The position numbers were made by a program, and so were the translations under genes. Shown piece by piece: positions 1-64,000 of a stretch of 64,000 nucleotides of DNA (within the stretch, counting starts at the first letter, position 1; each line of letters begins with the position of its first letter). The notes beneath the pieces are model-generated. The model worked only from the letters and a program-made list of their open reading frames with translations. It searched no databases and was not told where the DNA came from. This DNA is from Roseinatronobacter domitianus. GTDB taxonomy: Bacteria; Pseudomonadota; Alphaproteobacteria; Rhodobacterales; Rhodobacteraceae. The stretch covers positions 17,959 to 81,958 of the forward strand of contig NZ_JALZWP010000001.1 of the NCBI RefSeq assembly GCF_023336755.1. The letters run 5' to 3'.

Positions 1-360
1 AAGGCAGCGCTGGACATGGTTTATCGCCATTCCCCCGGATCGACCCGGCGGCTGACGCTGGGTGCTGACAAGGGATATGACGCGGCGGGGTTCGTGTCCG
101 ACCTGCGCCACGCCTGCGTCACGCCCCATGTCGCCCAGAAATCGAGATATTCAGCAATCGACCGCCGAACCACCCGGCACGAGAGCTACGCTCTGTCCCA
201 GAAGCACCGCAAGAAGATCGAAAAGGCGTTCGGCTGGGCGAAAACAATCGGCGGCATGGCCCAAACCATGTATCGCGGCGTCGAGCGCGTCCGGTCGCGG
301 TTCATCCTGACCATGGCCGCCAATAACCTTACAAGATTGCCCCGGTTGCTGGCTGAGTGA
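1..360 (+). CDS. IS4/IS5-superfamily transposase, C-terminal part (continues off left edge)
   Basis: The frame is open from the first base, so only about the last 119 residues are present and the gene continues to the left. LGADKGYD fits the second aspartate of a DDE transposase, and KKIEKAFGWAKT fits the catalytic glutamate, followed by a typical RSRFILTMAANNLTRL tail. Such enzymes cut and rejoin the ends of their own insertion sequence. The right end of the element should lie in about 361-445, but with the left end missing its terminal repeat cannot be defined. It directly abuts a truncated Hpt gene, which it probably interrupted. The exact IS group is uncertain. Confidence 0.8.
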   Translation, partial: KAALDMVYRHSPGSTRRLTLGADKGYDAAGFVSDLRHACVTPHVAQKSRYSAIDRRTTRHESYALSQKHRKKIEKAFGWAKTIGGMAQTMYRGVERVRSRFILTMAANNLTRLPRLLAE

Positions 361-710
361 CGCGGAAGAAAAGGCCCCTGGCGCACACGCAGACCGCGCC
401 GACCGGCCGCGCGATCGCACAACACAGCCCTCATGAAAGGACAGCGTTCCGGCTTGGAGACTATTTCAGCGGCCTGTTAGGGTGCGACAACCTCAAGGCC
501 GGTCGTCTGGTTCATAAGCTGATCGGGTTCGCGGATGTCCTTGGTGCCCGGACGCTGTCCGCCGAACTGCGTAAGCTTGAAGACTTGATCCGTGATGACG
601 ATATCGAAACAATAACAGACGGTCTTGAACGCCTTGATGAAGCTATGACCAACACCCTGGCGCAGGTCGATCATCTGGTCAAAGAGGCCGGGAGGGAGAC
701 CAGTGATTAA
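357..710 (+). pseudogene. Hpt (histidine phosphotransfer) domain remnant, 5' end replaced by IS sequence
   Basis: The frame opens with a GTG that overlaps the transposase stop. Its first 30 or so residues (MTRKKRPLAHTQTAPTG...) look like translated IS end, not a protein domain. From about base 450 it resembles the second half of an Hpt domain: HKLIGFADVLGA fits the helix carrying the phospho-accepting histidine, followed by AELRKLEDLIRDDD. Hpt domains relay phosphoryl groups between hybrid kinases and response regulators. The N-terminal helix and any fused domains are missing. I read it as a broken gene. Whether the chimeric frame is expressed is unknown. Confidence 0.6.
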
Positions 711-807
711 GTCCTGCTCTCTGGCCATTCCGGGTGATTCTCGGGTCTGCGCTGTCAGGGAGGCGGTTTCCTGCTGCGCCAGCACCGATGGCCAACAGGG
801 GCGGCAC

Positions 808-843
808 ACCGCCGGAAGCCCGCAAAGAGTTTCCGGCGGTTTT
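808..843 (+). terminator. Rho-independent terminator
   Basis: A perfect 10-bp stem, ACCGCCGGAA (808-817) with TTCCGGCGGT (831-840), runs into TTTT on the plus strand. It would stop plus-strand transcription from the Hpt remnant before the convergent gene at 857-1144. Confidence 0.75.
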
Positions 844-856
844 CCCGTTGCATTTT

Positions 857-1144
857 TCACCGAAAGCGCGACATCGCATTGTCGAACGCGCCCGAAATGC
901 TGTCCCATGCCTTGTCAAAGCCCGACTTCATGTCATCCCAGGCATCATCGCTGGCCTCGCGCATTTCTTTAAGCTTTTGCTCTGCTTCGTCGCGCTGCTT
1001 GCGGGCGTCGTCGAGCTGTTTCTGGGCCGTGATCTTGGCATCGGCCTCTGCCTCATCGACCTGCGCTTTCATCTTCTTGATCTCGGCGTTCCACTGGTCG
1101 ATTTTCGCCTTGGTTTTTTCGATATATTGTTCGCGTTCGGACAT
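857..1144 (-). CDS. Small coiled-coil protein
   Basis: This 95-residue acidic and lysine-rich protein is almost entirely heptad-like helix (EKTKAKIDQWNAEIKKMKAQ onward) with a tryptophan-containing C-terminal segment (DDAWDDMKSGFDKAWDSI). It resembles the small coiled-coil proteins annotated as sll1863-type stress-response proteins in proteobacteria. No enzymatic motif, signal peptide or membrane segment is visible. The start at 1144 was chosen because GGAGGTCGCC lies just before the ATG; an upstream in-frame ATG extends into non-coding-looking sequence. It is a single gene convergent with the Hpt remnant. The function is not known. Confidence 0.75.
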   Translation of the reverse strand: MSEREQYIEKTKAKIDQWNAEIKKMKAQVDEAEADAKITAQKQLDDARKQRDEAEQKLKEMREASDDAWDDMKSGFDKAWDSISGAFDNAMSRFR

Positions 1145-1286
1145 GGCGACCTCCTTGCGATTTGTGGGTTTATCTTCAGTCACGCTCCACACTAACAAGC
1201 CAACCCGCTGATGGGGTTGATCAAGGTTAAAGACCGATGAAGATTTACGGATGATATTGTGAAGTCCGCTAAAAGGAGACTGACAC

Positions 1287-1664
1287 ATGAGCGAAACCCA
1301 GAAATTGTCATTGCCCGTCGTGACCCTCGCCCTCGAGAATGAGGAGTTCCGCAAGGTGCTCTGGACGGGCGACAAGACACAATTAGTGTTGATGGCGATC
1401 CCCGAAGGCGGTGAAATTGGTGGAGAGGTGCATGACGGGCACGACCAATTGCTTTACTTTGTCGCCGGCAGCGGTTTGGCCAAAATCGGGGACGTGGAAA
1501 GCAATATCGCGGATGGTGATGTCAGCATCGTGCCATCGGGCACGTTTCATAACTTCCGCAATACCGGGTCTGGGATGCTGAAGCTTTTTACCACCTATAG
1601 CCCGCCCGAGCACGCGCCCGGAACAGAGCATGAAACCAAGGCCGAAGCCGACGCGGATGAGTAA
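1287..1664 (+). CDS. Cupin-domain protein
   Basis: This 125-residue protein has a single cupin barrel. The first motif is GGEIGGEVHDGHDQLLYFVAG, of the G(X)5HXH(X)3,4E(X)6G type in degenerate form, and the second is GDVSIVPSGTFHNFRNTG, with a metal-ligand-type histidine. AAAAGGAG stands just upstream of the ATG. The substrate is unknown; small cupins include isomerases, dioxygenases and sensory proteins. Its 3' end overlaps the start of the flavin disulfide reductase by 8 bp, so the two are translationally coupled and probably work in one redox or detoxification process. Confidence 0.85.
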   Translation: MSETQKLSLPVVTLALENEEFRKVLWTGDKTQLVLMAIPEGGEIGGEVHDGHDQLLYFVAGSGLAKIGDVESNIADGDVSIVPSGTFHNFRNTGSGMLKLFTTYSPPEHAPGTEHETKAEADADE

Positions 1665-3081
1665 GCCCATGAACGTCGATACCGTTATTGTGGGCGCGGG
1701 GAGCGCGGGTCTTTCGGCGTTGCGCGAAGTGCGCCAATACACCGATGATTTTCTGGTGGTCAATGACGGCCATTGGGGCACCACATGTGCCGCCGAGGGG
1801 TGTATGCCCTCCAAGGCGCTGATAGAGGCCGCCAACGCCTTCCATCGGCGCAGCACTTTTGAGGAATTCGGCATCCGTGGGGCAGAGGGGCTGCGCGCCG
1901 ATATTCCAGCCGTGCTGGCGCGGGTCCGCAAGATGCGGGATGAGTTCGTGAAGGGGCCGGAAGCGGTGCCGGAACAGCTTGGTGATCGTGCGTTGTCGGG
2001 GCGCGCAAAGCTGCTTGGTCCCGGACGGATAGAGGTGAACGGGACAGAGATCGAGGCGCGCGCGATCATCCTTGCCCCCGGCAGCAGCCCGGTGGTGCCC
2101 GGTCCGTGGCACAAGTTCGGGGATCGTATCCTGACCACCGACAGCTTATTTGAACAGCAAGACTTGCCGCGCCGCATCGCGGTCATCGGCATGGGCGCCA
2201 TAGGTGTTGAAATTGCACAAGCTCTGGCGCGTCTGGGGCTGGACGTGGCCGGCTTCGATGCGGTCGACGGTCTGGCCGGGATTGATGATAAAAAGGTGCT
2301 TGACGTCTTTCGTCCGCTGATCGCCGAAGATGTCGATCTGTATCTTGGCACCGAAGCCGACCTGACCGGGACGGGTGATGCAATTCGCGTCAGCGGCGCG
2401 GGGGGGGCGTTTGACGCGGATGCGGTCTTGGCCGCGATCGGGCGGCGGCCCAACATCGACGGCCTTGGGCTGGATACATTGGACGTGCCACTTGATGACA
2501 AGGGGATGCCCGAAATTGACCCCTGCACCCTTCGGATTGGCGATCATCAGGTATTTCTGGCTGGTGACGCGAACGGCATCCGCGCGTTGCTCCACGAGGC
2601 CGCTGACGACGGTCATATTGCAGGCCGTATGGCCGCGCCCGGTGCCTCTGGGACAGGGTTTTCACGGCGCACGCCGCTTTCCATCGTGTTTTCAACACCC
2701 CAGATCGCGCAGGTCGGTGCGACCCGCTCCAATCTGAAGGATAGTGACTTTGAAACAGGCAGTTTCGATTTCTCGAAACAGTCGCGGGCGCGCATGGCCC
2801 AGACCAGCGGCGGCGTGATCCACATCTACGCCACGCGCGACACTGGACGGCTTTTGGGGGCAGAGATTTGCGCGCCTGCAGCCGAGCATTTGGCGCATCT
2901 GCTGGCTTTTGCGGTGGAGCAGCGGTTGCGTGTGGCTGACATGCTTGCAATGCCGTTCTACCATCCCGTTCTTGAAGAAGGACTGCGCAGCGCCCTGCGT
3001 GACTTGGCAAAAGCTGTGTCCGAAGCCGGCGGCTCCGACCTCTCGGACTGCGAGGCAATCGGCTATGATGCGCTGGACTGA
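1657..3081 (+). CDS. Dihydrolipoamide dehydrogenase-like FAD-dependent disulfide oxidoreductase
   Basis: This 474-residue protein belongs to the class I pyridine nucleotide-disulfide oxidoreductases (dihydrolipoamide dehydrogenase and mercuric reductase). Visible parts are an N-terminal FAD-binding VDTVIVGAGSAGLSA, the redox pair in CAAEGC followed by MPSKALI, an NAD(P)-binding AVIGMGAIGVEIAQAL near residue 180, the FAD loop VFLAGDANG near residue 310, and a C-terminal dimer domain with MPFYHPVLEEGL supplying the catalytic His-Glu pair. It is not beside 2-oxoacid dehydrogenase subunits, so a general thiol or quinone reductase role is more likely than a PDH E3. The start at 1657 overlaps the cupin stop; 1669 is an alternative. 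Confidence 0.85.
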   Translation: MSKPMNVDTVIVGAGSAGLSALREVRQYTDDFLVVNDGHWGTTCAAEGCMPSKALIEAANAFHRRSTFEEFGIRGAEGLRADIPAVLARVRKMRDEFVKGPEAVPEQLGDRALSGRAKLLGPGRIEVNGTEIEARAIILAPGSSPVVPGPWHKFGDRILTTDSLFEQQDLPRRIAVIGMGAIGVEIAQALARLGLDVAGFDAVDGLAGIDDKKVLDVFRPLIAEDVDLYLGTEADLTGTGDAIRVSGAGGAFDADAVLAAIGRRPNIDGLGLDTLDVPLDDKGMPEIDPCTLRIGDHQVFLAGDANGIRALLHEAADDGHIAGRMAAPGASGTGFSRRTPLSIVFSTPQIAQVGATRSNLKDSDFETGSFDFSKQSRARMAQTSGGVIHIYATRDTGRLLGAEICAPAAEHLAHLLAFAVEQRLRVADMLAMPFYHPVLEEGLRSALRDLAKAVSEAGGSDLSDCEAIGYDALD

Positions 3082-3116
3082 CACCGCCATAAGACCACGG
3101 GTTAAGTATTCTGGTC

Positions 3117-4388
3117 ATGGATGAACTCGAACTCTTTCAGCGCCTTGGGGTCGCGCTTGCCATCGGGCTTTTGTTTGGCCTTGAGCGGGGTCGCCATCAG
3201 CGCGACCAGCGCGAGGGCGGACGGATCGCGGGTCTGCGCACATTCGCACTTGCGGGGCTTCTGGGTGGGGTCAATGGCTGGCTTGCGTCCCTTACGGCAC
3301 CTGTCGTTCTTGCCCTGGCCTTTCTGGGGCTGTCTGTGCTTCTGGGGGTCAGCTATTGGCTGCGTCTCAAAGAAGATGATGACGTTGGTCTGACAACAGA
3401 GATTGCATTCCTGCTTGCCTTCTCGCTTGGGGCGGCGTCGGTTCTGGGCAATATGCCCGCGGCGGCGGCTGTCGCGGTGATCGCGGCGGTTATGCTGTCC
3501 ATGAAGAAACCGCTGCACAGATGGGTGTCGCGCATAAAACGGCTGGAATTAGAGGCTGTTTTGAAGCTTGGCCTGCTGTCGGTCGTGATCCTGCCGCTTT
3601 TACCCAATCAGGGCTACGGACCCGGAGCCGCCCTGAACCCCTATCAAATTTGGTGGGCGGTGGTTCTTGTTGCGGGGTTGTCCTTCTTTGGCTACGCTGC
3701 GATCCGACTTGGTGGGGCAAGCCTTGGTCCGCTTGTGACGGGGTTGTTTGGCGGCCTTGCCTCCTCGACCTCGACGACATTGGCACTGTCACGGCTGGTG
3801 CGCTTGCAGACTGATCTGGTCCAGCATGCAGCGGCAGGAATTGTGATCGCGGGATCAGTGACGTTTCTGCGCATTTTGGTGCTTGTGGCGGTTTTTCAGC
3901 CCAGTTTGGTGGCGCCTTTGGCGATACCGATGGGCGTGATGGCGGGGTTCGGGTTTGCAGGTGCCGCTGTGCTCTGGTTCCCAACCAGACATGCGGAGGA
4001 AGGGCAGGGGCCACTGGAAGAGCTTGATAACCCGCTCGAGTTAAGCGCGGCGCTGGCATTTGGCGCGTTGCTAAGCCTTATATTGCTGGCGGTCCAGACA
4101 CTTCGGGATTGGATGGGCTCGACCGGGGTTTACGCGGGCGCAGCCTTGTCGGGCGTAACAGATGTCGATGCGCTGACCATCTCGGTCTCAAACCTCGTCG
4201 CTGACGATCTGGCACGCACGACTGGCGCGACGGCGATTTTCATTGCTGCCGCAGTCAATACGGTGGTGAAGGCCGGAATATCATTTGGGGTAGGTGGCAG
4301 CGCGCTGGGCCTGCGTGTTGGCCCGGTCTATGCAGCCGTTATCATGGCGGGTGCGGTCAGTTTGTGGGTGCTGGGCTGGGGCATCTGA
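3117..4388 (+). CDS. MgtC/SapB-DUF4010 family inner-membrane protein
   Basis: This 423-residue very hydrophobic protein has about 12 predicted membrane segments. The N-terminal FQRLGVALAIGLLFGLERGR is the MgtC/SapB-like signature, and the C-terminal two thirds (GLFGGLASSTSTTLALSRL, then GATAIFIAAAVNTVVKAGI) fit DUF4010. MgtC relatives modulate magnesium and membrane-potential homeostasis; the role of the DUF4010 type is not settled. It begins 35 bp after the oxidoreductase stop and could be cotranscribed. There is no signal peptide, and the first helix serves as anchor. Confidence 0.85.
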   Translation: MDELELFQRLGVALAIGLLFGLERGRHQRDQREGGRIAGLRTFALAGLLGGVNGWLASLTAPVVLALAFLGLSVLLGVSYWLRLKEDDDVGLTTEIAFLLAFSLGAASVLGNMPAAAAVAVIAAVMLSMKKPLHRWVSRIKRLELEAVLKLGLLSVVILPLLPNQGYGPGAALNPYQIWWAVVLVAGLSFFGYAAIRLGGASLGPLVTGLFGGLASSTSTTLALSRLVRLQTDLVQHAAAGIVIAGSVTFLRILVLVAVFQPSLVAPLAIPMGVMAGFGFAGAAVLWFPTRHAEEGQGPLEELDNPLELSAALAFGALLSLILLAVQTLRDWMGSTGVYAGAALSGVTDVDALTISVSNLVADDLARTTGATAIFIAAAVNTVVKAGISFGVGGSALGLRVGPVYAAVIMAGAVSLWVLGWGI

Positions 4389-4640
4389 CGATATCGAAAT
4401 CGGGACGTGTTTTCGCGGCGTCGATGATGTGAAAGCATCCGATCGCAACAATTTGCCACACCGAGCCTGTGATGAACGACAGAAAAGAGCTGCCACACAT
4501 TAAAGACCAAGCGCCGCAGAAAAGTTCTCCGAAAACGTCAGGATTTTCCGATGGTGTCGGGCACGCAAAAGCGTGTGATGCAAGGCAAGACGACTTCCAA
4601 CTTATACCGCAACCTTATGCGCCTTGGACGGCGATTGCCT

Positions 4641-4844
4641 TCAAACCAGCCATGTCCAAATGGCACGGAAGATCAGAAACCAAGCAAAACACCCGAGCGC
4701 GGCAGAGGGCAACAGCCACCAACCGGCGGGGAAGTGACGTGCACCATCCTGAGCCGCCGTAGCTTGATAACGGTCGGTTTCTGCGCCGTGTTCGACATTA
4801 GTGTGATCGTCGAATTGGCGCTTTACTGATACGACATCGCTCAT
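4641..4844 (-). CDS. Small single-span membrane protein
   Basis: This 67-residue protein has a polar N-terminal half of about 38 residues followed by one hydrophobic segment, PAGWWLLPSAALGCFAWFLI, and a short FRAIWTWLV end. The ATG at 4844 is preceded at 8 nt by GAGG, supporting translation. I do not recognise the family; similar Trp-rich single-span proteins occur in Rhodobacteraceae. 4389-4640 between it and the convergent DUF4010 gene holds nothing I can support. The gene could be a chance frame, but the ribosome site and clear membrane segment argue for it. Confidence 0.5.
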   Translation of the reverse strand: MSDVVSVKRQFDDHTNVEHGAETDRYQATAAQDGARHFPAGWWLLPSAALGCFAWFLIFRAIWTWLV

Positions 4845-5244
4845 ATAATAACCTCGTTTGCCATAGGTGATATTACCATCTAAGAGTTCAAATTTCTCGT
4901 GCGATTATGAGAGAGGTGTATACAAAAGATGATATTCACTCTCGAAAGAGAGTGTGTCAAATCTGCTGTGGGCGCCGTCTTGGAAATCTGGGGATAGAAA
5001 AGACATGCATGAGTAACCGGAAGTGGGACCGTCATAGTTCCAAAATATCGGCGTTGCCGCAGCATAAAATTTCATCAAGCCAGCGCCAATGCACGCCGTC
5101 CAAGCGTGCGGCATGGTCTGTCGGAAATGCGAAAGCGAATACGGGTTTATATTAAATGTGTTTTAGCCAGAGACCTTTCGCATCACTTATCCAGTAGGAT
5201 TCAGTTGCTTCCAGGAAATCGGTTCCCTCAAAGCGCAGCCAAGC
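4845..5244. other. Intergenic stretch without a supportable gene
   Basis: Four hundred bases of lower GC than the flanks. Short frames on both strands lack ribosome sites and family resemblance. The only clear structure is a GAAA-capped hairpin at 4937-4954. The 3' end of the minus-strand receiver gene lies at the right border. Confidence 0.5.
4937..4954. repeat. Perfect hairpin with GAAA tetraloop
   Basis: CACTCTC (4937-4943) and GAGAGTG (4948-4954) form a perfect 7-bp stem closed by GAAA, a stable GNRA-type loop. No T-tract follows on either strand, so it is not an ordinary terminator. It could be part of a small RNA or an untranslated leader, or chance. Confidence 0.4.
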
Positions 5245-5850
5245 TTATGCTGACACGCTTTCGGTAAACCATGGTTTGGAGTCGTCACAGTTGGCCTCAG
5301 CGTGGTTTTCCAGCGCAGCTTCCACGGCATCCTTGAATCGATGTGGCCCAAACGGGCTTTTAAGTGTCGCGTCGCACATCGGGCGGCGGCTTGTGCCAAA
5401 ATCGTCGGCTTTGACATGCTCTGAGATGGCAACAATGGTGAAACTGCTATATGCCTTTTTGAACATCACCAATGCCTCGATAGCGTCCTCGATATCGTCA
5501 AAGCTATCAAGGTTCATGATAATCAGATCAAACCCTGACAAATGTTCCATAGCGGCATGAAGCTCCACAAAGTTGCACATAGACACAGAGATGCGGATCC
5601 GCATTTCTGCCAGATATGACACGACTTGCGACAGGACCTGCTCTTGAAAGCCCACGATAACAGCCCTGTGCCGCGGCAGCGTTGCATCTTCTGCTTTGAC
5701 GTCCATCCGGTCAGACAGATCGCGCTCTGACACCAGGCCAAAGCGGTCGAGCTTCCGCCGATGGGCGGGGATTGGATGGCTATCCGCGCAGTCGATCCCG
5801 CGAAATTCTTCGGAATGATCTGGTTTGATATGGGGTCTTAGAAAAGACAT
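5245..5850 (-). CDS. Degenerate (pseudo-)receiver domain protein
   Basis: This 201-residue protein has a receiver-like fold from about residue 62: AVIVGFQEQVLSQVVSYL, FDLIIMNLDSFDD, FTIVAISEH and a terminal ATLKSPFG. Against a canonical CheY-like domain, the acidic pair is replaced by Gly67-Phe68 and the phospho-accepting Asp by Asn113, while the late lysine (Lys164) before SP is kept. It therefore probably cannot be phosphorylated in the usual way. The first 60 residues are hydrophilic and unrecognised, and no output domain follows. The start at 5850 is set by GAGGG before the ATG. It stands alone near other two-component genes; the function is unknown. Confidence 0.7.
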   Translation of the reverse strand: MSFLRPHIKPDHSEEFRGIDCADSHPIPAHRRKLDRFGLVSERDLSDRMDVKAEDATLPRHRAVIVGFQEQVLSQVVSYLAEMRIRISVSMCNFVELHAAMEHLSGFDLIIMNLDSFDDIEDAIEALVMFKKAYSSFTIVAISEHVKADDFGTSRRPMCDATLKSPFGPHRFKDAVEAALENHAEANCDDSKPWFTESVSA

Positions 5851-6286
5851 ATCATTTCCCTCGATAGTGATGGGCTGATGCCGTGAGGTTTCAGAAACTT
5901 GCCTGACGTAACCAAACCGGATGTTAACAATTCTTGGCAGGCTTCGGACAGATGACCAAGGCACGGGCCTTGGCTTAGGCCAAAGCATCGGCAATTTCCG
6001 GAGCCCTATACCAAGCAACGGCATTTCCTATTATAGAAGTCGTGTGTTGAGTTTCATTCGCGTTGTCTCACCTGAAAGCATGCATTACCTAAAGTACTAA
6101 TTTAGCGCTCTCGCTTGCGTCTCAGTTGGCTTGTCCGAGTCGGCCACGATTATGGCCTGGACCCTCCACCCAACGCGAAATTCTCCTCTAGATTGTATAT
6201 ACCAACTTGGCAGCAATGGCCTATTGGTGATAAGTTTGAAAATGTAGGCATTAGATGAAAGTTACTAACTTTTGATAGCTTAGACG
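5851..6286. other. Gene-free stretch upstream of the IS, with a palindrome
   Basis: No supportable gene. It contains the upstream region of the receiver protein and two related AT-rich motifs: AAAGTACTAATTT at 6091-6103 and AAAGTTACTAACTTT at 6258-6272, the second a perfect 7-bp inverted repeat around one base. The IS begins at 6287. Confidence 0.45.
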
Positions 6287-7339
6287 GGCGTTGTTGCAAA
6301 AGTCTGACGACCAGGGATTCACTTCGCGACTCCATGGCGTTAGACGCGGTGCATGAGCAAGCCATCCCCCGCCCGCTATCGCACGACGAACTGGTCCAGC
6401 TACAACGCGTCGCTCAGGCAGCGGGGGTCTCTGCTGATCTGGGTCGACAAGGACATGACCTGGCGTGCGCCGCGTGACGGTCGACCTGGACGTCCGGCGG
6501 TGTTTTCCGATGCGGCCATACAGTTCTGCTTATCGATCAAAGTCCTGTTCAAGTTGCCGTTGCACCAGACCGCCGGAATGGTGGCCAGCCTGCTGCGAAT
6601 GGCCGGCCTGGACTGGCCCGTGCCGGACTTTTCCACGCTGTGCCGCAGGCAAAAGACCTTGGCCGTCCAGGACCCTTATCGCCGCGCAGATGGCCCGCTG
6701 AACCTGCTGGTCGACAGCGCCGGGATCAAGTTCCTCGGCGATGGCGAATGGCAGGCTCGCAAGCACGGGGTGCAAGGCCGACGCCAATGGCGCAAGGTCC
6801 ATCTGGCCATGGACCCGGCCGCATCCGACATCCGAGCGGTGGAATTCACCCCCAGCCGCGACTGCGACAGCCCCGTGCTGCCCGACCTGCTCGGCCAGAT
6901 CCCGGCAGGCGAGCAGACAGGCACGATCACCGCCGATGGCGCCTACGACACACGCCGCTGCCACAAGGCTATCATCGACCGCAACGTCATTCCGATCATC
7001 CCGATCCGCAGGAACAGGCGGCTCTGGAAGGAGGACTGCCCGGCTGCACGCGCCCGCAACGACACCCTGCGCGCGACGCGATACTATGGGCGGGCGCTCT
7101 GGAAACGCTGGACCGGATACCACGCCCGCAGCCGGATCGAGGCGAAGATGCGCGGCCTGAAATCCTTCGGCGAGCATATCATGGCACGAGACCCCAACCG
7201 ACAGACCGCCGAAATCCACATCCGCATCGCCCTCATGAACCGCTTCAACGCCCTCGGCACTGCCGAGATCATCCGCCTGGCATGACGTCAGCGCGGTAAG
7301 GGGCAGTCACGCCTCAGGCGTGGGTAATGCAATAACGCC
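6287..7339 (+). mobile_element. IS5-family insertion sequence, complete
   Basis: A 1053-bp element with one transposase gene. The left end GGCGTTGTTGCAAAA (6287-6301) and the reverse complement of 7325-7339 (GGCGTTATTGCATTA) match at 12 of 15 positions, fitting imperfect IS5/IS903-type terminal repeats. A CACGCC/GGCGTG hairpin (7308-7322) lies inside the right end. No 9-bp or shorter target duplication is obvious (left flank GCTTAGACG, right flank ATTCAGTGT), so the insertion may be old or the flanks rearranged. Confidence 0.8.
6353..7285 (+). CDS. IS5-family DDE transposase
   Basis: A full-length 310-residue transposase. The N-terminal region (RYRTTNWSSYNASLRQRGSL) is the DNA-binding part typical of this IS5 group. 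Catalytic residues fit Asp121 in LLVDSAGIKF, Asp195 in TADGAYDTRR and Glu263 in RSRIEAKMRG. No frameshift or internal stop is seen, so it may still be active. It is the only gene of the element at 6287-7339. The ATG at 6353 is the start usual for close relatives beginning MSKPSPARYRTTNW. Confidence 0.93.
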   Translation: MSKPSPARYRTTNWSSYNASLRQRGSLLIWVDKDMTWRAPRDGRPGRPAVFSDAAIQFCLSIKVLFKLPLHQTAGMVASLLRMAGLDWPVPDFSTLCRRQKTLAVQDPYRRADGPLNLLVDSAGIKFLGDGEWQARKHGVQGRRQWRKVHLAMDPAASDIRAVEFTPSRDCDSPVLPDLLGQIPAGEQTGTITADGAYDTRRCHKAIIDRNVIPIIPIRRNRRLWKEDCPAARARNDTLRATRYYGRALWKRWTGYHARSRIEAKMRGLKSFGEHIMARDPNRQTAEIHIRIALMNRFNALGTAEIIRLA

Positions 7340-7894
7340 ATTCAGTGTTCAAATCCACATCGCACCGCCTTTTGATCGGCGAATGAGGCGGAAGTTCCAG
7401 ACAGGAAGTAATTTCTTGGGATTATCACGAACTACTCAAACAAGTGATCTCGTTATACCCAAGCCTTCTCTGGGCTCACCTAAGAACAAAAATCGAGCGA
7501 ACCAAATGAGATGATAAATACTGTAAAGATATTAAGAAAATAACAGGAAATTTTGTAAATTTTGAGGTATATTTTTATTAATAATTTATCTAAAGTTGGA
7601 CATTATATCGAAAGATATATATATTTACAGAGGAAGCGTTTCTGCCCCCCCCTGTTGGCTGCCATGCATCATGTCGCACGTTTTGGTCATATTGGGCCTG
7701 TTAGGGCAAACGCAGACGTTTTGTGATGTCATCGGCGGAACCTTACCTAGCAATTCGGTCACAAAGATATTATTATTTTCCTATTTATTCGATCAAATTC
7801 GCGGTCCGGTGATATTGACCAACTCGTCGACCAGCCCCTATGTAGGGTGGGAAGTGAAGGCGACGGTTAATTATGATGGGTCTTGAGGAAAAAG
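7340..7894. other. AT-rich intergenic region upstream of the two-component genes
   Basis: No supportable gene in 555 bp. 7500-7625 is strikingly AT-rich (long A and T tracts around TTTTTATTAATAATTTATC) compared with the GC-rich flanks. This is consistent with foreign DNA, a promoter/UP-like region or a nucleoid-protein binding site for the response regulator gene starting at 7895. Confidence 0.5.
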
Positions 7895-8542
7895 ATGCAG
7901 GTTGGTCTCGAACAGAGTAGCAAAACTCCCAAGAAGAGGGTGCTTCTGGTAGACGATCATTCGCTCGTTGCCGAAACGATTTCGCTGGCCCTGTCCGCGA
8001 ATAACGAGAGCATGACTCTCGAAACCGCATCCTCTACCGAAGAGGCAGTCGATCTCATTAATCAAGGTGGGCGCTTCGATGTCATCCTCCTCGATTACGA
8101 TCTTCCGGGCGAACGTGGTCTTAATGGTTTGCAAAAGCTGATCGCCGTCAACGATGGTGGCGTGGCTTTGTTTTCCGGGGTCGCAGGGCATGGCGTGATG
8201 GAACGCGCGTTGGAGATGGGGGCCGCTGGCTTTGTGCCGAAAACGCTGCCCCTGAAGACCCTGAAACATGCGATCAATTTCATCGCCGATGGTGAAGTTT
8301 TTGTTCCGGCAGCAATCACCGCGTCGTATTTTTCGCCGCCAACGAACGAGCTGGGACTTAAACCGCGCGAAGTGATGGTGTTAGGCTATCTTGCCGAAGG
8401 GCTGGCTAACAAAGAAATTGGCCTAAAGCTGGATCTTGCGGAGAGCATTGTGAAGTTCGACGTGAAGTCGATCTGCCGCAAGCTCGATGTAAAAAACCGC
8501 ACTCAAGCAGTTATAGAAGCGCGGCGCCTCAGGCTGGTCTGA
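7895..8542 (+). CDS. NarL/LuxR-type response regulator
   Basis: This 215-residue protein has an N-terminal receiver (acidic pair Asp20-Asp21 in LLVDDHSL, phospho-acceptor Asp67 in VILLDYDLPGE, lysine in FVPKTLPLKT) and a C-terminal LuxR-type helix-turn-helix from about residue 150 (LKPREVMVLGYLAEGLANKE). When phosphorylated it should bind DNA and control transcription. The ATG at 7895 is preceded by GAGGAAAAAG; an upstream in-frame TTG at 7883 overlaps that ribosome site and is less likely. It sits 77 bp before the hybrid kinase on the same strand, the probable partner. The target genes are unknown. Confidence 0.9.
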   Translation: MQVGLEQSSKTPKKRVLLVDDHSLVAETISLALSANNESMTLETASSTEEAVDLINQGGRFDVILLDYDLPGERGLNGLQKLIAVNDGGVALFSGVAGHGVMERALEMGAAGFVPKTLPLKTLKHAINFIADGEVFVPAAITASYFSPPTNELGLKPREVMVLGYLAEGLANKEIGLKLDLAESIVKFDVKSICRKLDVKNRTQAVIEARRLRLV

Positions 8543-8619
8543 CAGGGGGGTGTGTGCTATAGGTTCTATATAAGGGTGTCCGGCCGTTATTTGCGGCGGG
8601 CCAGCTGAATGGGATCATA

Positions 8620-11571
8620 ATGAGTGAAGAAGCGTCATCCGGGTTTTCGCTTGCCAAAGGCACACACCAGAGCGGTGAAATCGTACTATATGCCGTTCCC
8701 GATAATGAGGACCGAAGCCCAGCAGCTTTCGAGCGCCTTTATAATTGGCAGAGCGAAATCCTGCAACTGAACACAGAGTTGCTAAGTACGCACGGCCCGG
8801 CATTAGATGGTGTCATTGACAAGGCGCTTGCCAAGGCCGGGGCGCTCACGTCATCCGATCGGACATATGTGTTTTGTATTCGTCCGCCGGACAAGCTGGA
8901 CAATACGCATGAATGGTCGGCATCGGGTATCGAGCCGATGATCGGAATGCTTCAGGACTTGCCCATAGAGATCATGGATGAATGGGTCCCGGCGTTTCAG
9001 AACGGCGATTTTGTCTACATTCCGTCCGTCGCGGATATGCCGCGAGAATCGGAACTTCGTGAAACCCTGGCAGCGCAGGAGATTCAATCCCTGCTTGCGA
9101 TGCCAATGTTTCGTGACAAAACGCTGGTCGGATTTGTTGGGTATGATGCGGTTCGGTCCAAGCGATCCTACACTTTGGCAGAAATCAAGTTGCTGGAATC
9201 CCTTGCCAACACGATCAGCATTGCGTTGGGGTATCGCGAAGCGGAAACGCTCAGCAGAAAGGTAATGGCCGAGGTTGAACAGCAAAGAGACAGGATGGCA
9301 GCTGTCTTGTCGGCGCTTCCCGATCTTATGCTGGAAACAGACGCGGCCGGGCGTTTCGTCGGATACCACGTCGGTTTTGGTGCGCGCCCGATCATTCCAT
9401 CCGAAACTTTCTTGGGTCGGTTGATCGAAGACGTCCTGCCGCCAGACGTGGCCGCAACATCACGCGCTATGATGGATGACCTGTGCCAAGGCAGAGCTAA
9501 ACCGCCCCGGATTGTGGCGATGACACTGGATGGCGAGACACATTGGTACATGGTTTCGGCGGGTTTGAAAGCCGTAAGCACCGATGAGGCGGGTTTCGTA
9601 TTTCTGATCCGGGACGTGACCGAACAGCACCGAGGGATGATCGAGTTGCGCCGACTGGGCCAGATCGCCCGCCTGACCTCGAACCCCGTGGTCGTAACCG
9701 ATTCCGAAAGGCGGATCACCTGGGTCAACCCGGCCTTTGAGAACCTGACGGGCTGGACTTTGGATCAATTGCGCGGCCTCAACTCGGCAGAGGCGTTGCG
9801 CGATTATAGCGATGGCAATGATGGTGCTTTCGCGCTTGTTGACACAGAGATGAAAAACAATGAGCCGGTGCGCGCGGAAATCCCCTATCTTACGCGTTCC
9901 GGGGAAAGCTACTGGGCCAGCACCGATATCCAACCGCTCTTTGATACCGATGGCGAGTTGGAAGGGTTCCTTGCGGTCCAGACCGATATTACGCGCATTA
10001 TGCAGCAGCATAAAGACGCACTGGAACTCCAGTTGGCGGCGATCGATTCTGCAAATGACAGTATCTCGATCTTAAATCCAGACGGGCGCTACAGCTACAT
10101 GAACCCTGCCCATCACCGGATGTTTGGCATCCCCGAGGATGTCGACAAGAGCACGCTTGACTGGAGAGACCTGCTTCCGCCGGCTGACCGTGAGTATATC
10201 AATTCCGTCGGCTTTGTGGATTTGACGACCTACAGAAGCTGGCAGGGCGAATTGAAGGGCCAGCGCACAGACGGGTCTACGTTCGATATGGAAGCGACCC
10301 TTAGTTTGACGCCCCGCAACGAACTTGTTTGCGTCATGCGCGATATAACCCGCCGAAAGCAAATAGAGGCCGAGCGCAACCTGCTGCGCGATGACTTGCA
10401 ACTGGCAGAGCGCCGTGAAGCCATGGCGCAGGTGGCGTCGGCCATCGCTCATGACCTCAACAACCTCGTGGCCGTCGTTGCTGGCACAGTAACGCTTATG
10501 GAAGGTAGCAAACAGCTTGATCCCAGCGCGCGGTCCGACCTACGGCGCATAAACAGGGCTACGGCGGCGATGGAAGATCTTGTTGCCCGGCTGGGACAGC
10601 TGGAGCGCAAAAGCTCCACCCGCGAAGCCCTCGACATGGGCGAGGCTATGATAGACGTGGTGTCCCTTATTGAAACCAAGGTCGGGAATTCCTGTCGGCT
10701 TCACACCAAGCTGTCTTCTGGAAATCGCAAAGTCATGGCCAATCGCACCGAGGTGATGCAGGCTCTTTTCAACCTGACCTTGAACGCCTGCGAGGCCAGA
10801 AACGAAGCACCGACAGAGGTGGTTCTGTCTTTGCTGGGCGAACAGGGCCAGATCCCAACACGCGACCCCGATGTTGGCTATTTTTCAGAAAACGAAAGCT
10901 ATGTCGTGTTTCAGGTTGCAGACAACGGCACCGGCGTGCCCGACGACATCCGGTCGCGTCTGTTTGAACGTTATATGACAACCAAAGGCCAAAAGGGGAC
11001 CGGTCTGGGATTGCCCATCGTCGCGACGATCGTTGCCGACAACAATGCAGCGCTTTGGTTTGATACCGCTGAAGGGCAGGGGACGGCCGTCACCATTGCC
11101 TGGCCGACACAGAACACCGCGGCCCGATCAGCGCCGATGCCGTCAATGTTGCCGCCAGAGGGCCGATTGGCCGGCTGCAATGTGCTGGTCGTTGACGACA
11201 ACATAGATTTCACCGAAATCCTGAGTGGCATTATCGAAGCCGAGGGCGGTGTCGCCATCGCAACTGCGGACCCCCGCGAGGCCGTTGAGCTTGTGCGCGA
11301 AGAGCCATCCCTCTGGTCTGTCATCGTAACCGATTACGACATGCCAGAAGTGAACGGTTTCCAATTGGCGAAATCAGTGCAAACCATTGACCCTGCGCTG
11401 CCTTGTATCCTGATAACTGCGCAGCCCGGCCTGTATCCACAGGAACGCGCGTTATTCCACTCAATACATGGCAAACCGTTGGACCAAGGTGCTTTTCTGG
11501 CCAACATCGAAGCCTCTTATACCACCAGAAGGCAGGCCGTGCCTGCACAACCCAGCGATGAGCGCAAATGA
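8620..11571 (+). CDS. Hybrid sensor histidine kinase (GAF-PAS-PAS-PAS-HisKA-HATPase-REC)
   Basis: This 983-residue protein has no membrane segment, so it probably senses in the cytoplasm. Domains in order are a GAF-like region (about 45-210), a short linker helix, three PAS-like regions (about 225-330, 340-455 and 465-585), a phospho-accepting His611 in AIAHDLNN, an ATPase domain with NLTLNACEA, DNGTGVP and GTGLGLP, and a C-terminal receiver with Asp905 in VTDYDMPE. The PAS regions keep the DITR-type ends that lead into coiled coils. The usual relay would pass phosphate from the kinase to its receiver and then via an Hpt protein. No intact Hpt gene is nearby, only the remnant at 357-710. Confidence 0.92.
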   Translation: MSEEASSGFSLAKGTHQSGEIVLYAVPDNEDRSPAAFERLYNWQSEILQLNTELLSTHGPALDGVIDKALAKAGALTSSDRTYVFCIRPPDKLDNTHEWSASGIEPMIGMLQDLPIEIMDEWVPAFQNGDFVYIPSVADMPRESELRETLAAQEIQSLLAMPMFRDKTLVGFVGYDAVRSKRSYTLAEIKLLESLANTISIALGYREAETLSRKVMAEVEQQRDRMAAVLSALPDLMLETDAAGRFVGYHVGFGARPIIPSETFLGRLIEDVLPPDVAATSRAMMDDLCQGRAKPPRIVAMTLDGETHWYMVSAGLKAVSTDEAGFVFLIRDVTEQHRGMIELRRLGQIARLTSNPVVVTDSERRITWVNPAFENLTGWTLDQLRGLNSAEALRDYSDGNDGAFALVDTEMKNNEPVRAEIPYLTRSGESYWASTDIQPLFDTDGELEGFLAVQTDITRIMQQHKDALELQLAAIDSANDSISILNPDGRYSYMNPAHHRMFGIPEDVDKSTLDWRDLLPPADREYINSVGFVDLTTYRSWQGELKGQRTDGSTFDMEATLSLTPRNELVCVMRDITRRKQIEAERNLLRDDLQLAERREAMAQVASAIAHDLNNLVAVVAGTVTLMEGSKQLDPSARSDLRRINRATAAMEDLVARLGQLERKSSTREALDMGEAMIDVVSLIETKVGNSCRLHTKLSSGNRKVMANRTEVMQALFNLTLNACEARNEAPTEVVLSLLGEQGQIPTRDPDVGYFSENESYVVFQVADNGTGVPDDIRSRLFERYMTTKGQKGTGLGLPIVATIVADNNAALWFDTAEGQGTAVTIAWPTQNTAARSAPMPSMLPPEGRLAGCNVLVVDDNIDFTEILSGIIEAEGGVAIATADPREAVELVREEPSLWSVIVTDYDMPEVNGFQLAKSVQTIDPALPCILITAQPGLYPQERALFHSIHGKPLDQGAFLANIEASYTTRRQAVPAQPSDERK

Positions 11572-11820
11572 CGTGGCGGGGAGAGGACCAGAGCGGGCTA
11601 TGGCAACTGTCTTGCCCGACGTCTTGAGTGTCTTCTTGAACGCCGGTTTGCCAAATATGTGGTTCACGTCAGCCGGGATCGTGACTTTCACCGATCATAT
11701 TCGACATTGCTTTATGAGCTAGTTTGACACAGCTCCACGATCCGGCTTGCCCCTAGATTCATACCTGGACTTGGGTCGTGAAGGCAAACAAAACGAATAT
11801 GTAATACCATAAGGGAGAAG
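11572..11820. other. Gene-free gap before tRNA-Glu
   Basis: I see no gene, promoter motif or terminator with a T-tract in these 249 bases. The 3' end of tRNA-Glu faces this gap. I found no obvious copy of the tRNA 3' end to the left that would mark an integrated element. Confidence 0.4.
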
Positions 11821-11895
11821 TGGCAGCCCGTAGGGGAATCGAACCCCTCTTTCCAGGTTGAAAACCTGGCGTCCTAACCGATAGACGAACGGGCC
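11821..11895 (-). tRNA. tRNA-Glu (anticodon TTC)
   Basis: On the minus strand the sequence starts GGCCCGT and its acceptor arm closes with ACGGGCT plus G and encoded CCA. The anticodon arm CCAGGTTTTCAACCTGG carries TTC, and the T arm has GTTCGATTC. The length of 75 includes CCA. It is transcribed leftwards, so its 3' end borders the accessory region 1-11820. Confidence 0.95.
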
Positions 11896-11984
11896 ACTCT
11901 GTTGTGAGGCGGTGTTTAGTCAAAGCGAATGGGCTGCGCAAGAGGGGATCGCGTGAAAAGTGGTGCTTTGTGACAGGAAAATTT

Positions 11985-13748
11985 TTAGCCTGTGTCACGG
12001 GGTATTGCCGCGTCCTCGAGGCGGAGTTGCGGGGTCTGGCGCCCGCCCCAGAAATTGATTTCAACCTGCCCGGCGAGGTGCAAGTTTCTGCCCTGACGGG
12101 CAGCTATCAGCGGGCCAAGCGGGCTGTCGAAAGCCCCAAAGCAGATTACATCCAGCCGCGTGCCGTCGCCTCCGTTGCACCGAAAGCGCAGATGGGTGTC
12201 CCCCATGCGGCGCGGGTTTTCGATGCGCATGTTGGCCAGCGCGAAGCGCGGGGCAGGGGCGCTGGCTCCGAACGGGCCGGCGGCTTCTAACTGAGCGACA
12301 AGTTCCGGCGTGACGGCTCCGGGCATCAGCGCGCCATCCAGCCGCAGGCTGCGTGGACCTTCATTGCCGGCACCCTGTTGCGCCAAAAGCTCTGCAAGCC
12401 GGTCCATCGCGGCCTCTAGCCCATCGCGCGCCACGGTCAGCCCGGCTGCCATTTTGTGACCGCCGCCCGCCAGCAGCAGGCCTTCGCGCACCAGTCGGTG
12501 TATCGCTGCTCCAAGGTCGACACCGGGCACCGAACGGCCAGAGCCCTTGCCGATCTCGCCCTCCAGCGCGATAACGACAGCGGGGCGGTTGGTCGCTTCT
12601 TTCAGGCGCGCGGCGGCAATTCCGATCACGCCGGGATGCCAGCCATCGCCTGCAGCCCAGGCCAGCGGGCTATCCGTGCCGCGTGTTTCGGCTTGCGCCA
12701 GGGCACTGGCCCGCACGGCGGCTTCAATCTCGCGGCGCTCGGTGTTCAGCAGGTCCAGTCTCGTGGCGAATGCGTCAGCTTCCGCCTCGTCGCGCGTGGC
12801 CAGCAACCGCGCGCCCATGTCGGCCCCCCCGATCCTGCCACCCGCGTTAATCCGCGGCCCGATAACATAGCCCAGATGATAGGCGCGCGGCGCGCTGTCC
12901 AGCCGCGCAATATCCGACAGCGTGCGCAAACCCGGACGGCTGCGGCTTGCCATGACCTTCAACCCCTGTCGAACGAATGCACGATTAACGCCCAGCAGTG
13001 GCGCGACATCGGCCACCGTAGCCAGCGCCACAAGGTCCAGAAGCGTCATGAGGTCCGGGCCTTGTATGCCTTGTCCGCGGCCTTGGCGGTTCGCTTCAAC
13101 CAGTAATAAAAACACCACCCCCGCCGCGCAGAGATGCCCCAGCCCGCCATCTTCGTCCTGCCGGTTGGGGTTCACGATGGCCAGAGCGGGCGGCAGAGTT
13201 TCCCCGCCCAAGTGATGGTCCAGAACGACCACATCCGCTTGTGTTGCAGCGGCCAATGCCTCATGTGCCATGGTGCCACAATCGACGCAGATGATCAGGT
13301 CGTGGTCATTGGCAAGCCTTGCCATGGCGGGGGCGTTTGGTCCGTAGCCTTCTGTCAGGCGGTCGGGCACGTAAAGCGTGGCACCACGGCCCAAGGCCGC
13401 CAGCCAGTCCAGCAGCAGCGCCGCCGAACAGGCCCCGTCCACATCATAATCGGCAAAAATTGCGATGCGTTCGCGCCCGGTCACAGCCTGCAGAATGCGC
13501 GTGGCGGCGCATTCCATCTCTTTCAGGCCACGCGGGTCCGGCAGTAGTGCGCGCAAAGACGGTGTCAGATAATCCTGTGCTGTCTCGGGCGCGACCTCGG
13601 CGCGGGCCAGAATGGCGCAGACGGCGGGCGGCAGGTTGGTCGCTTGCCAGATCGCCTCTGCCTGCCGGTCGCGCGCGACATCCGGGCCGACCCAGCGGCG
13701 CCCAAGCGCAGAGCTCTCGACCCCAAGAAAGGCGCGCGGTTCCGTCAT
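11985..13748 (-). CDS. recJ: Single-stranded-DNA-specific exonuclease RecJ
   Basis: This 587-residue protein matches RecJ, the 5'-3' single-strand exonuclease of recombination and mismatch repair. Motifs are FADYDVDGACSAALL (motif I), CVDCGTMAHEAL, VVLDHHLGG (the DHH motif) and GGGHKMAAGL (the DHHA1 motif), followed by a C-terminal OB-like part. These acidic and histidine residues bind the catalytic metal ions. The length is normal for alphaproteobacteria. Its ATG overlaps the stop of the upstream isochorismatase-family gene by four bases, so it is the last gene of a minus-strand operon with hom and glpX. Confidence 0.95.
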   Translation of the reverse strand: MTEPRAFLGVESSALGRRWVGPDVARDRQAEAIWQATNLPPAVCAILARAEVAPETAQDYLTPSLRALLPDPRGLKEMECAATRILQAVTGRERIAIFADYDVDGACSAALLLDWLAALGRGATLYVPDRLTEGYGPNAPAMARLANDHDLIICVDCGTMAHEALAAATQADVVVLDHHLGGETLPPALAIVNPNRQDEDGGLGHLCAAGVVFLLLVEANRQGRGQGIQGPDLMTLLDLVALATVADVAPLLGVNRAFVRQGLKVMASRSRPGLRTLSDIARLDSAPRAYHLGYVIGPRINAGGRIGGADMGARLLATRDEAEADAFATRLDLLNTERREIEAAVRASALAQAETRGTDSPLAWAAGDGWHPGVIGIAAARLKEATNRPAVVIALEGEIGKGSGRSVPGVDLGAAIHRLVREGLLLAGGGHKMAAGLTVARDGLEAAMDRLAELLAQQGAGNEGPRSLRLDGALMPGAVTPELVAQLEAAGPFGASAPAPRFALANMRIENPRRMGDTHLRFRCNGGDGTRLDVICFGAFDSPLGPLIAARQGRNLHLAGQVEINFWGGRQTPQLRLEDAAIPRDTG

Positions 13749-14305
13749 TGGGTCAATATATCCGTGACTGCGCGGGCGGTGACGAACTCGCCATGCAGAT
13801 GGCTGATCGCTGCGTTATGGATCGCATCTGGTGTCAGGTGCCTTTTGGAAGTGCCCTGCCAGCTTTCATCGGCATTGGCAGCAAAGGCGGCGCAGGCGTC
13901 ATGTGCCAAGATTACCCGAAACCCCAGATTCGCCGCCATGCGGCAGGTTGTGGACACGCAATGCGGTGTGGTCAGGCCCGCGATCACCAGATCGGTCACA
14001 TCTTGAGCGCGCAACGCTGCCTCTAGCCCGGTGCCGATAAAGGCCGCATTTACCGATTTCTCGACGCATGTTTCACCCTCCAGTGGTGCAAGCGCCGGCA
14101 TCCACGCGGTGCCGGTCCCGCTCAGCGGGCTGCCCGGCGTCTTGCTCAGATGGCGCACATGCACAACGGGCGCGCCAGTGGCGCGCCACGCCGTCAAAAG
14201 CCGCGCGGCCTTTGCCTCGGCGTCGGGGTTGTTGCGCGCGCCCCAGGCCGGGTCTTCGAACCCGACCTGAAAGTCAATCAAGACCAAAGCGCAATCCATC
14301 TTCAT
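13745..14305 (-). CDS. Isochorismatase-family cysteine hydrolase
   Basis: This 186-residue alpha/beta hydrolase has the family triad: Asp11 in LVLIDFQ, Lys83 in CVEKSVNAAF and Cys116 in GLTTPHCVSTT. The family splits amides or vinyl ethers (nicotinamidase, isochorismatase, ureidoacrylate hydrolases); the substrate here cannot be told from sequence. The first ATG (14305) lies inside a dispersed repeat element, and a second ATG two codons later (14299) is an equally possible start. The stop overlaps the recJ start. It lies downstream of glpX across a GC hairpin. Confidence 0.88.
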   Translation of the reverse strand: MKMDCALVLIDFQVGFEDPAWGARNNPDAEAKAARLLTAWRATGAPVVHVRHLSKTPGSPLSGTGTAWMPALAPLEGETCVEKSVNAAFIGTGLEAALRAQDVTDLVIAGLTTPHCVSTTCRMAANLGFRVILAHDACAAFAANADESWQGTSKRHLTPDAIHNAAISHLHGEFVTARAVTDILTQ

Positions 14306-14322
14306 CTTGCCTCAAATACTCC
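14301..14322 (-). repeat. Dispersed 3'-end element, copy C (conserved box)
   Basis: Read on the minus strand it is GGAGTATTTGAGGC followed by AAGATGAA, matching copies at 22848-22870, 38491-38512 and 56313-56335. It follows a GC hairpin pair (14331-14366) downstream of glpX and runs directly into the start of the isochorismatase-family gene. Confidence 0.7.
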
Positions 14323-14330
14323 GGGGGAGT

Positions 14331-14366
14331 CCGGCCCGGAACGGGCCGGGCGGGGGCAGCGCCCCC
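14331..14366 (-). terminator. GC-rich hairpin pair downstream of glpX
   Basis: Two stems are present: CCGGCCCG/CGGGCCGG (14331-14338 with 14342-14349) and GGGGGC/GCCCCC (14352-14357 with 14361-14366). There is no T-tract. Together with the conserved box at 14301-14322 they look like a terminator or RNA-stability element at the glpX 3' end. Confidence 0.5.
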
Positions 14367-14377
14367 CTGTGCCGCGC

Positions 14378-15340
14378 TTAAAGTGGCGAGCGATAGGTCA
14401 TCCGCCGCAGCGATCCGGTCTTGGAGCGCATCAGCAGCGTTTCGGTCGTCACCCAACCCGGTTCTGTCCGAATGCCCTGCACAATGGACCCATCCGTCAC
14501 GCCGGTTGCGGCAAAGATCACATCGCCTGTGACCATCTCGTCACGGGTATAGACCTTGTCCAAGTCTTCGATCCCGGCGCGGCGGGCGCGCGAGATTTCA
14601 TCGTTGTTGCGGAACAACAGCTTGCCATAAATCTGTCCGCCCATGCATTTCAGCGCGGATGCCGCCAGCACCCCCTCGGGCGCGCCACCCGACCCCATAT
14701 ACATGTCAATGCCGGTCAATTGCGCTTCGGCGCAATGGATCACACCAGCCACATCGCCATCCATGATAAGCCGGATCGCGGCGCCGGTGGAGCGGATATC
14801 GGCGATCATGTCTTCGTGGCGCGGGCGTTCCAACACGCAAACGGTGATGTCGGAGGCATCGCAGCCCTTGGCTTTGGCCAAAGCGCGCACGCGCTCGGAA
14901 GGGGACATGTCCATCGTCACCGTGTCGGGGGCAAAGCCGGGGCCGATGGCCAGCTTGTCCATATACACATCGGGCGCGTGCAGCATCGACCCGCGCGGGG
15001 CCATGGCGATCACGGTCAGCGCATTGGGGAAATCCTTGGCGGTCAGCGTGGTGCCTTCCAGCGGGTCCAGCGCGATATCGACCTCTGGGCCGGTGCCGGT
15101 GCCGACTTCCTCACCGATATACAGCATGGGCGCTTCGTCCCGCTCGCCTTCGCCGATGACAACGCGGCCCTTGATGTCGAGCATGTTCAACTGGGTGCGC
15201 ATCGCGTCGACGGCGGCCTGATCGGCGGCTTTTTCGTCGCCGCGCCCAACCAGTTTGGCAGAGGCCAAGGCGGCCGCTTCCGACACGCGGGCAAGGCCAA
15301 GCGAGAGCAATCGGTCCTGGAAATCGGAAATGGTGGTCAT
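14378..15340 (-). CDS. glpX: Class II fructose-1,6-bisphosphatase
   Basis: This 320-residue protein matches GlpX, which removes the 1-phosphate of fructose-1,6-bisphosphate (and in some relatives sedoheptulose bisphosphate) in gluconeogenesis or the Calvin cycle. Visible parts are the N-terminal ALASAKLVGRGDEKAADQAA, the metal-site VVIGEGERDEAPMLYIGEEV, and DIALDPLEGTTLTA with the DPLEGT signature. The start at 15340 gives the normal family length; a longer frame upstream has no ribosome site. It is 116 bp downstream of hom on the same strand, an arrangement common in Rhodobacteraceae. Confidence 0.95.
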   Translation of the reverse strand: MTTISDFQDRLLSLGLARVSEAAALASAKLVGRGDEKAADQAAVDAMRTQLNMLDIKGRVVIGEGERDEAPMLYIGEEVGTGTGPEVDIALDPLEGTTLTAKDFPNALTVIAMAPRGSMLHAPDVYMDKLAIGPGFAPDTVTMDMSPSERVRALAKAKGCDASDITVCVLERPRHEDMIADIRSTGAAIRLIMDGDVAGVIHCAEAQLTGIDMYMGSGGAPEGVLAASALKCMGGQIYGKLLFRNNDEISRARRAGIEDLDKVYTRDEMVTGDVIFAATGVTDGSIVQGIRTEPGWVTTETLLMRSKTGSLRRMTYRSPL

Positions 15341-15456
15341 GATGGTCGGTCCCTGACAAGATATTATTGTCAAAGCTCTAGCGGCTCTGGCCCCCAATCC
15401 ACAAGGGCTGGTGTGACTGGGTGCGCTAACAGCGACGTGCCTGCGACATATGGGAC

Positions 15457-16743
15457 TCAGTCCTCTTCGATGGCCAAAGCGACCGGGTCGCCCACCACGA
15501 CCCCGGTTTTCAGCGACAGGGCCACGGCATGGTCGATGGCGTCACGGGTGGTCTTGTGGGTGATGACCAAGACCGGCGCGCGGGTATCGGCATGGCCTTG
15601 CTGGCGCATCCGGTTGATCGACACGCCCGCATTGCCCAAGGCTTCGGCGACCTTGGCCAGCGCACCGGGTTTGTCCATCAGCGTCATGCGCAGGTAGAAG
15701 GGTTTCGAAGCGGTGGCACGGGCCGCGATGGGTTGTGCCAAAGTGGCGGCGGGTTGGCCGAACACCGGCAAACGAAGCCCGCGCGCAATGTCGATCACAT
15801 CGCCCATGACCGCGCTTGCGGTCGGGCCTTCGCCCGCGCCGGGGCCGCGCAGCACGATCTGTTCCACCGCGTCGCCTTCGATCACGACCATGTTTGTGCC
15901 GCCTTTTAGCTGCCCCAGAGGGCTGTCGGCAGGTACAAGGCAAGGCGTCATCGACTGTTCCAGCCCGCGCCCGGTCATCTGTGCGACGCCCAGCAGCTTG
16001 ATGCGCAGGCCCATATCTGCGGCAGCGCGGATATCCTCGATAGAGATTTTCTCGATCCCGCCCAACTCGATCGCGTCGAAATTGGGCTGCACGCCAAAGC
16101 CGATGGCCGCCAGCAGCGCCAGTTTATGTGCGGCGTCAATGCCGCCCACGTCCAGCGTGGGATCGGCTTCCAGATAGCCGAGCTGGTTGGCTTCTTCGAA
16201 CACGGTGTCATAGGGCAGGCCCGCGTCTTCCATCCGGGTCAGGATGTAATTGCAGGTTCCGTTCATCACGCCCTTGATGCGGGTGATCTTGTTGCCTGCC
16301 AGCCCTTCCATCAGCGATTTGATGACCGGGATGCCGCCCGCGACCGCTGCCTCGAACCGCAGGGCCACGCCCTTGGCTTCGGCGGCTTCGGCCAGTGCTT
16401 GCCCGTGCAGCGCCAGAAGTGCCTTGTTCGCGCTGACAATGTCTTTGCCCGCTGCAATGGCCGCTTCTGTCAGCGCCTTGGCGGGCCCATTCTCGCCGCC
16501 CATCAACTCGACCACGACATCCACATCGTCGCGCCGGGCCAGCGCAACAGGGTCATCTTCCCAAGCATAGTCCGAGATATCGACGCCACGATTGCGCGAG
16601 CGTGAGCGGGCGCAAACGGCGGAAATGACAATGGGACGGCCGGCGCGCGCCTCTATCAGCGCGGCATTGTTCTGGACCAGTTTCACAAGCCCGGTGCCGA
16701 CCGTGCCAAGCCCGGCAATTCCAAGGCGCAAGGGGTGGGTCAT
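15457..16743 (-). CDS. hom: Homoserine dehydrogenase
   Basis: This 428-residue protein catalyses the NAD(P)H reduction of aspartate semialdehyde to homoserine on the route to threonine, methionine and isoleucine. The N-terminus has the nucleotide-binding loop LGIAGLGTVGTGLV. The catalytic domain includes GVMNGTCNYILTRM and GYLEADPTLDVGGIDAAHKL, and the C-terminus is an ACT domain (MTLMDKPGALAKVAEAL) for feedback control, probably by threonine. GGAGTGCCAGAC precedes the chosen ATG. It shares the substrate aspartate semialdehyde with the carboxyspermidine pathway encoded nearby on the other strand. Confidence 0.96.
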   Translation of the reverse strand: MTHPLRLGIAGLGTVGTGLVKLVQNNAALIEARAGRPIVISAVCARSRSRNRGVDISDYAWEDDPVALARRDDVDVVVELMGGENGPAKALTEAAIAAGKDIVSANKALLALHGQALAEAAEAKGVALRFEAAVAGGIPVIKSLMEGLAGNKITRIKGVMNGTCNYILTRMEDAGLPYDTVFEEANQLGYLEADPTLDVGGIDAAHKLALLAAIGFGVQPNFDAIELGGIEKISIEDIRAAADMGLRIKLLGVAQMTGRGLEQSMTPCLVPADSPLGQLKGGTNMVVIEGDAVEQIVLRGPGAGEGPTASAVMGDVIDIARGLRLPVFGQPAATLAQPIAARATASKPFYLRMTLMDKPGALAKVAEALGNAGVSINRMRQQGHADTRAPVLVITHKTTRDAIDHAVALSLKTGVVVGDPVALAIEED

Positions 16744-16811
16744 GTCTGGCACTCCGTTCAGGCTGGCGGTTTCGCGCCTGTTAGCCGCTTGGGACGAGGC
16801 TTGCAACGCGC

Positions 16812-17537
16812 TCAGGCGCGAAGGGCGGCGATTGTGTCGGCAAAGCTGCGGGTTGGGGCAATATCGGGGCGGTATTCCAAGCCAATCGCCGCGCAATGCA
16901 GCGCATGCAGATGCGGCAACAGGCGTGCGATTTCGGGGTCGGTCATGGGGCAGGGCGCGCCACGGTCGCCCGCGCGGGCAAGCTGGACATGGCCAATGCG
17001 CGGCCAAAGCCGGGTCAGAATATCCAGCGCGTGGCTTTCGCTATGCGCGGCGCGCAAGTGGAACCAATCCGCCATGATCCGCAAATTCGGGTCGCCCACA
17101 TGGTCGAGAATCGCGTCGGCTTGCGCAAAGCCCGACAGGAAATAGCCCGCTGCGCTGATCGGTTCTATGACAATGCGGCAGGGGGTGCGGGCCAGCGCGT
17201 GTTCCAGATTGTGCAGGTAGGTGGCCTGATCGCCATCCATGCCCGCAACAACATGAATGGCATGGGCACCAAGGGCTTGGGCGGCATGTGCGGCGCTTGT
17301 AAAATCATCGGCAAATTCGGCGCGCGACCGCGCCGCACGGCCCATGCTTGGCCCCATGAAGGTGTTCAGCCCCAGCAGCGGCATGTCCCCCAAGGCTGCG
17401 CGCAGCACTTCCAGATCGGTCCCCTTGGGCAAGTCGTGAAATTCGACCGCGTCAAAGCCCGCGTTGCGTGCCGCACGCACCCGGTCCGGTAGGGCCAGGT
17501 CGGTGAATAAAAACCCCAGATTGGCCGAAATCAGCAT
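16812..17537 (-). CDS. Hydroxypyruvate isomerase-like TIM-barrel protein
   Basis: This 241-residue protein is of the AP-endonuclease-2/xylose isomerase-like fold. It begins MLISANLGFLFTDLALPDRV and has IVIEPISAAGYFLSG and IMADWFHLRAAH, where glutamate, aspartate and histidine ligands of the divalent metal are expected. GHVQLARAGDRGAP and ALEYRPD-like IGLEYRPD near the end match hydroxypyruvate isomerase (Hyi), which interconverts hydroxypyruvate and tartronate semialdehyde. The start at 17537 has GGGGGTAGA in front. It is 68 bp upstream of hom and divergent from speA. The exact sugar-acid substrate is uncertain. Confidence 0.8.
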   Translation of the reverse strand: MLISANLGFLFTDLALPDRVRAARNAGFDAVEFHDLPKGTDLEVLRAALGDMPLLGLNTFMGPSMGRAARSRAEFADDFTSAAHAAQALGAHAIHVVAGMDGDQATYLHNLEHALARTPCRIVIEPISAAGYFLSGFAQADAILDHVGDPNLRIMADWFHLRAAHSESHALDILTRLWPRIGHVQLARAGDRGAPCPMTDPEIARLLPHLHALHCAAIGLEYRPDIAPTRSFADTIAALRA

Positions 17538-17573
17538 TCTACCCCCAGTCTTGCCCCAGTCTTGAATTGCCAT

Positions 17574-17590
17574 GAAATTCGCGGAATTTC
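17574..17590. promoter_or_regulatory. Palindrome in the speA upstream region (candidate operator)
   Basis: GAAATTC and GAATTTC form a perfect 7-bp inverted repeat around GCG, immediately before a plausible -35 element of speA and between the divergent hydroxypyruvate isomerase-like gene and speA. It looks like a dimeric repressor or activator site. The regulator is unknown. Confidence 0.45.
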
Positions 17591-17619
17591 TTGCGTTTGT
17601 CACATGGATTTCCTATGCG
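17591..17619 (+). promoter_or_regulatory. Candidate sigma-70 promoter of the polyamine operon
   Basis: TTGCGT (17591-17596) and TATGCG (17614-17619) are spaced by 17 bp upstream of the speA ribosome site. The match to consensus is moderate. The palindrome at 17574-17590 touches the -35 element. Confidence 0.35.
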
Positions 17620-17659
17620 GGCGCTTCACGTTATCCCACCACGCAGAAGGGGAGGGTTC

Positions 17660-19559
<1,900 letters not shown>

Positions 19560-19567
<8 letters not shown>

Positions 19568-20783
19568 CAATAAGGACGTTCTGGTTATCGGCGCGGGCGG
19601 GGTTGCCTCTGTCACGCTGCATAAGATGGCAATGAACCCGGACCTGTTTCCGGGCCGCATCTGCGTGGCCTCGCGCACGCTGTCGAAATGCGAGGCGATT
19701 GCGCGCGAGGTGAAGTCGCGCACGGGTGTCGAGATTGAAACCTATGAAGTCGACGCCAACGACGTGGACGCCACAGTTGCGCTGATCGAAACGGTGCAAC
19801 CCGCGCTTTTGGTCAATCTTGCGCTGCCCTATCAGGATCTGGACCTGATGGCGGCCTGCCTGCGCACCGGCGTGCATTATCTGGACACCGCCAATTATGA
19901 GCCGCCGGAAGAGGCCAAGTTCGAATATTCCCACCAGTGGAAGTTGCAGGACCAATTCGCGCAAGCGGGCTTGATGGCGACCTTGGGCGTGGGGTTCGAC
20001 CCCGGCGTAACCTCGATTTTCGCCGCTTACGTTCGCAAGCATTATCTATCGGGCATTCGCCTTATCGATATTCTCGATTGTAATGGCGGCGATCACGGGC
20101 ATGCATTCGCGACCAATTTCAACCCGGAAATCAACATCCGCGAAGTGACCGCCGAAGTGCGCCACTGGGAAAATGGCGGCTGGGTCACAAGCCCCGCCAT
20201 GTCCACATCGGTCGAGTTCGATTTCGAGGCGGTTGGCCCCAAGAACATGTATCTGATGTATCACGAAGAGCTGGAAAGCCTTGTGACACATTTCCCCGAA
20301 ATTGAGCGCGCGCGCTTCTGGATGACCTTTGGCGATGCCTATATCAACCACGTCACGGTGTTGCAGAATGTCGGCATGACGGGGATCGAACCGGTCGACT
20401 ATGAGGGCCACAAGATCGTGCCGCTGCAATTTCTGAAAGCCGTGCTGCCTAACCCCGGCGACTTGGGCGAGCGCACCAAGGGCAAGACCAATATAGGCGA
20501 TATCATCACCGGCCCGGCGCAGGATGGCTCTGGCGAAAAGACGTTCTATATCAAGAACATCTGCGACCACGAGGAATGCTACCGCGAGGTCGGATCGCAA
20601 GCTGTCAGCTACACCACCGGCGTGCCTGCTTTCATTGGTGCGGCGCTGATGCTGAACGGCGCATGGTCGGGCGCGGGCGTGTTCAATACCGAACAGCTTG
20701 ACCCGGATGCGTTCATGGAGATGCTGAACCAACACGGGCTGCCATGGACCGTCACCGAGCTTTCGGCCCCGGCTGATTTCTGA
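19560..20783 (+). CDS. Carboxynorspermidine/carboxyspermidine dehydrogenase (saccharopine dehydrogenase family)
   Basis: This 407-residue protein has an NAD(P)-binding VLVIGAGGVASVTLHKMA and the saccharopine dehydrogenase-like body (LALPYQDLDLMAACLRTG, LDTANYEPPEEAKFEYSHQW). This subfamily condenses aspartate semialdehyde with putrescine (or diaminopropane) and reduces the imine to carboxyspermidine (or carboxynorspermidine). GAGGA precedes the ATG, which lies within the last codons of speA. Immediately downstream is nspC, which decarboxylates the product, so the assignment rests on both sequence and operon context. Which diamine is preferred cannot be told from sequence. Confidence 0.92.
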
Positions 20784-21949
20784 TGGCGATGCAGACCTTC
20801 GCGGGCGATCCGGGCGCCTTTGCCCGGTTCGACCTGCACCGCGTGCCGTCCCCCTGCTTCGTGGTCGATGAAGCGCGGTTGGAAGCGAATATGAAGGTGC
20901 TGGCCGATGTGCAGACGCGGTCCGGCGCGACGGTGCTGTGCGCGCTGAAAGCCTTTTCCATGTGGGACCTCGCGCCCTTGGTCAGCCGCTACCTGTCGGG
21001 CGTCTGCGCGTCTGGCCTATGGGAAGCGCGGCTGGGGCGCGAGGAATATGGCGGCTTGGTCGAGACCTATTCGGCGGGGTATAAACCGTCTGAAATGCCC
21101 GAAATCGCGGCTCTGTCCGATCATATCATCTTCAACACACCCGCCGCCAAGGACCGCTTTTTGCCCGTGCTGCACGCGTCGGGGCGCGAGATTCATGTGG
21201 GCCTGCGGTTCAACCCCGGTCTGCCCTTGGGCGATGACCCCAAATACGACCCCGCCGCTCCCGGTTCGCGGCTTGGCACGCCCTTGGAGCAGATTGATGC
21301 GAGCGCGCTTGCGGGCGTGGACGGGCTGCATATGCACACTCTCTGCGAGCAGGACTTGTCGCCGCTGCTGGCGATCTGGGACCATATCGCGCCACGCATC
21401 CGCGCGCTTGCGCCGCACCTGAAATGGATCAATTTTGGCGGCGGCCATCATATAACCCGTGCGGATTACGACCGCGAGGGGCTGATCGCCTTCCTGCGGC
21501 GCGTGCGTGAGGAAACCGGTCTGCACTGCTATCTGGAACCGGGAGAGGCCGTGGCGCTCGATTGCGGTATCCTTGTGGGCGAAGTTCTGGACGTGGTCGA
21601 GAATGACGGCGCGAACGCGATCCTCGACATTTCCGCCACCTGCCACATGCCCGATGTGATCGAAGCGCCTTACCGCCCCGCCCTGCTGGGCGAGGGGGGC
21701 GATTGCGCGGTGCGGCTTGGTGGCCCAAGCTGCCTCGCGGGGGATGTGATCGGGCGGTATGATTTCGACGCGGTGCCACAGATTGGCACGCGCGTCGCGT
21801 TCCTGGACCAAGCGCATTATTCCATGGTGAAAACCACCACTTTCAACGGGGTGAGACTGCCTGCGCTTGCGGTCTGGAACAGCGACACGGATGCGCTGCG
21901 CGTGATCCGTGAATTCGATTACAGTGACTTCAAAGGCCGCCTGTCATGA
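20783..21949 (+). CDS. nspC: Carboxynorspermidine decarboxylase
   Basis: This 388-residue PLP decarboxylase removes the carboxyl group of carboxyspermidine or carboxynorspermidine to give spermidine or norspermidine. The N-terminal VPSPCFVVDEARLEANMKVL and the PLP-lysine segment VLCALKAFSMW, with YLEPGEAVALDCGILVGEVLDVV and ISATCHMPDVIEAPYRP (catalytic cysteine region), match NspC. Its ATG shares one base with the preceding TGA, and its TGA overlaps the speB ATG, so the four genes form one tightly coupled operon. Confidence 0.95.
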   Translation: MAMQTFAGDPGAFARFDLHRVPSPCFVVDEARLEANMKVLADVQTRSGATVLCALKAFSMWDLAPLVSRYLSGVCASGLWEARLGREEYGGLVETYSAGYKPSEMPEIAALSDHIIFNTPAAKDRFLPVLHASGREIHVGLRFNPGLPLGDDPKYDPAAPGSRLGTPLEQIDASALAGVDGLHMHTLCEQDLSPLLAIWDHIAPRIRALAPHLKWINFGGGHHITRADYDREGLIAFLRRVREETGLHCYLEPGEAVALDCGILVGEVLDVVENDGANAILDISATCHMPDVIEAPYRPALLGEGGDCAVRLGGPSCLAGDVIGRYDFDAVPQIGTRVAFLDQAHYSMVKTTTFNGVRLPALAVWNSDTDALRVIREFDYSDFKGRLS

Positions 21950-22800
21950 TCTTCCTGAACTCTGAACTGACCAATTCCGAGCGTGGACCAGAAGCGCGCT
22001 TCCAGATCGTGCCCATGCCGCTGGAGAAAACCGTGTCCTACGGGTCCGGCACAGCCAACGGCCCGGCCGCGCTGATCGAAGCCTCTGACCAGTTGGAACG
22101 CCTGTGGCGCGGGATGGAACCTTGCGCGGCAGGCATTTACACCACTCCGCCCATCGATTGCGAGCAACCGCTTGACGCGGCGCTGGATGCATTGGCCGCG
22201 CGCACCGAAGGAATAGCGCGGGCCGGGCAAATTCCGGTCACTTTGGGCGGCGAGCACAGCCTGACATGGGCTGCGGCGATGGGTGTGTCGCGCGCGCTTG
22301 GCCGACGCATCGGGATTGTCCAGATCGACGCCCATGCCGACTTGCGCCGCGCCTACCAAGGGTTCCGGCATTCTCATGCCTCTGTCATGCAGCTTCTGGT
22401 CGAGGAAGAGGGCATGGCGCTGGCGCAATACGGCGTGCGGGCGCTATCCTCCGAAGAGGCCGCTTTGCGCGAAGACTTGGGCGTGACCTATATTGACGCG
22501 GAAGAACTGGTCATGGGCAATATCACCGAGGTCACGCTGGCCGATGACTTCCCCGAAGATGTTTACATCACCTTCGATGTCGATGGGTTGGACGCGCCCT
22601 TGATGCCCGCAACCGGCACCCCAGTGCCGGGGGGCTTGGGGTATTACCAATCGCTGGCGCTGGTGCGCTCGGCGCTGAGGGGACGACGCTGCGTGGGCAT
22701 CGATGTGGTCGAACTGGCGCCCATCGAAGGCGCGGATGTGTGGGACTTCACCGCCGCGCAACTGACCTATGCGCTGATCGGGATTGCCCAAGGGGGCTAG
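21946..22800 (+). CDS. speB: Agmatinase
   Basis: This 284-residue ureohydrolase hydrolyses agmatine to putrescine and urea with two manganese ions. Metal ligands appear in LGGEHSLTWAAA, QIDAHADLRRAYQG and YITFDVDGLDAPLMPATGTP, and GIDVVELAPIEG is the usual C-terminal signature. It starts within the nspC stop (ATGA). With speA it supplies the putrescine used by the dehydrogenase encoded two genes upstream, completing an arginine-to-spermidine route without S-adenosylmethionine decarboxylase. A GC hairpin follows the stop. Confidence 0.95.
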   Translation: MIFLNSELTNSERGPEARFQIVPMPLEKTVSYGSGTANGPAALIEASDQLERLWRGMEPCAAGIYTTPPIDCEQPLDAALDALAARTEGIARAGQIPVTLGGEHSLTWAAAMGVSRALGRRIGIVQIDAHADLRRAYQGFRHSHASVMQLLVEEEGMALAQYGVRALSSEEAALREDLGVTYIDAEELVMGNITEVTLADDFPEDVYITFDVDGLDAPLMPATGTPVPGGLGYYQSLALVRSALRGRRCVGIDVVELAPIEGADVWDFTAAQLTYALIGIAQGG

Positions 22801-22818
22801 GGGGCGCTCGCGCCCCCT
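22799..22818 (+). terminator. GC hairpin at the end of the polyamine operon
   Basis: AGGGGGCG (22799-22806) and CGCCCCCT (22811-22818) pair perfectly around CTCG right at the speB stop. No T-tract follows. A conserved box (22848-22870) follows 30 bp later, the same arrangement as at three other 3' ends in the window. Confidence 0.55.
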
Positions 22819-22847
22819 CTGGGGGCTGTCGCCCTCATTCACCCCCT

Positions 22848-22870
22848 GAGGATATTTGGGCAAGGATGAA
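22848..22870 (+). repeat. Dispersed 3'-end element, copy A (conserved box)
   Basis: GAGGATATTTGG followed by GCAAGGATGAA lies 30 bp after the hairpin at the speB 3' end. It matches the boxes at 56313-56335 (same strand) and at 14301-14322 and 38491-38512 (minus strand). Confidence 0.7.
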
Positions 22871-22914
22871 TGGGGTAAATGCGGGTCTAAACCGCTAAAT
22901 CTTGTGTCATGTGC

Positions 22915-22943
22915 GTGACAATCCTGTCTGAACTGCCTATAAG
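22915..22943 (+). promoter_or_regulatory. Candidate sigma-70 promoter of gyrB
   Basis: GTGACA (22915-22920) and TATAAG (22938-22943) are spaced by exactly 17 bp, a good vegetative promoter about 30 bp before the gyrB ATG. The -35 overlaps an inverted repeat, TGTCA-N6-TGACA (22905-22920), that could be a regulator site. Confidence 0.6.
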
Positions 22944-22965
22944 TGGGGCAGCTAATCAAGGATGA

Positions 22966-25389
<2,424 letters not shown>

Positions 25390-25399
25390 TGCGTGGCAA

Positions 25400-25430
25400 T
25401 GCCCCTTGCGCCGCGCGGGCGCGTGGGGCA
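25400..25430 (+). terminator. GC stem-loop after gyrB
   Basis: TGCCCC (25400-25405) pairs with GGGGCA (25425-25430), with a nested GCGCC/GGCGC stem. There is no T-tract, so termination strength is uncertain. Confidence 0.4.
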
Positions 25431-25465
25431 ACACTCTGGGTCAAGGATGATTTGCCAGAGTGACC

Positions 25466-25945
25466 ATGAGCCGTATCAGCAAGATAGAGATCGACGACAC
25501 CGGGCTGCCGACGCCCACGCCAGAGGTGGAACAGGAACGCAAGGTCGCCGTGTTCGACCTGCTGGAGGATAACAGCTTTACGTTGTTGGGCCGCGACGGG
25601 CAGGATGCACCGCAGGGTCCATTTCACATGACGCTGGCAATCCGCGAGCGGCGTCTGGTCATAGACCTGCGCGATGACGCGGGTGAGACGGTCAGCGAGA
25701 TGCACCTGTCGCTTGGGCCGTTCCGGCAGGTGGTGAAGGATTACTACCAGATTTGCGGCAGCTATTTCGAAGCTGTCAAATCCCTTCCGCCCAGTCAGAT
25801 CGAGGCGATCGACATGGCCCGGCGCGGTATTCACAATGAGGGCGCGCGCATCTTGCAGGAACGACTGGAGGGCAAGGCGGATCTGGACAAAGACACCGCG
25901 CGCCGCCTGTTTACCTTGGTCTGCGTGCTGCATTTCGGGGGTTGA
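25466..25945 (+). CDS. UPF0262 family protein
   Basis: This 159-residue soluble protein matches the alphaproteobacterial family UPF0262 (MSRISKIEIDD start, SLGPFRQVVKDYYQICGSYF, DMARRGIHNEGARILQERL). The function is unknown. It typically sits directly upstream of a low-molecular-weight phosphatase gene, as here, with the two genes separated by nothing (TGA directly followed by ATG). A GTG six bases upstream is an alternative start. There are no signal peptide or membrane segments. Confidence 0.88.
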   Translation: MSRISKIEIDDTGLPTPTPEVEQERKVAVFDLLEDNSFTLLGRDGQDAPQGPFHMTLAIRERRLVIDLRDDAGETVSEMHLSLGPFRQVVKDYYQICGSYFEAVKSLPPSQIEAIDMARRGIHNEGARILQERLEGKADLDKDTARRLFTLVCVLHFGG

Positions 25946-26404
25946 ATGAGCACGGGTTTCCCCTCTTCCGTGCTGTTTTGCTGCGACCATAATTCCGTTC
26001 GCTCGCCTATGGCCGAGGGGTTCATGAAAAAGCTTTATGGTCAGCGCGCCTATGTCCAGTCGGCGGGTGTGCATTCAGACCGCGAGATTGACGGGTTTTC
26101 CATTTCCGTCAGCTTGGAAGACGGGGTCGAATTGGCGCGCCATCGTTCGCGCTCGTTTGAAGAGATGATGGATTGGGGCGATGACCTTGGCGGCTTCGAT
26201 CTGATTATTGCGCTGTCGCCTGCAAGCCAAAGGCAGGCGCTGGAGCTTACACGCTTTGCCCATATCGACGTAGAATACTGGCCGATCATGGACCCGTCAG
26301 GGCTGGGAGAGACGCGCGACGCCAAGCTGACCGCCTACCGTCAGGCCCGTGACCAGATCAAGCAACGCCTGTTGGCCCGGTTTGGGCCGCCGACCGAAGG
26401 GTAG
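25946..26404 (+). CDS. Low-molecular-weight phosphatase / ArsC-like protein
   Basis: This 152-residue protein has the P-loop FCCDHNSVRSPMAEG near the N-terminus, with Cys13 and Arg19 in the C(X)5R arrangement of low-molecular-weight protein tyrosine phosphatases and thioredoxin-type arsenate reductases. The canonical GNxCR is altered to HNSVR, so the true substrate may differ. The C-terminal YWPIMDPSGLGETRD corresponds to the DP general-acid loop. The gene follows UPF0262 without a gap and is probably cotranscribed with it. There is no arsenic operon context. Confidence 0.85.
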   Translation: MSTGFPSSVLFCCDHNSVRSPMAEGFMKKLYGQRAYVQSAGVHSDREIDGFSISVSLEDGVELARHRSRSFEEMMDWGDDLGGFDLIIALSPASQRQALELTRFAHIDVEYWPIMDPSGLGETRDAKLTAYRQARDQIKQRLLARFGPPTEG

Positions 26405-26408
26405 CCTT

Positions 26409-26807
26409 ATGAGCCGCGATGTAATCGAGCAGTATTTCACCGCCTTCAACGCGGGCGACACGGACACCATGCTGTCGCTGGTGTCCGACGATGTGGAACA
26501 CCATGTCAACCAAGGCGAGGTCCGGTGCGGGCGCGTGGCCTTTGCCGAATTTTGCAGCCATATGGGCGTCAGCTACCGCGAAGAGTTGCGCGATATGGTG
26601 ATTTTCGCATCAGGGGACGGCAGCCGCGCGGCGGCGGAATTCGTGGTGCATGGTGAATATCTGCAAACCGATCCGGGTCTGCCAGAGGCGCGCGGGCAGC
26701 GATATGTCCTGTCCGCCGGGTCGTTTTTCGCGCTGCGGGATGGCAAGATTACCCGTGTGACGACCTATTACAACCTGCAAGACTGGATCGCACAGGTTTC
26801 GGTATGA
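26409..26807 (+). CDS. NTF2-like / SnoaL-type protein
   Basis: This 132-residue protein has the cone-shaped NTF2-like fold pattern: an N-terminal helix EQYFTAFNAGDTDTMLSLV, the strand pair DVEHHVNQGEVRCGRVAF and the C-terminal FFALRDGKITRVTTYYNLQDW. This superfamily includes ketosteroid isomerases, cyclases and non-catalytic binders, so no reaction can be stated. It starts four bases after the phosphatase stop and overlaps the acetyltransferase start, inside the same operon. Confidence 0.82.
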   Translation: MSRDVIEQYFTAFNAGDTDTMLSLVSDDVEHHVNQGEVRCGRVAFAEFCSHMGVSYREELRDMVIFASGDGSRAAAEFVVHGEYLQTDPGLPEARGQRYVLSAGSFFALRDGKITRVTTYYNLQDWIAQVSV

Positions 26808-27391
26808 GCTTGCGGTATGAGGCGTTGACGGGTGCGGCGATTGGCCTGGTCATAGACGGGCTGGCGGATCTGCGTATCCGGGTGTTCCGCGACTGGCCAT
26901 ATCTCTATGACGGCGATTTGGCCTATGAGCGCGAATATCTGGCGGTTTACCGTGACAACCCGCGCGCGATTGTTGCGGCGGCGTTTGATGGTGATCGTTT
27001 GGTGGGCGCCGCGACCGGCCTGCCGATGGTCGATGCCGACCCAAAATTTCGCGCGGCGTTCGACAATACCGGCCATGACCCCGAACAGGTGTTCTACTGT
27101 GCTGAATCGGTGTTGCTGCCAGAGTATCGGGGGCAGGGAGCGGGGCACAGGTTTTTCGACCTGCGCGAAGATCAAGCGCGCGCCTTGGGCCTAAGCCACG
27201 CCGCCTTTTGCAGCGTGCAGCGCGCGAGCGACCACCCAGCGCGGCCCGAAGGCTACCGCCCGCTCGACGGGTTCTGGCGCAAGCGCGGCTATGCGCCCCT
27301 GCGGGGTGTCGTGGCCCAGTTCACATGGCGCGATATTGGCGAGGATGCGGAGACCGCGAAGCCCCTGCAAGTCTGGATGCGCCGATTATGA
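26804..27391 (+). CDS. GNAT-family N-acetyltransferase
   Basis: This 195-residue protein has the acetyl-CoA binding motif A in VLLPEYRGQGAGHRFFDLR (the R/QxxGxG/A pattern) preceded by the FDGDRLVGAATGLP strand. GNAT enzymes move an acetyl group from acetyl-CoA to an amine; the acceptor is unknown. The C-terminal half (PLDGFWRKRGYAPL) is typical of small-molecule acetyltransferases. Both ends overlap neighbours by four bases (ATGA), placing it firmly between the NTF2-like and nitrilase genes. Confidence 0.87.
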   Translation: MSLRYEALTGAAIGLVIDGLADLRIRVFRDWPYLYDGDLAYEREYLAVYRDNPRAIVAAAFDGDRLVGAATGLPMVDADPKFRAAFDNTGHDPEQVFYCAESVLLPEYRGQGAGHRFFDLREDQARALGLSHAAFCSVQRASDHPARPEGYRPLDGFWRKRGYAPLRGVVAQFTWRDIGEDAETAKPLQVWMRRL

Positions 27392-28257
27392 AACTCGCAG
27401 CCGCCGCTTACCCGCTGGATTTCCTGACCGATTGGGACGCTTACGCCGCCAAATTGACCAACTGGGTCGCCACGGGTGCCGCAACCGGGGCCGATCTGCT
27501 GGTGTTCCCGGAATATGGATCAATGGAACTGGCCAGCCTTGGCGGGGCTGCGGTTGCCGCCGATCTGGAAGCCGCGCTGACAGAGGTCATGCGCCACGCC
27601 CCCCGCGTGACTGATCTGCATTGCGCCCTGGCCGCACAGCACCGCGTGCATATCCTTGGTGCGTCCGCCCCGGCGCAAGCCGGGGCCTCGCGGCCCGTGA
27701 ACCGCGCCACGCTTTACGGGCCAGAGGGCGTGATCGGCCATCAGGACAAGCAGATCATGACCCGCTTCGAGCGCGAGGACTGGGACATTGCCCCCGGCCA
27801 AGACGGCTTGCGCGTGTTCGACACCCCTTTGGGGCGCATCGGTATCCTGATTTGCTATGACGCGGAATTCCCGCTGCTGGGTCGCGCGCTGGCCGAAGCC
27901 GGGGCAGAGATCCTCCTCGCACCTTCCTGCACCGAAGGGGTGGCGGGCTACACCCGCGTCAAGATCGGCGCGATGGCGCGCGCGCTGGAAAACCAATGCA
28001 TCGTCGTGCAGGCTCCTACAGTGGGTGCGGCAGAGTGGTGCCCGGCCGTCGATGCGAATACCGGTGCCGCGGCCATTTATGGCCCGCCCGACACGGGCCT
28101 TCCGGACAACGGGATCATCGCCGAAACCGCGCTCAACGCTCCCGGCTGGGCGGTGGCAGAGATCGATCTGAGCGCCATCCACAAGGTGCGGCGCAACGGT
28201 GCGGTGTTGAACTACGCCCATTGGCCAGAGCAAAAAATCCGACTTGGGCGGGACTAG
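27388..28257 (+). CDS. Nitrilase-superfamily carbon-nitrogen hydrolase
   Basis: This 289-residue protein carries the catalytic triad Glu42 (LLVFPEYGSMEL), Lys121 (HQDKQIMTRFE) and Cys156 (ILICYDAEFP). The superfamily hydrolyses amides, nitriles or carbamoyl groups; the ICYDAEFP cysteine context and tight coupling to a GNAT gene suggest an amidase acting on a small acylated amine. The ATG at 27388 overlaps the GNAT stop. It is the last gene of the run before infA. The substrate cannot be read from sequence. Confidence 0.88.
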   Translation: MKLAAAAYPLDFLTDWDAYAAKLTNWVATGAATGADLLVFPEYGSMELASLGGAAVAADLEAALTEVMRHAPRVTDLHCALAAQHRVHILGASAPAQAGASRPVNRATLYGPEGVIGHQDKQIMTRFEREDWDIAPGQDGLRVFDTPLGRIGILICYDAEFPLLGRALAEAGAEILLAPSCTEGVAGYTRVKIGAMARALENQCIVVQAPTVGAAEWCPAVDANTGAAAIYGPPDTGLPDNGIIAETALNAPGWAVAEIDLSAIHKVRRNGAVLNYAHWPEQKIRLGRD

Positions 28258-28356
28258 CATCGGCCTATTTGCATATTTGGCTTGAAAAAACGCCACAATG
28301 CGCGCATCTAGCAGCGCACGCGCGGCAAACGCGCGCCCATAACGGACGGAGTGACC

Positions 28357-28575
28357 ATGGCCAAGGAAGAACTGCTCGAATTTCCCGGTGTCGTCAGAGA
28401 ACTCCTGCCTAATGCGACATTTCGGGTCGAGCTGGAAAACGGCCATGAGATCAATGCGCATATGGCAGGCAAGATGCGGAAAAACCGCATTCGTGTTCTG
28501 GTTGGCGACAAGGTTCAGGTGGAAATGACCCCCTACGACCTGACCAAGGGGCGGATCAATTACCGCTTCAAGTAA
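28357..28575 (+). CDS. infA: Translation initiation factor IF-1
   Basis: This 72-residue S1/OB-fold protein matches IF-1 over its whole length ([52 protein letters not shown]). It binds the A site of the 30S subunit during initiation. CGGAGTGACC gives the ribosome site for the ATG at 28357. It is followed after four bases by maf, a common arrangement in this family. Confidence 0.98.
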
Positions 28576-28579
28576 TGCC

Positions 28580-29149
28580 ATGCGCCTGATTCTCGGCTCT
28601 GGCAGCCCAAGACGGCTAGAGGTTCTGGCGCAGCTTGGCATCACGCCCGATGGCGTGGTGGCAGCGGACATAGACGAGACGCCGCACAAGGCGGAACTGC
28701 CGCGCCCTTATTGCGAGCGCGTGACCCGCGCCAAGCTGGACGCCCTCACCACCAACCCGGATGACCTGCTGCTATGTGCCGACACAACCGTTGCACTGGG
28801 CCGGCGCATTTTGGGCAAACCGAGCGATGCTGGCGAAGCGGCTGCGTTTTTGCACAAGCTGTCGGGGCGGCGGCATGATGTCATCACTTCTGTCGCGCTC
28901 AGGCTTGGGGATCGTGTCTGGACGCGGACGCAGCTTAGTGTCGTCAAGATGAAACGCCTGTCGGATGACGAGGTGAACCTTTATCTTGCGTCTGGCGAAT
29001 GGCAGGGCAAGGCGGGGGGCTATGCCATCCAAGGGCTGGGCGCGGCTTTTATCCCGTGGATGCAGGGGTCTTATACCGGCGTGATGGGCCTGCCCGCCGC
29101 CGAAACCGCCACGCTTCTGCGCGCGGCAGGCTACAGGTGGAGCGCATGA
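28580..29149 (+). CDS. maf: Maf-like nucleotide pyrophosphatase
   Basis: This 189-residue protein starts with the Maf signature [14 protein letters not shown] and has [16 protein letters not shown] and [13 protein letters not shown] with the conserved metal- and base-binding residues. Maf proteins hydrolyse canonical or modified nucleoside triphosphates (dTTP, UTP or m7GTP types); the subtype is not certain. It follows infA by four bases, and its stop overlaps the ribonuclease gene start (ATGA). Confidence 0.94.
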
Positions 29150-30183
29150 AGGGTAGCACAATCGCGCTGGACCAGATCGGCACGCGGCAAGCTGCGGCGC
29201 AGATGGTTGATGGCGTTCTGGAAGATTTCACCATCGACCCGCCCGACTGGGTCATCCCGCCGGAAACGCTGTTTCGTGGCAAGTTTGGGCGGCCCGTGAA
29301 GGGTATGGGCGGCGCGTTTGTCGATCTGCCCGACGGCCAAAGCGGGTTCCTGCGCCAGACCAAAGGGTTGCGCCCCGGCGACCCGATACTGGTGCAAGTG
29401 ACAGGGCTGGCCGAAGCTGGCAAAGCGGTGCCCGTCACCACACGCCTGCTGTTCAAAAGCCGCTACGCGATTGTCACGCCCGATGCGCCGGGGCTGAACA
29501 TCTCGCGCCAGATTGATGACGGCGCGCTGCGTGCCGATCTGGATGCGCTGGCGCGCGACTGTATGGATGGGGCCGGGGAGAGCCTTGGCCTTATCCTGCG
29601 CTCTGCTTGTCTGGAGGCCGATGAGGCCACGATCGCCGATGATATTCTCCAGATGCGCAGCCTTGCCGAACACGTGCTGGCCGATGCCGCTGGTAAGCCC
29701 GAATTGCTTGTGGCCGCGCCCGGCGCGCATGAACTTGCATGGCGCGACTGGGCGGCGGCTGATACGCTGGATGACAGCCTTGGCAGCTTCGCACGGCACG
29801 GGGTAGATGACGCGCTTTATAAGCTGACGCGCGCCGAAGTGGGGCTGTCGCATGGGGCGTCAATGGTGATCGAACCCACCCGTGCGCTGGTCGCGGTCGA
29901 CATCAACACGGGCCCCGACACCAGCCCCGCTGCCGGGCTGAAAGCCAATATCGCCGCGATCCGCGCCCTGCCGCGCCAATTGCGACTGCGCGGGCTTGGT
30001 GGGCAGGTGGTGATCGATCTTGCCCCCTACCCGAAACGCGAAAAACAGGTGCTGGAACAGGTGCTGGGCGCCGCTTTCAAACGCGATGGGCGCGATACGG
30101 TGCTGGCGGGCTTCACACCCTTGGGCAATTTCGAACTGACCCGCAAACGCGACCGTGTGGCGCTGTCGGTGCTGCTGTCATGA
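29146..30183 (+). CDS. Ribonuclease E/G family protein (short form)
   Basis: This 345-residue protein covers the S1-like and catalytic DNase I-like parts of RNase [22 protein letters not shown] is the S1-like region, and [15 protein letters not shown] with [17 protein letters not shown] carries the metal-binding aspartates. It lacks the zinc-link, small domain and long C-terminal scaffold of RNase E, so it is a compact RNase G-like endonuclease. It is set between maf and yacG with overlapping ATGA junctions, a conserved trio in Rhodobacterales. Confidence 0.88.
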
Positions 30184-30362
30184 GCTGCCCGATTTGCCGC
30201 AAATCGGCGGTGCCAGAGTATCGCCCCTTCTGTTCGCGCCGCTGCGCCGATGTCGATCTGGCCCGTTGGCTACGGGCGGATTACGCAATCCCCGTGCCTC
30301 TGACAGATGCCGAGGATGACACGCCTGACGGAGATGCTCAGCAGCCCCCTGAATCGCGGTAG
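30180..30362 (+). CDS. yacG: YacG zinc-finger protein, DNA gyrase inhibitor
   Basis: This 60-residue protein has the four-cysteine zinc site CPIC and FCSRRCADVDLARWL typical of YacG, which binds GyrB and dampens gyrase. The acidic C-terminal tail is also usual. Its start overlaps the ribonuclease stop. gyrB itself lies 5 kb upstream on the same strand. Confidence 0.92.
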   Translation: MSCPICRKSAVPEYRPFCSRRCADVDLARWLRADYAIPVPLTDAEDDTPDGDAQQPPESR

Positions 30363-30458
30363 TTTTTTCGAATTGCCTCTGGACAGTGAAACCCGCCTGA
30401 CATAATACACCGCTACCCACAGAGGCAGGCTTGAAACAGTCCCTCAAACAAGACCCGT

Positions 30459-30533
30459 GCCCGGGTAGCTCAGGGGTAGAGCAGTGGATTGAAAATCCTC
30501 GTGTCGGTGGTTCGATTCCGCCCCCGGGCACCA
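30459..30533 (+). tRNA. tRNA-Phe (anticodon GAA)
   Basis: The acceptor GCCCGGG pairs with CCCGGGC, followed by A and encoded CCA. The anticodon arm reads GGATTGAAAATCC with GAA, and the T arm is GGTTCGATTCC. The length is 75 including CCA. A gene-poor, lower-GC stretch begins right after its 3' end. Confidence 0.96.
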
Positions 30534-31466
30534 TTTATCATGGTAACATGTTGGTAACGCTTTGGATTTTAGCCAATGCTATAAGCTGTAGGCCAAGTTC
30601 GCGACGATTTCACGTTCGTAAAAGGCGGCATGTTTTTTCTTTAGCTGTGGTGTTCCAAGCGAACTGAGTTGTCACTACACTTCGCCTCGGATCGCACCAT
30701 GTCGCGCGCGAGAACGCCAAAGATTTCCCTAGACAGAGCCAGGAAAGCTGCCGATCATTTCGGAGAATACTGGCGCCATCGGCGGCCCCAGAGCCAGAAG
30801 TTTCCGGGTAAGCGCATCCTACGCCAGCATGTATCCAGCGCCACTGCAATGACGGCGCAAGAACCTGTGCCGACCCGATCGACCTATGTGGCGACATACA
30901 CTTGGGCGCCTACGCCTGAGCTGACGCCAAAGCCTTTCCAGATATGTTGATAGCTCGGGGCTTTCAGGTCGTAGCATGGCAGGCGGTTTCGGCACTGGTC
31001 GGATGGCGATAAACTTCGCCGGCACTGAGCAAGGTCACTTATGATCGAACGGTGAGCGTTCCGGGCACGGCTCAATTGCGACAGATGGCTAAGCGACGGT
31101 CAGAGTTCCACAACAGCGCCCATAGGAGACTCGTTTCGCGTCACGGCAAGGCCAGCACCTTGCGGGGCGAACCAATATCGCCGCTCTTCTTTGAAGACTC
31201 TTATTTTGCAATGCCGGTGGTGCTGGAAGTTGCTGACCTGGTTGATCGCAGGCCGCTGTCCGGCATGTTTGCAAATCTTGGCAGTCTACTCTCTGAGTGT
31301 ATGACGCGGCCGACCCTGACCGCCTTTTTCCTCATCGAACGATCACTTTGTGGCACGGAACTTGGCAGATGTGTAAGGTTGTCACATGCTCAAGGCCTTG
31401 GGTGAATATGGGCTCATATCAGCAAACAGCGAAGCAACGCAGCCACTGTGAGCATATGGCACCAAG
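30534..31466. other. Gene-poor, probably decayed stretch downstream of tRNA-Phe
   Basis: About 930 bp with lower GC than the flanks. Short frames exist on both strands (for example 30669-30950 and 31052-31405, plus), but none has a good ribosome site, a recognisable family or sustained codon bias. No integrase fragment or full copy of the tRNA end was found; only CCGGGCAC near 31065 recurs. It may be the relic of an element that used the tRNA gene. Confidence 0.5.
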
Positions 31467-31628
31467 CTATTTGAATAGCTTTCCCAAGGCTTTACCAGTC
31501 ACTTTGCCCGCAATGCGGCGCCCAATTCGCCGTGAAACGGCCCCTTTGCGTTTCGAGGTTATGGCCTGCGCATCGCCAGAATACTTGGCCAATGCGTAAA
31601 GGAATTTGCGAAATTTGTTGATCGACAT
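31467..31628 (-). CDS. Small, highly basic hypothetical protein
   Basis: This 53-residue protein begins MSINKFRKFLYALAKYSGD and ends in a Lys/Arg/Gly-rich RRIGRRIAGKVTGKALGKLF. I recall similar small basic proteins with a RKFLY...GDVQAV...GRRIGRRxxGKxTGKALGKLF pattern in Rhodobacteraceae, so I think it is real; the function is unknown and nucleic acid or membrane-surface binding is a guess. The start codon is chosen from that pattern, as the ribosome site is weak. It diverges from the COG0523 GTPase gene and could share its upstream region. Confidence 0.6.
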   Translation of the reverse strand: MSINKFRKFLYALAKYSGDAQAITSKRKGAVSRRIGRRIAGKVTGKALGKLFK

Positions 31629-31714
31629 AGGGCAATCATAACGCATTTTGCGGAAACCGAACAGCGTTTCTTGGCAAATTTCTTCCCGTGCCGGGTGGTC
31701 TTGGCACCTTAAAG

Positions 31715-31729
31715 TGTTATATGATAACA
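31715..31729. promoter_or_regulatory. Zur-type operator upstream of the COG0523 GTPase gene
   Basis: TGTTAT-ATG-ATAACA is a perfect 6-bp inverted repeat around three bases, matching the AT-rich GTTATA/TATAAC-type palindromes recognised by the zinc repressor Zur in alphaproteobacteria. It lies 27 bp before the GTPase ATG, where it would block transcription when zinc is plentiful. Confidence 0.7.
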
Positions 31730-31756
31730 TAACATTTTCAAGTTGAGGATCTTGCC

Positions 31757-32968
31757 ATGCCCCGCGACCATCGTTTGCCTGTCACCGTCCTGTCAGGGTT
31801 CCTTGGGGCAGGGAAAACGACGCTTCTGAACCGGGTTCTGAACAATCGCGACGGGCTGCGCGTGGCGGTCATTGTCAATGATATGTCAGAGGTCAATATC
31901 GACGCCGATTTGGTGCGCGCCGAAACCGAGCTCTCGCGCATGGATGAGACGCTGGTCGAGATGTCGAATGGCTGCATCTGCTGCACCTTGCGCGATGATC
32001 TGCTGCAAGAGGTGCGCAAACTGGCCGCCGAGGGACGATTTGATTACCTGCTCATCGAATCAACCGGAATTTCCGAACCTTTGCCCGTGGCCGCGACATT
32101 TGATTTTCGCGATGAAGGCGGCGACAGCCTGTCCGACGTGGCGCGGCTGGATACCATGGTCACGGTGGTCGATGCGGTGAACCTGCTGCGCGACTATTCC
32201 AGCCATGATTTTCTGCGTGACCGGGGTGAGACATTGGGCGAAGATGACGACCGCACATTGGTCAATCTGCTGGTCGAGCAGATTGAGTTTGCCGATGTGG
32301 TGATCCTGAACAAGGTGCATGATGCCGGGCCAGAGCGGACGGATGCCGCGCGCAAGATCATCCGTAGTTTGAACGCTGATGCACGGATTTATGAAGCCGA
32401 CCATTCCGATGTTGCCGCGGATGCAATTCTAAACACCGGGCTGTTCGACTTCGAGGCCGCGCATGAGCATCCGATGTGGGCCAAAGAGCTGTATGGTTTT
32501 GCCGATCACATGCCCGAGACCGAGGAATATGGCGTTTCCAGCCATGTGTACCGTGCGCGCCGTCCCTTCGCGCCGGAAAAGATCATGGCGGTGCTGAATG
32601 GTGAACTGCCGGGTGTGATCCGCGCCAAGGGGCATTTCTGGATCGCCACGCGGCCCGACTGGGTTGCGGAATTCTCGCTTGCGGGGGCACTCTCATCGGT
32701 CAAGCCCTTGGGAACTTGGTGGGCCGCTGTCCCGCGTGATCGCTGGCCCGACCACGATGCCGCGCGCAGCTATATGGCGGCGCATTGGGTGGAGCCGTGG
32801 GGCGACCGACGGCAGGAAATTGTCTTTATCGGCGCAGGGATTGACTGGGCCGCGCTGAAAGCCACGCTGGACGCCTGCTTGCTTCCCGAGCATCAGGCGC
32901 AGGGGCCGGACAGCCTGCCGGACCTGCCGGACCCGTTCCCGCTTTGGCGCCGGGTAGAGGCCGCATGA
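31757..32968 (+). CDS. COG0523 (CobW/ZigA-type) zinc metallochaperone GTPase
   Basis: This 403-residue G3E GTPase has the P-loop [14 protein letters not shown], the metal-binding [11 protein letters not shown] (Cys73-x-Cys75-Cys76), [13 protein letters not shown], the guanine-specificity LNKVH and a C-terminal CobW_C domain. Members under Zur control (ZigA, ZagA and YciC types) use GTP to deliver scarce zinc to client enzymes. The Zur-like palindrome at 31715-31729 supports that role over cobalamin synthesis, and no cob genes are near. Its stop overlaps the DUF6525 start, so the downstream small genes probably share its control. Confidence 0.9.
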
Positions 32969-33279
32969 GCGCGCGTAACCGCCGCACGAATCTGCGCGCG
33001 AAAATCCGGACGCGCGACCCGATGCAGGATTTTGACCGTCTGCCGCCCGAATTGCGCAATTGGTTGGCAGGGGCGGCGCTGCCATGGCGTCCCGGCTCTG
33101 TGCAGAAGGTCTTTGCGCGCGCGCTGGCCCGGACGGGAGACACGGGCCGCGCGCTGGCGCAATTGGACGCCGCGGAACGCAAACTTGTTGCCCGCGATGC
33201 CGCCGCAATCTGGGGGGCGGAGCATCCTGCCGCGCGCGGCACTGAAAACAGCGTTGCCGATGGGTCAGGGCGCGGCTAG
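32965..33279 (+). CDS. DUF6525 family protein
   Basis: This 104-residue protein begins [20 protein letters not shown] and has the [20 protein letters not shown] block of the Rhodobacterales DUF6525 family. The function is unknown. It is basic and probably helical, with no signal peptide. The ATG lies within the stop of the GTPase gene (ATGA), implying coupled translation. The next small gene starts 10 bp after its stop. Confidence 0.75.
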
Positions 33280-33289
33280 TCTTTGCGAC

Positions 33290-33466
33290 ATGAGCAAGAT
33301 CATCAACCTGCGGACCATCCGAAAACAGAGCGCCCGTGATGCCAAGCGCCGCGCGGGGGATGAAAATGCAGCCCGTCATGGGCGCAGTCGCGCGCTAAAG
33401 CAGGCAGAGCAGGCGCAATCGGACAAAGCCCGTGCGCATCTGGACGGCCATAAGCGCGAGCCATGA
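33290..33466 (+). CDS. DUF4169 family protein
   Basis: This 58-residue charged protein, MSKIINLRTIRKQSARDAKR onward, matches the short alphaproteobacterial family DUF4169. It is predicted to be all helical and Arg/Lys/Ala-rich. The function is unknown. The stop overlaps the start of the ribbon-helix-helix gene by four bases, and the two families are often encoded together, suggesting a functional pair. Confidence 0.78.
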   Translation: MSKIINLRTIRKQSARDAKRRAGDENAARHGRSRALKQAEQAQSDKARAHLDGHKREP

Positions 33467-33687
33467 CTGCGCGCCCGGTCAAACATTCGCTGACCTTGCG
33501 CGGGCACCGGACCTCGGTGTCGCTGGAAACGGCATTCTGGCGCGAATTTTGTGCGATTGCGGCGCGTGACGGCGTGGCGCTGAACGCGTTGGCCGCAAGA
33601 ATAGACGCGGCGCGCGGCGATATGGGGCTGGCCTCTGCCATTCGGGTGCATGTGTTGCAAGACGCGCTGCGCCGCGCCAAAGGCTAA
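33463..33687 (+). CDS. Ribbon-helix-helix domain protein
   Basis: This 74-residue protein has KHSLTLRGHRTSVSLETAFW as the beta-strand and first helix of the RHH_4-type DNA-binding fold, followed by REFCAIAARDGVALNALAAR and a C-terminal helix. Such proteins bind DNA as dimers. Neighbouring DUF4169 could be a partner or antagonist, though neither looks like a classic toxin. It ends 3 bp before the convergent permease gene. Confidence 0.78.
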   Translation: MTARPVKHSLTLRGHRTSVSLETAFWREFCAIAARDGVALNALAARIDAARGDMGLASAIRVHVLQDALRRAKG

Positions 33688-33689
33688 GC

Positions 33690-34859
33690 CTATTCCGCCC
33701 CGACCGCCTTTGCGTAACCGTCATCTTCCGCCGTGTCCGTATCAGCGGATTGGGGAAGGGGGAATTCTTCTTCCGGCAACCCTTCGCGCGACAACAGGAC
33801 CGCCACCGGCCTTGCGGTTGGAATATGCGAGCAGACGATCATGACGGCCACCATGAAGGGCACGGCAAGAAACATCCCCGGCACGCCCCAGACCGCGCCC
33901 CAGAAGGCAAGCGAGATGATGATCCCGAAGGAGGACAGGCGCAGCGTTCGGCCCATGAGCATTGGGTCGATCACGTTGCCCAGCAAAAACTGGATCATGC
34001 CTGCGATAACAAAGATCAGGATTGCGGTTGAGGGTTCTGCAACCTGAATATATGCCACCAATGTCACGACCAGCGTCGCAATGATGGACCCAACCGAGGG
34101 AATGAAGTTCAGCACAAAGGTTAAGAGTGCCATGGCCAGCGCGAATTGCAGATTGAACACGCTTAGCAAAGCAAAGATCAACCCGCCTGTGACCGCCGAA
34201 ATCAATGTCTTGACCAGCAGGTAACGGTTCACACGCCGGATGATGGAGCCGATGATCGCACTGACCCTGCGGGCCTGCGCTTCATCGCTCATGAGTTTTT
34301 CCAGCTTTGTGCCGAACCAGACGCGTTCGGCAAACAGGAAGCCCACGAACAGGATGATAAGCACCACCTGCGACAACAGCGTCCCCGCTTGCCCGGCCGC
34401 CGAGCGCAAATAGCCGGACACTTCTATCGAGCGGACGGTGGCCAGGACCGAGGCTTCGACATCTTCACCCATCCAGGCAAACATGCGCGCGATGGCGCGT
34501 TGCGCGTCCTCTGTATAGGCAAGCGTGGTGGTCAGCACCGTGTTGATCTGCGAAATCACCAGCCCGGCCATGGTAAGCAGTCCCGACGCGATCAAGGCAA
34601 CCGCCAGCACCGACGCGACCCAGTTCGTGACCCGCAAATTACCGATCTTCATGCTCTGGATCGAGTTGATCGCATCCGAGGTCAGCGAGAACAGGATGAT
34701 CGCAATGGCGAGCGAAATCAGGATGAATTTTGCCTGCACCAGCAAGAACAGCACCACCGCGAAGGCGATGATGCCCATGAGCCATGTTTGCAGCCGGAAT
34801 TTCTCGCCAAAGCTGAGGCGCGCAGAAAGTGGCGTGATGGTTTTCTGATTTTCTGACAT
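33690..34859 (-). CDS. AI-2E/PerM family permease
   Basis: This 389-residue membrane protein has about seven to eight helices and the family features LFLLVQAKFILISLAIAIILF at the N-terminus, a central amphipathic region (LEKLMSDEAQARRVSAIIGS) and the C-terminal PSVGSIIATLVVTLVAYIQV and GNVIDPMLMGRTLRLS block. Family members export AI-2 in some bacteria or act in sodium/proton exchange; the substrate here is unknown. The start at 34859 (MSENQKTITPLSARLSFGEK) is preferred over an ATG five codons upstream. A short acidic C-terminal tail follows the last helix. Confidence 0.87.
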   Translation of the reverse strand: MSENQKTITPLSARLSFGEKFRLQTWLMGIIAFAVVLFLLVQAKFILISLAIAIILFSLTSDAINSIQSMKIGNLRVTNWVASVLAVALIASGLLTMAGLVISQINTVLTTTLAYTEDAQRAIARMFAWMGEDVEASVLATVRSIEVSGYLRSAAGQAGTLLSQVVLIILFVGFLFAERVWFGTKLEKLMSDEAQARRVSAIIGSIIRRVNRYLLVKTLISAVTGGLIFALLSVFNLQFALAMALLTFVLNFIPSVGSIIATLVVTLVAYIQVAEPSTAILIFVIAGMIQFLLGNVIDPMLMGRTLRLSSFGIIISLAFWGAVWGVPGMFLAVPFMVAVMIVCSHIPTARPVAVLLSREGLPEEEFPLPQSADTDTAEDDGYAKAVGAE

Positions 34860-34949
34860 GGCTCCGTCGTGCAAACGCTATGTCGCGTAGTATGGGCGTG
34901 AAAAGGGCCACCGGCAAGGCATGATCCGGGCCATGTCGTGGCAAATGGG

Positions 34950-35834
34950 TTACTGCTGCGCGGCGCGTAGAATATAGGCGGCTATCGCGTCGAGTTCGGG
35001 TTTCTCGAGCTGGCCAAGATTGGCGATGACCTTGGCCATCGACCCGCCAGCCACGTCAAAGGACGGCGTGAAGCCGGTTTCCAGATAGGCGCTGATGTCG
35101 AATGCGGACCATGTGAAATCTGCCCCGGAGATGGGCGGAATGCGCCCGCTGCCCGATGGGTTGGGCGCGCCTTCCAGCCAAGCCGCGCGATCGAGGCCGC
35201 CCAAAGCACCTCGCGGCGTGTGGCATTCGGCGCAATGGGCCAGCGCCTCGGCCAGGTAGCGGCCTTGGGTTTCCTGCTCTGTCAGATCGCCCGTCACCAC
35301 CCAATCGCGGTTCATGTAAAGCACCTTCCACAGCCCGACGCTGCGGCGGATGTCGAACGGAAAGGCCACATCATGCGCGCGCGACGGCGTTGCGTCCGCA
35401 GGCAAGGTCATCATGTAGGCGTATAGATCCGCCATGTCTTGCGGGTCGGCCTTGGTATAGGACGTGTAAGGAAAGGCCGGGAAATAATGCTGCCCTTCGG
35501 GAGAGACCCCGCGCATCACGGCATTCAGGAACTGCGCTTGCGACCAGTCGCCGATGCCATGGTCCGGGTCGGGGCTGATATTGGGTGCGTAGAAAGTGCC
35601 AAACTGGGTCTGGAATGCCGCGCCCCCCAACAACAGCTTTGGGTCTGCGCCATCGTCTGTGCCCATATGGCAGGACGCGCAGCCCGACGCCAAAAAGACG
35701 CGTTCGCCCGCTTCTGCATCGCCAGTCAGCCGGTCTGACACAGTGCTGGGCAGGGCGGTGGGGCGGGTGATGAACCAGCCAGTGACCCCGCCGATAACCG
35801 CAAGTGCCAAAAGACCATATACCGCCGGTTTCAT
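34950..35834 (-). CDS. Diheme c-type cytochrome
   Basis: This 294-residue protein has an N-terminal membrane anchor (AVYGLLALAVIGGVTGWFI) and two heme c sites, CASCH at residues 52-56 and CAECH near residue 200. They lie in two cytochrome c domains like those of the cytochrome subunit of membrane alcohol/aldehyde dehydrogenases (GQHYFPAFPYTSYTKADPQD, LAEALAHCAECHTPRG). It should carry electrons in the periplasm from a dehydrogenase to the respiratory chain. No dehydrogenase gene is adjacent. GGGGCAAGAT precedes the ATG at 35834. A cytochrome c' gene lies just upstream on the same strand. Confidence 0.88.
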   Translation of the reverse strand: MKPAVYGLLALAVIGGVTGWFITRPTALPSTVSDRLTGDAEAGERVFLASGCASCHMGTDDGADPKLLLGGAAFQTQFGTFYAPNISPDPDHGIGDWSQAQFLNAVMRGVSPEGQHYFPAFPYTSYTKADPQDMADLYAYMMTLPADATPSRAHDVAFPFDIRRSVGLWKVLYMNRDWVVTGDLTEQETQGRYLAEALAHCAECHTPRGALGGLDRAAWLEGAPNPSGSGRIPPISGADFTWSAFDISAYLETGFTPSFDVAGGSMAKVIANLGQLEKPELDAIAAYILRAAQQ

Positions 35835-35927
35835 ATCTTGCCCCGTCAAACAATGCATTCAACTGTGCATGCGGGCCGCACAGGCAGCACTGGAACGGCC
35901 CGCATATCTAAAATCGCAAGATCAGCG

Positions 35928-36383
35928 TCAGCTTTCCTCGCGATAATCCTCATGGCAGGCGCCACAGGATTGGCCGAGCGCACCCACGGCAGGGCGCAGC
36001 GCATCCAGCCCATTGCCCGCCGCAGCTTGCAGCGCGACAGACGCCTCTTGCAGGGCAACGAACTTGGCGGTGAAGTCGTCCAGATTCTCCCATATCTCCG
36101 CCTTCGCGCGGGTTTCGATGAGCGAAGACGAATCGGTCCCCTCTGGCCAAAGCCGTGATTGGTCATGCCGGGTCAGGTGGAACAGGTTGTCGGCCGCAGT
36201 CTGCGCCATCGCGGCGTCATATTCCATACGTCCCTGCGCCATGCCGCCCACAACTGACAGGTTATGACCGTATAGCTTGAACTGACCCTGACGGGCCGCC
36301 ACGCTAGGGTTGTCTTGGGCCAGTGCCGGGGCGGCCAGGGCAACCGCAAGCGCCGCACCGGTGATTATCTTGTAAAATGCCAT
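35928..36383 (-). CDS. Cytochrome c' (c-556 type)
   Basis: This 151-residue protein has a cleavable signal peptide (IITGAALAVALAAPALAQ) and a four-helix bundle with the heme site CGACH at residues 140-144 close to the C-terminus, the hallmark of cytochrome c'. Such proteins bind NO or act as small electron carriers in the periplasm. It is 93 bp upstream of the diheme cytochrome gene on the same strand and may be cotranscribed. The start follows from the signal peptide. Confidence 0.9.
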   Translation of the reverse strand: MAFYKIITGAALAVALAAPALAQDNPSVAARQGQFKLYGHNLSVVGGMAQGRMEYDAAMAQTAADNLFHLTRHDQSRLWPEGTDSSSLIETRAKAEIWENLDDFTAKFVALQEASVALQAAAGNGLDALRPAVGALGQSCGACHEDYREES

Positions 36384-36468
36384 CTCGAAACTCCTCGTGT
36401 CTTACTGAGGTGAGAAGCCTAGCCTGCATTCGTGACGTTTCAAACACACGCACGCGTGATCGCCGGGA

Positions 36469-37005
36469 TTATACGAAGCGCACTTTTCCAATATAGGGCA
36501 GGTTGCGGTTTCTCTGTGCATAATCAATGCCATAACCTACGACGAACTCGTCTGGTATCTCGAACCCGGTCCAGCGCGCGCGAATGTCGACCTCGCGGCG
36601 CGAGGGTTTGTCAAGCAATGCGCAAACCTCCAGCCGGGCTGGGTTGCGCGCCAGCAGCATTTGCAAAACATGGTGCAGGGTAAAGCCGGTATCGACAATG
36701 TCCTCGACCACCAGAACATCGCGCCCGGCGATCTTGCCGGTCAGGTCTTTCAGCACCCGCACCTCGCGTGAGGATTGGGTGCTGTTGCCGTAGCTCGACG
36801 CCTCCAGAAAATCGACCTCCAGCGGCAGGTCAATCTCGCGCACAAGATCGGCGATGAATATGAATGACCCGCGCAGCAAGCCCACCACAACCAGCTTGTC
36901 GGTGGCGGCGAATTCGCGGCTTATCTCTCCCGCCAACTCCTCGACCCGCGCGGCGATTTGCTTGGCGCTTATCATCTGGTCGATCTGATAGGGTTTTTGC
37001 GACAT
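36469..37005 (-). CDS. hpt: Hypoxanthine phosphoribosyltransferase
   Basis: This 178-residue purine salvage enzyme makes IMP or GMP from hypoxanthine or guanine and PRPP. The PRPP motif is [36 protein letters not shown] and the C-terminal [20 protein letters not shown] with the purine-binding region agree with Hpt. AAGGGGCCGAG precedes the ATG at 37005; a longer frame upstream is rejected because it lacks this match. It is divergent from the ubiquinone-binding protein gene. Confidence 0.95.
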
Positions 37006-37073
37006 CTCGGCCCCTTGATTTTTCACGCCAAGTCTAAGACATGTCCTGCCCAGACAAAAGGCCCGATCCGCGC

Positions 37074-37520
37074 ATGCCCACCCATACCGAACACCGCCAC
37101 ATGCCCTACACGCCCCGTCAGATCTATGATCTGGTGGCGGATGTGGCACGCTACCCGGAATTTCTGCCATGGACAGCTGCCGCGCGCATCCGGTCGCGCA
37201 AGCCCATCGATGGCGGCGAGGAGATGGAAGCTGATCTGGTGATCTCGTTCAAAGTGTTTCGCGAGCGCTTCGGCAGCCGGGTGCGGCTGTTTCCCCAGGA
37301 TGGCGTGATCGACACCGCCTATCTGGATGGGCCATTCAAGCATATGGTGTCGCGTTGGACGGTGCAGGATGCCGAGGATGGTGGCTGCGTTGTCGATTTC
37401 CACGTCGATTTCGAATTCAAATCGCCCATGCTGCAAAAGATCATCGGGGTGGTGTTCGATCAGGCCATGCGCCGCGTCGTCGGCGCGTTCGAGGCCCGCG
37501 CCAAGGCGCTTTACGGTTAA
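37074..37520 (+). CDS. Coenzyme Q-binding COQ10/RatA-like START-domain protein
   Basis: This 148-residue protein has the START-like fold of the COQ10/RatA family: [33 protein letters not shown] and a hydrophobic core through [20 protein letters not shown]. Members bind ubiquinone in a helix-grip pocket and help it reach respiratory complexes. The start at 37074 is likely; an ATG at 37041 would add an unmatched peptide. It ends overlapping the convergent cinA gene by four bases. Confidence 0.85.
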
Positions 37521-37984
37521 GCCCGCAACCGTCTCAGCACCATTGCCAGCGCATGGTCTACCGTGGCCGCGCGCACCGCGTCGCGCCCGATTGCGCCGAA
37601 CTCTAGCGTTTCCGTGACCACGCCCTCTGCATCCGCCAATCCAAAGCACACCCGGCCCTCGGGCTTGTGCTCTGATCCGCCCGGCCCGGCAATACCTGTC
37701 ACCGCCACCGCCAGCCCGGCTTGTGACCGGACCAGCGCGCCTTGCGCCATCTCGCGTGCAACGTCTTCAGACACTGCGCCCTGCGCGTCGAGCGTGGCTT
37801 GCGCGACCTCAAGCATCTGGCATTTGGCCGCGTTGGAATAGGTCACAAACCCACGGTCCACCACGTCGGATGACCCCGGCACCGCCGTCAGCGCGGCCAT
37901 AATCAACCCGCCAGTGCAGCTTTCCGCGGTCGCCAGCATCACGCCGCGCGCGCGCGCCGCCTCTAACACCGCGCCCGCGCTCAT
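37517..37984 (-). CDS. CinA C-terminal domain protein (nicotinamide-nucleotide amidohydrolase)
   Basis: This 155-residue protein is the stand-alone C-terminal domain of CinA/PncC: MLATAESCTGGLIMAALTA, FVTYSNAAKCQMLEV and GIAGPGGSEHKPEGRVCFGL. PncC converts NMN to nicotinate mononucleotide, recycling pyridine nucleotides. The N-terminal molybdopterin-like domain of full CinA is absent. Its start overlaps the pgpA stop (ATGA), making a two-gene minus-strand operon. Confidence 0.92.
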   Translation of the reverse strand: MSAGAVLEAARARGVMLATAESCTGGLIMAALTAVPGSSDVVDRGFVTYSNAAKCQMLEVAQATLDAQGAVSEDVAREMAQGALVRSQAGLAVAVTGIAGPGGSEHKPEGRVCFGLADAEGVVTETLEFGAIGRDAVRAATVDHALAMVLRRLRA

Positions 37985-38478
37985 GCGCCCATCATTCCGT
38001 GGCTGACCACCGCTGCCACGGCCACGACCAACGTCGCCAGAAAGCCCGCGACCACATCGTCCAGCATTACGCCCAAAGGCGTGTGCATCCGGTCTGCCAG
38101 CCCAACCGGGCCGGGCTTCCAGATATCGAAGGCGCGAAACGCCAGAAACGCTGTGACCCAGCCGGGCCAAAGTGCTGTCACGTCCACGCCCTGCATCATC
38201 GCGCCCAAGGACACCGGCCAAAGCGCGATCCACATGCCCACCACTTCGTCGATGACAATCTCGGATGGGTCGGCATCGGGCGTCTCTCGCGTCTCGGCAA
38301 TGGTGGCCCACCAGCCAAGCGCAAAGACCACGAATGTCGCCGCCAACAGCAACCAGAACCCGCCCAGAACATGTAGCGCCCAAGCCACCGGCAGCGCCGC
38401 CACGCTGCCCCATGTGCCGGGGGCAGGGCGCAAGTAGCCCACGCCGCCGAATGTTGTGATCATGCTCGTCAAGCGCAT
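37981..38478 (-). CDS. pgpA: Phosphatidylglycerophosphatase A
   Basis: This 165-residue membrane enzyme dephosphorylates phosphatidylglycerol phosphate. Signature parts are TTFGGVGYLRPAPGTWGS, the acidic IVIDEVVGMWIAL and FRAFDIWKPGPVGLADRMHTP, then MLDDVVAGFLATL, with the conserved aspartates for magnesium. There are about three to four membrane helices. The start at 38478 is chosen; an ATG at 38463 and a TTG at 38484 are alternatives. A dispersed repeat element lies just upstream. Confidence 0.92.
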   Translation of the reverse strand: MRLTSMITTFGGVGYLRPAPGTWGSVAALPVAWALHVLGGFWLLLAATFVVFALGWWATIAETRETPDADPSEIVIDEVVGMWIALWPVSLGAMMQGVDVTALWPGWVTAFLAFRAFDIWKPGPVGLADRMHTPLGVMLDDVVAGFLATLVVAVAAVVSHGMMGA

Positions 38479-38490
38479 GTCCAAGTCCCC

Positions 38491-38512
38491 TTCATCTTGC
38501 CCCGAATACTTC
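38491..38512 (-). repeat. Dispersed 3'-end element, copy D (conserved box)
   Basis: Read on the minus strand it is GAAGTATTCGGGGC followed by AAGATGAA, matching the three other copies. It follows the hairpin at 38513-38527 downstream of the Imm11-like gene and precedes pgpA. Confidence 0.7.
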
Positions 38513-38527
38513 GGGGGGCAGCCCCCC
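38513..38527 (-). terminator. GC hairpin of element copy D
   Basis: GGGGGG (38513-38518) and CCCCCC (38522-38527) pair around CAG, about 100 bp downstream of the Imm11-like stop. It has no T-tract, like the hairpins of the other three copies. Confidence 0.45.
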
Positions 38528-38627
38528 CACGTTCAACCGCCCTTACAGCACAAATCCGCGCGCTGCGCGATGCCTTCTGCATGGGCGGTCACCCGGACGG
38601 CGCGCGCCTTGTGCCCGTGGCCATCTT

Positions 38628-39260
38628 TCAACCTGTCTTCAGGTCGTTGAGATTGGTCGCGGGGTAGGACGGGAAGAACTTGACGCCCGCTTTCTTCAGC
38701 GCCGCCACGAAGGCGTCCGAGCCCATCAGGCTTCCTGAAAAGCGGGACTCCCTCCAGAAATGGATATCCGGAGCGAGGCAAGAGGTGTCGACGACGACGT
38801 CTTTGGTGGTCGAATTGACCCAGAACGAATTGAGCTTGTCCGGCCTTCTCGTACTCATCTGGACCCGCGATTTCTCGACGACGATGGAGTTCTGCCGCAC
38901 GGTCACGTTCATGATAAACCACGGCCCTTCGATCTCGACGCCACGCTTGGTGCGGAGGGGAACCTCGAAGAACTGGTGAAGATCGGGATCGAACCGCTCG
39001 ATCACATCCTTCGCGCGGCCGGAGACGACGTATATGCCGTTCATGCCGGTGAACGCATCGGGCCAGGACTTGCGGGGCTTGTCCGCGACAAGCACCTTCG
39101 GCAGTTCCTCGGGCAAAGATTTCCGCGCGCCATCGCGCCAGGCATGGACGGCCTGGCCCCCCTCTTCGCCCCGGGCCGGGTTCATGTAGCGCTCGTTCCA
39201 GTCGGGCATTTCCACCGGGATCTGAACCTTGCCAAGTTGCATGTCGAAGACGTGGGGCAT
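38628..39260 (-). CDS. Imm11 (DUF1629) family immunity-like protein
   Basis: This 210-residue protein resembles the Imm11/DUF1629 family. It has DVIERFDPDLHQFFEVPLRT and WFIMNVTVRQ in the middle, and a C-terminal HFWRESRFSGSLMGSDAFVA followed by ALKKAGVKFF. Imm11 proteins are predicted to neutralise toxins of polymorphic or contact-dependent systems. No toxin gene is present here, so it is an orphan set seven bases after the ispDF stop on the same strand, and it may be transcribed from the ispDF promoter. Its residue composition is richer in Lys, Asn and Phe than its neighbours, suggesting transfer. Confidence 0.72.
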   Translation of the reverse strand: MPHVFDMQLGKVQIPVEMPDWNERYMNPARGEEGGQAVHAWRDGARKSLPEELPKVLVADKPRKSWPDAFTGMNGIYVVSGRAKDVIERFDPDLHQFFEVPLRTKRGVEIEGPWFIMNVTVRQNSIVVEKSRVQMSTRRPDKLNSFWVNSTTKDVVVDTSCLAPDIHFWRESRFSGSLMGSDAFVAALKKAGVKFFPSYPATNLNDLKTG

Positions 39261-39266
39261 TGTGCG

Positions 39267-40418
39267 CTACCCCGCCACCAGACAAGCCGTCGCAATCGCG
39301 GCGATGCCCTCTTCCCGCCCTGTAAATCCCAGCCGTTCCGACGTGGTGGCCTTCACGCTGATGCGCCCGACCTCGACCGCCATGATCTCGGCCAAGGCCG
39401 CCTGCATCGCGCCCGCGTGCGGTCCGATCTTGGGGTGCTCGCAGACCAGCGTTACATCGCAATTGGCCAGCCTGAACCCACGCGCGCGGGCCAGCTCTAT
39501 TGCATGGCGCAGGAAGATATGGCTCGCCGCGCCTTTCCATTGCGGGTCCGAGGGCGGGAAATGGCGGCCAATGTCGCCCTCGGCCAGCGCACCGTAAATA
39601 GCGTCGGTCAAAGCGTGCATGCCCACATCCGCATCGGAATGGCCTTGAAGCGCGCGATCATGCGGCACCTTGACACCGCACAGCCAGCAGCCATCGCCGG
39701 GTCCAAAGCGGTGCACATCATAGCCATTGCCAAGGCGGATATCGGTCATCTGCGGTGTCCTTCGTTGCAGTATCGCCTCTGCGCGGGCGAAGTCGGCGGG
39801 GTAGGTCAGTTTGAAGTTATCCTCGCAGCCCGCGACCAGCGCCACGCGCAGGCCATGGGCACGGGCGATTTCGACGTCGTCGGGCGCGTCGCCCTGCCAA
39901 GCCTTGTGGGCCGCCAGCAAGGGCGCGAAATGAAAGCCTTGCGGGGTTTGCGCGCGATAGAGCCCGTCACGCGGCACAGGCACGCCGACCGCGCCATCTG
40001 CCCCGCGCCAGAGCGCATCGACCACGGCCAAGGCCGGGGCTGCGGCGGGATTACGGCCCAGAGCGGCGATCACATCGCCAATCACGCGAGGGTAGGCGAA
40101 GGGGCGTGCGCCATCATGGATCAGAACGCGGTCAGGCGGGTCTGCCGCCAAGGCATTGAGCGCGGCCCGCACAGAGGCGGTGCGCGTCGCTCCGCCCGTC
40201 ACGATCGTCACGCCGCGCAGGTCCAGTGACGCCGCGCGCGCGATGTCGTCGGCATGTAATACCAGCACCAGTCGGGTCAGCCCGCCCGCGCGCAGGGCGT
40301 CCAACGTATGGTCCAGCACGCAGCCTTCGCCAAGCAAGCGCCACTGCTTGGGCAGGCCGTCGCCCGCGCGGGTGCCACGCCCTGCGGCAACGATAATAGC
40401 TGCGGTGGAATTGCTCAT
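39267..40418 (-). CDS. ispDF: Bifunctional IspD/IspF of the MEP isoprenoid pathway
   Basis: This 383-residue fusion has IspD (2-C-methyl-D-erythritol 4-phosphate cytidylyltransferase) first, with [30 protein letters not shown] and YRAQTPQGF. IspF (MECDP synthase) starts near residue 228, with [37 protein letters not shown] and [13 protein letters not shown]. The enzymes catalyse steps 3 and 5 of isoprenoid precursor synthesis; fusions are usual in alphaproteobacteria. GAGGGGCGC precedes the ATG at 40418. It diverges from dusB over 193 bp. Confidence 0.95.
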
Positions 40419-40611
40419 GCGCCCCTCGGTCCTGTTCTGCCTTCTATACGCGCAGCCGCCGCTTGCTGACAATGCGCGCGAGCCCCCATATTATTTGCCT
40501 AAAAAATAAGCGCATGATGAAAAATGCGCCAAGAATGCATGGGTTGGGTTGGACTTGGCCCGGCCTTGCGGCTATTTCTTCACGCATGAACCATATCCGC
40601 TGCTGCCTTCG

Positions 40612-41598
40612 ATGACTGTTCTGTTCCCCTTTGATGTGGGCACAAGTTGCCCTGTGCTTCTGGCCCCTATGGCCGGGATCACCGACCTGCCGTTCCGGCG
40701 GGTGGTCGCCGGTTTCGGCGCGTCTTTGGTGGTGTCGGAGATGGTCGCCAGTGAAGACATGGTGCGCGCCCGCCCCTCGACCCGTGCCAAGGCAGAACTT
40801 GGGGTCGCGGATGGGCAGACCGCCGTGCAGCTTGCGGGCCGTGAGGCGCATTGGATGGCCGAAGCCGCGCGCATGATGGCGGGTCAAGGCGCGCGGATCA
40901 TCGACATAAACATGGGCTGCCCTGCGAAAAAGGTCGTGGGCGGGCTGTCCGGCTCTGCGCTGATGCGCGATCTGGACCACGCGCTGCGGCTGATCGATGC
41001 TGTGGTGGGCGTGGTGGATGTGCCGGTCACGCTCAAGACCCGGCTGGGCTGGGATGACGATTGTCTGAACGCGCCGGAACTTGCCCGCCGCGCGGCGGGG
41101 GCGGGCGTTCGGATGGTCACAATCCATGGCCGCACCCGGTGCCAGTTCTACAAAGGACAGGCCGATTGGTCGGCGATTGCCCCGGTGGTGCAGGCGGTGA
41201 ATGTTCCGGTCGTGGCGAATGGCGATATCACCTCGCCGCACGCGGCGCGGCAGGCGCTTATGCAATCCGGTGCGGCTGGCGTTATGGTCGGGCGCGGCGC
41301 GCAGGGGCGCCCCTGGCGTTTGGCGCAGATCGCGGCGGTTCTGGCTGGCCAGCCCGTGCTGCCTGCGCCGCAAGGGGCTGATCTGGTCGCCTTGGTCGGC
41401 GCGCATTACGAGGCGATCCTTGGCTTTTATGGCCGCGACCTTGGGCTGCGCGTGGCACGCAAGCATCTGGGCTGGTACGCGGAAGCCGCAGGCGGCGGCG
41501 CGTCTGCGCGCCGGGCGGTGCTGACTGCAACCGCGCCGGCACAGGTTCTGGCGCTGCTTCCAGACCTGTTAACCCCCGATCAAGAGGCCGCAGCATGA
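40612..41598 (+). CDS. dusB: tRNA-dihydrouridine synthase (DusB/NifR3)
   Basis: This 328-residue FMN enzyme reduces uridines in the tRNA D-loop. LLAPMAGITDLPFRRV binds FMN, NMGCPAKKVVGGLSGSALM carries the catalytic cysteine, and TIHGRTRCQFYKGQADW and VVANGDITSPHAA complete the barrel. It is the nifR3 gene that begins the ntr operon in Rhodobacter, and its stop overlaps the ntrB ATG here too. The start at 40612 was chosen on similarity; a frame reaching 40549 has an unmatched leader. Confidence 0.94.
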   Translation: MTVLFPFDVGTSCPVLLAPMAGITDLPFRRVVAGFGASLVVSEMVASEDMVRARPSTRAKAELGVADGQTAVQLAGREAHWMAEAARMMAGQGARIIDINMGCPAKKVVGGLSGSALMRDLDHALRLIDAVVGVVDVPVTLKTRLGWDDDCLNAPELARRAAGAGVRMVTIHGRTRCQFYKGQADWSAIAPVVQAVNVPVVANGDITSPHAARQALMQSGAAGVMVGRGAQGRPWRLAQIAAVLAGQPVLPAPQGADLVALVGAHYEAILGFYGRDLGLRVARKHLGWYAEAAGGGASARRAVLTATAPAQVLALLPDLLTPDQEAAA

Positions 41599-42701
41599 CG
41601 CCCCCCGCCACCGGCACAATCTGGGCGGCCTTGCCAGTGCCCTCTTTCATGATCGGGCAGGTGGACGGGCGCGAATGCGTCGCCGATTGCAACCCTGCGG
41701 CAGAACAGTTTTTAAGCCTGTCGCGCCGCGCTGTGCTGAACAGCCCGCTTGTGCGCCTGATAGAGGTCGATGCAGAGATCGACCGCGCGCTGGAACGCTG
41801 CCGCAACAACCGTGCGCCGGTGTTCATCAATGATGCCGCGCTTATCATCGGTATGCGCCCACCGGTGCAATGCTCGATTCAGCTTGCGCCGATGGTGGAC
41901 CGGCCCGATCTGGTGCTGATGCTTGTGACCCCGCGCGAAATTGCGGGCAAACTGGGGCAGGTGGACGGTATCCGCAACGCCGCGCGCTCTGCCATCGGCA
42001 TGTCGCAAATGCTGGCGCATGAAATCAAAAACCCGCTGGCGGGGATTACCGGGGCGGCGCAGCTTCTGTCTATGGGGCTTGGCCCGCAGGACCGTGAATT
42101 GACCGACCTGATCGTGGCTGAAACCCAACGGATCGTGAACCTGCTGGACCAGGTCGAGCAATTCGGCAACCAGCGTCCGCCGATCTGTCGCGCGATCAAT
42201 ATTCACGACATTCTGGAACGCGCGCGCCGCTCGGCCGAAGTGGGCTTTGCCGCGCATATGCGCATCCGTGATGCTTATGATCCGTCGCTTCCGCCGGTCT
42301 GGGCCGATGGCGACCAATTGTTGCAGGTGTTTCTGAACCTGCTCAAGAATGCGGCCCAAGCGCAGCCAGATGGCGGCAGTATCCGTATTCGCACGTTCTT
42401 TGAGCAATCCTTGCGCGTGCGTGCGGCCGGTGGGCAAGAGGTGGCGCTGCCAATTCATGTTGAAATCGTTGATGATGGCCCCGGCTTGCCGCCCGAGATT
42501 GCCGAAGAAGTGTTCGACCCGTTCGTGTCGGGACGCGAGAACGGCACCGGGCTGGGGCTTGCGCTGGTCTCCAAGATTATCTCGGCGCATGACGGTTGGG
42601 TGTCGGTCGAAAGCCGCCCCGGACGCACGATGTTTCGAATTTCCCTGCCACGCGCTCCCGAAGCCGGGTCGCGCACCGCACAACAAAAGGAGCTTTCCTG
42701 A
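41595..42701 (+). CDS. ntrB: Nitrogen regulation sensor kinase NtrB
   Basis: This 368-residue cytoplasmic histidine kinase has an N-terminal PAS domain ([18 protein letters not shown]), the phospho-accepting histidine in [17 protein letters not shown] and an ATPase domain with [24 protein letters not shown] and [12 protein letters not shown]. It controls NtrC phosphorylation in response to nitrogen status through PII. It is coupled to dusB and to ntrC by overlapping stop/start codons. Confidence 0.95.
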
Positions 42702-44095
42702 TGGATGGCACTGTTCTGGTTGCCGATGACGATCGCACCATCCGCACGGTGCTGACCCAGGCGCTGACACGCGCGGGATGCAAGGTGCATGCCACCTCCA
42801 GCCTGACCACGCTGATGCGCTGGGTCGAGGAAGGGCGCGGCGATCTGGTTATTACCGATGTGATGATGCCTGATGGCAACGGGATCGAAATGATCCCGAA
42901 AATCAGCCAGGAACGCCCCGATCTGCCAGTCATCGTGATTTCAGCGCAAAACACCATCATGACGGCCATTCAGGCCAACGAGGTGGATGCGCATGATTAT
43001 CTGCCCAAGCCCTTCGACCTGCCGGATCTGCTGAAACGCGCAGGCGCGGCCATGAAGAACCGCAAACTCGTCGCGGCGTCGGCGCAGGCCGACCTGTTGC
43101 CCAGACCCGCACCGCGCGGCGACATGTCCAGCATGGAAGGCCTGCCGCTGGTCGGGCGCACCCCGGTCATGCAGGAACTGTATCGCCTGATCGCGCGGGT
43201 GATGAATTCCAGCATGCCGGTGCTGATTACGGGCGAATCCGGCACCGGAAAATCGCTGATCGCGCGCACTTTGCATGACCTGTCGGACCGGCGCGGGCAG
43301 CCCTTTATTTCGGCCACGGCAGAGGATTTCCGCAGCCCGGATGCCGCGCAGGCGCTGGTGTCGCGTGTGCGCTCCGGGTCGCTGTTGCTGGATGAGCTGG
43401 CGTCCTATGGGGCAGAAGCTCAGTTGCGGGTCGCGCGGCTTTTGGACGGGTTGCCCGATGATGGCCCGCGCATCATGGCCACCGCGCAGACAAACCTTGC
43501 CCATTGCATGAGCGAAGGCAGCCTGCGCGAAGACCTGTATTATCGGTTAAGCGGGGTCACGCTGGCCGTGCCTGCGCTGCGCGAACGGATCGACGATCTG
43601 GAACCGCTGGCGCAGCATTTCCTGTCACAGGCCGCCGATGATGGCGCGACTTTGCGCGCGCTGTCACCCGACTCTCTGGAACTGGTGCGCGGCTATTCCT
43701 GGCCGGGCAATGTGCGCCAATTGCAGAACACGCTGCGGCGGCTTACCCTGACCGGCCAAGACCCCAATATCGCCCGGTCAGAGATGGAACTGGCGCTTAA
43801 AAGCCAGCCCTCGGCAATGGCTGTGGGCGAGGATATCGGCGGCGAATCTTTGTCCGAATCGGCGGCCCGCCACTTGAAGCGCTATTTCGACCTGCATGGG
43901 CAGGACCTGCCGCCGCCGGGGCTATATGCACGGATTTTGCACGAAATAGAGGTGCCGCTGATTGAGATTGCGCTTGATGCTACCGGCGGCAATCAAGCGC
44001 GTTGCGCCGAGCTTTTGGGGATCAACCGCAACACCTTGCGCAAGAAGATTACCGAACTTGACATAGAGGTGTCGCGCCGCCGCAAGCTGGCCTGA
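42701..44095 (+). CDS. ntrC: Nitrogen response regulator NtrC, lacking the GAFTGA motif
   Basis: This 464-residue protein has a receiver domain (phospho-acceptor in [12 protein letters not shown]), an AAA+ region with Walker [18 protein letters not shown] and Walker B-like [13 protein letters not shown], and a C-terminal Fis-type helix-turn-helix ([20 protein letters not shown]). The segment between the Walker motifs is shortened and has no GAFTGA loop, which contacts sigma-54 in enteric NtrC. In Rhodobacter capsulatus, NtrC likewise lacks it and activates sigma-70 promoters, and the same is inferred here. The ATG shares a base with the ntrB TGA. Confidence 0.95.
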
Positions 44096-44130
44096 TGCGC
44101 CGAGTTTGATGTAGAATTACCACATTCCCT

Positions 44131-46455
44131 GTGGCACAATCCCCACATAATCGGGGGAAATGCCCCGGCATATTGGTGAAAAGCGGGGGTTCATTGGGGC
44201 AAGCGGCGTTCTACTCTGGCATGCTGGGGCAGTTGGCGGGCCTGCGCGAGCGGCGCAGGTCAACCGGCGGCACGGTCGCGCTGGTGTTGGCGGGACCGCT
44301 GCTGGTCTTGCTGACGCTGCTGGCGCTGGGGCCATTGGACGGCGTGTTCAGCACGTCCGGCTTGGCGCTCGTGTTGCTGGCCGACCTTGTCTACATGTTG
44401 CTGGTGGCAGGGCTGGTTGCGGTGCGCGTGGCCCGGCTTGTGGCCGCAAGACGCAAGGACAGCGCCGGGTCGCGCCTGCATCTGCGGCTGACCACGCTTT
44501 TTGCCGCGATTGCAATGGTGCCCACGATTACGGTCGCGGTCTTTGCCGCCATCACGCTCAATGTCGGGCTGGAGGGATGGTTCTCTGATCGGGTGCAGCG
44601 CGTGGTCGGCAACTCTCTGGCCGCCGCCGAAGCCTACCAGTTCGAACAAGAGCGCGACCTGCGTGCAGACGCTCAGGATTTGGCAGACTATCTGGATGCC
44701 GCGCGACGGGTCTTTCCCATGTTGGGCGAGGGCGAGTTGCGCAACCTTTTGTCCGAAGCACAGGCACGCGTGCAGCGTGGGTTGCGTGTGGCCTTTGTGA
44801 TCGACGGCACTGGCGAAATCCGGGCGCGGGGCGAGCGGTCCTACCGGTTCAACTATGTCCCGCCAAGTGCTGGGGATATCAGCGCTGCGCGCGATGGTGT
44901 GGTGCTGATCCGTGATTGGCCCTTGAACGAGTTTCGCGCGCTGGTCCCGCTGGGCGAGTATTTTGACCGCTTCCTGTATGTCTCGCGGGCGGTCGATGGT
45001 GAGATCCTGGCGCTGCTGGATGACACACGCGAAACTGTGGCGTTTTATCAGCAACTTGAACAGGATCGCGGGCGCATTCTGTTTCAGTTCGGCGCGCTCT
45101 ATCTTGGTTTCGCGCTGATCCTGATTCTTGCCGCTGTCTGGATGGGGTTGAACTTTGCCGAGCGGCTGGCGCGTCCTGTCGGGCGATTGGTCGAGGCCGC
45201 CGAACAGGTCGGCGCGGGCGATCTGGATGTGCAGGTGCGTGTCATGCGCGATGATGACGAGGTGGCGCTTCTGGGGCGCGTGTTCAACCAGATGACCCGT
45301 CAGCTCAAGGGGCAGCGCGAACGCCTGCTGGAAAACAACCGCCAGATCGATGCGCGGCGGCGGCTGTTCGATTCGGTGCTGGGCTCTGTGACTGCGGGTG
45401 TGATCGGGTTGGATGCCGAGGGACGGCTTGCCTTCATTAACCGAGCGGCGGAAACTTTGTTGGACGTCACCTCAGACCCGTCAGAATCGCCCGATCTGTC
45501 CGAAATCGCGCCCGAATTTCTACCCCTTATCGAGCGACTGCGCGCCGCGCCGCCGGGGCAAGACCGCGTGCAAGAGGAATTGCGCTTGGTGCGGTCGGGA
45601 CGGTTGGAGACGGTGCTGGTGCGCTTTGCGGAGCGGCGCCGCAGCGATGGGCGGCTGGAAGGCTATGTGGTTGCCTTCGATGATGTCTCCGAGTTGGTTA
45701 GCGCCCAGCGTATGGCCGCTTGGGGCGACGTTGCCCGCCGTATCGCGCATGAGATCAAGAACCCGCTGACGCCGATCCAGCTTTCAGCGGAACGGATTGC
45801 GCGAAAATTCGGTCGCAAGCTGGACGGAGAGGATGCCGAGAGTCTGTCGCAACTGACAACGGTTATTGTGCGCCAGACCAATGACCTGCGCCGCATCGTC
45901 GATGAATTCTCGCGTTTTGCACGTATGCCCGAACCGGATCGCCGCCCGCATGACCTTGTGTCGATCTTGCGCGATTGCACGCTGTTGCAAGAAAGTGGCC
46001 AGCCAGAGATTGCCTTTGCCCTGTCGCTGCCTGCCGACCCGGTGGTGGTCGAAGTCGATGATACGATGATGGCGCAGGCCTTCACCAACCTTATCAAAAA
46101 TGCAGGAGAGGCAATCGCCAGCCGCCATGCCGAAGACCCCGCCAGCCCGAGTGGCGAGATCGGCGTGGTCATGCATGCGGCCCCCGACCAGTTGCACATT
46201 ACCATTACCGACAATGGCATTGGCTTGCCGCAGGACCGCAACCGGCTGTTCGAACCTTATGTGACGACCCGCGCCGAAGGAACCGGGCTTGGCCTGTCTA
46301 TCGTGCGCAAGATCATAGAAGAACATGGCGGCACTTTGCGGCTGACGGATGCCACCGGCCCCGATGGTGCGCCCCGGCGCGGCGCGATGGCCGATATCAG
46401 GCTGCCAATGCTGGCCGCCGTTCAGATTTCAGACGACACACAGGAATATGGGTAA
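44131..46455 (+). CDS. ntrY: Membrane sensor kinase NtrY
   Basis: This 774-residue kinase has N-terminal membrane helices (ALVLAGPLLVLLTLLAL, LALVLLADLVYMLLVAGL and LTTLFAAIAMVPTITVAVFA), a periplasmic or loop region, another helix near 325 (LYLGFALILILAAVWMGLNF), HAMP, PAS, His in [16 protein letters not shown] and an ATPase domain (FTNLIKNAGEA, ITDNGIGLPQD, GTGLGLSIV). It pairs with NtrX in sensing nitrogen or redox state. GTG at 44131 is the longest start; the ATG at 44221 (MLGQLAGLRERRR) is a serious alternative. Confidence 0.93.
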   Translation: MAQSPHNRGKCPGILVKSGGSLGQAAFYSGMLGQLAGLRERRRSTGGTVALVLAGPLLVLLTLLALGPLDGVFSTSGLALVLLADLVYMLLVAGLVAVRVARLVAARRKDSAGSRLHLRLTTLFAAIAMVPTITVAVFAAITLNVGLEGWFSDRVQRVVGNSLAAAEAYQFEQERDLRADAQDLADYLDAARRVFPMLGEGELRNLLSEAQARVQRGLRVAFVIDGTGEIRARGERSYRFNYVPPSAGDISAARDGVVLIRDWPLNEFRALVPLGEYFDRFLYVSRAVDGEILALLDDTRETVAFYQQLEQDRGRILFQFGALYLGFALILILAAVWMGLNFAERLARPVGRLVEAAEQVGAGDLDVQVRVMRDDDEVALLGRVFNQMTRQLKGQRERLLENNRQIDARRRLFDSVLGSVTAGVIGLDAEGRLAFINRAAETLLDVTSDPSESPDLSEIAPEFLPLIERLRAAPPGQDRVQEELRLVRSGRLETVLVRFAERRRSDGRLEGYVVAFDDVSELVSAQRMAAWGDVARRIAHEIKNPLTPIQLSAERIARKFGRKLDGEDAESLSQLTTVIVRQTNDLRRIVDEFSRFARMPEPDRRPHDLVSILRDCTLLQESGQPEIAFALSLPADPVVVEVDDTMMAQAFTNLIKNAGEAIASRHAEDPASPSGEIGVVMHAAPDQLHITITDNGIGLPQDRNRLFEPYVTTRAEGTGLGLSIVRKIIEEHGGTLRLTDATGPDGAPRRGAMADIRLPMLAAVQISDDTQEYG

Positions 46456-46460
46456 CGCTT

Positions 46461-47837
46461 ATGGGTGACATACTTATCGTCGACGACGAACGCGATATCC
46501 GCGAGCTGATTTCGGAAATCTTGCAAGATGAAGGGTTTACAACCCGGCTTGCAGCCGATTCCGATCAAGCGATGGCGGCAGTCAACGCAGAGCCGCCGGC
46601 GTTGATGATCCTCGATATCTGGTTGAAGGACAGCAAGATGGACGGGATCGACATTCTGATGTCGGTCAAGCGGTCGAACCCGGATATTCCCATTGTTATC
46701 ATCTCTGGCCATGGCAACGTGGAAATTGCCGTGGCTGCGATCAAGCAAGGTGCGTATGACTTCATCGAAAAGCCCTTCAACATCGACAAGCTGATGGTGG
46801 TGATCGGGCGCGCGATGGAAGCCTCGCGTTTGCGCCGCGAAAACCTGGACCTGAAGCGCCGCGAGGTCGGGTCGGCGCAGCTTCTGGGCGAATCCACCGC
46901 TTACCGGGCGCTGTGCGGGCAGTTGGAGAAGGTCACTGGCTCTAACGCGCGGCTTATGTTCACCGGCCCGCCCGGATGCGGCAAGGAAGCGGCCGCCCGT
47001 TTCGTGCATGAGAATTCGGACCGCGCTTCTGGCCCGTTCGTGACGGTTACATCGGCGGCGGTCGAACCCGAGCGCATGGAAGAGGTTCTGTTCGGGCGCG
47101 AAGGGCCTGACCGCGGGGTCGAGCCGGGCTTGCTGGAGCAGGCGCATGGGGGCGTGATCTTCTTTGATGAAGTCGCCGACATGCCGCTGGGCACGCAATC
47201 CAAGCTGTTGCGGGTCTTGGTAGAACAGCAATTCATCCGCACCGGCGGTGCTGACAAGGTGCGTGTCGATCTGCGGGTTATGTCCGCGACAACGCAAGAG
47301 CTGGGCGCCCGTGTGCGCGATGGGTTGTTCCGGCAGGAACTGCATGACCGGCTGAACGTGGTGCCGATCCGCGTGCCGGGGCTGGAAGAACGCCGCGAGG
47401 ATATTCCGCTTCTGGCAGAGCATTTCATTGACATGTTGCATGCTGCGCAGGGCTTGCCACGCCGCGTGCTGGATGATGGCGCACGCGCGCATCTGCAAAC
47501 GCTGTCCTGGCCGGGAAATATCCGCCAGTTGCGCAACATGATAGAGCGCGCGCTGATCCTGGGCGATGCGGGGCGCCCGATAGAGATTTCCGACCTTCAG
47601 GCCGATAGTGTGCCCGACGAAGGCGGGCGCGGTCTGATCCTGTCGGGATCACTGGCTACCTTGCCGCTGCGCGAGGCGCGGGAATTGTTCGAGCGTGAAT
47701 ACCTTCTGGCACAGATCAACCGGTTTGGCGGCAATATCAGCCGCACCGCCAGTTTCGTGGGTATGGAGCGCTCGGCGCTGCATCGCAAGCTGAAATCGCT
47801 GGGCGTGAACACCGCGCGACTGTCGGCCAAAGGCTAA
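46461..47837 (+). CDS. ntrX: Response regulator NtrX, lacking the GAFTGA motif
   Basis: This 458-residue protein has a receiver (ILIVDDERDIRELI, LMILDIWLKDSKMDG), an AAA+ domain with FTGPPGCGKEAAARFV as a modified P-loop and GGVIFFDEVADMPLGTQ as Walker B, and a Fis-type C-terminus (FGGNISRTASFVGMERSALH). Between the Walker motifs, GREGPDRGVEPGLLEQA replaces the GAFTGA loop, so sigma-54 activation is not expected. It starts 6 bp after ntrY. NtrX regulates nitrogen, respiratory and envelope genes in alphaproteobacteria. Confidence 0.94.
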   Translation: MGDILIVDDERDIRELISEILQDEGFTTRLAADSDQAMAAVNAEPPALMILDIWLKDSKMDGIDILMSVKRSNPDIPIVIISGHGNVEIAVAAIKQGAYDFIEKPFNIDKLMVVIGRAMEASRLRRENLDLKRREVGSAQLLGESTAYRALCGQLEKVTGSNARLMFTGPPGCGKEAAARFVHENSDRASGPFVTVTSAAVEPERMEEVLFGREGPDRGVEPGLLEQAHGGVIFFDEVADMPLGTQSKLLRVLVEQQFIRTGGADKVRVDLRVMSATTQELGARVRDGLFRQELHDRLNVVPIRVPGLEERREDIPLLAEHFIDMLHAAQGLPRRVLDDGARAHLQTLSWPGNIRQLRNMIERALILGDAGRPIEISDLQADSVPDEGGRGLILSGSLATLPLREARELFEREYLLAQINRFGGNISRTASFVGMERSALHRKLKSLGVNTARLSAKG

Positions 47838-47846
47838 AGCCTTGCA

Positions 47847-47862
47847 AGCCCGCGCGCGGGCT
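47847..47862 (+). terminator. Perfect GC palindrome between ntrX and trkA
   Basis: AGCCCGCGCGCGGGCT is a 16-bp perfect palindrome 10 bp after the ntrX stop. No T-tract follows; it may be a weak terminator or processing hairpin in the ntrX-trkA gap. Confidence 0.35.
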
Positions 47863-47906
47863 GGCACATCAGGGGCTTCCATATCCGCAACCAAGGGGCG
47901 CGGGCC

Positions 47907-49283
47907 ATGAAGATCATTGTCTGTGGCGCAGGGCAGGTGGGTTGGCAGATTGCCCGCCACCTGTCGGGCGAACGTAATGACGTCACCATCGTCGATAACA
48001 ACCCCGTTCTGGTGCGCCGGGCGACCGATACGCTGGATGTGCAGGGTGTGACTGGCTTTGCCAGCTATCCTGCGATTCTGGAACAGGCGGGCGGGCGCGA
48101 CGCCGATATGGTCATCGCCGCGACCTATTCCGACGAGGTCAACATGGTGACATGCCAGGTCGCGCATAGCGTCTTTGGCGTGACCAAGAAAATCGCGCGT
48201 TTGCGCGCCCAGACATATCTGGACCCGAAATATTCCGATCTGTTCCGACGCGAACACCTGCCCATCGATGTTATCATCAGCCCCGAACGCGAAGTCTCGC
48301 TGGCGGCGATGAAGCGGGTGGCCTATCCGTCGGCTTTCGATGTTCATGAATTCTTCGACGGCCGGGCTTTGCTGCTGGGGCTGGTGCTGGATGACAAATG
48401 TGCCGTGCTGAACACGCCGTTGCGACAGTTGTCAGAACTGTTTCCGACATTGCGGGTCATGGTGGCCGGGGTGCGGCGCGGGGGCCATATGTTCGCGCCG
48501 GAACCCGAAGACCAGCTTTTCGCAGGCGATGCGGTTTACCTATTGCTGGATGCCGATGATGTCTCGCGGGTGTTCGAGGTGTTCGGCAAGGAAGCCCCGA
48601 AGCAGGAACGCGTGCTGGTCATCGGCGGTGGCAATGTTGGCCTGTCGGTGGCACGGATGCTTGAAAGCCAGCCAGAGCGCGTGCGCGTCAAGGTCATAGA
48701 GCGCGACCGCGTCCGGGCGGAAATTGCCGCCGACGCGCTGGAGCGCTCCATCGTGCTGCATGGCGACGCGATGGATGCCGACCTGCTGGACGAAGCCCGT
48801 ATCTCGAAAACTGATGCGGTTTTGCTTCTGACCGACGACGACCGCACCAATCTGCTGGCGGCGGTGCGTGCGAAAAGCATGGGCGCACGCATGGCGATTT
48901 CTCTGGTCAATGATCCGGGCATGGTTTCACTGGCCGATGCGATGGGCGTGGATGCCTATATAAACCCGCGAGCGCTGACGGTCAGTTCCATCCTGCGCCA
49001 TATCCGGCATGGGCTGGTGCGGTCCGTCTACATGCTGGGCGACCGCGAGGCCGAGGTGATCGAGGCCAAGGTCCTGAGCAGTTCCCAGATTGCGGGTCGC
49101 GCGGTCCGCGACATTGCCTTTCCGGAAGGGGCTTTGCTGATCGGGGTGCTGCGCGCCGGAAAATTCATGAAACCCAACAGTCGCATGGTCTTGCAAGAGG
49201 GCGATCAGGTCGTTGTCTTTGCCTTGACCGAAGACGTGCCGCAGGTCGATGCCCTGTTGCAGGTCGCGCTAGAGCATTTCTGA
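47907..49283 (+). CDS. trkA: Trk potassium uptake regulator TrkA
   Basis: This 458-residue peripheral protein has two RCK repeats. The first NAD-binding domain starts MKIIVCGAGQVGWQIARHL, the second VLVIGGGNVGLSVARML, each followed by a TrkA-C domain. It gates the TrkH potassium channel in response to nucleotides. AAGGGGCG precedes the ATG. trkH follows 58 bp downstream, and the placement after ntrYX is conserved in alphaproteobacteria. Confidence 0.96.
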   Translation: MKIIVCGAGQVGWQIARHLSGERNDVTIVDNNPVLVRRATDTLDVQGVTGFASYPAILEQAGGRDADMVIAATYSDEVNMVTCQVAHSVFGVTKKIARLRAQTYLDPKYSDLFRREHLPIDVIISPEREVSLAAMKRVAYPSAFDVHEFFDGRALLLGLVLDDKCAVLNTPLRQLSELFPTLRVMVAGVRRGGHMFAPEPEDQLFAGDAVYLLLDADDVSRVFEVFGKEAPKQERVLVIGGGNVGLSVARMLESQPERVRVKVIERDRVRAEIAADALERSIVLHGDAMDADLLDEARISKTDAVLLLTDDDRTNLLAAVRAKSMGARMAISLVNDPGMVSLADAMGVDAYINPRALTVSSILRHIRHGLVRSVYMLGDREAEVIEAKVLSSSQIAGRAVRDIAFPEGALLIGVLRAGKFMKPNSRMVLQEGDQVVVFALTEDVPQVDALLQVALEHF

Positions 49284-49341
49284 CCGCCGTGGCGCCGCAT
49301 CCGGCAGGCAGGCCACGCGACGACAGCCGAAAGGGGCGCCG

Positions 49342-50862
49342 ATGAAAGACAGCGCGCGCGGCACGACGGTCATGGCCGTGTTGATGGCCGTCACGGCGGG
49401 GGCGATGATTCTGCCCGCCGCGCTGGGCTTTACCCTGCGCGAACATGAAAGCGCGCGGGCGTTTCTGTATTCCGCCAGCTTGCTTGGCAGCATTGCTGGC
49501 CTGATTTACCTGTCGCGGCGCAATCTAAAGCGCAAGCCCGGTCCACTGGCGCACCCGTTCTACATTCTGACCGCGTCCTACCTGGTGATCCCGCTGTTCA
49601 TGGCGCTGCCGGTGACAGAAGCCGCGCCGGGTGGTCTGCCGCTGTTCGACGCCTGGTTCGAAATGGTCGCCGCCTTTACCACCACGGGCGCAACCGTGCT
49701 TGACCCGGATATGCCGCGCAGCCTGCTGGTCTGGCGCGCGATGGCGGCGTGGCTGGGTGGGCTGTTCGTATTGGTCTACGCGGCAGCCTTGTTGGCCCCG
49801 ATGAACATGGGGGGCTATGACCTTGTGACCGCACGCTCGCAAGCCATTGGCACGTTGCCCGACTGGTCGCGCAAGATGCGCGCGACTCAGATCGGGGTTG
49901 ACGCGGGGCAAGCCGACCTAAGCCGCCTTTGGTCGCATATTCGGCTGATCGCACCCGCCTATGCCGGGGTGACGGGCTTGCTGTGGGTGGTTCTGTCTGT
50001 GCAAGGCGTGCCGCCTTTGGTGGGGCTGGTCTATGCCATGTCTACCCTGTCCACCTCTGGGATCGTGCCGCATTGGGGCATGGTCGATAGCATAGCGCAG
50101 GAACTGGCGATTGCGCTTTTTCTGGGGTTGGCCCTGACGCGGCGCGGATGGCCCGGCGCGGTTGTGCCGCAGGATTCGGGGCCAGTCTGGCGCGATGATG
50201 AACTGCGCTTTGCGGCCCTGCTGCTGGCCATCGTGACATTCGGGCTTTGGGCGATCAATGGTGCGGGTGGGCTGGCCGCCGCGCCCGGACGCGCCCTGGC
50301 CGAATTGTGGGGCACCGGCTTTACCGCGCTGTCCTTTCTGGGCACGGCGGGGTTCGTCAGCACCGTTGGCGCGCCCGATCTGACAGCCTATGCTGGTCCT
50401 GCCGGCATCGTGCTGCTGGGGCTGGCCATGCTGGGTGGCGGAATTGCCACCACAGCGGGTGGGCTGAAACTGCTACGCGGTTTCGCGCTGTTTTGGCAGG
50501 CCAAGCACGAGGCCGAGAAACTTATCCATCCCTCTGGTATGGGCGGCGATGGGCCGCGCTTGCGCGGTTTGCGCAGCGAAGGCGCTTTCTCGGCCTGGCT
50601 GTTTCTGATGGTGTTCATCTTAACCCTGTCGGCGCTGGTTATGGCGCTGGTGCTGCTGGGTCATCCGCTGGAGGATGCGCTGATCTATGCCAGCGCCGCG
50701 ATCACGACCACCGGCCCCTTGGCGCAGATCGCCGGGCCAGAGCCACTATCTTACGCGGCGCTGGGCGACCCCGCGCGCGCGATCATGGCGCTGGGCATGA
50801 TCCTTGGGCGGCTGGAATTGCTGATGCTGTTGTCGGTGCTTTGGCCAAGGCTGGGGCGTTAA
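49342..50862 (+). CDS. trkH: Trk potassium channel subunit TrkH
   Basis: This 506-residue membrane protein of the TrkH/KtrB superfamily has four M1-P-M2-like repeats. Selectivity-loop regions are visible in AAFTTTGATVLDPD, MSTLSTSGIVPHWG, LSFLGTAGFVSTVG and SAAITTTGPLAQIAG. It moves potassium across the inner membrane with TrkA as the cytoplasmic regulator. GAAAGGGGCGCCG precedes the ATG. The 147-bp gap to hfq contains complementary segments (50863-50941). Confidence 0.93.
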   Translation: MKDSARGTTVMAVLMAVTAGAMILPAALGFTLREHESARAFLYSASLLGSIAGLIYLSRRNLKRKPGPLAHPFYILTASYLVIPLFMALPVTEAAPGGLPLFDAWFEMVAAFTTTGATVLDPDMPRSLLVWRAMAAWLGGLFVLVYAAALLAPMNMGGYDLVTARSQAIGTLPDWSRKMRATQIGVDAGQADLSRLWSHIRLIAPAYAGVTGLLWVVLSVQGVPPLVGLVYAMSTLSTSGIVPHWGMVDSIAQELAIALFLGLALTRRGWPGAVVPQDSGPVWRDDELRFAALLLAIVTFGLWAINGAGGLAAAPGRALAELWGTGFTALSFLGTAGFVSTVGAPDLTAYAGPAGIVLLGLAMLGGGIATTAGGLKLLRGFALFWQAKHEAEKLIHPSGMGGDGPRLRGLRSEGAFSAWLFLMVFILTLSALVMALVLLGHPLEDALIYASAAITTTGPLAQIAGPEPLSYAALGDPARAIMALGMILGRLELLMLLSVLWPRLGR

Positions 50863-50941
50863 GCGCGCAAAACGGCTTGCAAATTTCGCCAATGGGGCAA
50901 ATTTGTGCGCGTCAGGGCTAGAAGTTTCGCACAAGCCGTTT
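50863..50941 (+). other. Structured trkH-hfq spacer with overlapping inverted repeats
   Basis: 50863-50871 pairs with 50902-50910 over nine pairs, one of them G-U. AAACGGCTTG (50870-50879) pairs perfectly with CAAGCCGTTT (50932-50941). CAAATTT (50880-50886) pairs with AAATTTG (50899-50905). The pairings overlap, so they are alternative structures or a pseudoknot. It may end trkH transcripts or form a leader for hfq. Confidence 0.45.
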
Positions 50942-51009
50942 CATACTGGGCAAATGGGGAGACGAGGCTCTCTGCGTATAGCAAACCGCCCTGACAAAAA
51001 GGCAAGCGC

Positions 51010-51243
51010 ATGGCCAGCGATAAACAAAATCTGCAAGATGCATTTCTGAATCATGTTCGCAAGAACAAGGTGCCGGTTACGGTATTCCTGATAAACGGGG
51101 TCAAGCTGCAAGGCGTGATCACATGGTTTGACAATTTCTGCGTGCTGCTGCGGCGCGACGGGCAAAGCCAGCTTGTCTACAAGCATGCGATTTCGACCAT
51201 CATGCCGGGTCAGCCGATCTCTCTATACGAGGGTGAAGGCTGA
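51010..51243 (+). CDS. hfq: RNA chaperone Hfq
   Basis: This 77-residue Sm-like protein has Sm1 in [20 protein letters not shown] and Sm2 in [15 protein letters not shown], with the distal- and proximal-face RNA-binding residues present. Hfq hexamers pair small RNAs with mRNAs. It has almost no C-terminal tail, as is usual in alphaproteobacteria. It precedes hflX, the common hfq-hflX pair. Confidence 0.97.
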
Positions 51244-51254
51244 TCGCTCGCGAA

Positions 51255-52562
51255 TTGATCGACCTGACGGAATTGGGCGGCGAGGGTGGCAAACGCCTGA
51301 CTCGCGCGTTCGTCTTGCATCCAGAACTTAAAAACAAACCCGGCCCGCGAGAGCCGGAGGACGCCTTGGCAGAAGCTATGGCGCTGGCCCATGCGTTGCC
51401 GGGGCTGGATGTGCGGGGCGGGCAGGTCGTGCGCCTGCCGCGCGCCCATCCGGGCCAATTATTTGGCAAGGGCAAGCTGGAAGAGCTGCGGCAGGCTTTG
51501 GAAGCGGATGAGATTGAACTGGTCCTGATAGACGGTCCGGTATCGCCGGTGCAGCAGCGCAATCTTGAAAAGGCGTGGAACGTCAAGCTGCTCGACCGCA
51601 CCGGCCTGATTCTGGAAATCTTTGCCGATCGTGCTGCCACGCGCGAAGGTGTGTTGCAGGTCGAACTGGCCGCGCTCAGCTACCAACGCACGCGGCTGGT
51701 GCGGGCATGGACCCACCTTGAACGCCAACGCGGCGGGTTGGGGTTTGTCGGCGGTCCCGGCGAGACCCAGATAGAGGCTGACCGCCGCGCCATTGACGAG
51801 CAGATGACCCGCCTGCGCCGCCAGTTGGACAAGGTCGCCAAAACCCGCGAATTGCACCGCGCCGCACGTCGCAAGGTGCCTTACCCGGTGGTGGCGCTTG
51901 TCGGCTATACCAACGCAGGAAAATCCACGCTTTTCAACCGCCTGACCGGTGCGAATGTCATGGCAAAGGATATGCTCTTTGCCACGCTCGACCCGACCAT
52001 GCGGGCGGTGCGTCTGCCAACGGGCAAGAATGTGATCCTGTCTGATACCGTGGGCTTCATCTCTGACTTGCCCACGCTTTTGGTCGCTGCGTTCCGCGCG
52101 ACCCTCGAAGAAGTGCTGGAAGCCGATCTGATCCTGCATGTTCGCGATATTGCCCATCCTTCGACCGAAGTGCAGGCCACCGATGTTGCAGAGGTCTTGG
52201 CCTCGCTTGGCGTGGACGACGATACTCCGCGAATCGATTTGTGGAACAAGGCGGACCAGCTTGACGACGCGACCCGGTTGCAGGTCGACCGGCAGGCAGA
52301 GCGTGCCGAGGGCGTTTTTGTCGGCTCTGCCCTGACAGGTGCCGGACTGGACGCGCTGTTTGGCGCCATCACGGCACAGCTTGATGACGCGCGCCACCAT
52401 GATACGGTCACGCTAACCCATGCCGACGGGCGGTTGCGCGCATGGCTTTACGAACAGGGTGTGGTAGAGGCCGAGACACAGGGCGACGCCGAGTCGGTGC
52501 TGCATGTGCATTGGTCCGATCGCCAGCAAGCCCGGTTCCGGGCGCTGCGCCACCGGGACTGA
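51255..52562 (+). CDS. hflX: Ribosome-associated GTPase HflX
   Basis: This 435-residue GTPase has an N-terminal HflX domain (AHPGQLFGKGKLEELRQAL, GLILEIFADRAATREGVLQV), the glycine-rich linker RGGLGFVGGPGETQIEADRR, the P-loop ALVGYTNAGKSTLFNRLTG, the LSDTVGFISDLP switch and the NKAD-type LWNKADQLDD. HflX splits stalled ribosomes under stress. No ATG is available; TTG at 51255, 12 bp after the hfq stop, is the most reasonable start, and a stop at 51234-51236 prevents a longer frame. Confidence 0.93.
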   Translation: MIDLTELGGEGGKRLTRAFVLHPELKNKPGPREPEDALAEAMALAHALPGLDVRGGQVVRLPRAHPGQLFGKGKLEELRQALEADEIELVLIDGPVSPVQQRNLEKAWNVKLLDRTGLILEIFADRAATREGVLQVELAALSYQRTRLVRAWTHLERQRGGLGFVGGPGETQIEADRRAIDEQMTRLRRQLDKVAKTRELHRAARRKVPYPVVALVGYTNAGKSTLFNRLTGANVMAKDMLFATLDPTMRAVRLPTGKNVILSDTVGFISDLPTLLVAAFRATLEEVLEADLILHVRDIAHPSTEVQATDVAEVLASLGVDDDTPRIDLWNKADQLDDATRLQVDRQAERAEGVFVGSALTGAGLDALFGAITAQLDDARHHDTVTLTHADGRLRAWLYEQGVVEAETQGDAESVLHVHWSDRQQARFRALRHRD

Positions 52563-52685
52563 TCGGCTCTGCGAAAGCGCGCCCCATCAGACAATGGTTA
52601 AGGTTAACAAGTTCTTGCCACATTCCCGCCTTGCCCAGTTCATGGTTAAGCGCAAAAAGGATGACGTTACCAAACAGGTGTCGTC

Positions 52686-53540
52686 ATGAGCAGTTCAATG
52701 CATAGCCCTCAAAAGCCCGCAAACTTGGCACAGATGCCCGAGTTTGCAGATGCGGATGCGCCCGCACCGGGGCATTATGACACCATCTTCTATCTGATCC
52801 GCCAGACCATCGGCGCGCGGCATGTCACCATCCAACTGGATGGAGAGCCGCGCCCTCCGGCTGACGAGCATCTGGCCTGCTTTGAACACCCGCTTGTCAC
52901 GCAAGGCCGTCGTTTCGGCATGTTGCGGGCCTATGCCGAACAATTCGAATCGGGTGCCTCGCACCTGCTGGCGGGGTTCGCCGTGCTGGTGGCCGAACAA
53001 CACGCGCTGTGGTCCGAAGCGCATCTGGACGTGCTGACCAAGGCGCTGACCCGCCGTGCTTTCATGTCCGACCTTGGACGCGCGGCCGCAACCTATCAGC
53101 GCAGTGGGCGGCCGTGTAGCCTGATTATGTTCGACCTTGACCACTTCAAGGCCGTTAACGATGTCCACGGCCATGCTGCGGGCGATGCGGTGCTGCGCGC
53201 GGTGGCGCATGTCGTGCAATCCGAATTGCGCCGCTGCGACCTTCTTGGGCGCCTTGGCGGTGAAGAGTTCGGCGTGCTGGTCATGGCTGACCACCTGACC
53301 GCGCTGGATATTGCCGAACGGCTGCGCGCTGTCGTCGAGGCCGCTGTTGTGCGCGATTACCGCCATGTCGGCTTTACCGCCAGCCTTGGCGTGGCCACGA
53401 TGGATGAGCAGACCGACACACGCGATGGCCTGATCGCCCTTGCCGATGCCCGGCTTTATGCCGCCAAGGAAGGTGGGCGCAACCGCGTTCAGGGTGCCGA
53501 AGATATGATGCGCGCCTATGCCTTGCAGGCCGCAGAATAA
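52686..53540 (+). CDS. GGDEF-domain diguanylate cyclase
   Basis: This 284-residue protein has an unrecognised N-terminal 110 residues, perhaps a GAF-like sensor, and a C-terminal GGDEF domain: DVLTKALTRRAFMSDLGRAA, IMFDLDHFKAVNDVHGHAAG and the active-site RLGGEEFGVLV. The intact GGEEF and upstream metal aspartate indicate an active enzyme making cyclic di-GMP from GTP. No clear RxxD inhibitory site precedes it. There is no membrane segment. It stands alone between hflX and tatA. Confidence 0.9.
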   Translation: MSSSMHSPQKPANLAQMPEFADADAPAPGHYDTIFYLIRQTIGARHVTIQLDGEPRPPADEHLACFEHPLVTQGRRFGMLRAYAEQFESGASHLLAGFAVLVAEQHALWSEAHLDVLTKALTRRAFMSDLGRAAATYQRSGRPCSLIMFDLDHFKAVNDVHGHAAGDAVLRAVAHVVQSELRRCDLLGRLGGEEFGVLVMADHLTALDIAERLRAVVEAAVVRDYRHVGFTASLGVATMDEQTDTRDGLIALADARLYAAKEGGRNRVQGAEDMMRAYALQAAE

Positions 53541-53674
53541 GCCAAAGACAGGCAAGGCCCCGCTGTTTTTGTCGCTTGGCGCAATTTGGGGCTTTGATTA
53601 GGGCGTGTTAATCCATAAATGGAATACGATGGGTTCGGGTCCGTCACATGCTGGCCCGGCAAAGGGAGAATGAC

Positions 53675-53911
53675 ATGCTCAACAATATCGGCCCAGCGGG
53701 CTTCATCATCATCGCGGTTGTCGTGCTTGTCCTGTTCGGGCGTGGCAAGGTCAGTGCGCTGATGGGCGAAGTCGGTAAGGGCATCACCTCATTCAAGAAG
53801 GGTCTGAAGGACGGCTCTGAAGAGATTGAGAAGCAGGATGACGACGCCGCCAAAACCGCGCGCGATGTCACACCCGAGACTGACAAGGACAGCAGCAAGG
53901 ACCGGGTCTGA
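53675..53911 (+). CDS. tatA: Twin-arginine translocase subunit TatA
   Basis: This 78-residue protein has one N-terminal helix ([17 protein letters not shown]), the [20 protein letters not shown] hinge and amphipathic helix, and an acidic tail. TatA oligomers form the pathway for folded proteins. AAGGGAGAA supports the ATG at 53675 over an upstream in-frame ATG. tatB and tatC follow. Confidence 0.94.
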
Positions 53912-53968
53912 TCGCCGCGGACAGGACGGGTATTGCGATGAAATCCGCAAGCGGGCAGGGGTGTCGGC

Positions 53969-54520
53969 ATGTTTGATCTTGGCTGGACAGAGCTTCTGGT
54001 CATAGGGGTCGTCGCGCTGATCGTGGTCGGCCCGAAAGACCTGCCTAAAATGTTTCGCACCTTGGGTCAGGCGACTGCCAAGGCGCGGTCGATGGCGCGT
54101 GAATTTTCGCGCGCGATGGAGGATGCGGCAGACCAGACCGGCGTGAAAGACGTGGCGCGCGATCTGCGCGGCATGACCAACCCGCAAGGGATGGGGTTGG
54201 ACGAGCTGAACCAGATGAAAAACTGGAACCCGCTCAAGGATGATCCCGCGCCCGGCTCCAAGGACAAGAAACCCTCTGCGCCCGGCGATGATGAGGACGA
54301 GATTGACCGCATCGCCACCGAGATGGATAACATGCGCAGCGACGCCGCAAAGCGGGCAGCTCCAAAGCCGGACGCCGCCCAATCTGCCGAAGCGTCGCCG
54401 AATGCCGCAAAACCGGATGCAGAGCCAACGCCTGCCAGCGCGTCGGAGCCGTTGGGCCATGACGCCAAGGGACAGCCTGCTGCAACACGCCCCAAGGGCG
54501 GCACGGACAGCACCACATGA
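53969..54520 (+). CDS. tatB: Twin-arginine translocase subunit TatB
   Basis: This 183-residue protein begins [20 protein letters not shown], the TatB helix with its conserved glutamate, followed by [20 protein letters not shown] and a long acidic, proline- and alanine-rich tail. TatB binds twin-arginine signal peptides with TatC. It lies 57 bp after tatA and overlaps tatC by four bases. Confidence 0.95.
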
Positions 54521-55395
54521 GCAATGCCCAACAGGACAACATTGACGAGAGCAGCGCGCCGCTGATCGAGCATCTGGCAGAGCTGCGCAACCGGCTGATA
54601 AAATCGGCATTGGCTTTCGTTGTCGGAATGGTGCTGTGTTTCACGGTTGCCACGCCGATTTTCAACTTTCTGACAGCGCCCTTGTGCACTGCATTGGCCG
54701 AACGCGGGCAAGATTGCGACCTGATCTTTATCAGCCCGCAGGAAGGTTTCTTCGTCGCCATCAAGGTCTCTTTCCTTGGGGGCTTCATGCTGGCCTTCCC
54801 GGTGATCGCAACACAGCTTTGGCGCTTTGTCGCACCCGGCCTGTATCGCTCCGAGCAGGGCGCGTTTTTGCCGTTCCTGATCTCGTCGCCGCTGATGTTC
54901 CTGCTTGGCGCCTCTTTTGCGTTCTACGTGGTCACGCCACTGGCCTATGATTTCTTCCTTGGCTTCCAGCAATTTGGTGCAGGTGGCGAGGCGATGGTAG
55001 ATGACCCGACCGCAGCGGCACCCCTGTCGGTGGTGTTCCAAGGGTCGGCGCAGGAATACCTGAACCTGACGATCCGCTTCATTGTCGCCTTCGGCATGTG
55101 TTTTCAACTGCCGGTTTTGCTGACCTTGATGGGAAAGGCCGGGCTTGTGTCCGAAGCTGGCCTGAAAGCCGGACGCAAATGGGCGGTCGTGGGCATTCTG
55201 ACACTGGCTGCACTTGTGACGCCGCCCGATGTCATCACCCAAATCATCCTGTTTGTGGTGGTCTACGGCTTGTATGAAGTGTCGATCTGGCTGGTCGCCC
55301 GTGTCGAGAAAGCGCGCAACGAGCGCTTGCGCCGCGAAGGGCTGCTGGATGAGGATGAAGATGATGACCAGCCTGACGAGGCGGGTAAGCCATGA
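54517..55395 (+). CDS. tatC: Twin-arginine translocase subunit TatC
   Basis: This 292-residue six-helix membrane protein is the Tat signal-peptide receptor. It begins with the [20 protein letters not shown] signature and contains [20 protein letters not shown], with the conserved glutamate, and [20 protein letters not shown]. The extended acidic C-terminal tail ([13 protein letters not shown]) is usual in alphaproteobacteria. Its stop overlaps the start of the DUF815 ATPase gene. Confidence 0.96.
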
Positions 55396-56246
55396 ATGAC
55401 GCCACGCTGACGCGGATTGCCGAAGCTCTGGAGCGCCTTTCGCCGCCGCCGGGTGCGGCCCCGGATCTGACTGCGGCCGATGCCTTCGTTTGGCAGACCA
55501 GCCCGGACCGTTTGCACCCTGTCGCCAAGGTAAACCGGGTCGATCTGGACCTGCTTGTCGGCATTGGCCGCGCCCGCGATACCCTGTTGGCGAATACGCA
55601 GCAATTTGCCCGTGGCCTGTCGGCGAATAATGCGCTGCTCTGGGGTGCGCGCGGAATGGGCAAGTCGTCATTGGTCAAGGCCGTGCATGGCGCAGTGATC
55701 GCTCAGATGCCGGAAACCGGGTTGAAGCTGGTCGAAATCCAGCGCGAAGACCTGCCCAGCATAGGCCGCTTGCTGGACATGCTGCGCCACGCGCCAGAGG
55801 CGCGGTTCATTCTGTATTGTGATGACCTGTCCTTCAGCCATGATGACCAGCATTACAAATCGCTGAAAGCGGTGCTGGATGGAGGTGTCGAGGGGCGGCC
55901 CGACAACGTGGTGCTCTATGCCACGTCGAACCGCCGCCACCTTATGCCGCGCGACATGATCGAGAATGAGCGCTCTTCTGCGATTGCCCCGGCAGAGGCT
56001 GTGGAAGAGAAGGTGTCGCTGTCGGATCGATTCGGATTGTGGCTGGGCTTTCATGCCTGCGATCAGGATGATTACCTTGCGATGATAGAGGGCTATTGCG
56101 CCGCCTATGACCTGAAGATTGACCCTGAGCGCCTGCGCGCCGAGGCGATCGAGTGGCAGGCGACGCGGGGCAGCCGCTCGGGCCGGGTGGCTTGGCAGTT
56201 CTTTACCGACCTTGCTGGGCGCGAAGGCGTGAAAATCACGCGTTAG
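55392..56246 (+). CDS. DUF815 family AAA+ ATPase
   Basis: This 284-residue P-loop ATPase has Walker A in LLWGARGMGKSSLVK around residue 83 and Walker B in FILYCDDLSFSHDDQHYK, followed by the sensor-like VVLYATSNRRHLMPRDM. DUF815 proteins are uncharacterised DnaA/Cdc6-like AAA+ ATPases. Its ATG overlaps the tatC stop (ATGA), tying its expression to the Tat operon. There is no helix-turn-helix or membrane segment. The function is unknown. Confidence 0.88.
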   Translation: MNDATLTRIAEALERLSPPPGAAPDLTAADAFVWQTSPDRLHPVAKVNRVDLDLLVGIGRARDTLLANTQQFARGLSANNALLWGARGMGKSSLVKAVHGAVIAQMPETGLKLVEIQREDLPSIGRLLDMLRHAPEARFILYCDDLSFSHDDQHYKSLKAVLDGGVEGRPDNVVLYATSNRRHLMPRDMIENERSSAIAPAEAVEEKVSLSDRFGLWLGFHACDQDDYLAMIEGYCAAYDLKIDPERLRAEAIEWQATRGSRSGRVAWQFFTDLAGREGVKITR

Positions 56247-56267
56247 GGTATCTGGATGCGGACGGTT

Positions 56268-56301
56268 GGGGGCGTTGCCCCCGACCGACCCCGTGCCGGG
56301 G
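56268..56301 (+). terminator. GC hairpins after the DUF815 gene
   Basis: GGGGGC/GCCCCC (56268-56273 with 56277-56282) and CCCCG/CGGGG (56289-56293 with 56297-56301) lie between the convergent DUF815 and putA genes, followed by the conserved box at 56313-56335. There is no T-tract. Confidence 0.5.
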
Positions 56302-56312
56302 CCGGCCTCCCC

Positions 56313-56335
56313 CAGGATATTTTTGCAAGGATGAA
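56313..56335 (+). repeat. Dispersed 3'-end element, copy B (conserved box)
   Basis: CAGGATATTTTT followed by GCAAGGATGAA, the closest match to copy A at 22848-22870. It lies 66 bp after the DUF815 stop and five bases from the convergent putA stop. Confidence 0.7.
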
Positions 56336-56339
56336 CGGG

Positions 56340-59300
56340 TCAGGCGGCGACCTCTGCCAAAAGCTGGGCATTGCCGCCAGAGGCGGTGGTGTCGACGCAG
56401 AGGTGCCGCTCCAGGACGACATGGGCGCGGTCGGGCCTGTCGGTTATCAGCGGCAGGATCGGACCTTCGCGCCGCGCCAGAGCCTGTGCGATCTGTCGGG
56501 CCGTGGTTCTATCGCCCCAATAGAGCACGCCGGAGAAACCTTCGACGCGGTCGAGGTCTGGTGGGATGCCGTCCAGCACCACGGCGCGGCCACCAAGCGC
56601 CTGCACCGCGCGACATTGTTCTGCCGCAACCTCAGGCCCCGGCCCAAGGCATAGCAGCGGGCTGCGTGTGACGTCACGCAGGCGGTTTGATTCGCCGGTT
56701 GGGCCGGGCAGGCTGTGTTCTGCGCGCGTGGTTTCGGTGGGGTTGGTCAGGGCTTTGGCCAAGCTGCCGCTTGGCAGGGCGGGCAGTTGGCGCGCCACGC
56801 TGCCCGTTTTGGCGACGGTAAAGCGCGCCAGGTATTGCGGCCCGCCCGCTTTTGGCCCGGTGCCTGACAAGCCCTCGCCGCCGAAGGGTTGGCTGCCGAC
56901 GATGGCGCCGATCTGGTTGCGATTGACATACATGTTGCCCACATGGATGCGGTCCACCACATGTTGCACGCGCCCGTCAATGCGGGTGTGAAGCCCGAAG
57001 GTCAGCCCGTAGCCGGTGGCGTTCACATCGGCGATAACGCGGTCCAGATCGGCGGCTTTGAAGCGCGCGATATGCAGGACCGGGCCGAAGACCTCGCGCG
57101 TCAGGTCGTGGATGCCGCGCACGCGTAGGGCGACGGGGGCGATGAAATGGCCCTCTGCCGGGGTGGTCAGCTCGTGCAGGACGCGCCCTTCGGCGCGGGA
57201 TTGGGCAATGTAATCGGCGATCTGGGCCTGTGCCTCTGCGTCGATCACGGGGCCGACATCTGTGGGCAGATGCCACGGGTCGCCCAGGCGCAGTTCATTC
57301 ATGGCGCCAAAGAGCATTCGCTCGAACTCTTCGGCCACATCTTCTTGCACATAGAGGCAACGCAGCGCCGAACAGCGTTGCCCGGCCGATTGAAACGCCG
57401 AGGCGAGCACGTCGCGCACCGCCTGTTCGGGCAGCGCCGTGCTGTCGACGATCATGGCGTTCAACCCGCCGGTTTCCGCAATCAGCGGCGCGCCGGGGGC
57501 CATATGCTTGGCCATCGCGCTCTGGATCAGTTTGGCGGTTTCCGTGGAGCCGGTGAAGGCCACGCCCGCCACGCGCGGGTCCGAGGTGAGCGCCGCGCCG
57601 ACTGTCGCGCCATCGCCCGGCAGCAGTTGCAACACGTCACGCGGCACGCCAGCCGCCAGCAAAAGCTGGGCCGCGTAATGCGCTGTGATGGGCGTTTGTT
57701 CTGCGGGTTTGGCCAGCACGCCATTGCCCGCGGCCAAGGCTCCGGCGATCTGGCCGGTGAAAATGGCCAGCGGGAAGTTCCAGGGGCTGATGCAGGTGAA
57801 GACGCCCCGTGCCGGATGCTGAAGGGCTTCGGCCTGACCCGCATAGTAGCGTAGGAAATCGACCGCCTCGCGCAATTCGCCCACGGCATCGAGCTGGCTT
57901 TTGCCGGCCTCGCGCGCAAGGATGGCGAAAAATGCACCGAAATGGTCTTCATAAAGGTCGGCGGCCTTGCGCAAGACGCGGGCGCGCGTGGCCGCATCCG
58001 TGGCCCATTCGCGCGCGGCATGGAGCGCGGTCTGCACGTCTTCCGCGCTGGCCGGGGTGACGCTGCCCAAGCAATCTTCTGGCCGGGCAGGGTTGCGCGC
58101 GTCATAGGGCGTGCCGCCTGTGGTCGTGCCCGCGATTAGCGGAGCGGCGGTAAAGGTGGCGTCTGCCCAAGGGCCGCGCGCCTTTGCAATATCCTCCAGA
58201 TCACGCGCATCGGTCAGATCCCAACCGCGCGCATTGCGGCGGTTTGCTCCGAACAGATCGGGACCATTGGCGAGTTTCGGGTTCAGCCCGCCGATGCCGT
58301 CAAGTGCTGCAATGGGGCAGGCGGCGACCTCTTGCGGGGGCACGTTCTCATCGACAATCTGGTTGACGAAGGACGAATTCGCGCCGTTTTCCAGAAGGCG
58401 GCGGACAAGGTAGGCCAGCAGGTCCTTATGTGCACCCACCGGCGCATAAATGCGGCAGCGCGTGCCCTCGGCCTTCAGGACGATATCGTGCAACGCCTCG
58501 CCCATGCCGTGCAGACGTTGGAATTCGTAATCGGCAGGGTCTACGCCCATGCTCTCGGCCATATGCAGCACGGCAGCGACGGTATGGGCGTTATGTGTGG
58601 CGAATTGCGGGTAAAGCCGGGCGCGGGCGGTTAGCAATTGCCGCGCGCAGGCGATGTAATTCACGTCGCTTGCGGGTTTTTGGGTCAGCACCGGAAAGCC
58701 ATTCAGCCCCATGACCTGCGCGCGTTTGATTTCCGTGTCCCAATAGGCGCCCTTGACCAGCCGGATCATCAGCTTGCGGTCAAGACTTTCGGCCTTGGCG
58801 GCCAGCCACGCGATCGTGTCGGCGGCACGCGGGCCGTAGGCTTGCACCACGACACCAAAGCCGTCCCAGCCGTCCAGCGCCGGATCATCCAGCACGCGGT
58901 CAATAACCTTCAATGACAGGGCCAGACGGTCGCTTTCTTCGGCATCTATGTTGAAGCCAAGGCCAAGCGCCGCCGCAAGCCGCGCCAATTCGCGCGCACG
59001 CGGCACCAGTTCGGACAGAACGCGGTCTTCCTGCGCGACCTCATACCGTGGGTGCAAGGCGCTTAGCTTGACCGAAATGCCCGGATTGGTGCGAATGTCA
59101 TTGCCGGTGGCGCGCGCGCCTATCGCGCGGATCGCGCGGGCGTAGGCGGTATGATAGCGCTTGGCATCGTCCATGGTGCGGGCGGCTTCGCCCAGCATGT
59201 CGTAGGAATAGCTGTAGCCGCGCGCTTCCATCTTGGCGGCGCGGGTCATGGCGCTGTCAATGCTTTCGCCCAGCACGAATTGGCGGCCCATTTCACGCAT

Positions 59301-59780
59301 GGCGCGGCCCACGGCAGTGCGAATCACGGGTTCCCCAAGCCGTTTGACGGCCCCGCGCAGGGTGGCAGCGGCGGATTTCCCGCGCTCGTCCAGCACGCGA
59401 CCCGTCAGCATCAGCGCCCATGTGGACGCGTTCACAAGGCTGGACGAAGACCGCCCCAGATGCTGGCCCCAATCCGAGGGCGCGATCTTGTCTTCGATCA
59501 GGTCGTCGATGGTTGCGGCATCGGGGACGCGCAACAGGGCTTCGGCCAGACACATCAAAGCCACGCCTTCGGATGTGGACAGGCCATATTCCGCCAGGAA
59601 TACTTCCATCAGGCCGGGCGTATCGCTGCTGCGAATGTCGCGCACCAACCCGGCCGCGCGGGCGCTGATTTGTTGCCTTGCCTGCGGGTCAAGGCCAGTT
59701 GCGGCTATAGCTTTGGCCGTTTCTGCACTCTCGTCGCGCAAGATGTTATGTGATATGTTTTCAGGAACAGAAAAGCTCAT
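56340..59780 (-). CDS. putA: Bifunctional proline dehydrogenase / P5C dehydrogenase PutA
   Basis: This 1146-residue protein oxidises proline to glutamate. The N-terminal FAD barrel (residues about 1-480) includes FNIDAEESDRLALSLKVIDR, YGPRAADTIAWLAAKAES and MIRLVKGAYWDTEIKRAQ. The aldehyde dehydrogenase part has ISPWNFPLAIFTGQIAGAL and the catalytic cysteine in FQSAGQRCSALRCLYVQ. It starts MSFSVPENISHN with no ribbon-helix-helix domain, so regulation falls to the divergent putR. GGAGCGTGCG precedes the ATG. A C-terminal 100-residue extension follows the dehydrogenase, as in other long PutAs. Confidence 0.96.
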   Translation of the reverse strand: MSFSVPENISHNILRDESAETAKAIAATGLDPQARQQISARAAGLVRDIRSSDTPGLMEVFLAEYGLSTSEGVALMCLAEALLRVPDAATIDDLIEDKIAPSDWGQHLGRSSSSLVNASTWALMLTGRVLDERGKSAAATLRGAVKRLGEPVIRTAVGRAMREMGRQFVLGESIDSAMTRAAKMEARGYSYSYDMLGEAARTMDDAKRYHTAYARAIRAIGARATGNDIRTNPGISVKLSALHPRYEVAQEDRVLSELVPRARELARLAAALGLGFNIDAEESDRLALSLKVIDRVLDDPALDGWDGFGVVVQAYGPRAADTIAWLAAKAESLDRKLMIRLVKGAYWDTEIKRAQVMGLNGFPVLTQKPASDVNYIACARQLLTARARLYPQFATHNAHTVAAVLHMAESMGVDPADYEFQRLHGMGEALHDIVLKAEGTRCRIYAPVGAHKDLLAYLVRRLLENGANSSFVNQIVDENVPPQEVAACPIAALDGIGGLNPKLANGPDLFGANRRNARGWDLTDARDLEDIAKARGPWADATFTAAPLIAGTTTGGTPYDARNPARPEDCLGSVTPASAEDVQTALHAAREWATDAATRARVLRKAADLYEDHFGAFFAILAREAGKSQLDAVGELREAVDFLRYYAGQAEALQHPARGVFTCISPWNFPLAIFTGQIAGALAAGNGVLAKPAEQTPITAHYAAQLLLAAGVPRDVLQLLPGDGATVGAALTSDPRVAGVAFTGSTETAKLIQSAMAKHMAPGAPLIAETGGLNAMIVDSTALPEQAVRDVLASAFQSAGQRCSALRCLYVQEDVAEEFERMLFGAMNELRLGDPWHLPTDVGPVIDAEAQAQIADYIAQSRAEGRVLHELTTPAEGHFIAPVALRVRGIHDLTREVFGPVLHIARFKAADLDRVIADVNATGYGLTFGLHTRIDGRVQHVVDRIHVGNMYVNRNQIGAIVGSQPFGGEGLSGTGPKAGGPQYLARFTVAKTGSVARQLPALPSGSLAKALTNPTETTRAEHSLPGPTGESNRLRDVTRSPLLCLGPGPEVAAEQCRAVQALGGRAVVLDGIPPDLDRVEGFSGVLYWGDRTTARQIAQALARREGPILPLITDRPDRAHVVLERHLCVDTTASGGNAQLLAEVAA

Positions 59781-59864
59781 CGCACGCTCCGTGTGGCTTG
59801 ATTACCAATTTTCCTGAATATGGCGATTATTTCGTTTCAATTCTCGCTTTTTTATGGTTTTAAA

Positions 59865-59879
59865 CAGCCAAGTTGGCTG
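59865..59879. promoter_or_regulatory. Perfect palindrome in the putA-putR intergenic region
   Basis: CAGCCAA-G-TTGGCTG is a 15-bp perfect inverted repeat 23 bp before the putR ATG, in the AT-rich divergent promoter region. It is a candidate PutR operator, probably for autoregulation; its place near putR suggests blocking of that promoter. Confidence 0.5.
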
Positions 59880-59902
59880 AATTTTCAGAGAAAAGCAAAA
59901 CA

Positions 59903-60373
59903 ATGACCCGCATCAAGCTAGACAGCTTCGATCATGCGATTCTGCGCAATCTGGCAGTAGATGGCCGCGTGAGTGTAACGGAATTGGCCAACCGGATTGG
60001 ATTGACCAAATCCCCCACGCAAGCGCGCCTGCGCCGTCTGGAAGAGCAGGGTGTCATTCTAGGGTATCGCGCGCTGATAGACCCGCACCAGATTGACGCG
60101 GCACATATCGCCTTTGTCGAGGTGAAGCTGTCGGACACGCGCGAAGGCGCGCTCAGCGCGTTCGAACAGGCAGTGCGCAAGGTGCCAGAGATAGAAGAAT
60201 GCCATCTTATTGCCGGGGCATTCGACTACCTGCTGAAGGTGCGCTCGCGCGATATTGCGACATACCGGCGTGTTCTGGCAGATCACATCTCTGGCTTGCC
60301 CAGCATTACCTCGACCTCGACCCATGTTGTGATGGAAGCGGTCAAGGAAACCGGGGCGCAAGCCCCGATCTAG
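59903..60373 (+). CDS. putR: Lrp/AsnC-family proline regulator PutR
   Basis: This 156-residue protein has an N-terminal winged helix-turn-helix (LDSFDHAILRNLAVDGRVSV, TKSPTQARLRRLEEQGVILG) and a C-terminal RAM domain (HIAFVEVKLSDTREGALSAF, IAGAFDYLLKVRSRDIATYR) that binds the amino acid. Divergent from putA, it matches PutR of Rhodobacter and Agrobacterium, which activates putA in the presence of proline. The ATG at 59903 is preferred to the TTG at 59873, which falls inside a palindrome. Confidence 0.93.
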   Translation: MTRIKLDSFDHAILRNLAVDGRVSVTELANRIGLTKSPTQARLRRLEEQGVILGYRALIDPHQIDAAHIAFVEVKLSDTREGALSAFEQAVRKVPEIEECHLIAGAFDYLLKVRSRDIATYRRVLADHISGLPSITSTSTHVVMEAVKETGAQAPI

Positions 60374-60408
60374 AGCGCGTGGCGGAAAGCCCGGAACCGC
60401 AACTCATT

Positions 60409-60915
60409 CTAACGGGCGGCGGCCAGTTTGCGGCGCGGTTCTGCTGCGTCCTGCGCATCCTCTGCGTTCAGGTCTTCGACAGTGTCGCGCAGCTCGCTGA
60501 GCAGGTTCAGCAGGCTTTCTAACCGTTCTGGCCCAAAGGCGGCGGCAAGGCGCTGGTAATCAGGTTCGGATTCTTCCAACACCTCTACAAACAGCGCGCG
60601 GCCGGTATCGGTCAGGGTCACACGATGACGCCGGGCATCCGAGCAATCCACTTGGCTGATAAGGCCCCGCTGGGTCAGGCTACGAAATATCCGTGTCAGC
60701 GAAGGCGGCAGGATTACGCAGCGTTCCGACAACGTCCGCGCATCCAGCCCTTCCTCTTCGGCCAGCGCGCGCAGCACACGCCATTGCGGCATGGTCAGGT
60801 CGTGACGGTCAATATAGGGTTTGAAGTAACGTGTCGTCGCCTCGCGGGCGCGCAGCAGTGAAATCGGCAAGGATTTCTCATATTTGCGCAGTTCCTTGGC
60901 TGTCTGATCGGGCAT
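60409..60915 (-). CDS. MarR-family transcriptional regulator (HpaR-like)
   Basis: This 168-residue protein has the MarR winged-helix core, MPQWRVLRALAEEEGLDART, LSERCVILPPSLTRIFRSL and a wing in QVDCSDARRHRVTLTDTGRA. The opening KYEKSLPISLLRAREATTRY resembles HpaR-type repressors of aromatic degradation, but no catabolic genes are near. It is convergent with putR and 179 bp from the divergent gapR. The ligand and targets are unknown. Confidence 0.87.
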   Translation of the reverse strand: MPDQTAKELRKYEKSLPISLLRAREATTRYFKPYIDRHDLTMPQWRVLRALAEEEGLDARTLSERCVILPPSLTRIFRSLTQRGLISQVDCSDARRHRVTLTDTGRALFVEVLEESEPDYQRLAAAFGPERLESLLNLLSELRDTVEDLNAEDAQDAAEPRRKLAAAR

Positions 60916-61094
60916 TGCACCGCCTTTGCTGGTTTGAACGAGGGTAGCAGACCGGCTTCTGCTTTCAAATGAAAACTATTTTGCAAAGTCGAAACCGCGC
61001 TGCGGCGTGGCAGTCTTGCCTCTTGCATGCGCGGTCCTGATTGGGCAAACCGAGGCCAGAGCAACTTCAGAAGCCACCGGAAAGGCCATACCCC

Positions 61095-61352
61095 ATGTCC
61101 GACATTGCTGCCGACGCCTATAATGTAACCGCCGAAGAACTACGCCAGTTCGTGGAGCGGTTCGAACATCTTGAAGCCGAGAAGGCAGATATAGCCGAGC
61201 AGCAAAAAGAGGTCATGGCAGAGGCCAAGGGCCGCGGCTACGACACCAAAGTGTTGCGCAAGATCATAGCGCTGCGCAAGCGCAAGCCCGATGATATCGC
61301 CGAGGAAGAAGCGGTTCTGGAGCTATACAAATCCGCGCTCGGCATGGTCTGA
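61095..61352 (+). CDS. gapR: GapR-like DNA-binding protein (DUF2312)
   Basis: This 85-residue protein covers the DUF2312 family: VTAEELRQFVERFEHLEAEK, ADIAEQQKEVMAEAKGRGYD and TKVLRKIIALRKRKPDD. The Caulobacter homologue GapR binds overtwisted DNA as a tetrameric clamp and supports topoisomerases ahead of replication and transcription. GGAAAGG upstream supports the ATG at 61095; an earlier in-frame start is not matched. It is convergent, six bases apart, with the next gene. Confidence 0.93.
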   Translation: MSDIAADAYNVTAEELRQFVERFEHLEAEKADIAEQQKEVMAEAKGRGYDTKVLRKIIALRKRKPDDIAEEEAVLELYKSALGMV

Positions 61353-61358
61353 GCGCGG

Positions 61359-62234
61359 TCAGGGCTGAAGCAGCGTCACCCCGTCCATCGCGTCGAGGGT
61401 GGCGACATCTTCATCGTAAAGTTCTGACAGCAGGTCCACCGTCTCTTCGGACCAACCGGTTGTTGAAACGTCAATGTCGATCTTGTCTTCGTCGCAGAAC
61501 TTGTCGAGGAAGGCCGCGATCACCCGTTGCCGTTGGCTGCGTTCCATCGGCGGGGCGTTGTCCATATAGCTGGCAAGTTTTGCTGCGCCGCCTTCGACCA
61601 TGACAGTGTCGAACCAGTCATAGACATGGGCAAGCGGTTGGCCGTCTTTATGACCAGAAACTTCTGTCAGAACATCTTCCCACAGGAATGGCGTGTCTTC
61701 GTCGCACCAGACGGTGATTGGCGCTTCGGGGAACTGGTCGCGGATGGTGCGCACAAGGTCCGACCAGCGTAGCGCGGTTGGTTCCAGATCGCCCCGGATT
61801 ACATTGGCCTGTTCGTCATTCACTGCCCCCAGAAGAGCCGGGACAAAAGAGGCGGGGTTGCGGATGGCCAGATACAGCGACACATTATGATCCGCGAAAA
61901 GCGCGCGCAGCCCTTTCATACGCGGTTCCGCCATTGGGCAAAATTGCGCACGGCGCACCGCACTGGGCAAGGGCGACAGAAACCGCGTGCTCGACAGCAC
62001 CAGCCGTTCGGTATTGTCCGAGGTGACAATGCTGTCCAGCAACATGTCGCCCGCATCCGGCGCAATCCCGCTCTGAGCATGGGTCTTGACCGCATCCAGA
62101 ATGCTGGTGCGAAACTGTGCTGCTTCCGGCACTTCGATGCCGGCACGCTGCAACATGTGCCGATTTTGTTCCAGACAGCCGCGCAGCCGTCCATCATCGG
62201 TCAGATGAGCACCCAGATGTAAAGCAATGTCCAT
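61359..62234 (-). CDS. Sulfotransferase-like protein with a degenerate PAPS loop
   Basis: This 291-residue protein is not confidently assigned. Its start MDIALHLGAHLTDDGRLRGC and LEQNRHMLQRAGIEVPE follow the layout of bacterial sulfotransferase-like proteins (LHIGAHKTGTTxxQ, then L...NR..L...GI.YP). The phosphosulfate-binding KTGTT is replaced by LTDDG, and VSLYLAIRNPASFVPALL fits the second, 3'-phosphate, region. If related, it has probably lost sulfotransfer activity. There is no signal peptide. The start at 62234 is taken over a longer frame because of this alignment. Confidence 0.6.
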   Translation of the reverse strand: MDIALHLGAHLTDDGRLRGCLEQNRHMLQRAGIEVPEAAQFRTSILDAVKTHAQSGIAPDAGDMLLDSIVTSDNTERLVLSSTRFLSPLPSAVRRAQFCPMAEPRMKGLRALFADHNVSLYLAIRNPASFVPALLGAVNDEQANVIRGDLEPTALRWSDLVRTIRDQFPEAPITVWCDEDTPFLWEDVLTEVSGHKDGQPLAHVYDWFDTVMVEGGAAKLASYMDNAPPMERSQRQRVIAAFLDKFCDEDKIDIDVSTTGWSEETVDLLSELYDEDVATLDAMDGVTLLQP

Positions 62235-62335
62235 AACGCGAAATCCCTTGTGGCCGGTGCTGTTATCCCAGCGAATTATGACATGTTTTAGATACAATTC
62301 GGGCCATTGTCCGACTTTGTCTATTACGGAACGAA

Positions 62336-62370
62336 AAAACCCCCGAACGACTTAGGCGTTCGGGGGTTTT
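62336..62370 (-). terminator. Strong Rho-independent terminator (bidirectional)
   Basis: A 14-bp perfect stem, 62336-62349 with 62357-62370, with a 7-nt loop is followed on the minus strand by a run of six T. It ends the cytochrome c gene at 62395-62859; the plus-strand side also ends in TTTT. Confidence 0.9.
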
Positions 62371-62394
62371 GTTTGCAACAGTCGCGTGGCGGGA

Positions 62395-62859
62395 TCAGCC
62401 TGCGGGGGCTTCTTCTGCCTCGGGGGCGCCGAAGGTGGCCAAATAGGCTGCCACGTCGGCTGCATCGCTTTCCGAGCGCACTTGGAACGCCATCTGGCTG
62501 CGCGCGCGGTTGTTGTCGAGTTTCTCACGCAGGTAGCCGCGCGGGTCCTGAAGGTAGGCGATCAGTTCTTCTTCCGACCAGACAAGCCCGGCCTCGGCGC
62601 CAGCGGAAACAAGGTCATCGCCATAACGGAACCCGTCGATAATCCCAGCCTGACGCCCAACCACGCCATACAGGTTCGGGCCTGTGCGCATGTTCGGGCG
62701 TCCGGCAAGAACCTCGCCCGAGTCGTCTACGATGTTGTGACAGTTCTGGCACTGGCGCTGGAACACGGTCGCACCATCTTCAGCACTCTGTGCAAAGGCG
62801 GGCAGGCCGGACAGGGTCAGCGCGAAAGCACCGATGGCGGCTTTGGTTACAAATTTCAT
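62395..62859 (-). CDS. Periplasmic class I cytochrome c
   Basis: This 154-residue protein has a signal peptide (AAIGAFALTLSGLPAFAQ), one heme site CQNCH at residues 37-41, GPNLYGVVGRQAG with the conserved NLYGV motif, and a C-terminal methionine-ligand region (RSQMAFQVRSESDAADVAAY). It is like cytochrome c2/c-552 carriers that move electrons to oxidases or reaction centres. AAAGGGAGTAAC precedes the ATG. An acidic EAEEAPA tail ends the protein. It lies 68 bp downstream of hemA on the same strand. Confidence 0.92.
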   Translation of the reverse strand: MKFVTKAAIGAFALTLSGLPAFAQSAEDGATVFQRQCQNCHNIVDDSGEVLAGRPNMRTGPNLYGVVGRQAGIIDGFRYGDDLVSAGAEAGLVWSEEELIAYLQDPRGYLREKLDNNRARSQMAFQVRSESDAADVAAYLATFGAPEAEEAPAG

Positions 62860-62927
62860 GGCAAGTTACTCCCTTTATACTTCCCAGTGCCATACATGAC
62901 CCGCAGCCTGTGCGAGTCAAGCCACGA

Positions 62928-64000
62928 TTAGGCGACAGCGTGGGCAATCGCGCATTGTTTCCAAAGCGATGCGAGGGCTTCGACCAGGTGCTCGATATCT
63001 GCATCCGAATGTAACGGGCCGGGCGTGATGCGCAGCCGTTCGGTTCCTTTGGGCACGGTGGGGTAATTGATGGGCTGCACATACACGCCCCAATCCTGCA
63101 TCAGGATATCGGACAGCATTTTGCATTTGACCGGATCGCCAATCATGACCGGAATGATATGGCTGTCACTGGCCATATGCGGAATGCCGCGCGCATCCAG
63201 TCGCGCGCGCAGTTTTGCCACCCGGTCGCGCTGTGCCAGCCGTTCCACGTCCGACTGTTTCAGATGCTTGATAGAGGCTGTCGCGGCCGCTGCCACGGCC
63301 GGGGGCAGGGCGGTGGTAAAGATGAACCCCGACGCGAAGGACCGCACGAAATCGCACATCGCCGCCGTGCCGGTGATGTAGCCGCCGACCACGCCGAATG
63401 CCTTGCCAAGCGTGCCTTCGATCAGGTCGATGCGGTGCGCCAGACCGCGTTCCTCTGAGATGCCGCCACCGCGCGGGCCATACATGCCGACCGCGTGGAC
63501 CTCGTCCAGATAGGTCAGCGCGCCATGCGCCTCGGCCACTTCGACGATCTCGCGCATGGGGCAAATGTCGCCATCCATGGAATAGACGCTCTCAAAGGCC
63601 ACGATCTTTGGACGGTCGCCCACGGCCTTCAACTTGCGGTCCAGATCGCGCCAGTCATTGTGCTTCCAGATCACCTTGTCGGCGCGTGAATGGCGGATTC
63701 CTTCGATCATGCTGGCATGGTTGCCTTCGTCCGACAGGATCACCGCATTGGGAATTTTCGCGCCAAGCGTGCTGAGCGCGGCCCAGTTCGACACATAGCC
63801 CGATGTGAACAGCGTTGCCGCTTCCTTGCCGTGCAGGTCGGCGAGTTCTTCTTCCAGCAGGCGGTGGTAATTGTTGTTGCCGGAAATGTTGCGCGTGCCG
63901 CCGGCACCCGTGCCGCAATTCTGCACGGTCTTGACCATGGCATCGACCACGTCGGGGTGATGGCCCATGCCAAGGTAATCATTCGAGCACCAGACGGTCA
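62928..64000 (-). CDS. hemA: 5-aminolevulinate synthase, C-terminal part (continues off right edge)
   Basis: About 357 residues are present and the N-terminus lies beyond the window. The protein makes 5-aminolevulinate from glycine and succinyl-CoA, the first step of heme and bacteriochlorophyll synthesis in alphaproteobacteria. [52 protein letters not shown] and the PLP lysine in [15 protein letters not shown] are diagnostic of ALAS. The end [13 protein letters not shown] is intact. The adjacent cytochrome c gene is a heme user. Confidence 0.97.

Follow-up and report, generated by a model that had tools for sequence, protein, structure and literature searches.

A conserved gene-end element of Rhodobacteraceae that joins a two-variant box to a pseudoknot, possibly folded in single-stranded DNA

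What is the GC-rich hairpin with a conserved box that recurs behind four genes in a single stretch of the Roseinatronobacter domitianus genome, and on which strand and in which molecule does it take its form? The stretch analysed here, 64,000 nucleotides long and referred to as the window, carries this arrangement behind genes that Pfam assigns to the arginase family (speB), DUF815, FBPase (glpX) and Imm11. The first-pass annotation had placed one box behind each of these genes, and all four were found there; the consensus that it quoted fits only two of them (speB and DUF815), because the glpX and Imm11 copies represent another variant. The box of this genome has two variants, A (GGATATTTNNGCAAGGATGAA) and B (GAGTATTTNNGGCAAGATGAA), and is a non-palindromic sequence of ~21 bp whose two blocks stand about one helical turn apart around a free NN centre. 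The speB and DUF815 boxes are exact copies of GGATATTTNNGCAAGGATGAA; shuffling the window 100 times produced this sequence 0.01 times on average and never as often as twice. The glpX and Imm11 boxes follow (G/A)AGTATT(T/C)NNGGCAAGATGAA, the former as exact B and the latter with two mismatches to the B pattern. Across the whole assembly (3.36 Mb, 55 contigs), allowing at most 3 mismatches, we found 40 matches to box A and 60 to box B, and none to either in backward-read controls. Our working set of 100 distinct copies consists of 60 B copies and 40 A copies, two of the latter being longer by one base; the A copies at C1:402265 and C1:402419 (C1 denotes a contig) lie outside it. The last ten letters of box A, CAAGGATGAA, occur a second time in the window at 22957-22967, before a gyrase B-like start at 22972, where they probably serve as a ribosome-binding site.

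Upstream of the box, the order from 5' to 3' is a G-run, a loop, a first C-run (C-run1), an optional second hairpin, a second C-run (C-run2), a short tail and then the box. In the speB copy (plus strand), stem 1 spans 22800-22817, with the G-run at 22800-22804, the loop CGCTCGCG at 22805-22812 and C-run1 at 22813-22817, and the G-run starts on the final G of the TAG codon that ends speB. The second hairpin region (22818-22841) holds a G.T wobble on the plus strand, and its stems differ in four relatives. C-run2 (22842-22846) and the tail TGA (22847-22849), whose GA is complementary to the TC of the loop, lead directly into an exact box A at 22850-22870. The DUF815 module (56268-56314, plus strand) is built in the same order from a G-run (56268-56272), the loop CGTTG (56273-56277), C-run1 (56278-56282), a second hairpin (56283-56308), C-run2 (56309-56313) and the tail A (56314), which is complementary to the middle T of the loop; its box A (56315-56335, exact) lies 4 bases from the end of a convergent proline/aldehyde dehydrogenase (putA-like) gene. 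On the minus strand, the glpX module (14322-14367) consists of a run of 6 G (14367-14362), the loop CGCTG (14361-14357), C-run1 (14356-14352), a second hairpin (14351-14328), C-run2 (14327-14323) and the tail G (14322), complementary to the middle C of the loop, followed by an exact box B at 14301-14321 that overlaps the possible start of an isochorismatase-domain gene (13745-14305). The Imm11 copy, also on the minus strand, has a plain G/C hairpin (38513-38528), with neither a second C-run nor a pseudoknot, next to the divergent B box AAGTATTCGGGGCAAGATGAA (38491-38511). The hairpin thus comprises more than the GGGGGC/GCCCCC of the earlier description, as the three copies other than Imm11 carry a second C-run directly 5' of the box, within the very stretch that had been taken for a spacer.

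Genome-wide, this module could be parsed in 37 of 40 A copies and 19 of 60 B copies, i.e., in 56 of 100, leaving 44 copies with the box and no parsed pseudoknot. Directly 5' of box B, in copies of this genome that lack the pseudoknot (e.g., L055, L226, L054 and L039), the short modules GCCTCCGGCGG, CGTGTCGT, GCGTCAT and GGATTTT recur. In the fold statistics, related sequences are counted repeatedly except where distinct pairs are named. C-run1 and C-run2 have the same length in 182 of 206 parsed elements from our own and related loci (shuffle mean 89, maximum 111 in 10,000) and all three runs agree in 155 of the 206, using a parser that favours equal runs. A nearest-run rule lacking that preference gave equal C-runs in 258 of 293 elements (shuffle mean 119, maximum 145 in 10,000) and three equal runs in 220 of 293. 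The tail of 1-4 bases after C-run2 is complementary to the hairpin loop. For C-N-N-N-G loops with a one-base tail, the middle base of the loop is the complementary one in 127 of 130 elements, compared with 51 and 67 for the flanking positions, and under the nearest-run rule the same holds for 183 of 187 five-base loops, viral loci included. Longer tails, of 2-4 bases, were scored as distinct loop/tail pairs, the first base of a 3-4-base tail being dropped where necessary; 33 of the 38 are complementary, whereas 5000 shuffles averaged 15.3 and never exceeded 26. The loop/tail rule is obeyed in 89 of 89 rows from five further genera, in 48 of 49 elements from viral contigs and, under strict one-base scoring of another set of five-base loops, in 68 of 74 rows. 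Because loop and tail covary in this way, the module is, on the evidence of covariation, an H-type pseudoknot; the box, the G-run/C-run1 pairing, the loop/tail complementarity and the matched runs are established at the level of sequence.

When triple-run modules were collected irrespective of the box (contigs C1 and C2), 28 were found; the loop/tail rule is obeyed by 14 of them, a box accompanies 13, and 10 combine the two. The corresponding numbers in the reversed control are 13, 4, 0 and 0. At two loci, L302 and L318, two tandem G-run modules precede a single box and each tail fits its own loop by eye, so a module can occur without a box of its own. A scan of the window with Rfam returned only two tRNAs at gathering scores, and across 14 loci it gave three matches, all far below gathering scores.

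We then consider where the element stands. Gene context was taken from a purpose-made codon-usage gene finder, which gave a clear context for 91 of the 100 copies; the other nine were flagged inside a predicted gene and set aside. Calling a copy sense or antisense when it lies between two co-directional genes in or against the direction of the box, we counted 38 sense and 27 antisense copies; another 26 lie between convergent genes and none between divergent ones. As a baseline, spacers of at least 60 bp in 786 kb (C1:1-400000 and C2) number 198 between co-directional genes, 48 between convergent and 100 between divergent ones. The absence of all 91 copies from divergent spacers bears out the proposed association with gene 3' ends. 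The further claim, that the box always runs in the sense of the upstream gene, describes all four window copies and breaks down genome-wide, where the antisense and convergent copies stand beside the sense ones; a strict sense bias, which the first-pass annotation had itself named as the genome-wide test, did not appear (38:27, p = 0.21, not significant). Copies with a pseudoknot tend to sense (22:10). Boxes and G-runs frequently lie a few bases from a stop codon, several G-runs begin on the stop codon itself, and in several convergent copies the element fills the entire intergenic gap. One antisense copy, at C1:94638, lies between two same-strand genes, the downstream of which we take, from its translated start, to encode a product that begins like BchB. 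A role in replication polarity was set aside, since in two genomes, over 1.49 Mb, no relation between box orientation and GC skew was apparent by eye.

A separate arrangement consists of two boxes facing inward, 150-171 bp apart, on either side of a conserved stretch around CCGATGACCGCCAAGGGTGAAAGCACCGCG (L008:1501-1675, L039:1342-1522, L061:4129-4300, L070:5285-5455, L142:353-544 and L143:603-774). Similar box pairs occur in L146, L290 and L293, with the stretch on the opposite strand by eye. In the two loci scanned, L008 and L039, the CCGATGACCGCCAAGGGTGAAAGCACCGCG stretch had no Rfam match, and it is perhaps a new small RNA.

Which strand folds is indicated by the loops and by the wobble pairs. 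Inside the second hairpins, the box strand shows 13 A.C and 3 G.T wobbles (13 and 4 in a second count), so that the wobbles are mostly G.T when read on the opposite strand; these counts include related sequences and carry little weight alone. Control terminators, a noisy set, show the reverse, with 54 G.T and 30 A.C. Triloops on the box strand read TNC in 58 cases and GNA in 1, which places GNA triloops on the opposite strand. Scored with DNA parameters, 152 hairpins give the opposite strand the greater stability in 113 cases and the box strand in 11, with 28 ties, whereas with RNA parameters the same 152 hairpins leave the strands unseparated (55 vs 49, 48 ties). The preference for the opposite strand recurs in further genera (37:1 of 38 with DNA and 9:1 with RNA parameters) and in viral contigs (18:0 of 18 and 6:1, respectively), while 50 hairpins of T-tract terminators from two genomes, used as a control with DNA parameters, divide into 15 antisense and 20 sense. 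Since the preference is alike in the three gene contexts (13:2 with 3 ties in ++, 16:0 in +-, and 7:0 with 1 tie in --), it follows the box and not the gene. From these observations we infer that the strand opposite to the one read in the first-pass annotation folds, as single-stranded DNA; the wobbles (13 A.C vs 3 G.T) and the TNC loops (58 vs 1) speak against a fold on the strand read there. As the RNA parameters hold, to our knowledge, no bonus for these triloops, RNA of the opposite strand may be the folded molecule instead. Folding of gene-sense RNA was rejected as the only explanation, given that the loop preference is not tied to gene direction. The argument from GNA triloops leans on a 2002 item that appears in the reference list of PMC5090098.

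This strand preference bears directly on another reading, a lineage-specific family of intrinsic terminators in which RNA of the strand read in the first-pass annotation would form the hairpin, TATTT(TT) would supply the U-tract and the box would be a conserved downstream part. The order of hairpin and TATTT is correct, TATTT belonging to the box consensus and the NN spacer being TT in 39 of 100 copies; the slot of the module is taken by a plain hairpin, some with a T-run, at L048, L222, L233 and the G159 orthologue of C1:351139, and the sense lean of the pseudoknot copies also fits. However, this reading must accommodate 27 antisense copies, copies between terL and portal, and a next start codon at most 30 bases from the box in 25 of 38 ++ copies (with starts as placed by our gene finder), which leaves scant room for a promoter; moreover, the loops favour the other strand even in ++, which those of the control terminators from two genomes do not. 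We regard a terminator family as unlikely to explain the element as a whole, and as a possible account of at least part of the copies. A related proposal is that the element acts in mRNA, its GC hairpins protecting or processing transcripts of either strand and its box providing an AU-rich site for an RNase E-like enzyme. The palindromic stems can form in RNA of both strands, the copies adjoin stop codons and sit between genes, and GTATT/ATATT of the box fits the RNase E motif, RN-WUU; yet the strand with the stable loops is fixed relative to the box and not to the gene, and neither the long conserved half of the box nor its lineage dialects would be explained. A role in mRNA thus worded seems to us improbable.

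Returning to the fold in single-stranded DNA, the module leaves one G-run beyond those paired in the stem, and this extra run perhaps lies alongside the stem as an antiparallel purine-motif G*G-C triple helix in the major groove. The idea comes from the geometry, the matched run lengths and the co-occurrence of an A-T step: in some stems with such a step the third run has an A at the corresponding position, and where there is a second hairpin, C-run2 is preceded by A in 74 of 76 elements that have a flanking A-T pair and by T in 73 of 86 that have none. The co-occurrence may also be due to linkage within subfamilies.

Conservation was followed in a syntenic relative, G159, at ~85% DNA identity over 700 kb. 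Of our own copies, 28 of 99 could be placed there, and the box stands at the orthologous place in 17 of the 28, in the same orientation in all 17; the other 11 orthologous spacers have no recognisable box, some being visibly decayed, including that of the window glpX copy. In 16 same-type pairs, 2 of 304 box letters have changed, compared with 12 of 32 in the NN spacer, so that the box is, judged by its substitution pattern, under selection, as had been suggested. Stems are exchanged at the same place (e.g., GGTCCC/GGGACC for GGGGCC/GGCCCC), and at C1:89404 a box B of our genome faces a box A in G159 within similar flanks, showing that the two variants can replace each other. The speB locus keeps its element in G015, G160, G167 and G159 with four different second hairpins; one base is changed in the G015 box, and in G166 the element has decayed. 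The glpX box is altered in G015, G160, G167 and G159. At the DUF815 locus the parser found a box in 9 of 30 loci, some of them incomplete: box A occupies the same place in our genome, G167, G015, G159 and G160, and a remoter group with another hairpin has box A in G002, box B in G017 and G022, and an altered B in G171. As G002 has 35 A-like copies (at most 3 mismatches) and no B copy within 2 mismatches, the dialect there follows the genome.

These comparisons also weigh on the suggestion that the box is a miniature mobile repeat, or more broadly that the element is a REP-like or attC-like repeat of structured DNA, mobile or selfish, that survives only where it is harmless. Its many copies, their occurrence in both orientations and outside divergent spacers, the single-strand folding preference, the recurrence of some second-hairpin sequences at several loci and the dialect-like boxes would all suit such a repeat. 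Place and orientation are nevertheless kept between species while stems are new yet still paired, and the box is under selection. The Y1/TnpA-REP transposase family (PF01797) is absent from 16 element-bearing genomes, our own included, and occurs in 2 of 16 other genomes and 5 of 14 named control genomes; the folding strand has GTAG in 8 of 100 copies, compared with 21 in shuffled copies, i.e., no enrichment, and it has no attC-like core pair. With the DUF815 copy as query, no phage record was found at E 0.01, and a single weak, partial match came from a Streptomyces plasmid. Because place and orientation persist while stems are replaced, and because the transposase family is absent from those 16 genomes, a miniature mobile repeat is unsupported, and we give the broader selfish-repeat reading little credence.

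How widely is the element spread? Its pattern occurs in 57 of 120 Rhodobacteraceae genomes (one per genus; per-genome counts include overlapping matches) and in 0 controls, in keeping with the mention in the first-pass annotation of similar boxes in other Rhodobacterales, and a freer box pattern matched 5 of 14 genomes that had failed the stricter one. Among the matches listed, exact box A was found in Roseibaca, Roseinatronobacter, Rhabdonatronobacter and Natronohydrobacter, and single exact-A matches in unrelated bacteria, again among those listed, may be due to chance. The conserved downstream half varies by lineage (e.g., CAAGGATGAA, CCAGAATGAA, CAAAGATGAA, CAAGAAGAAG). Exact box B is present in 4 viral contigs and the full element in 48, with 50 pattern matches of which 49 were parsed. 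Homologues of both terL and portal are found on 38 of the 48, and on 25 contigs a copy lies between these two genes (e.g., L395:1719-1747 and L405:12503-12534; L413 is loosely placed), 19 in sense and 6 in the opposite orientation, which we count as orientation tolerance. On two of these contigs a check with PHROGs identified terL, portal and major head genes, arranged in this order, and we take these for gene-transfer-agent clusters; since the viral contigs carry such genes, the copies on them were not counted as proof of phage mobility. The genes of RcGTA form one cluster, driven from upstream of g1. RcGTA operons and an RcGTA promoter are mentioned in passages of PMC9638019 and PMC6854486.

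Dialects of this kind would also be expected if the box alone were functional, as the double-stranded target of a genome-wide system for DNA binding or uptake, and the hairpins were incidental. Its non-palindromic, two-block form with a free centre, the 44 of 100 copies that lack a pseudoknot and the lineage dialects, which resemble those of uptake sequences, speak in this direction; the coupling of loop with tail and of run lengths is, however, itself kept, orientation has no relation to GC skew by eye, and ~100 copies are far below the number of known uptake sequences. We consider a self-sufficient box very improbable.

The reading that we tentatively favour, with less than even confidence, is that of a selected, DNA-encoded family of gene-boundary elements whose members would serve as partial barriers or topological insulators in either orientation. 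Several features can be read from the sequence itself, namely which strand has the stable loops under DNA parameters, the location at 3' ends, the tolerance of orientation and the conservation at orthologous sites; from there a mechanism can be sketched. As a polymerase transcribes through the site and opens the helix, the strand complementary to the one first read would fold; the tail would pair into the loop, and the extra G-run would lie along the G-run/C-run stem, perhaps as the G*G-C triple helix. A putative protein would hold the asymmetric duplex box, and the complex could form a partial barrier or topological insulator, tolerant of orientation, at gene boundaries, like E. coli BIMEs, thereby separating convergent genes and tuning expression between neighbours. 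Against a pure insulator, which predicts no sense lean, counts the lead of sense among pseudoknot copies (22:10) and between terL and portal (19:6). A more specific and rather doubtful version holds that a strand-specific, triple-helical single-stranded DNA pseudoknot, with antiparallel G*G-C along the G-C stem, and a dialect duplex box are read together by a putative protein to mark gene boundaries, with copy numbers that range in many Rhodobacteraceae from tens to roughly a hundred per genome. We know of no DNA-structure-based punctuation system of this kind in any organism. If the favoured reading is true, selection in a large bacterial family maintains an element at gene ends that may function as folded DNA and not as RNA, with a base-pairing code (loop, tail and matched runs) that is testable by compensatory mutation. 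Its part in clusters that resemble gene-transfer agents, in which copies recur between terL and portal, would be testable as well. A box-binding factor could be traced because the box dialect changes between lineages. Even as a terminator family, the element would call for a new model of gene ends in these bacteria.

Comparison with known systems delimits the element further. DNA uptake sequences of Neisseria and Pasteurellaceae have lineage dialects, a place at gene ends and tolerance of orientation, at >1000 copies; our element is alike in these three traits, whereas its box is longer and split and is present at ~100 copies. Intrinsic terminators likewise place a GC hairpin ahead of T-rich DNA where genes end; the element departs from them in its antisense copies (27 of 65 co-directional ones), in the conservation of its downstream half, in having its stable loops on the other strand and in its copies inside gene clusters. 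Integron attC sites are likewise folded single-stranded DNA 3' of genes; the element has no core pair and no arrays were seen, and membership was rejected because 0 of 100 copies have the RYYYAAC/GTTRRRY pair on the folding strand. No description of the element was found among the full-text matches listed, in a search that covers few subscription journals. The two Rhodobacterales motifs named in passages of PMC8632094, at ccoP-ccoG and cysS, occupy different places from the element, and the passages of PMC12306157 and PMC1590033 contain no mention of Rhodobacter. STAXI, described in PMC2864571, is a bacterial motif that also has a pseudoknot and whose possible form as single-stranded DNA was discussed, and that paper applies the same loop argument for RNA versus DNA; STAXI is tandem, lies near DNA-handling genes and has UUCG loops that argue for RNA, whereas the loops of our element fit DNA rules, on the opposite strand. 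Membership in the REP/RAYT group was rejected on the missing GTAG enrichment and the absence of PF01797 from the 16 bearing genomes. The closest functional parallel is nonetheless offered by the BIMEs of E. coli. Like the REP/BIME sequences of enterobacteria, the element has ~100 dispersed intergenic copies at gene ends and in intercistronic spacers, in both orientations and with a single-strand hairpin; unlike them, it has a pseudoknot with matched runs and a separate 21-bp box. Titles in the reference list of PMC8266576 speak of gyrase cleavage and transcription attenuation at BIMEs. On our best reading, by analogy, the element would work like an E. coli BIME while being a different kind of sequence.
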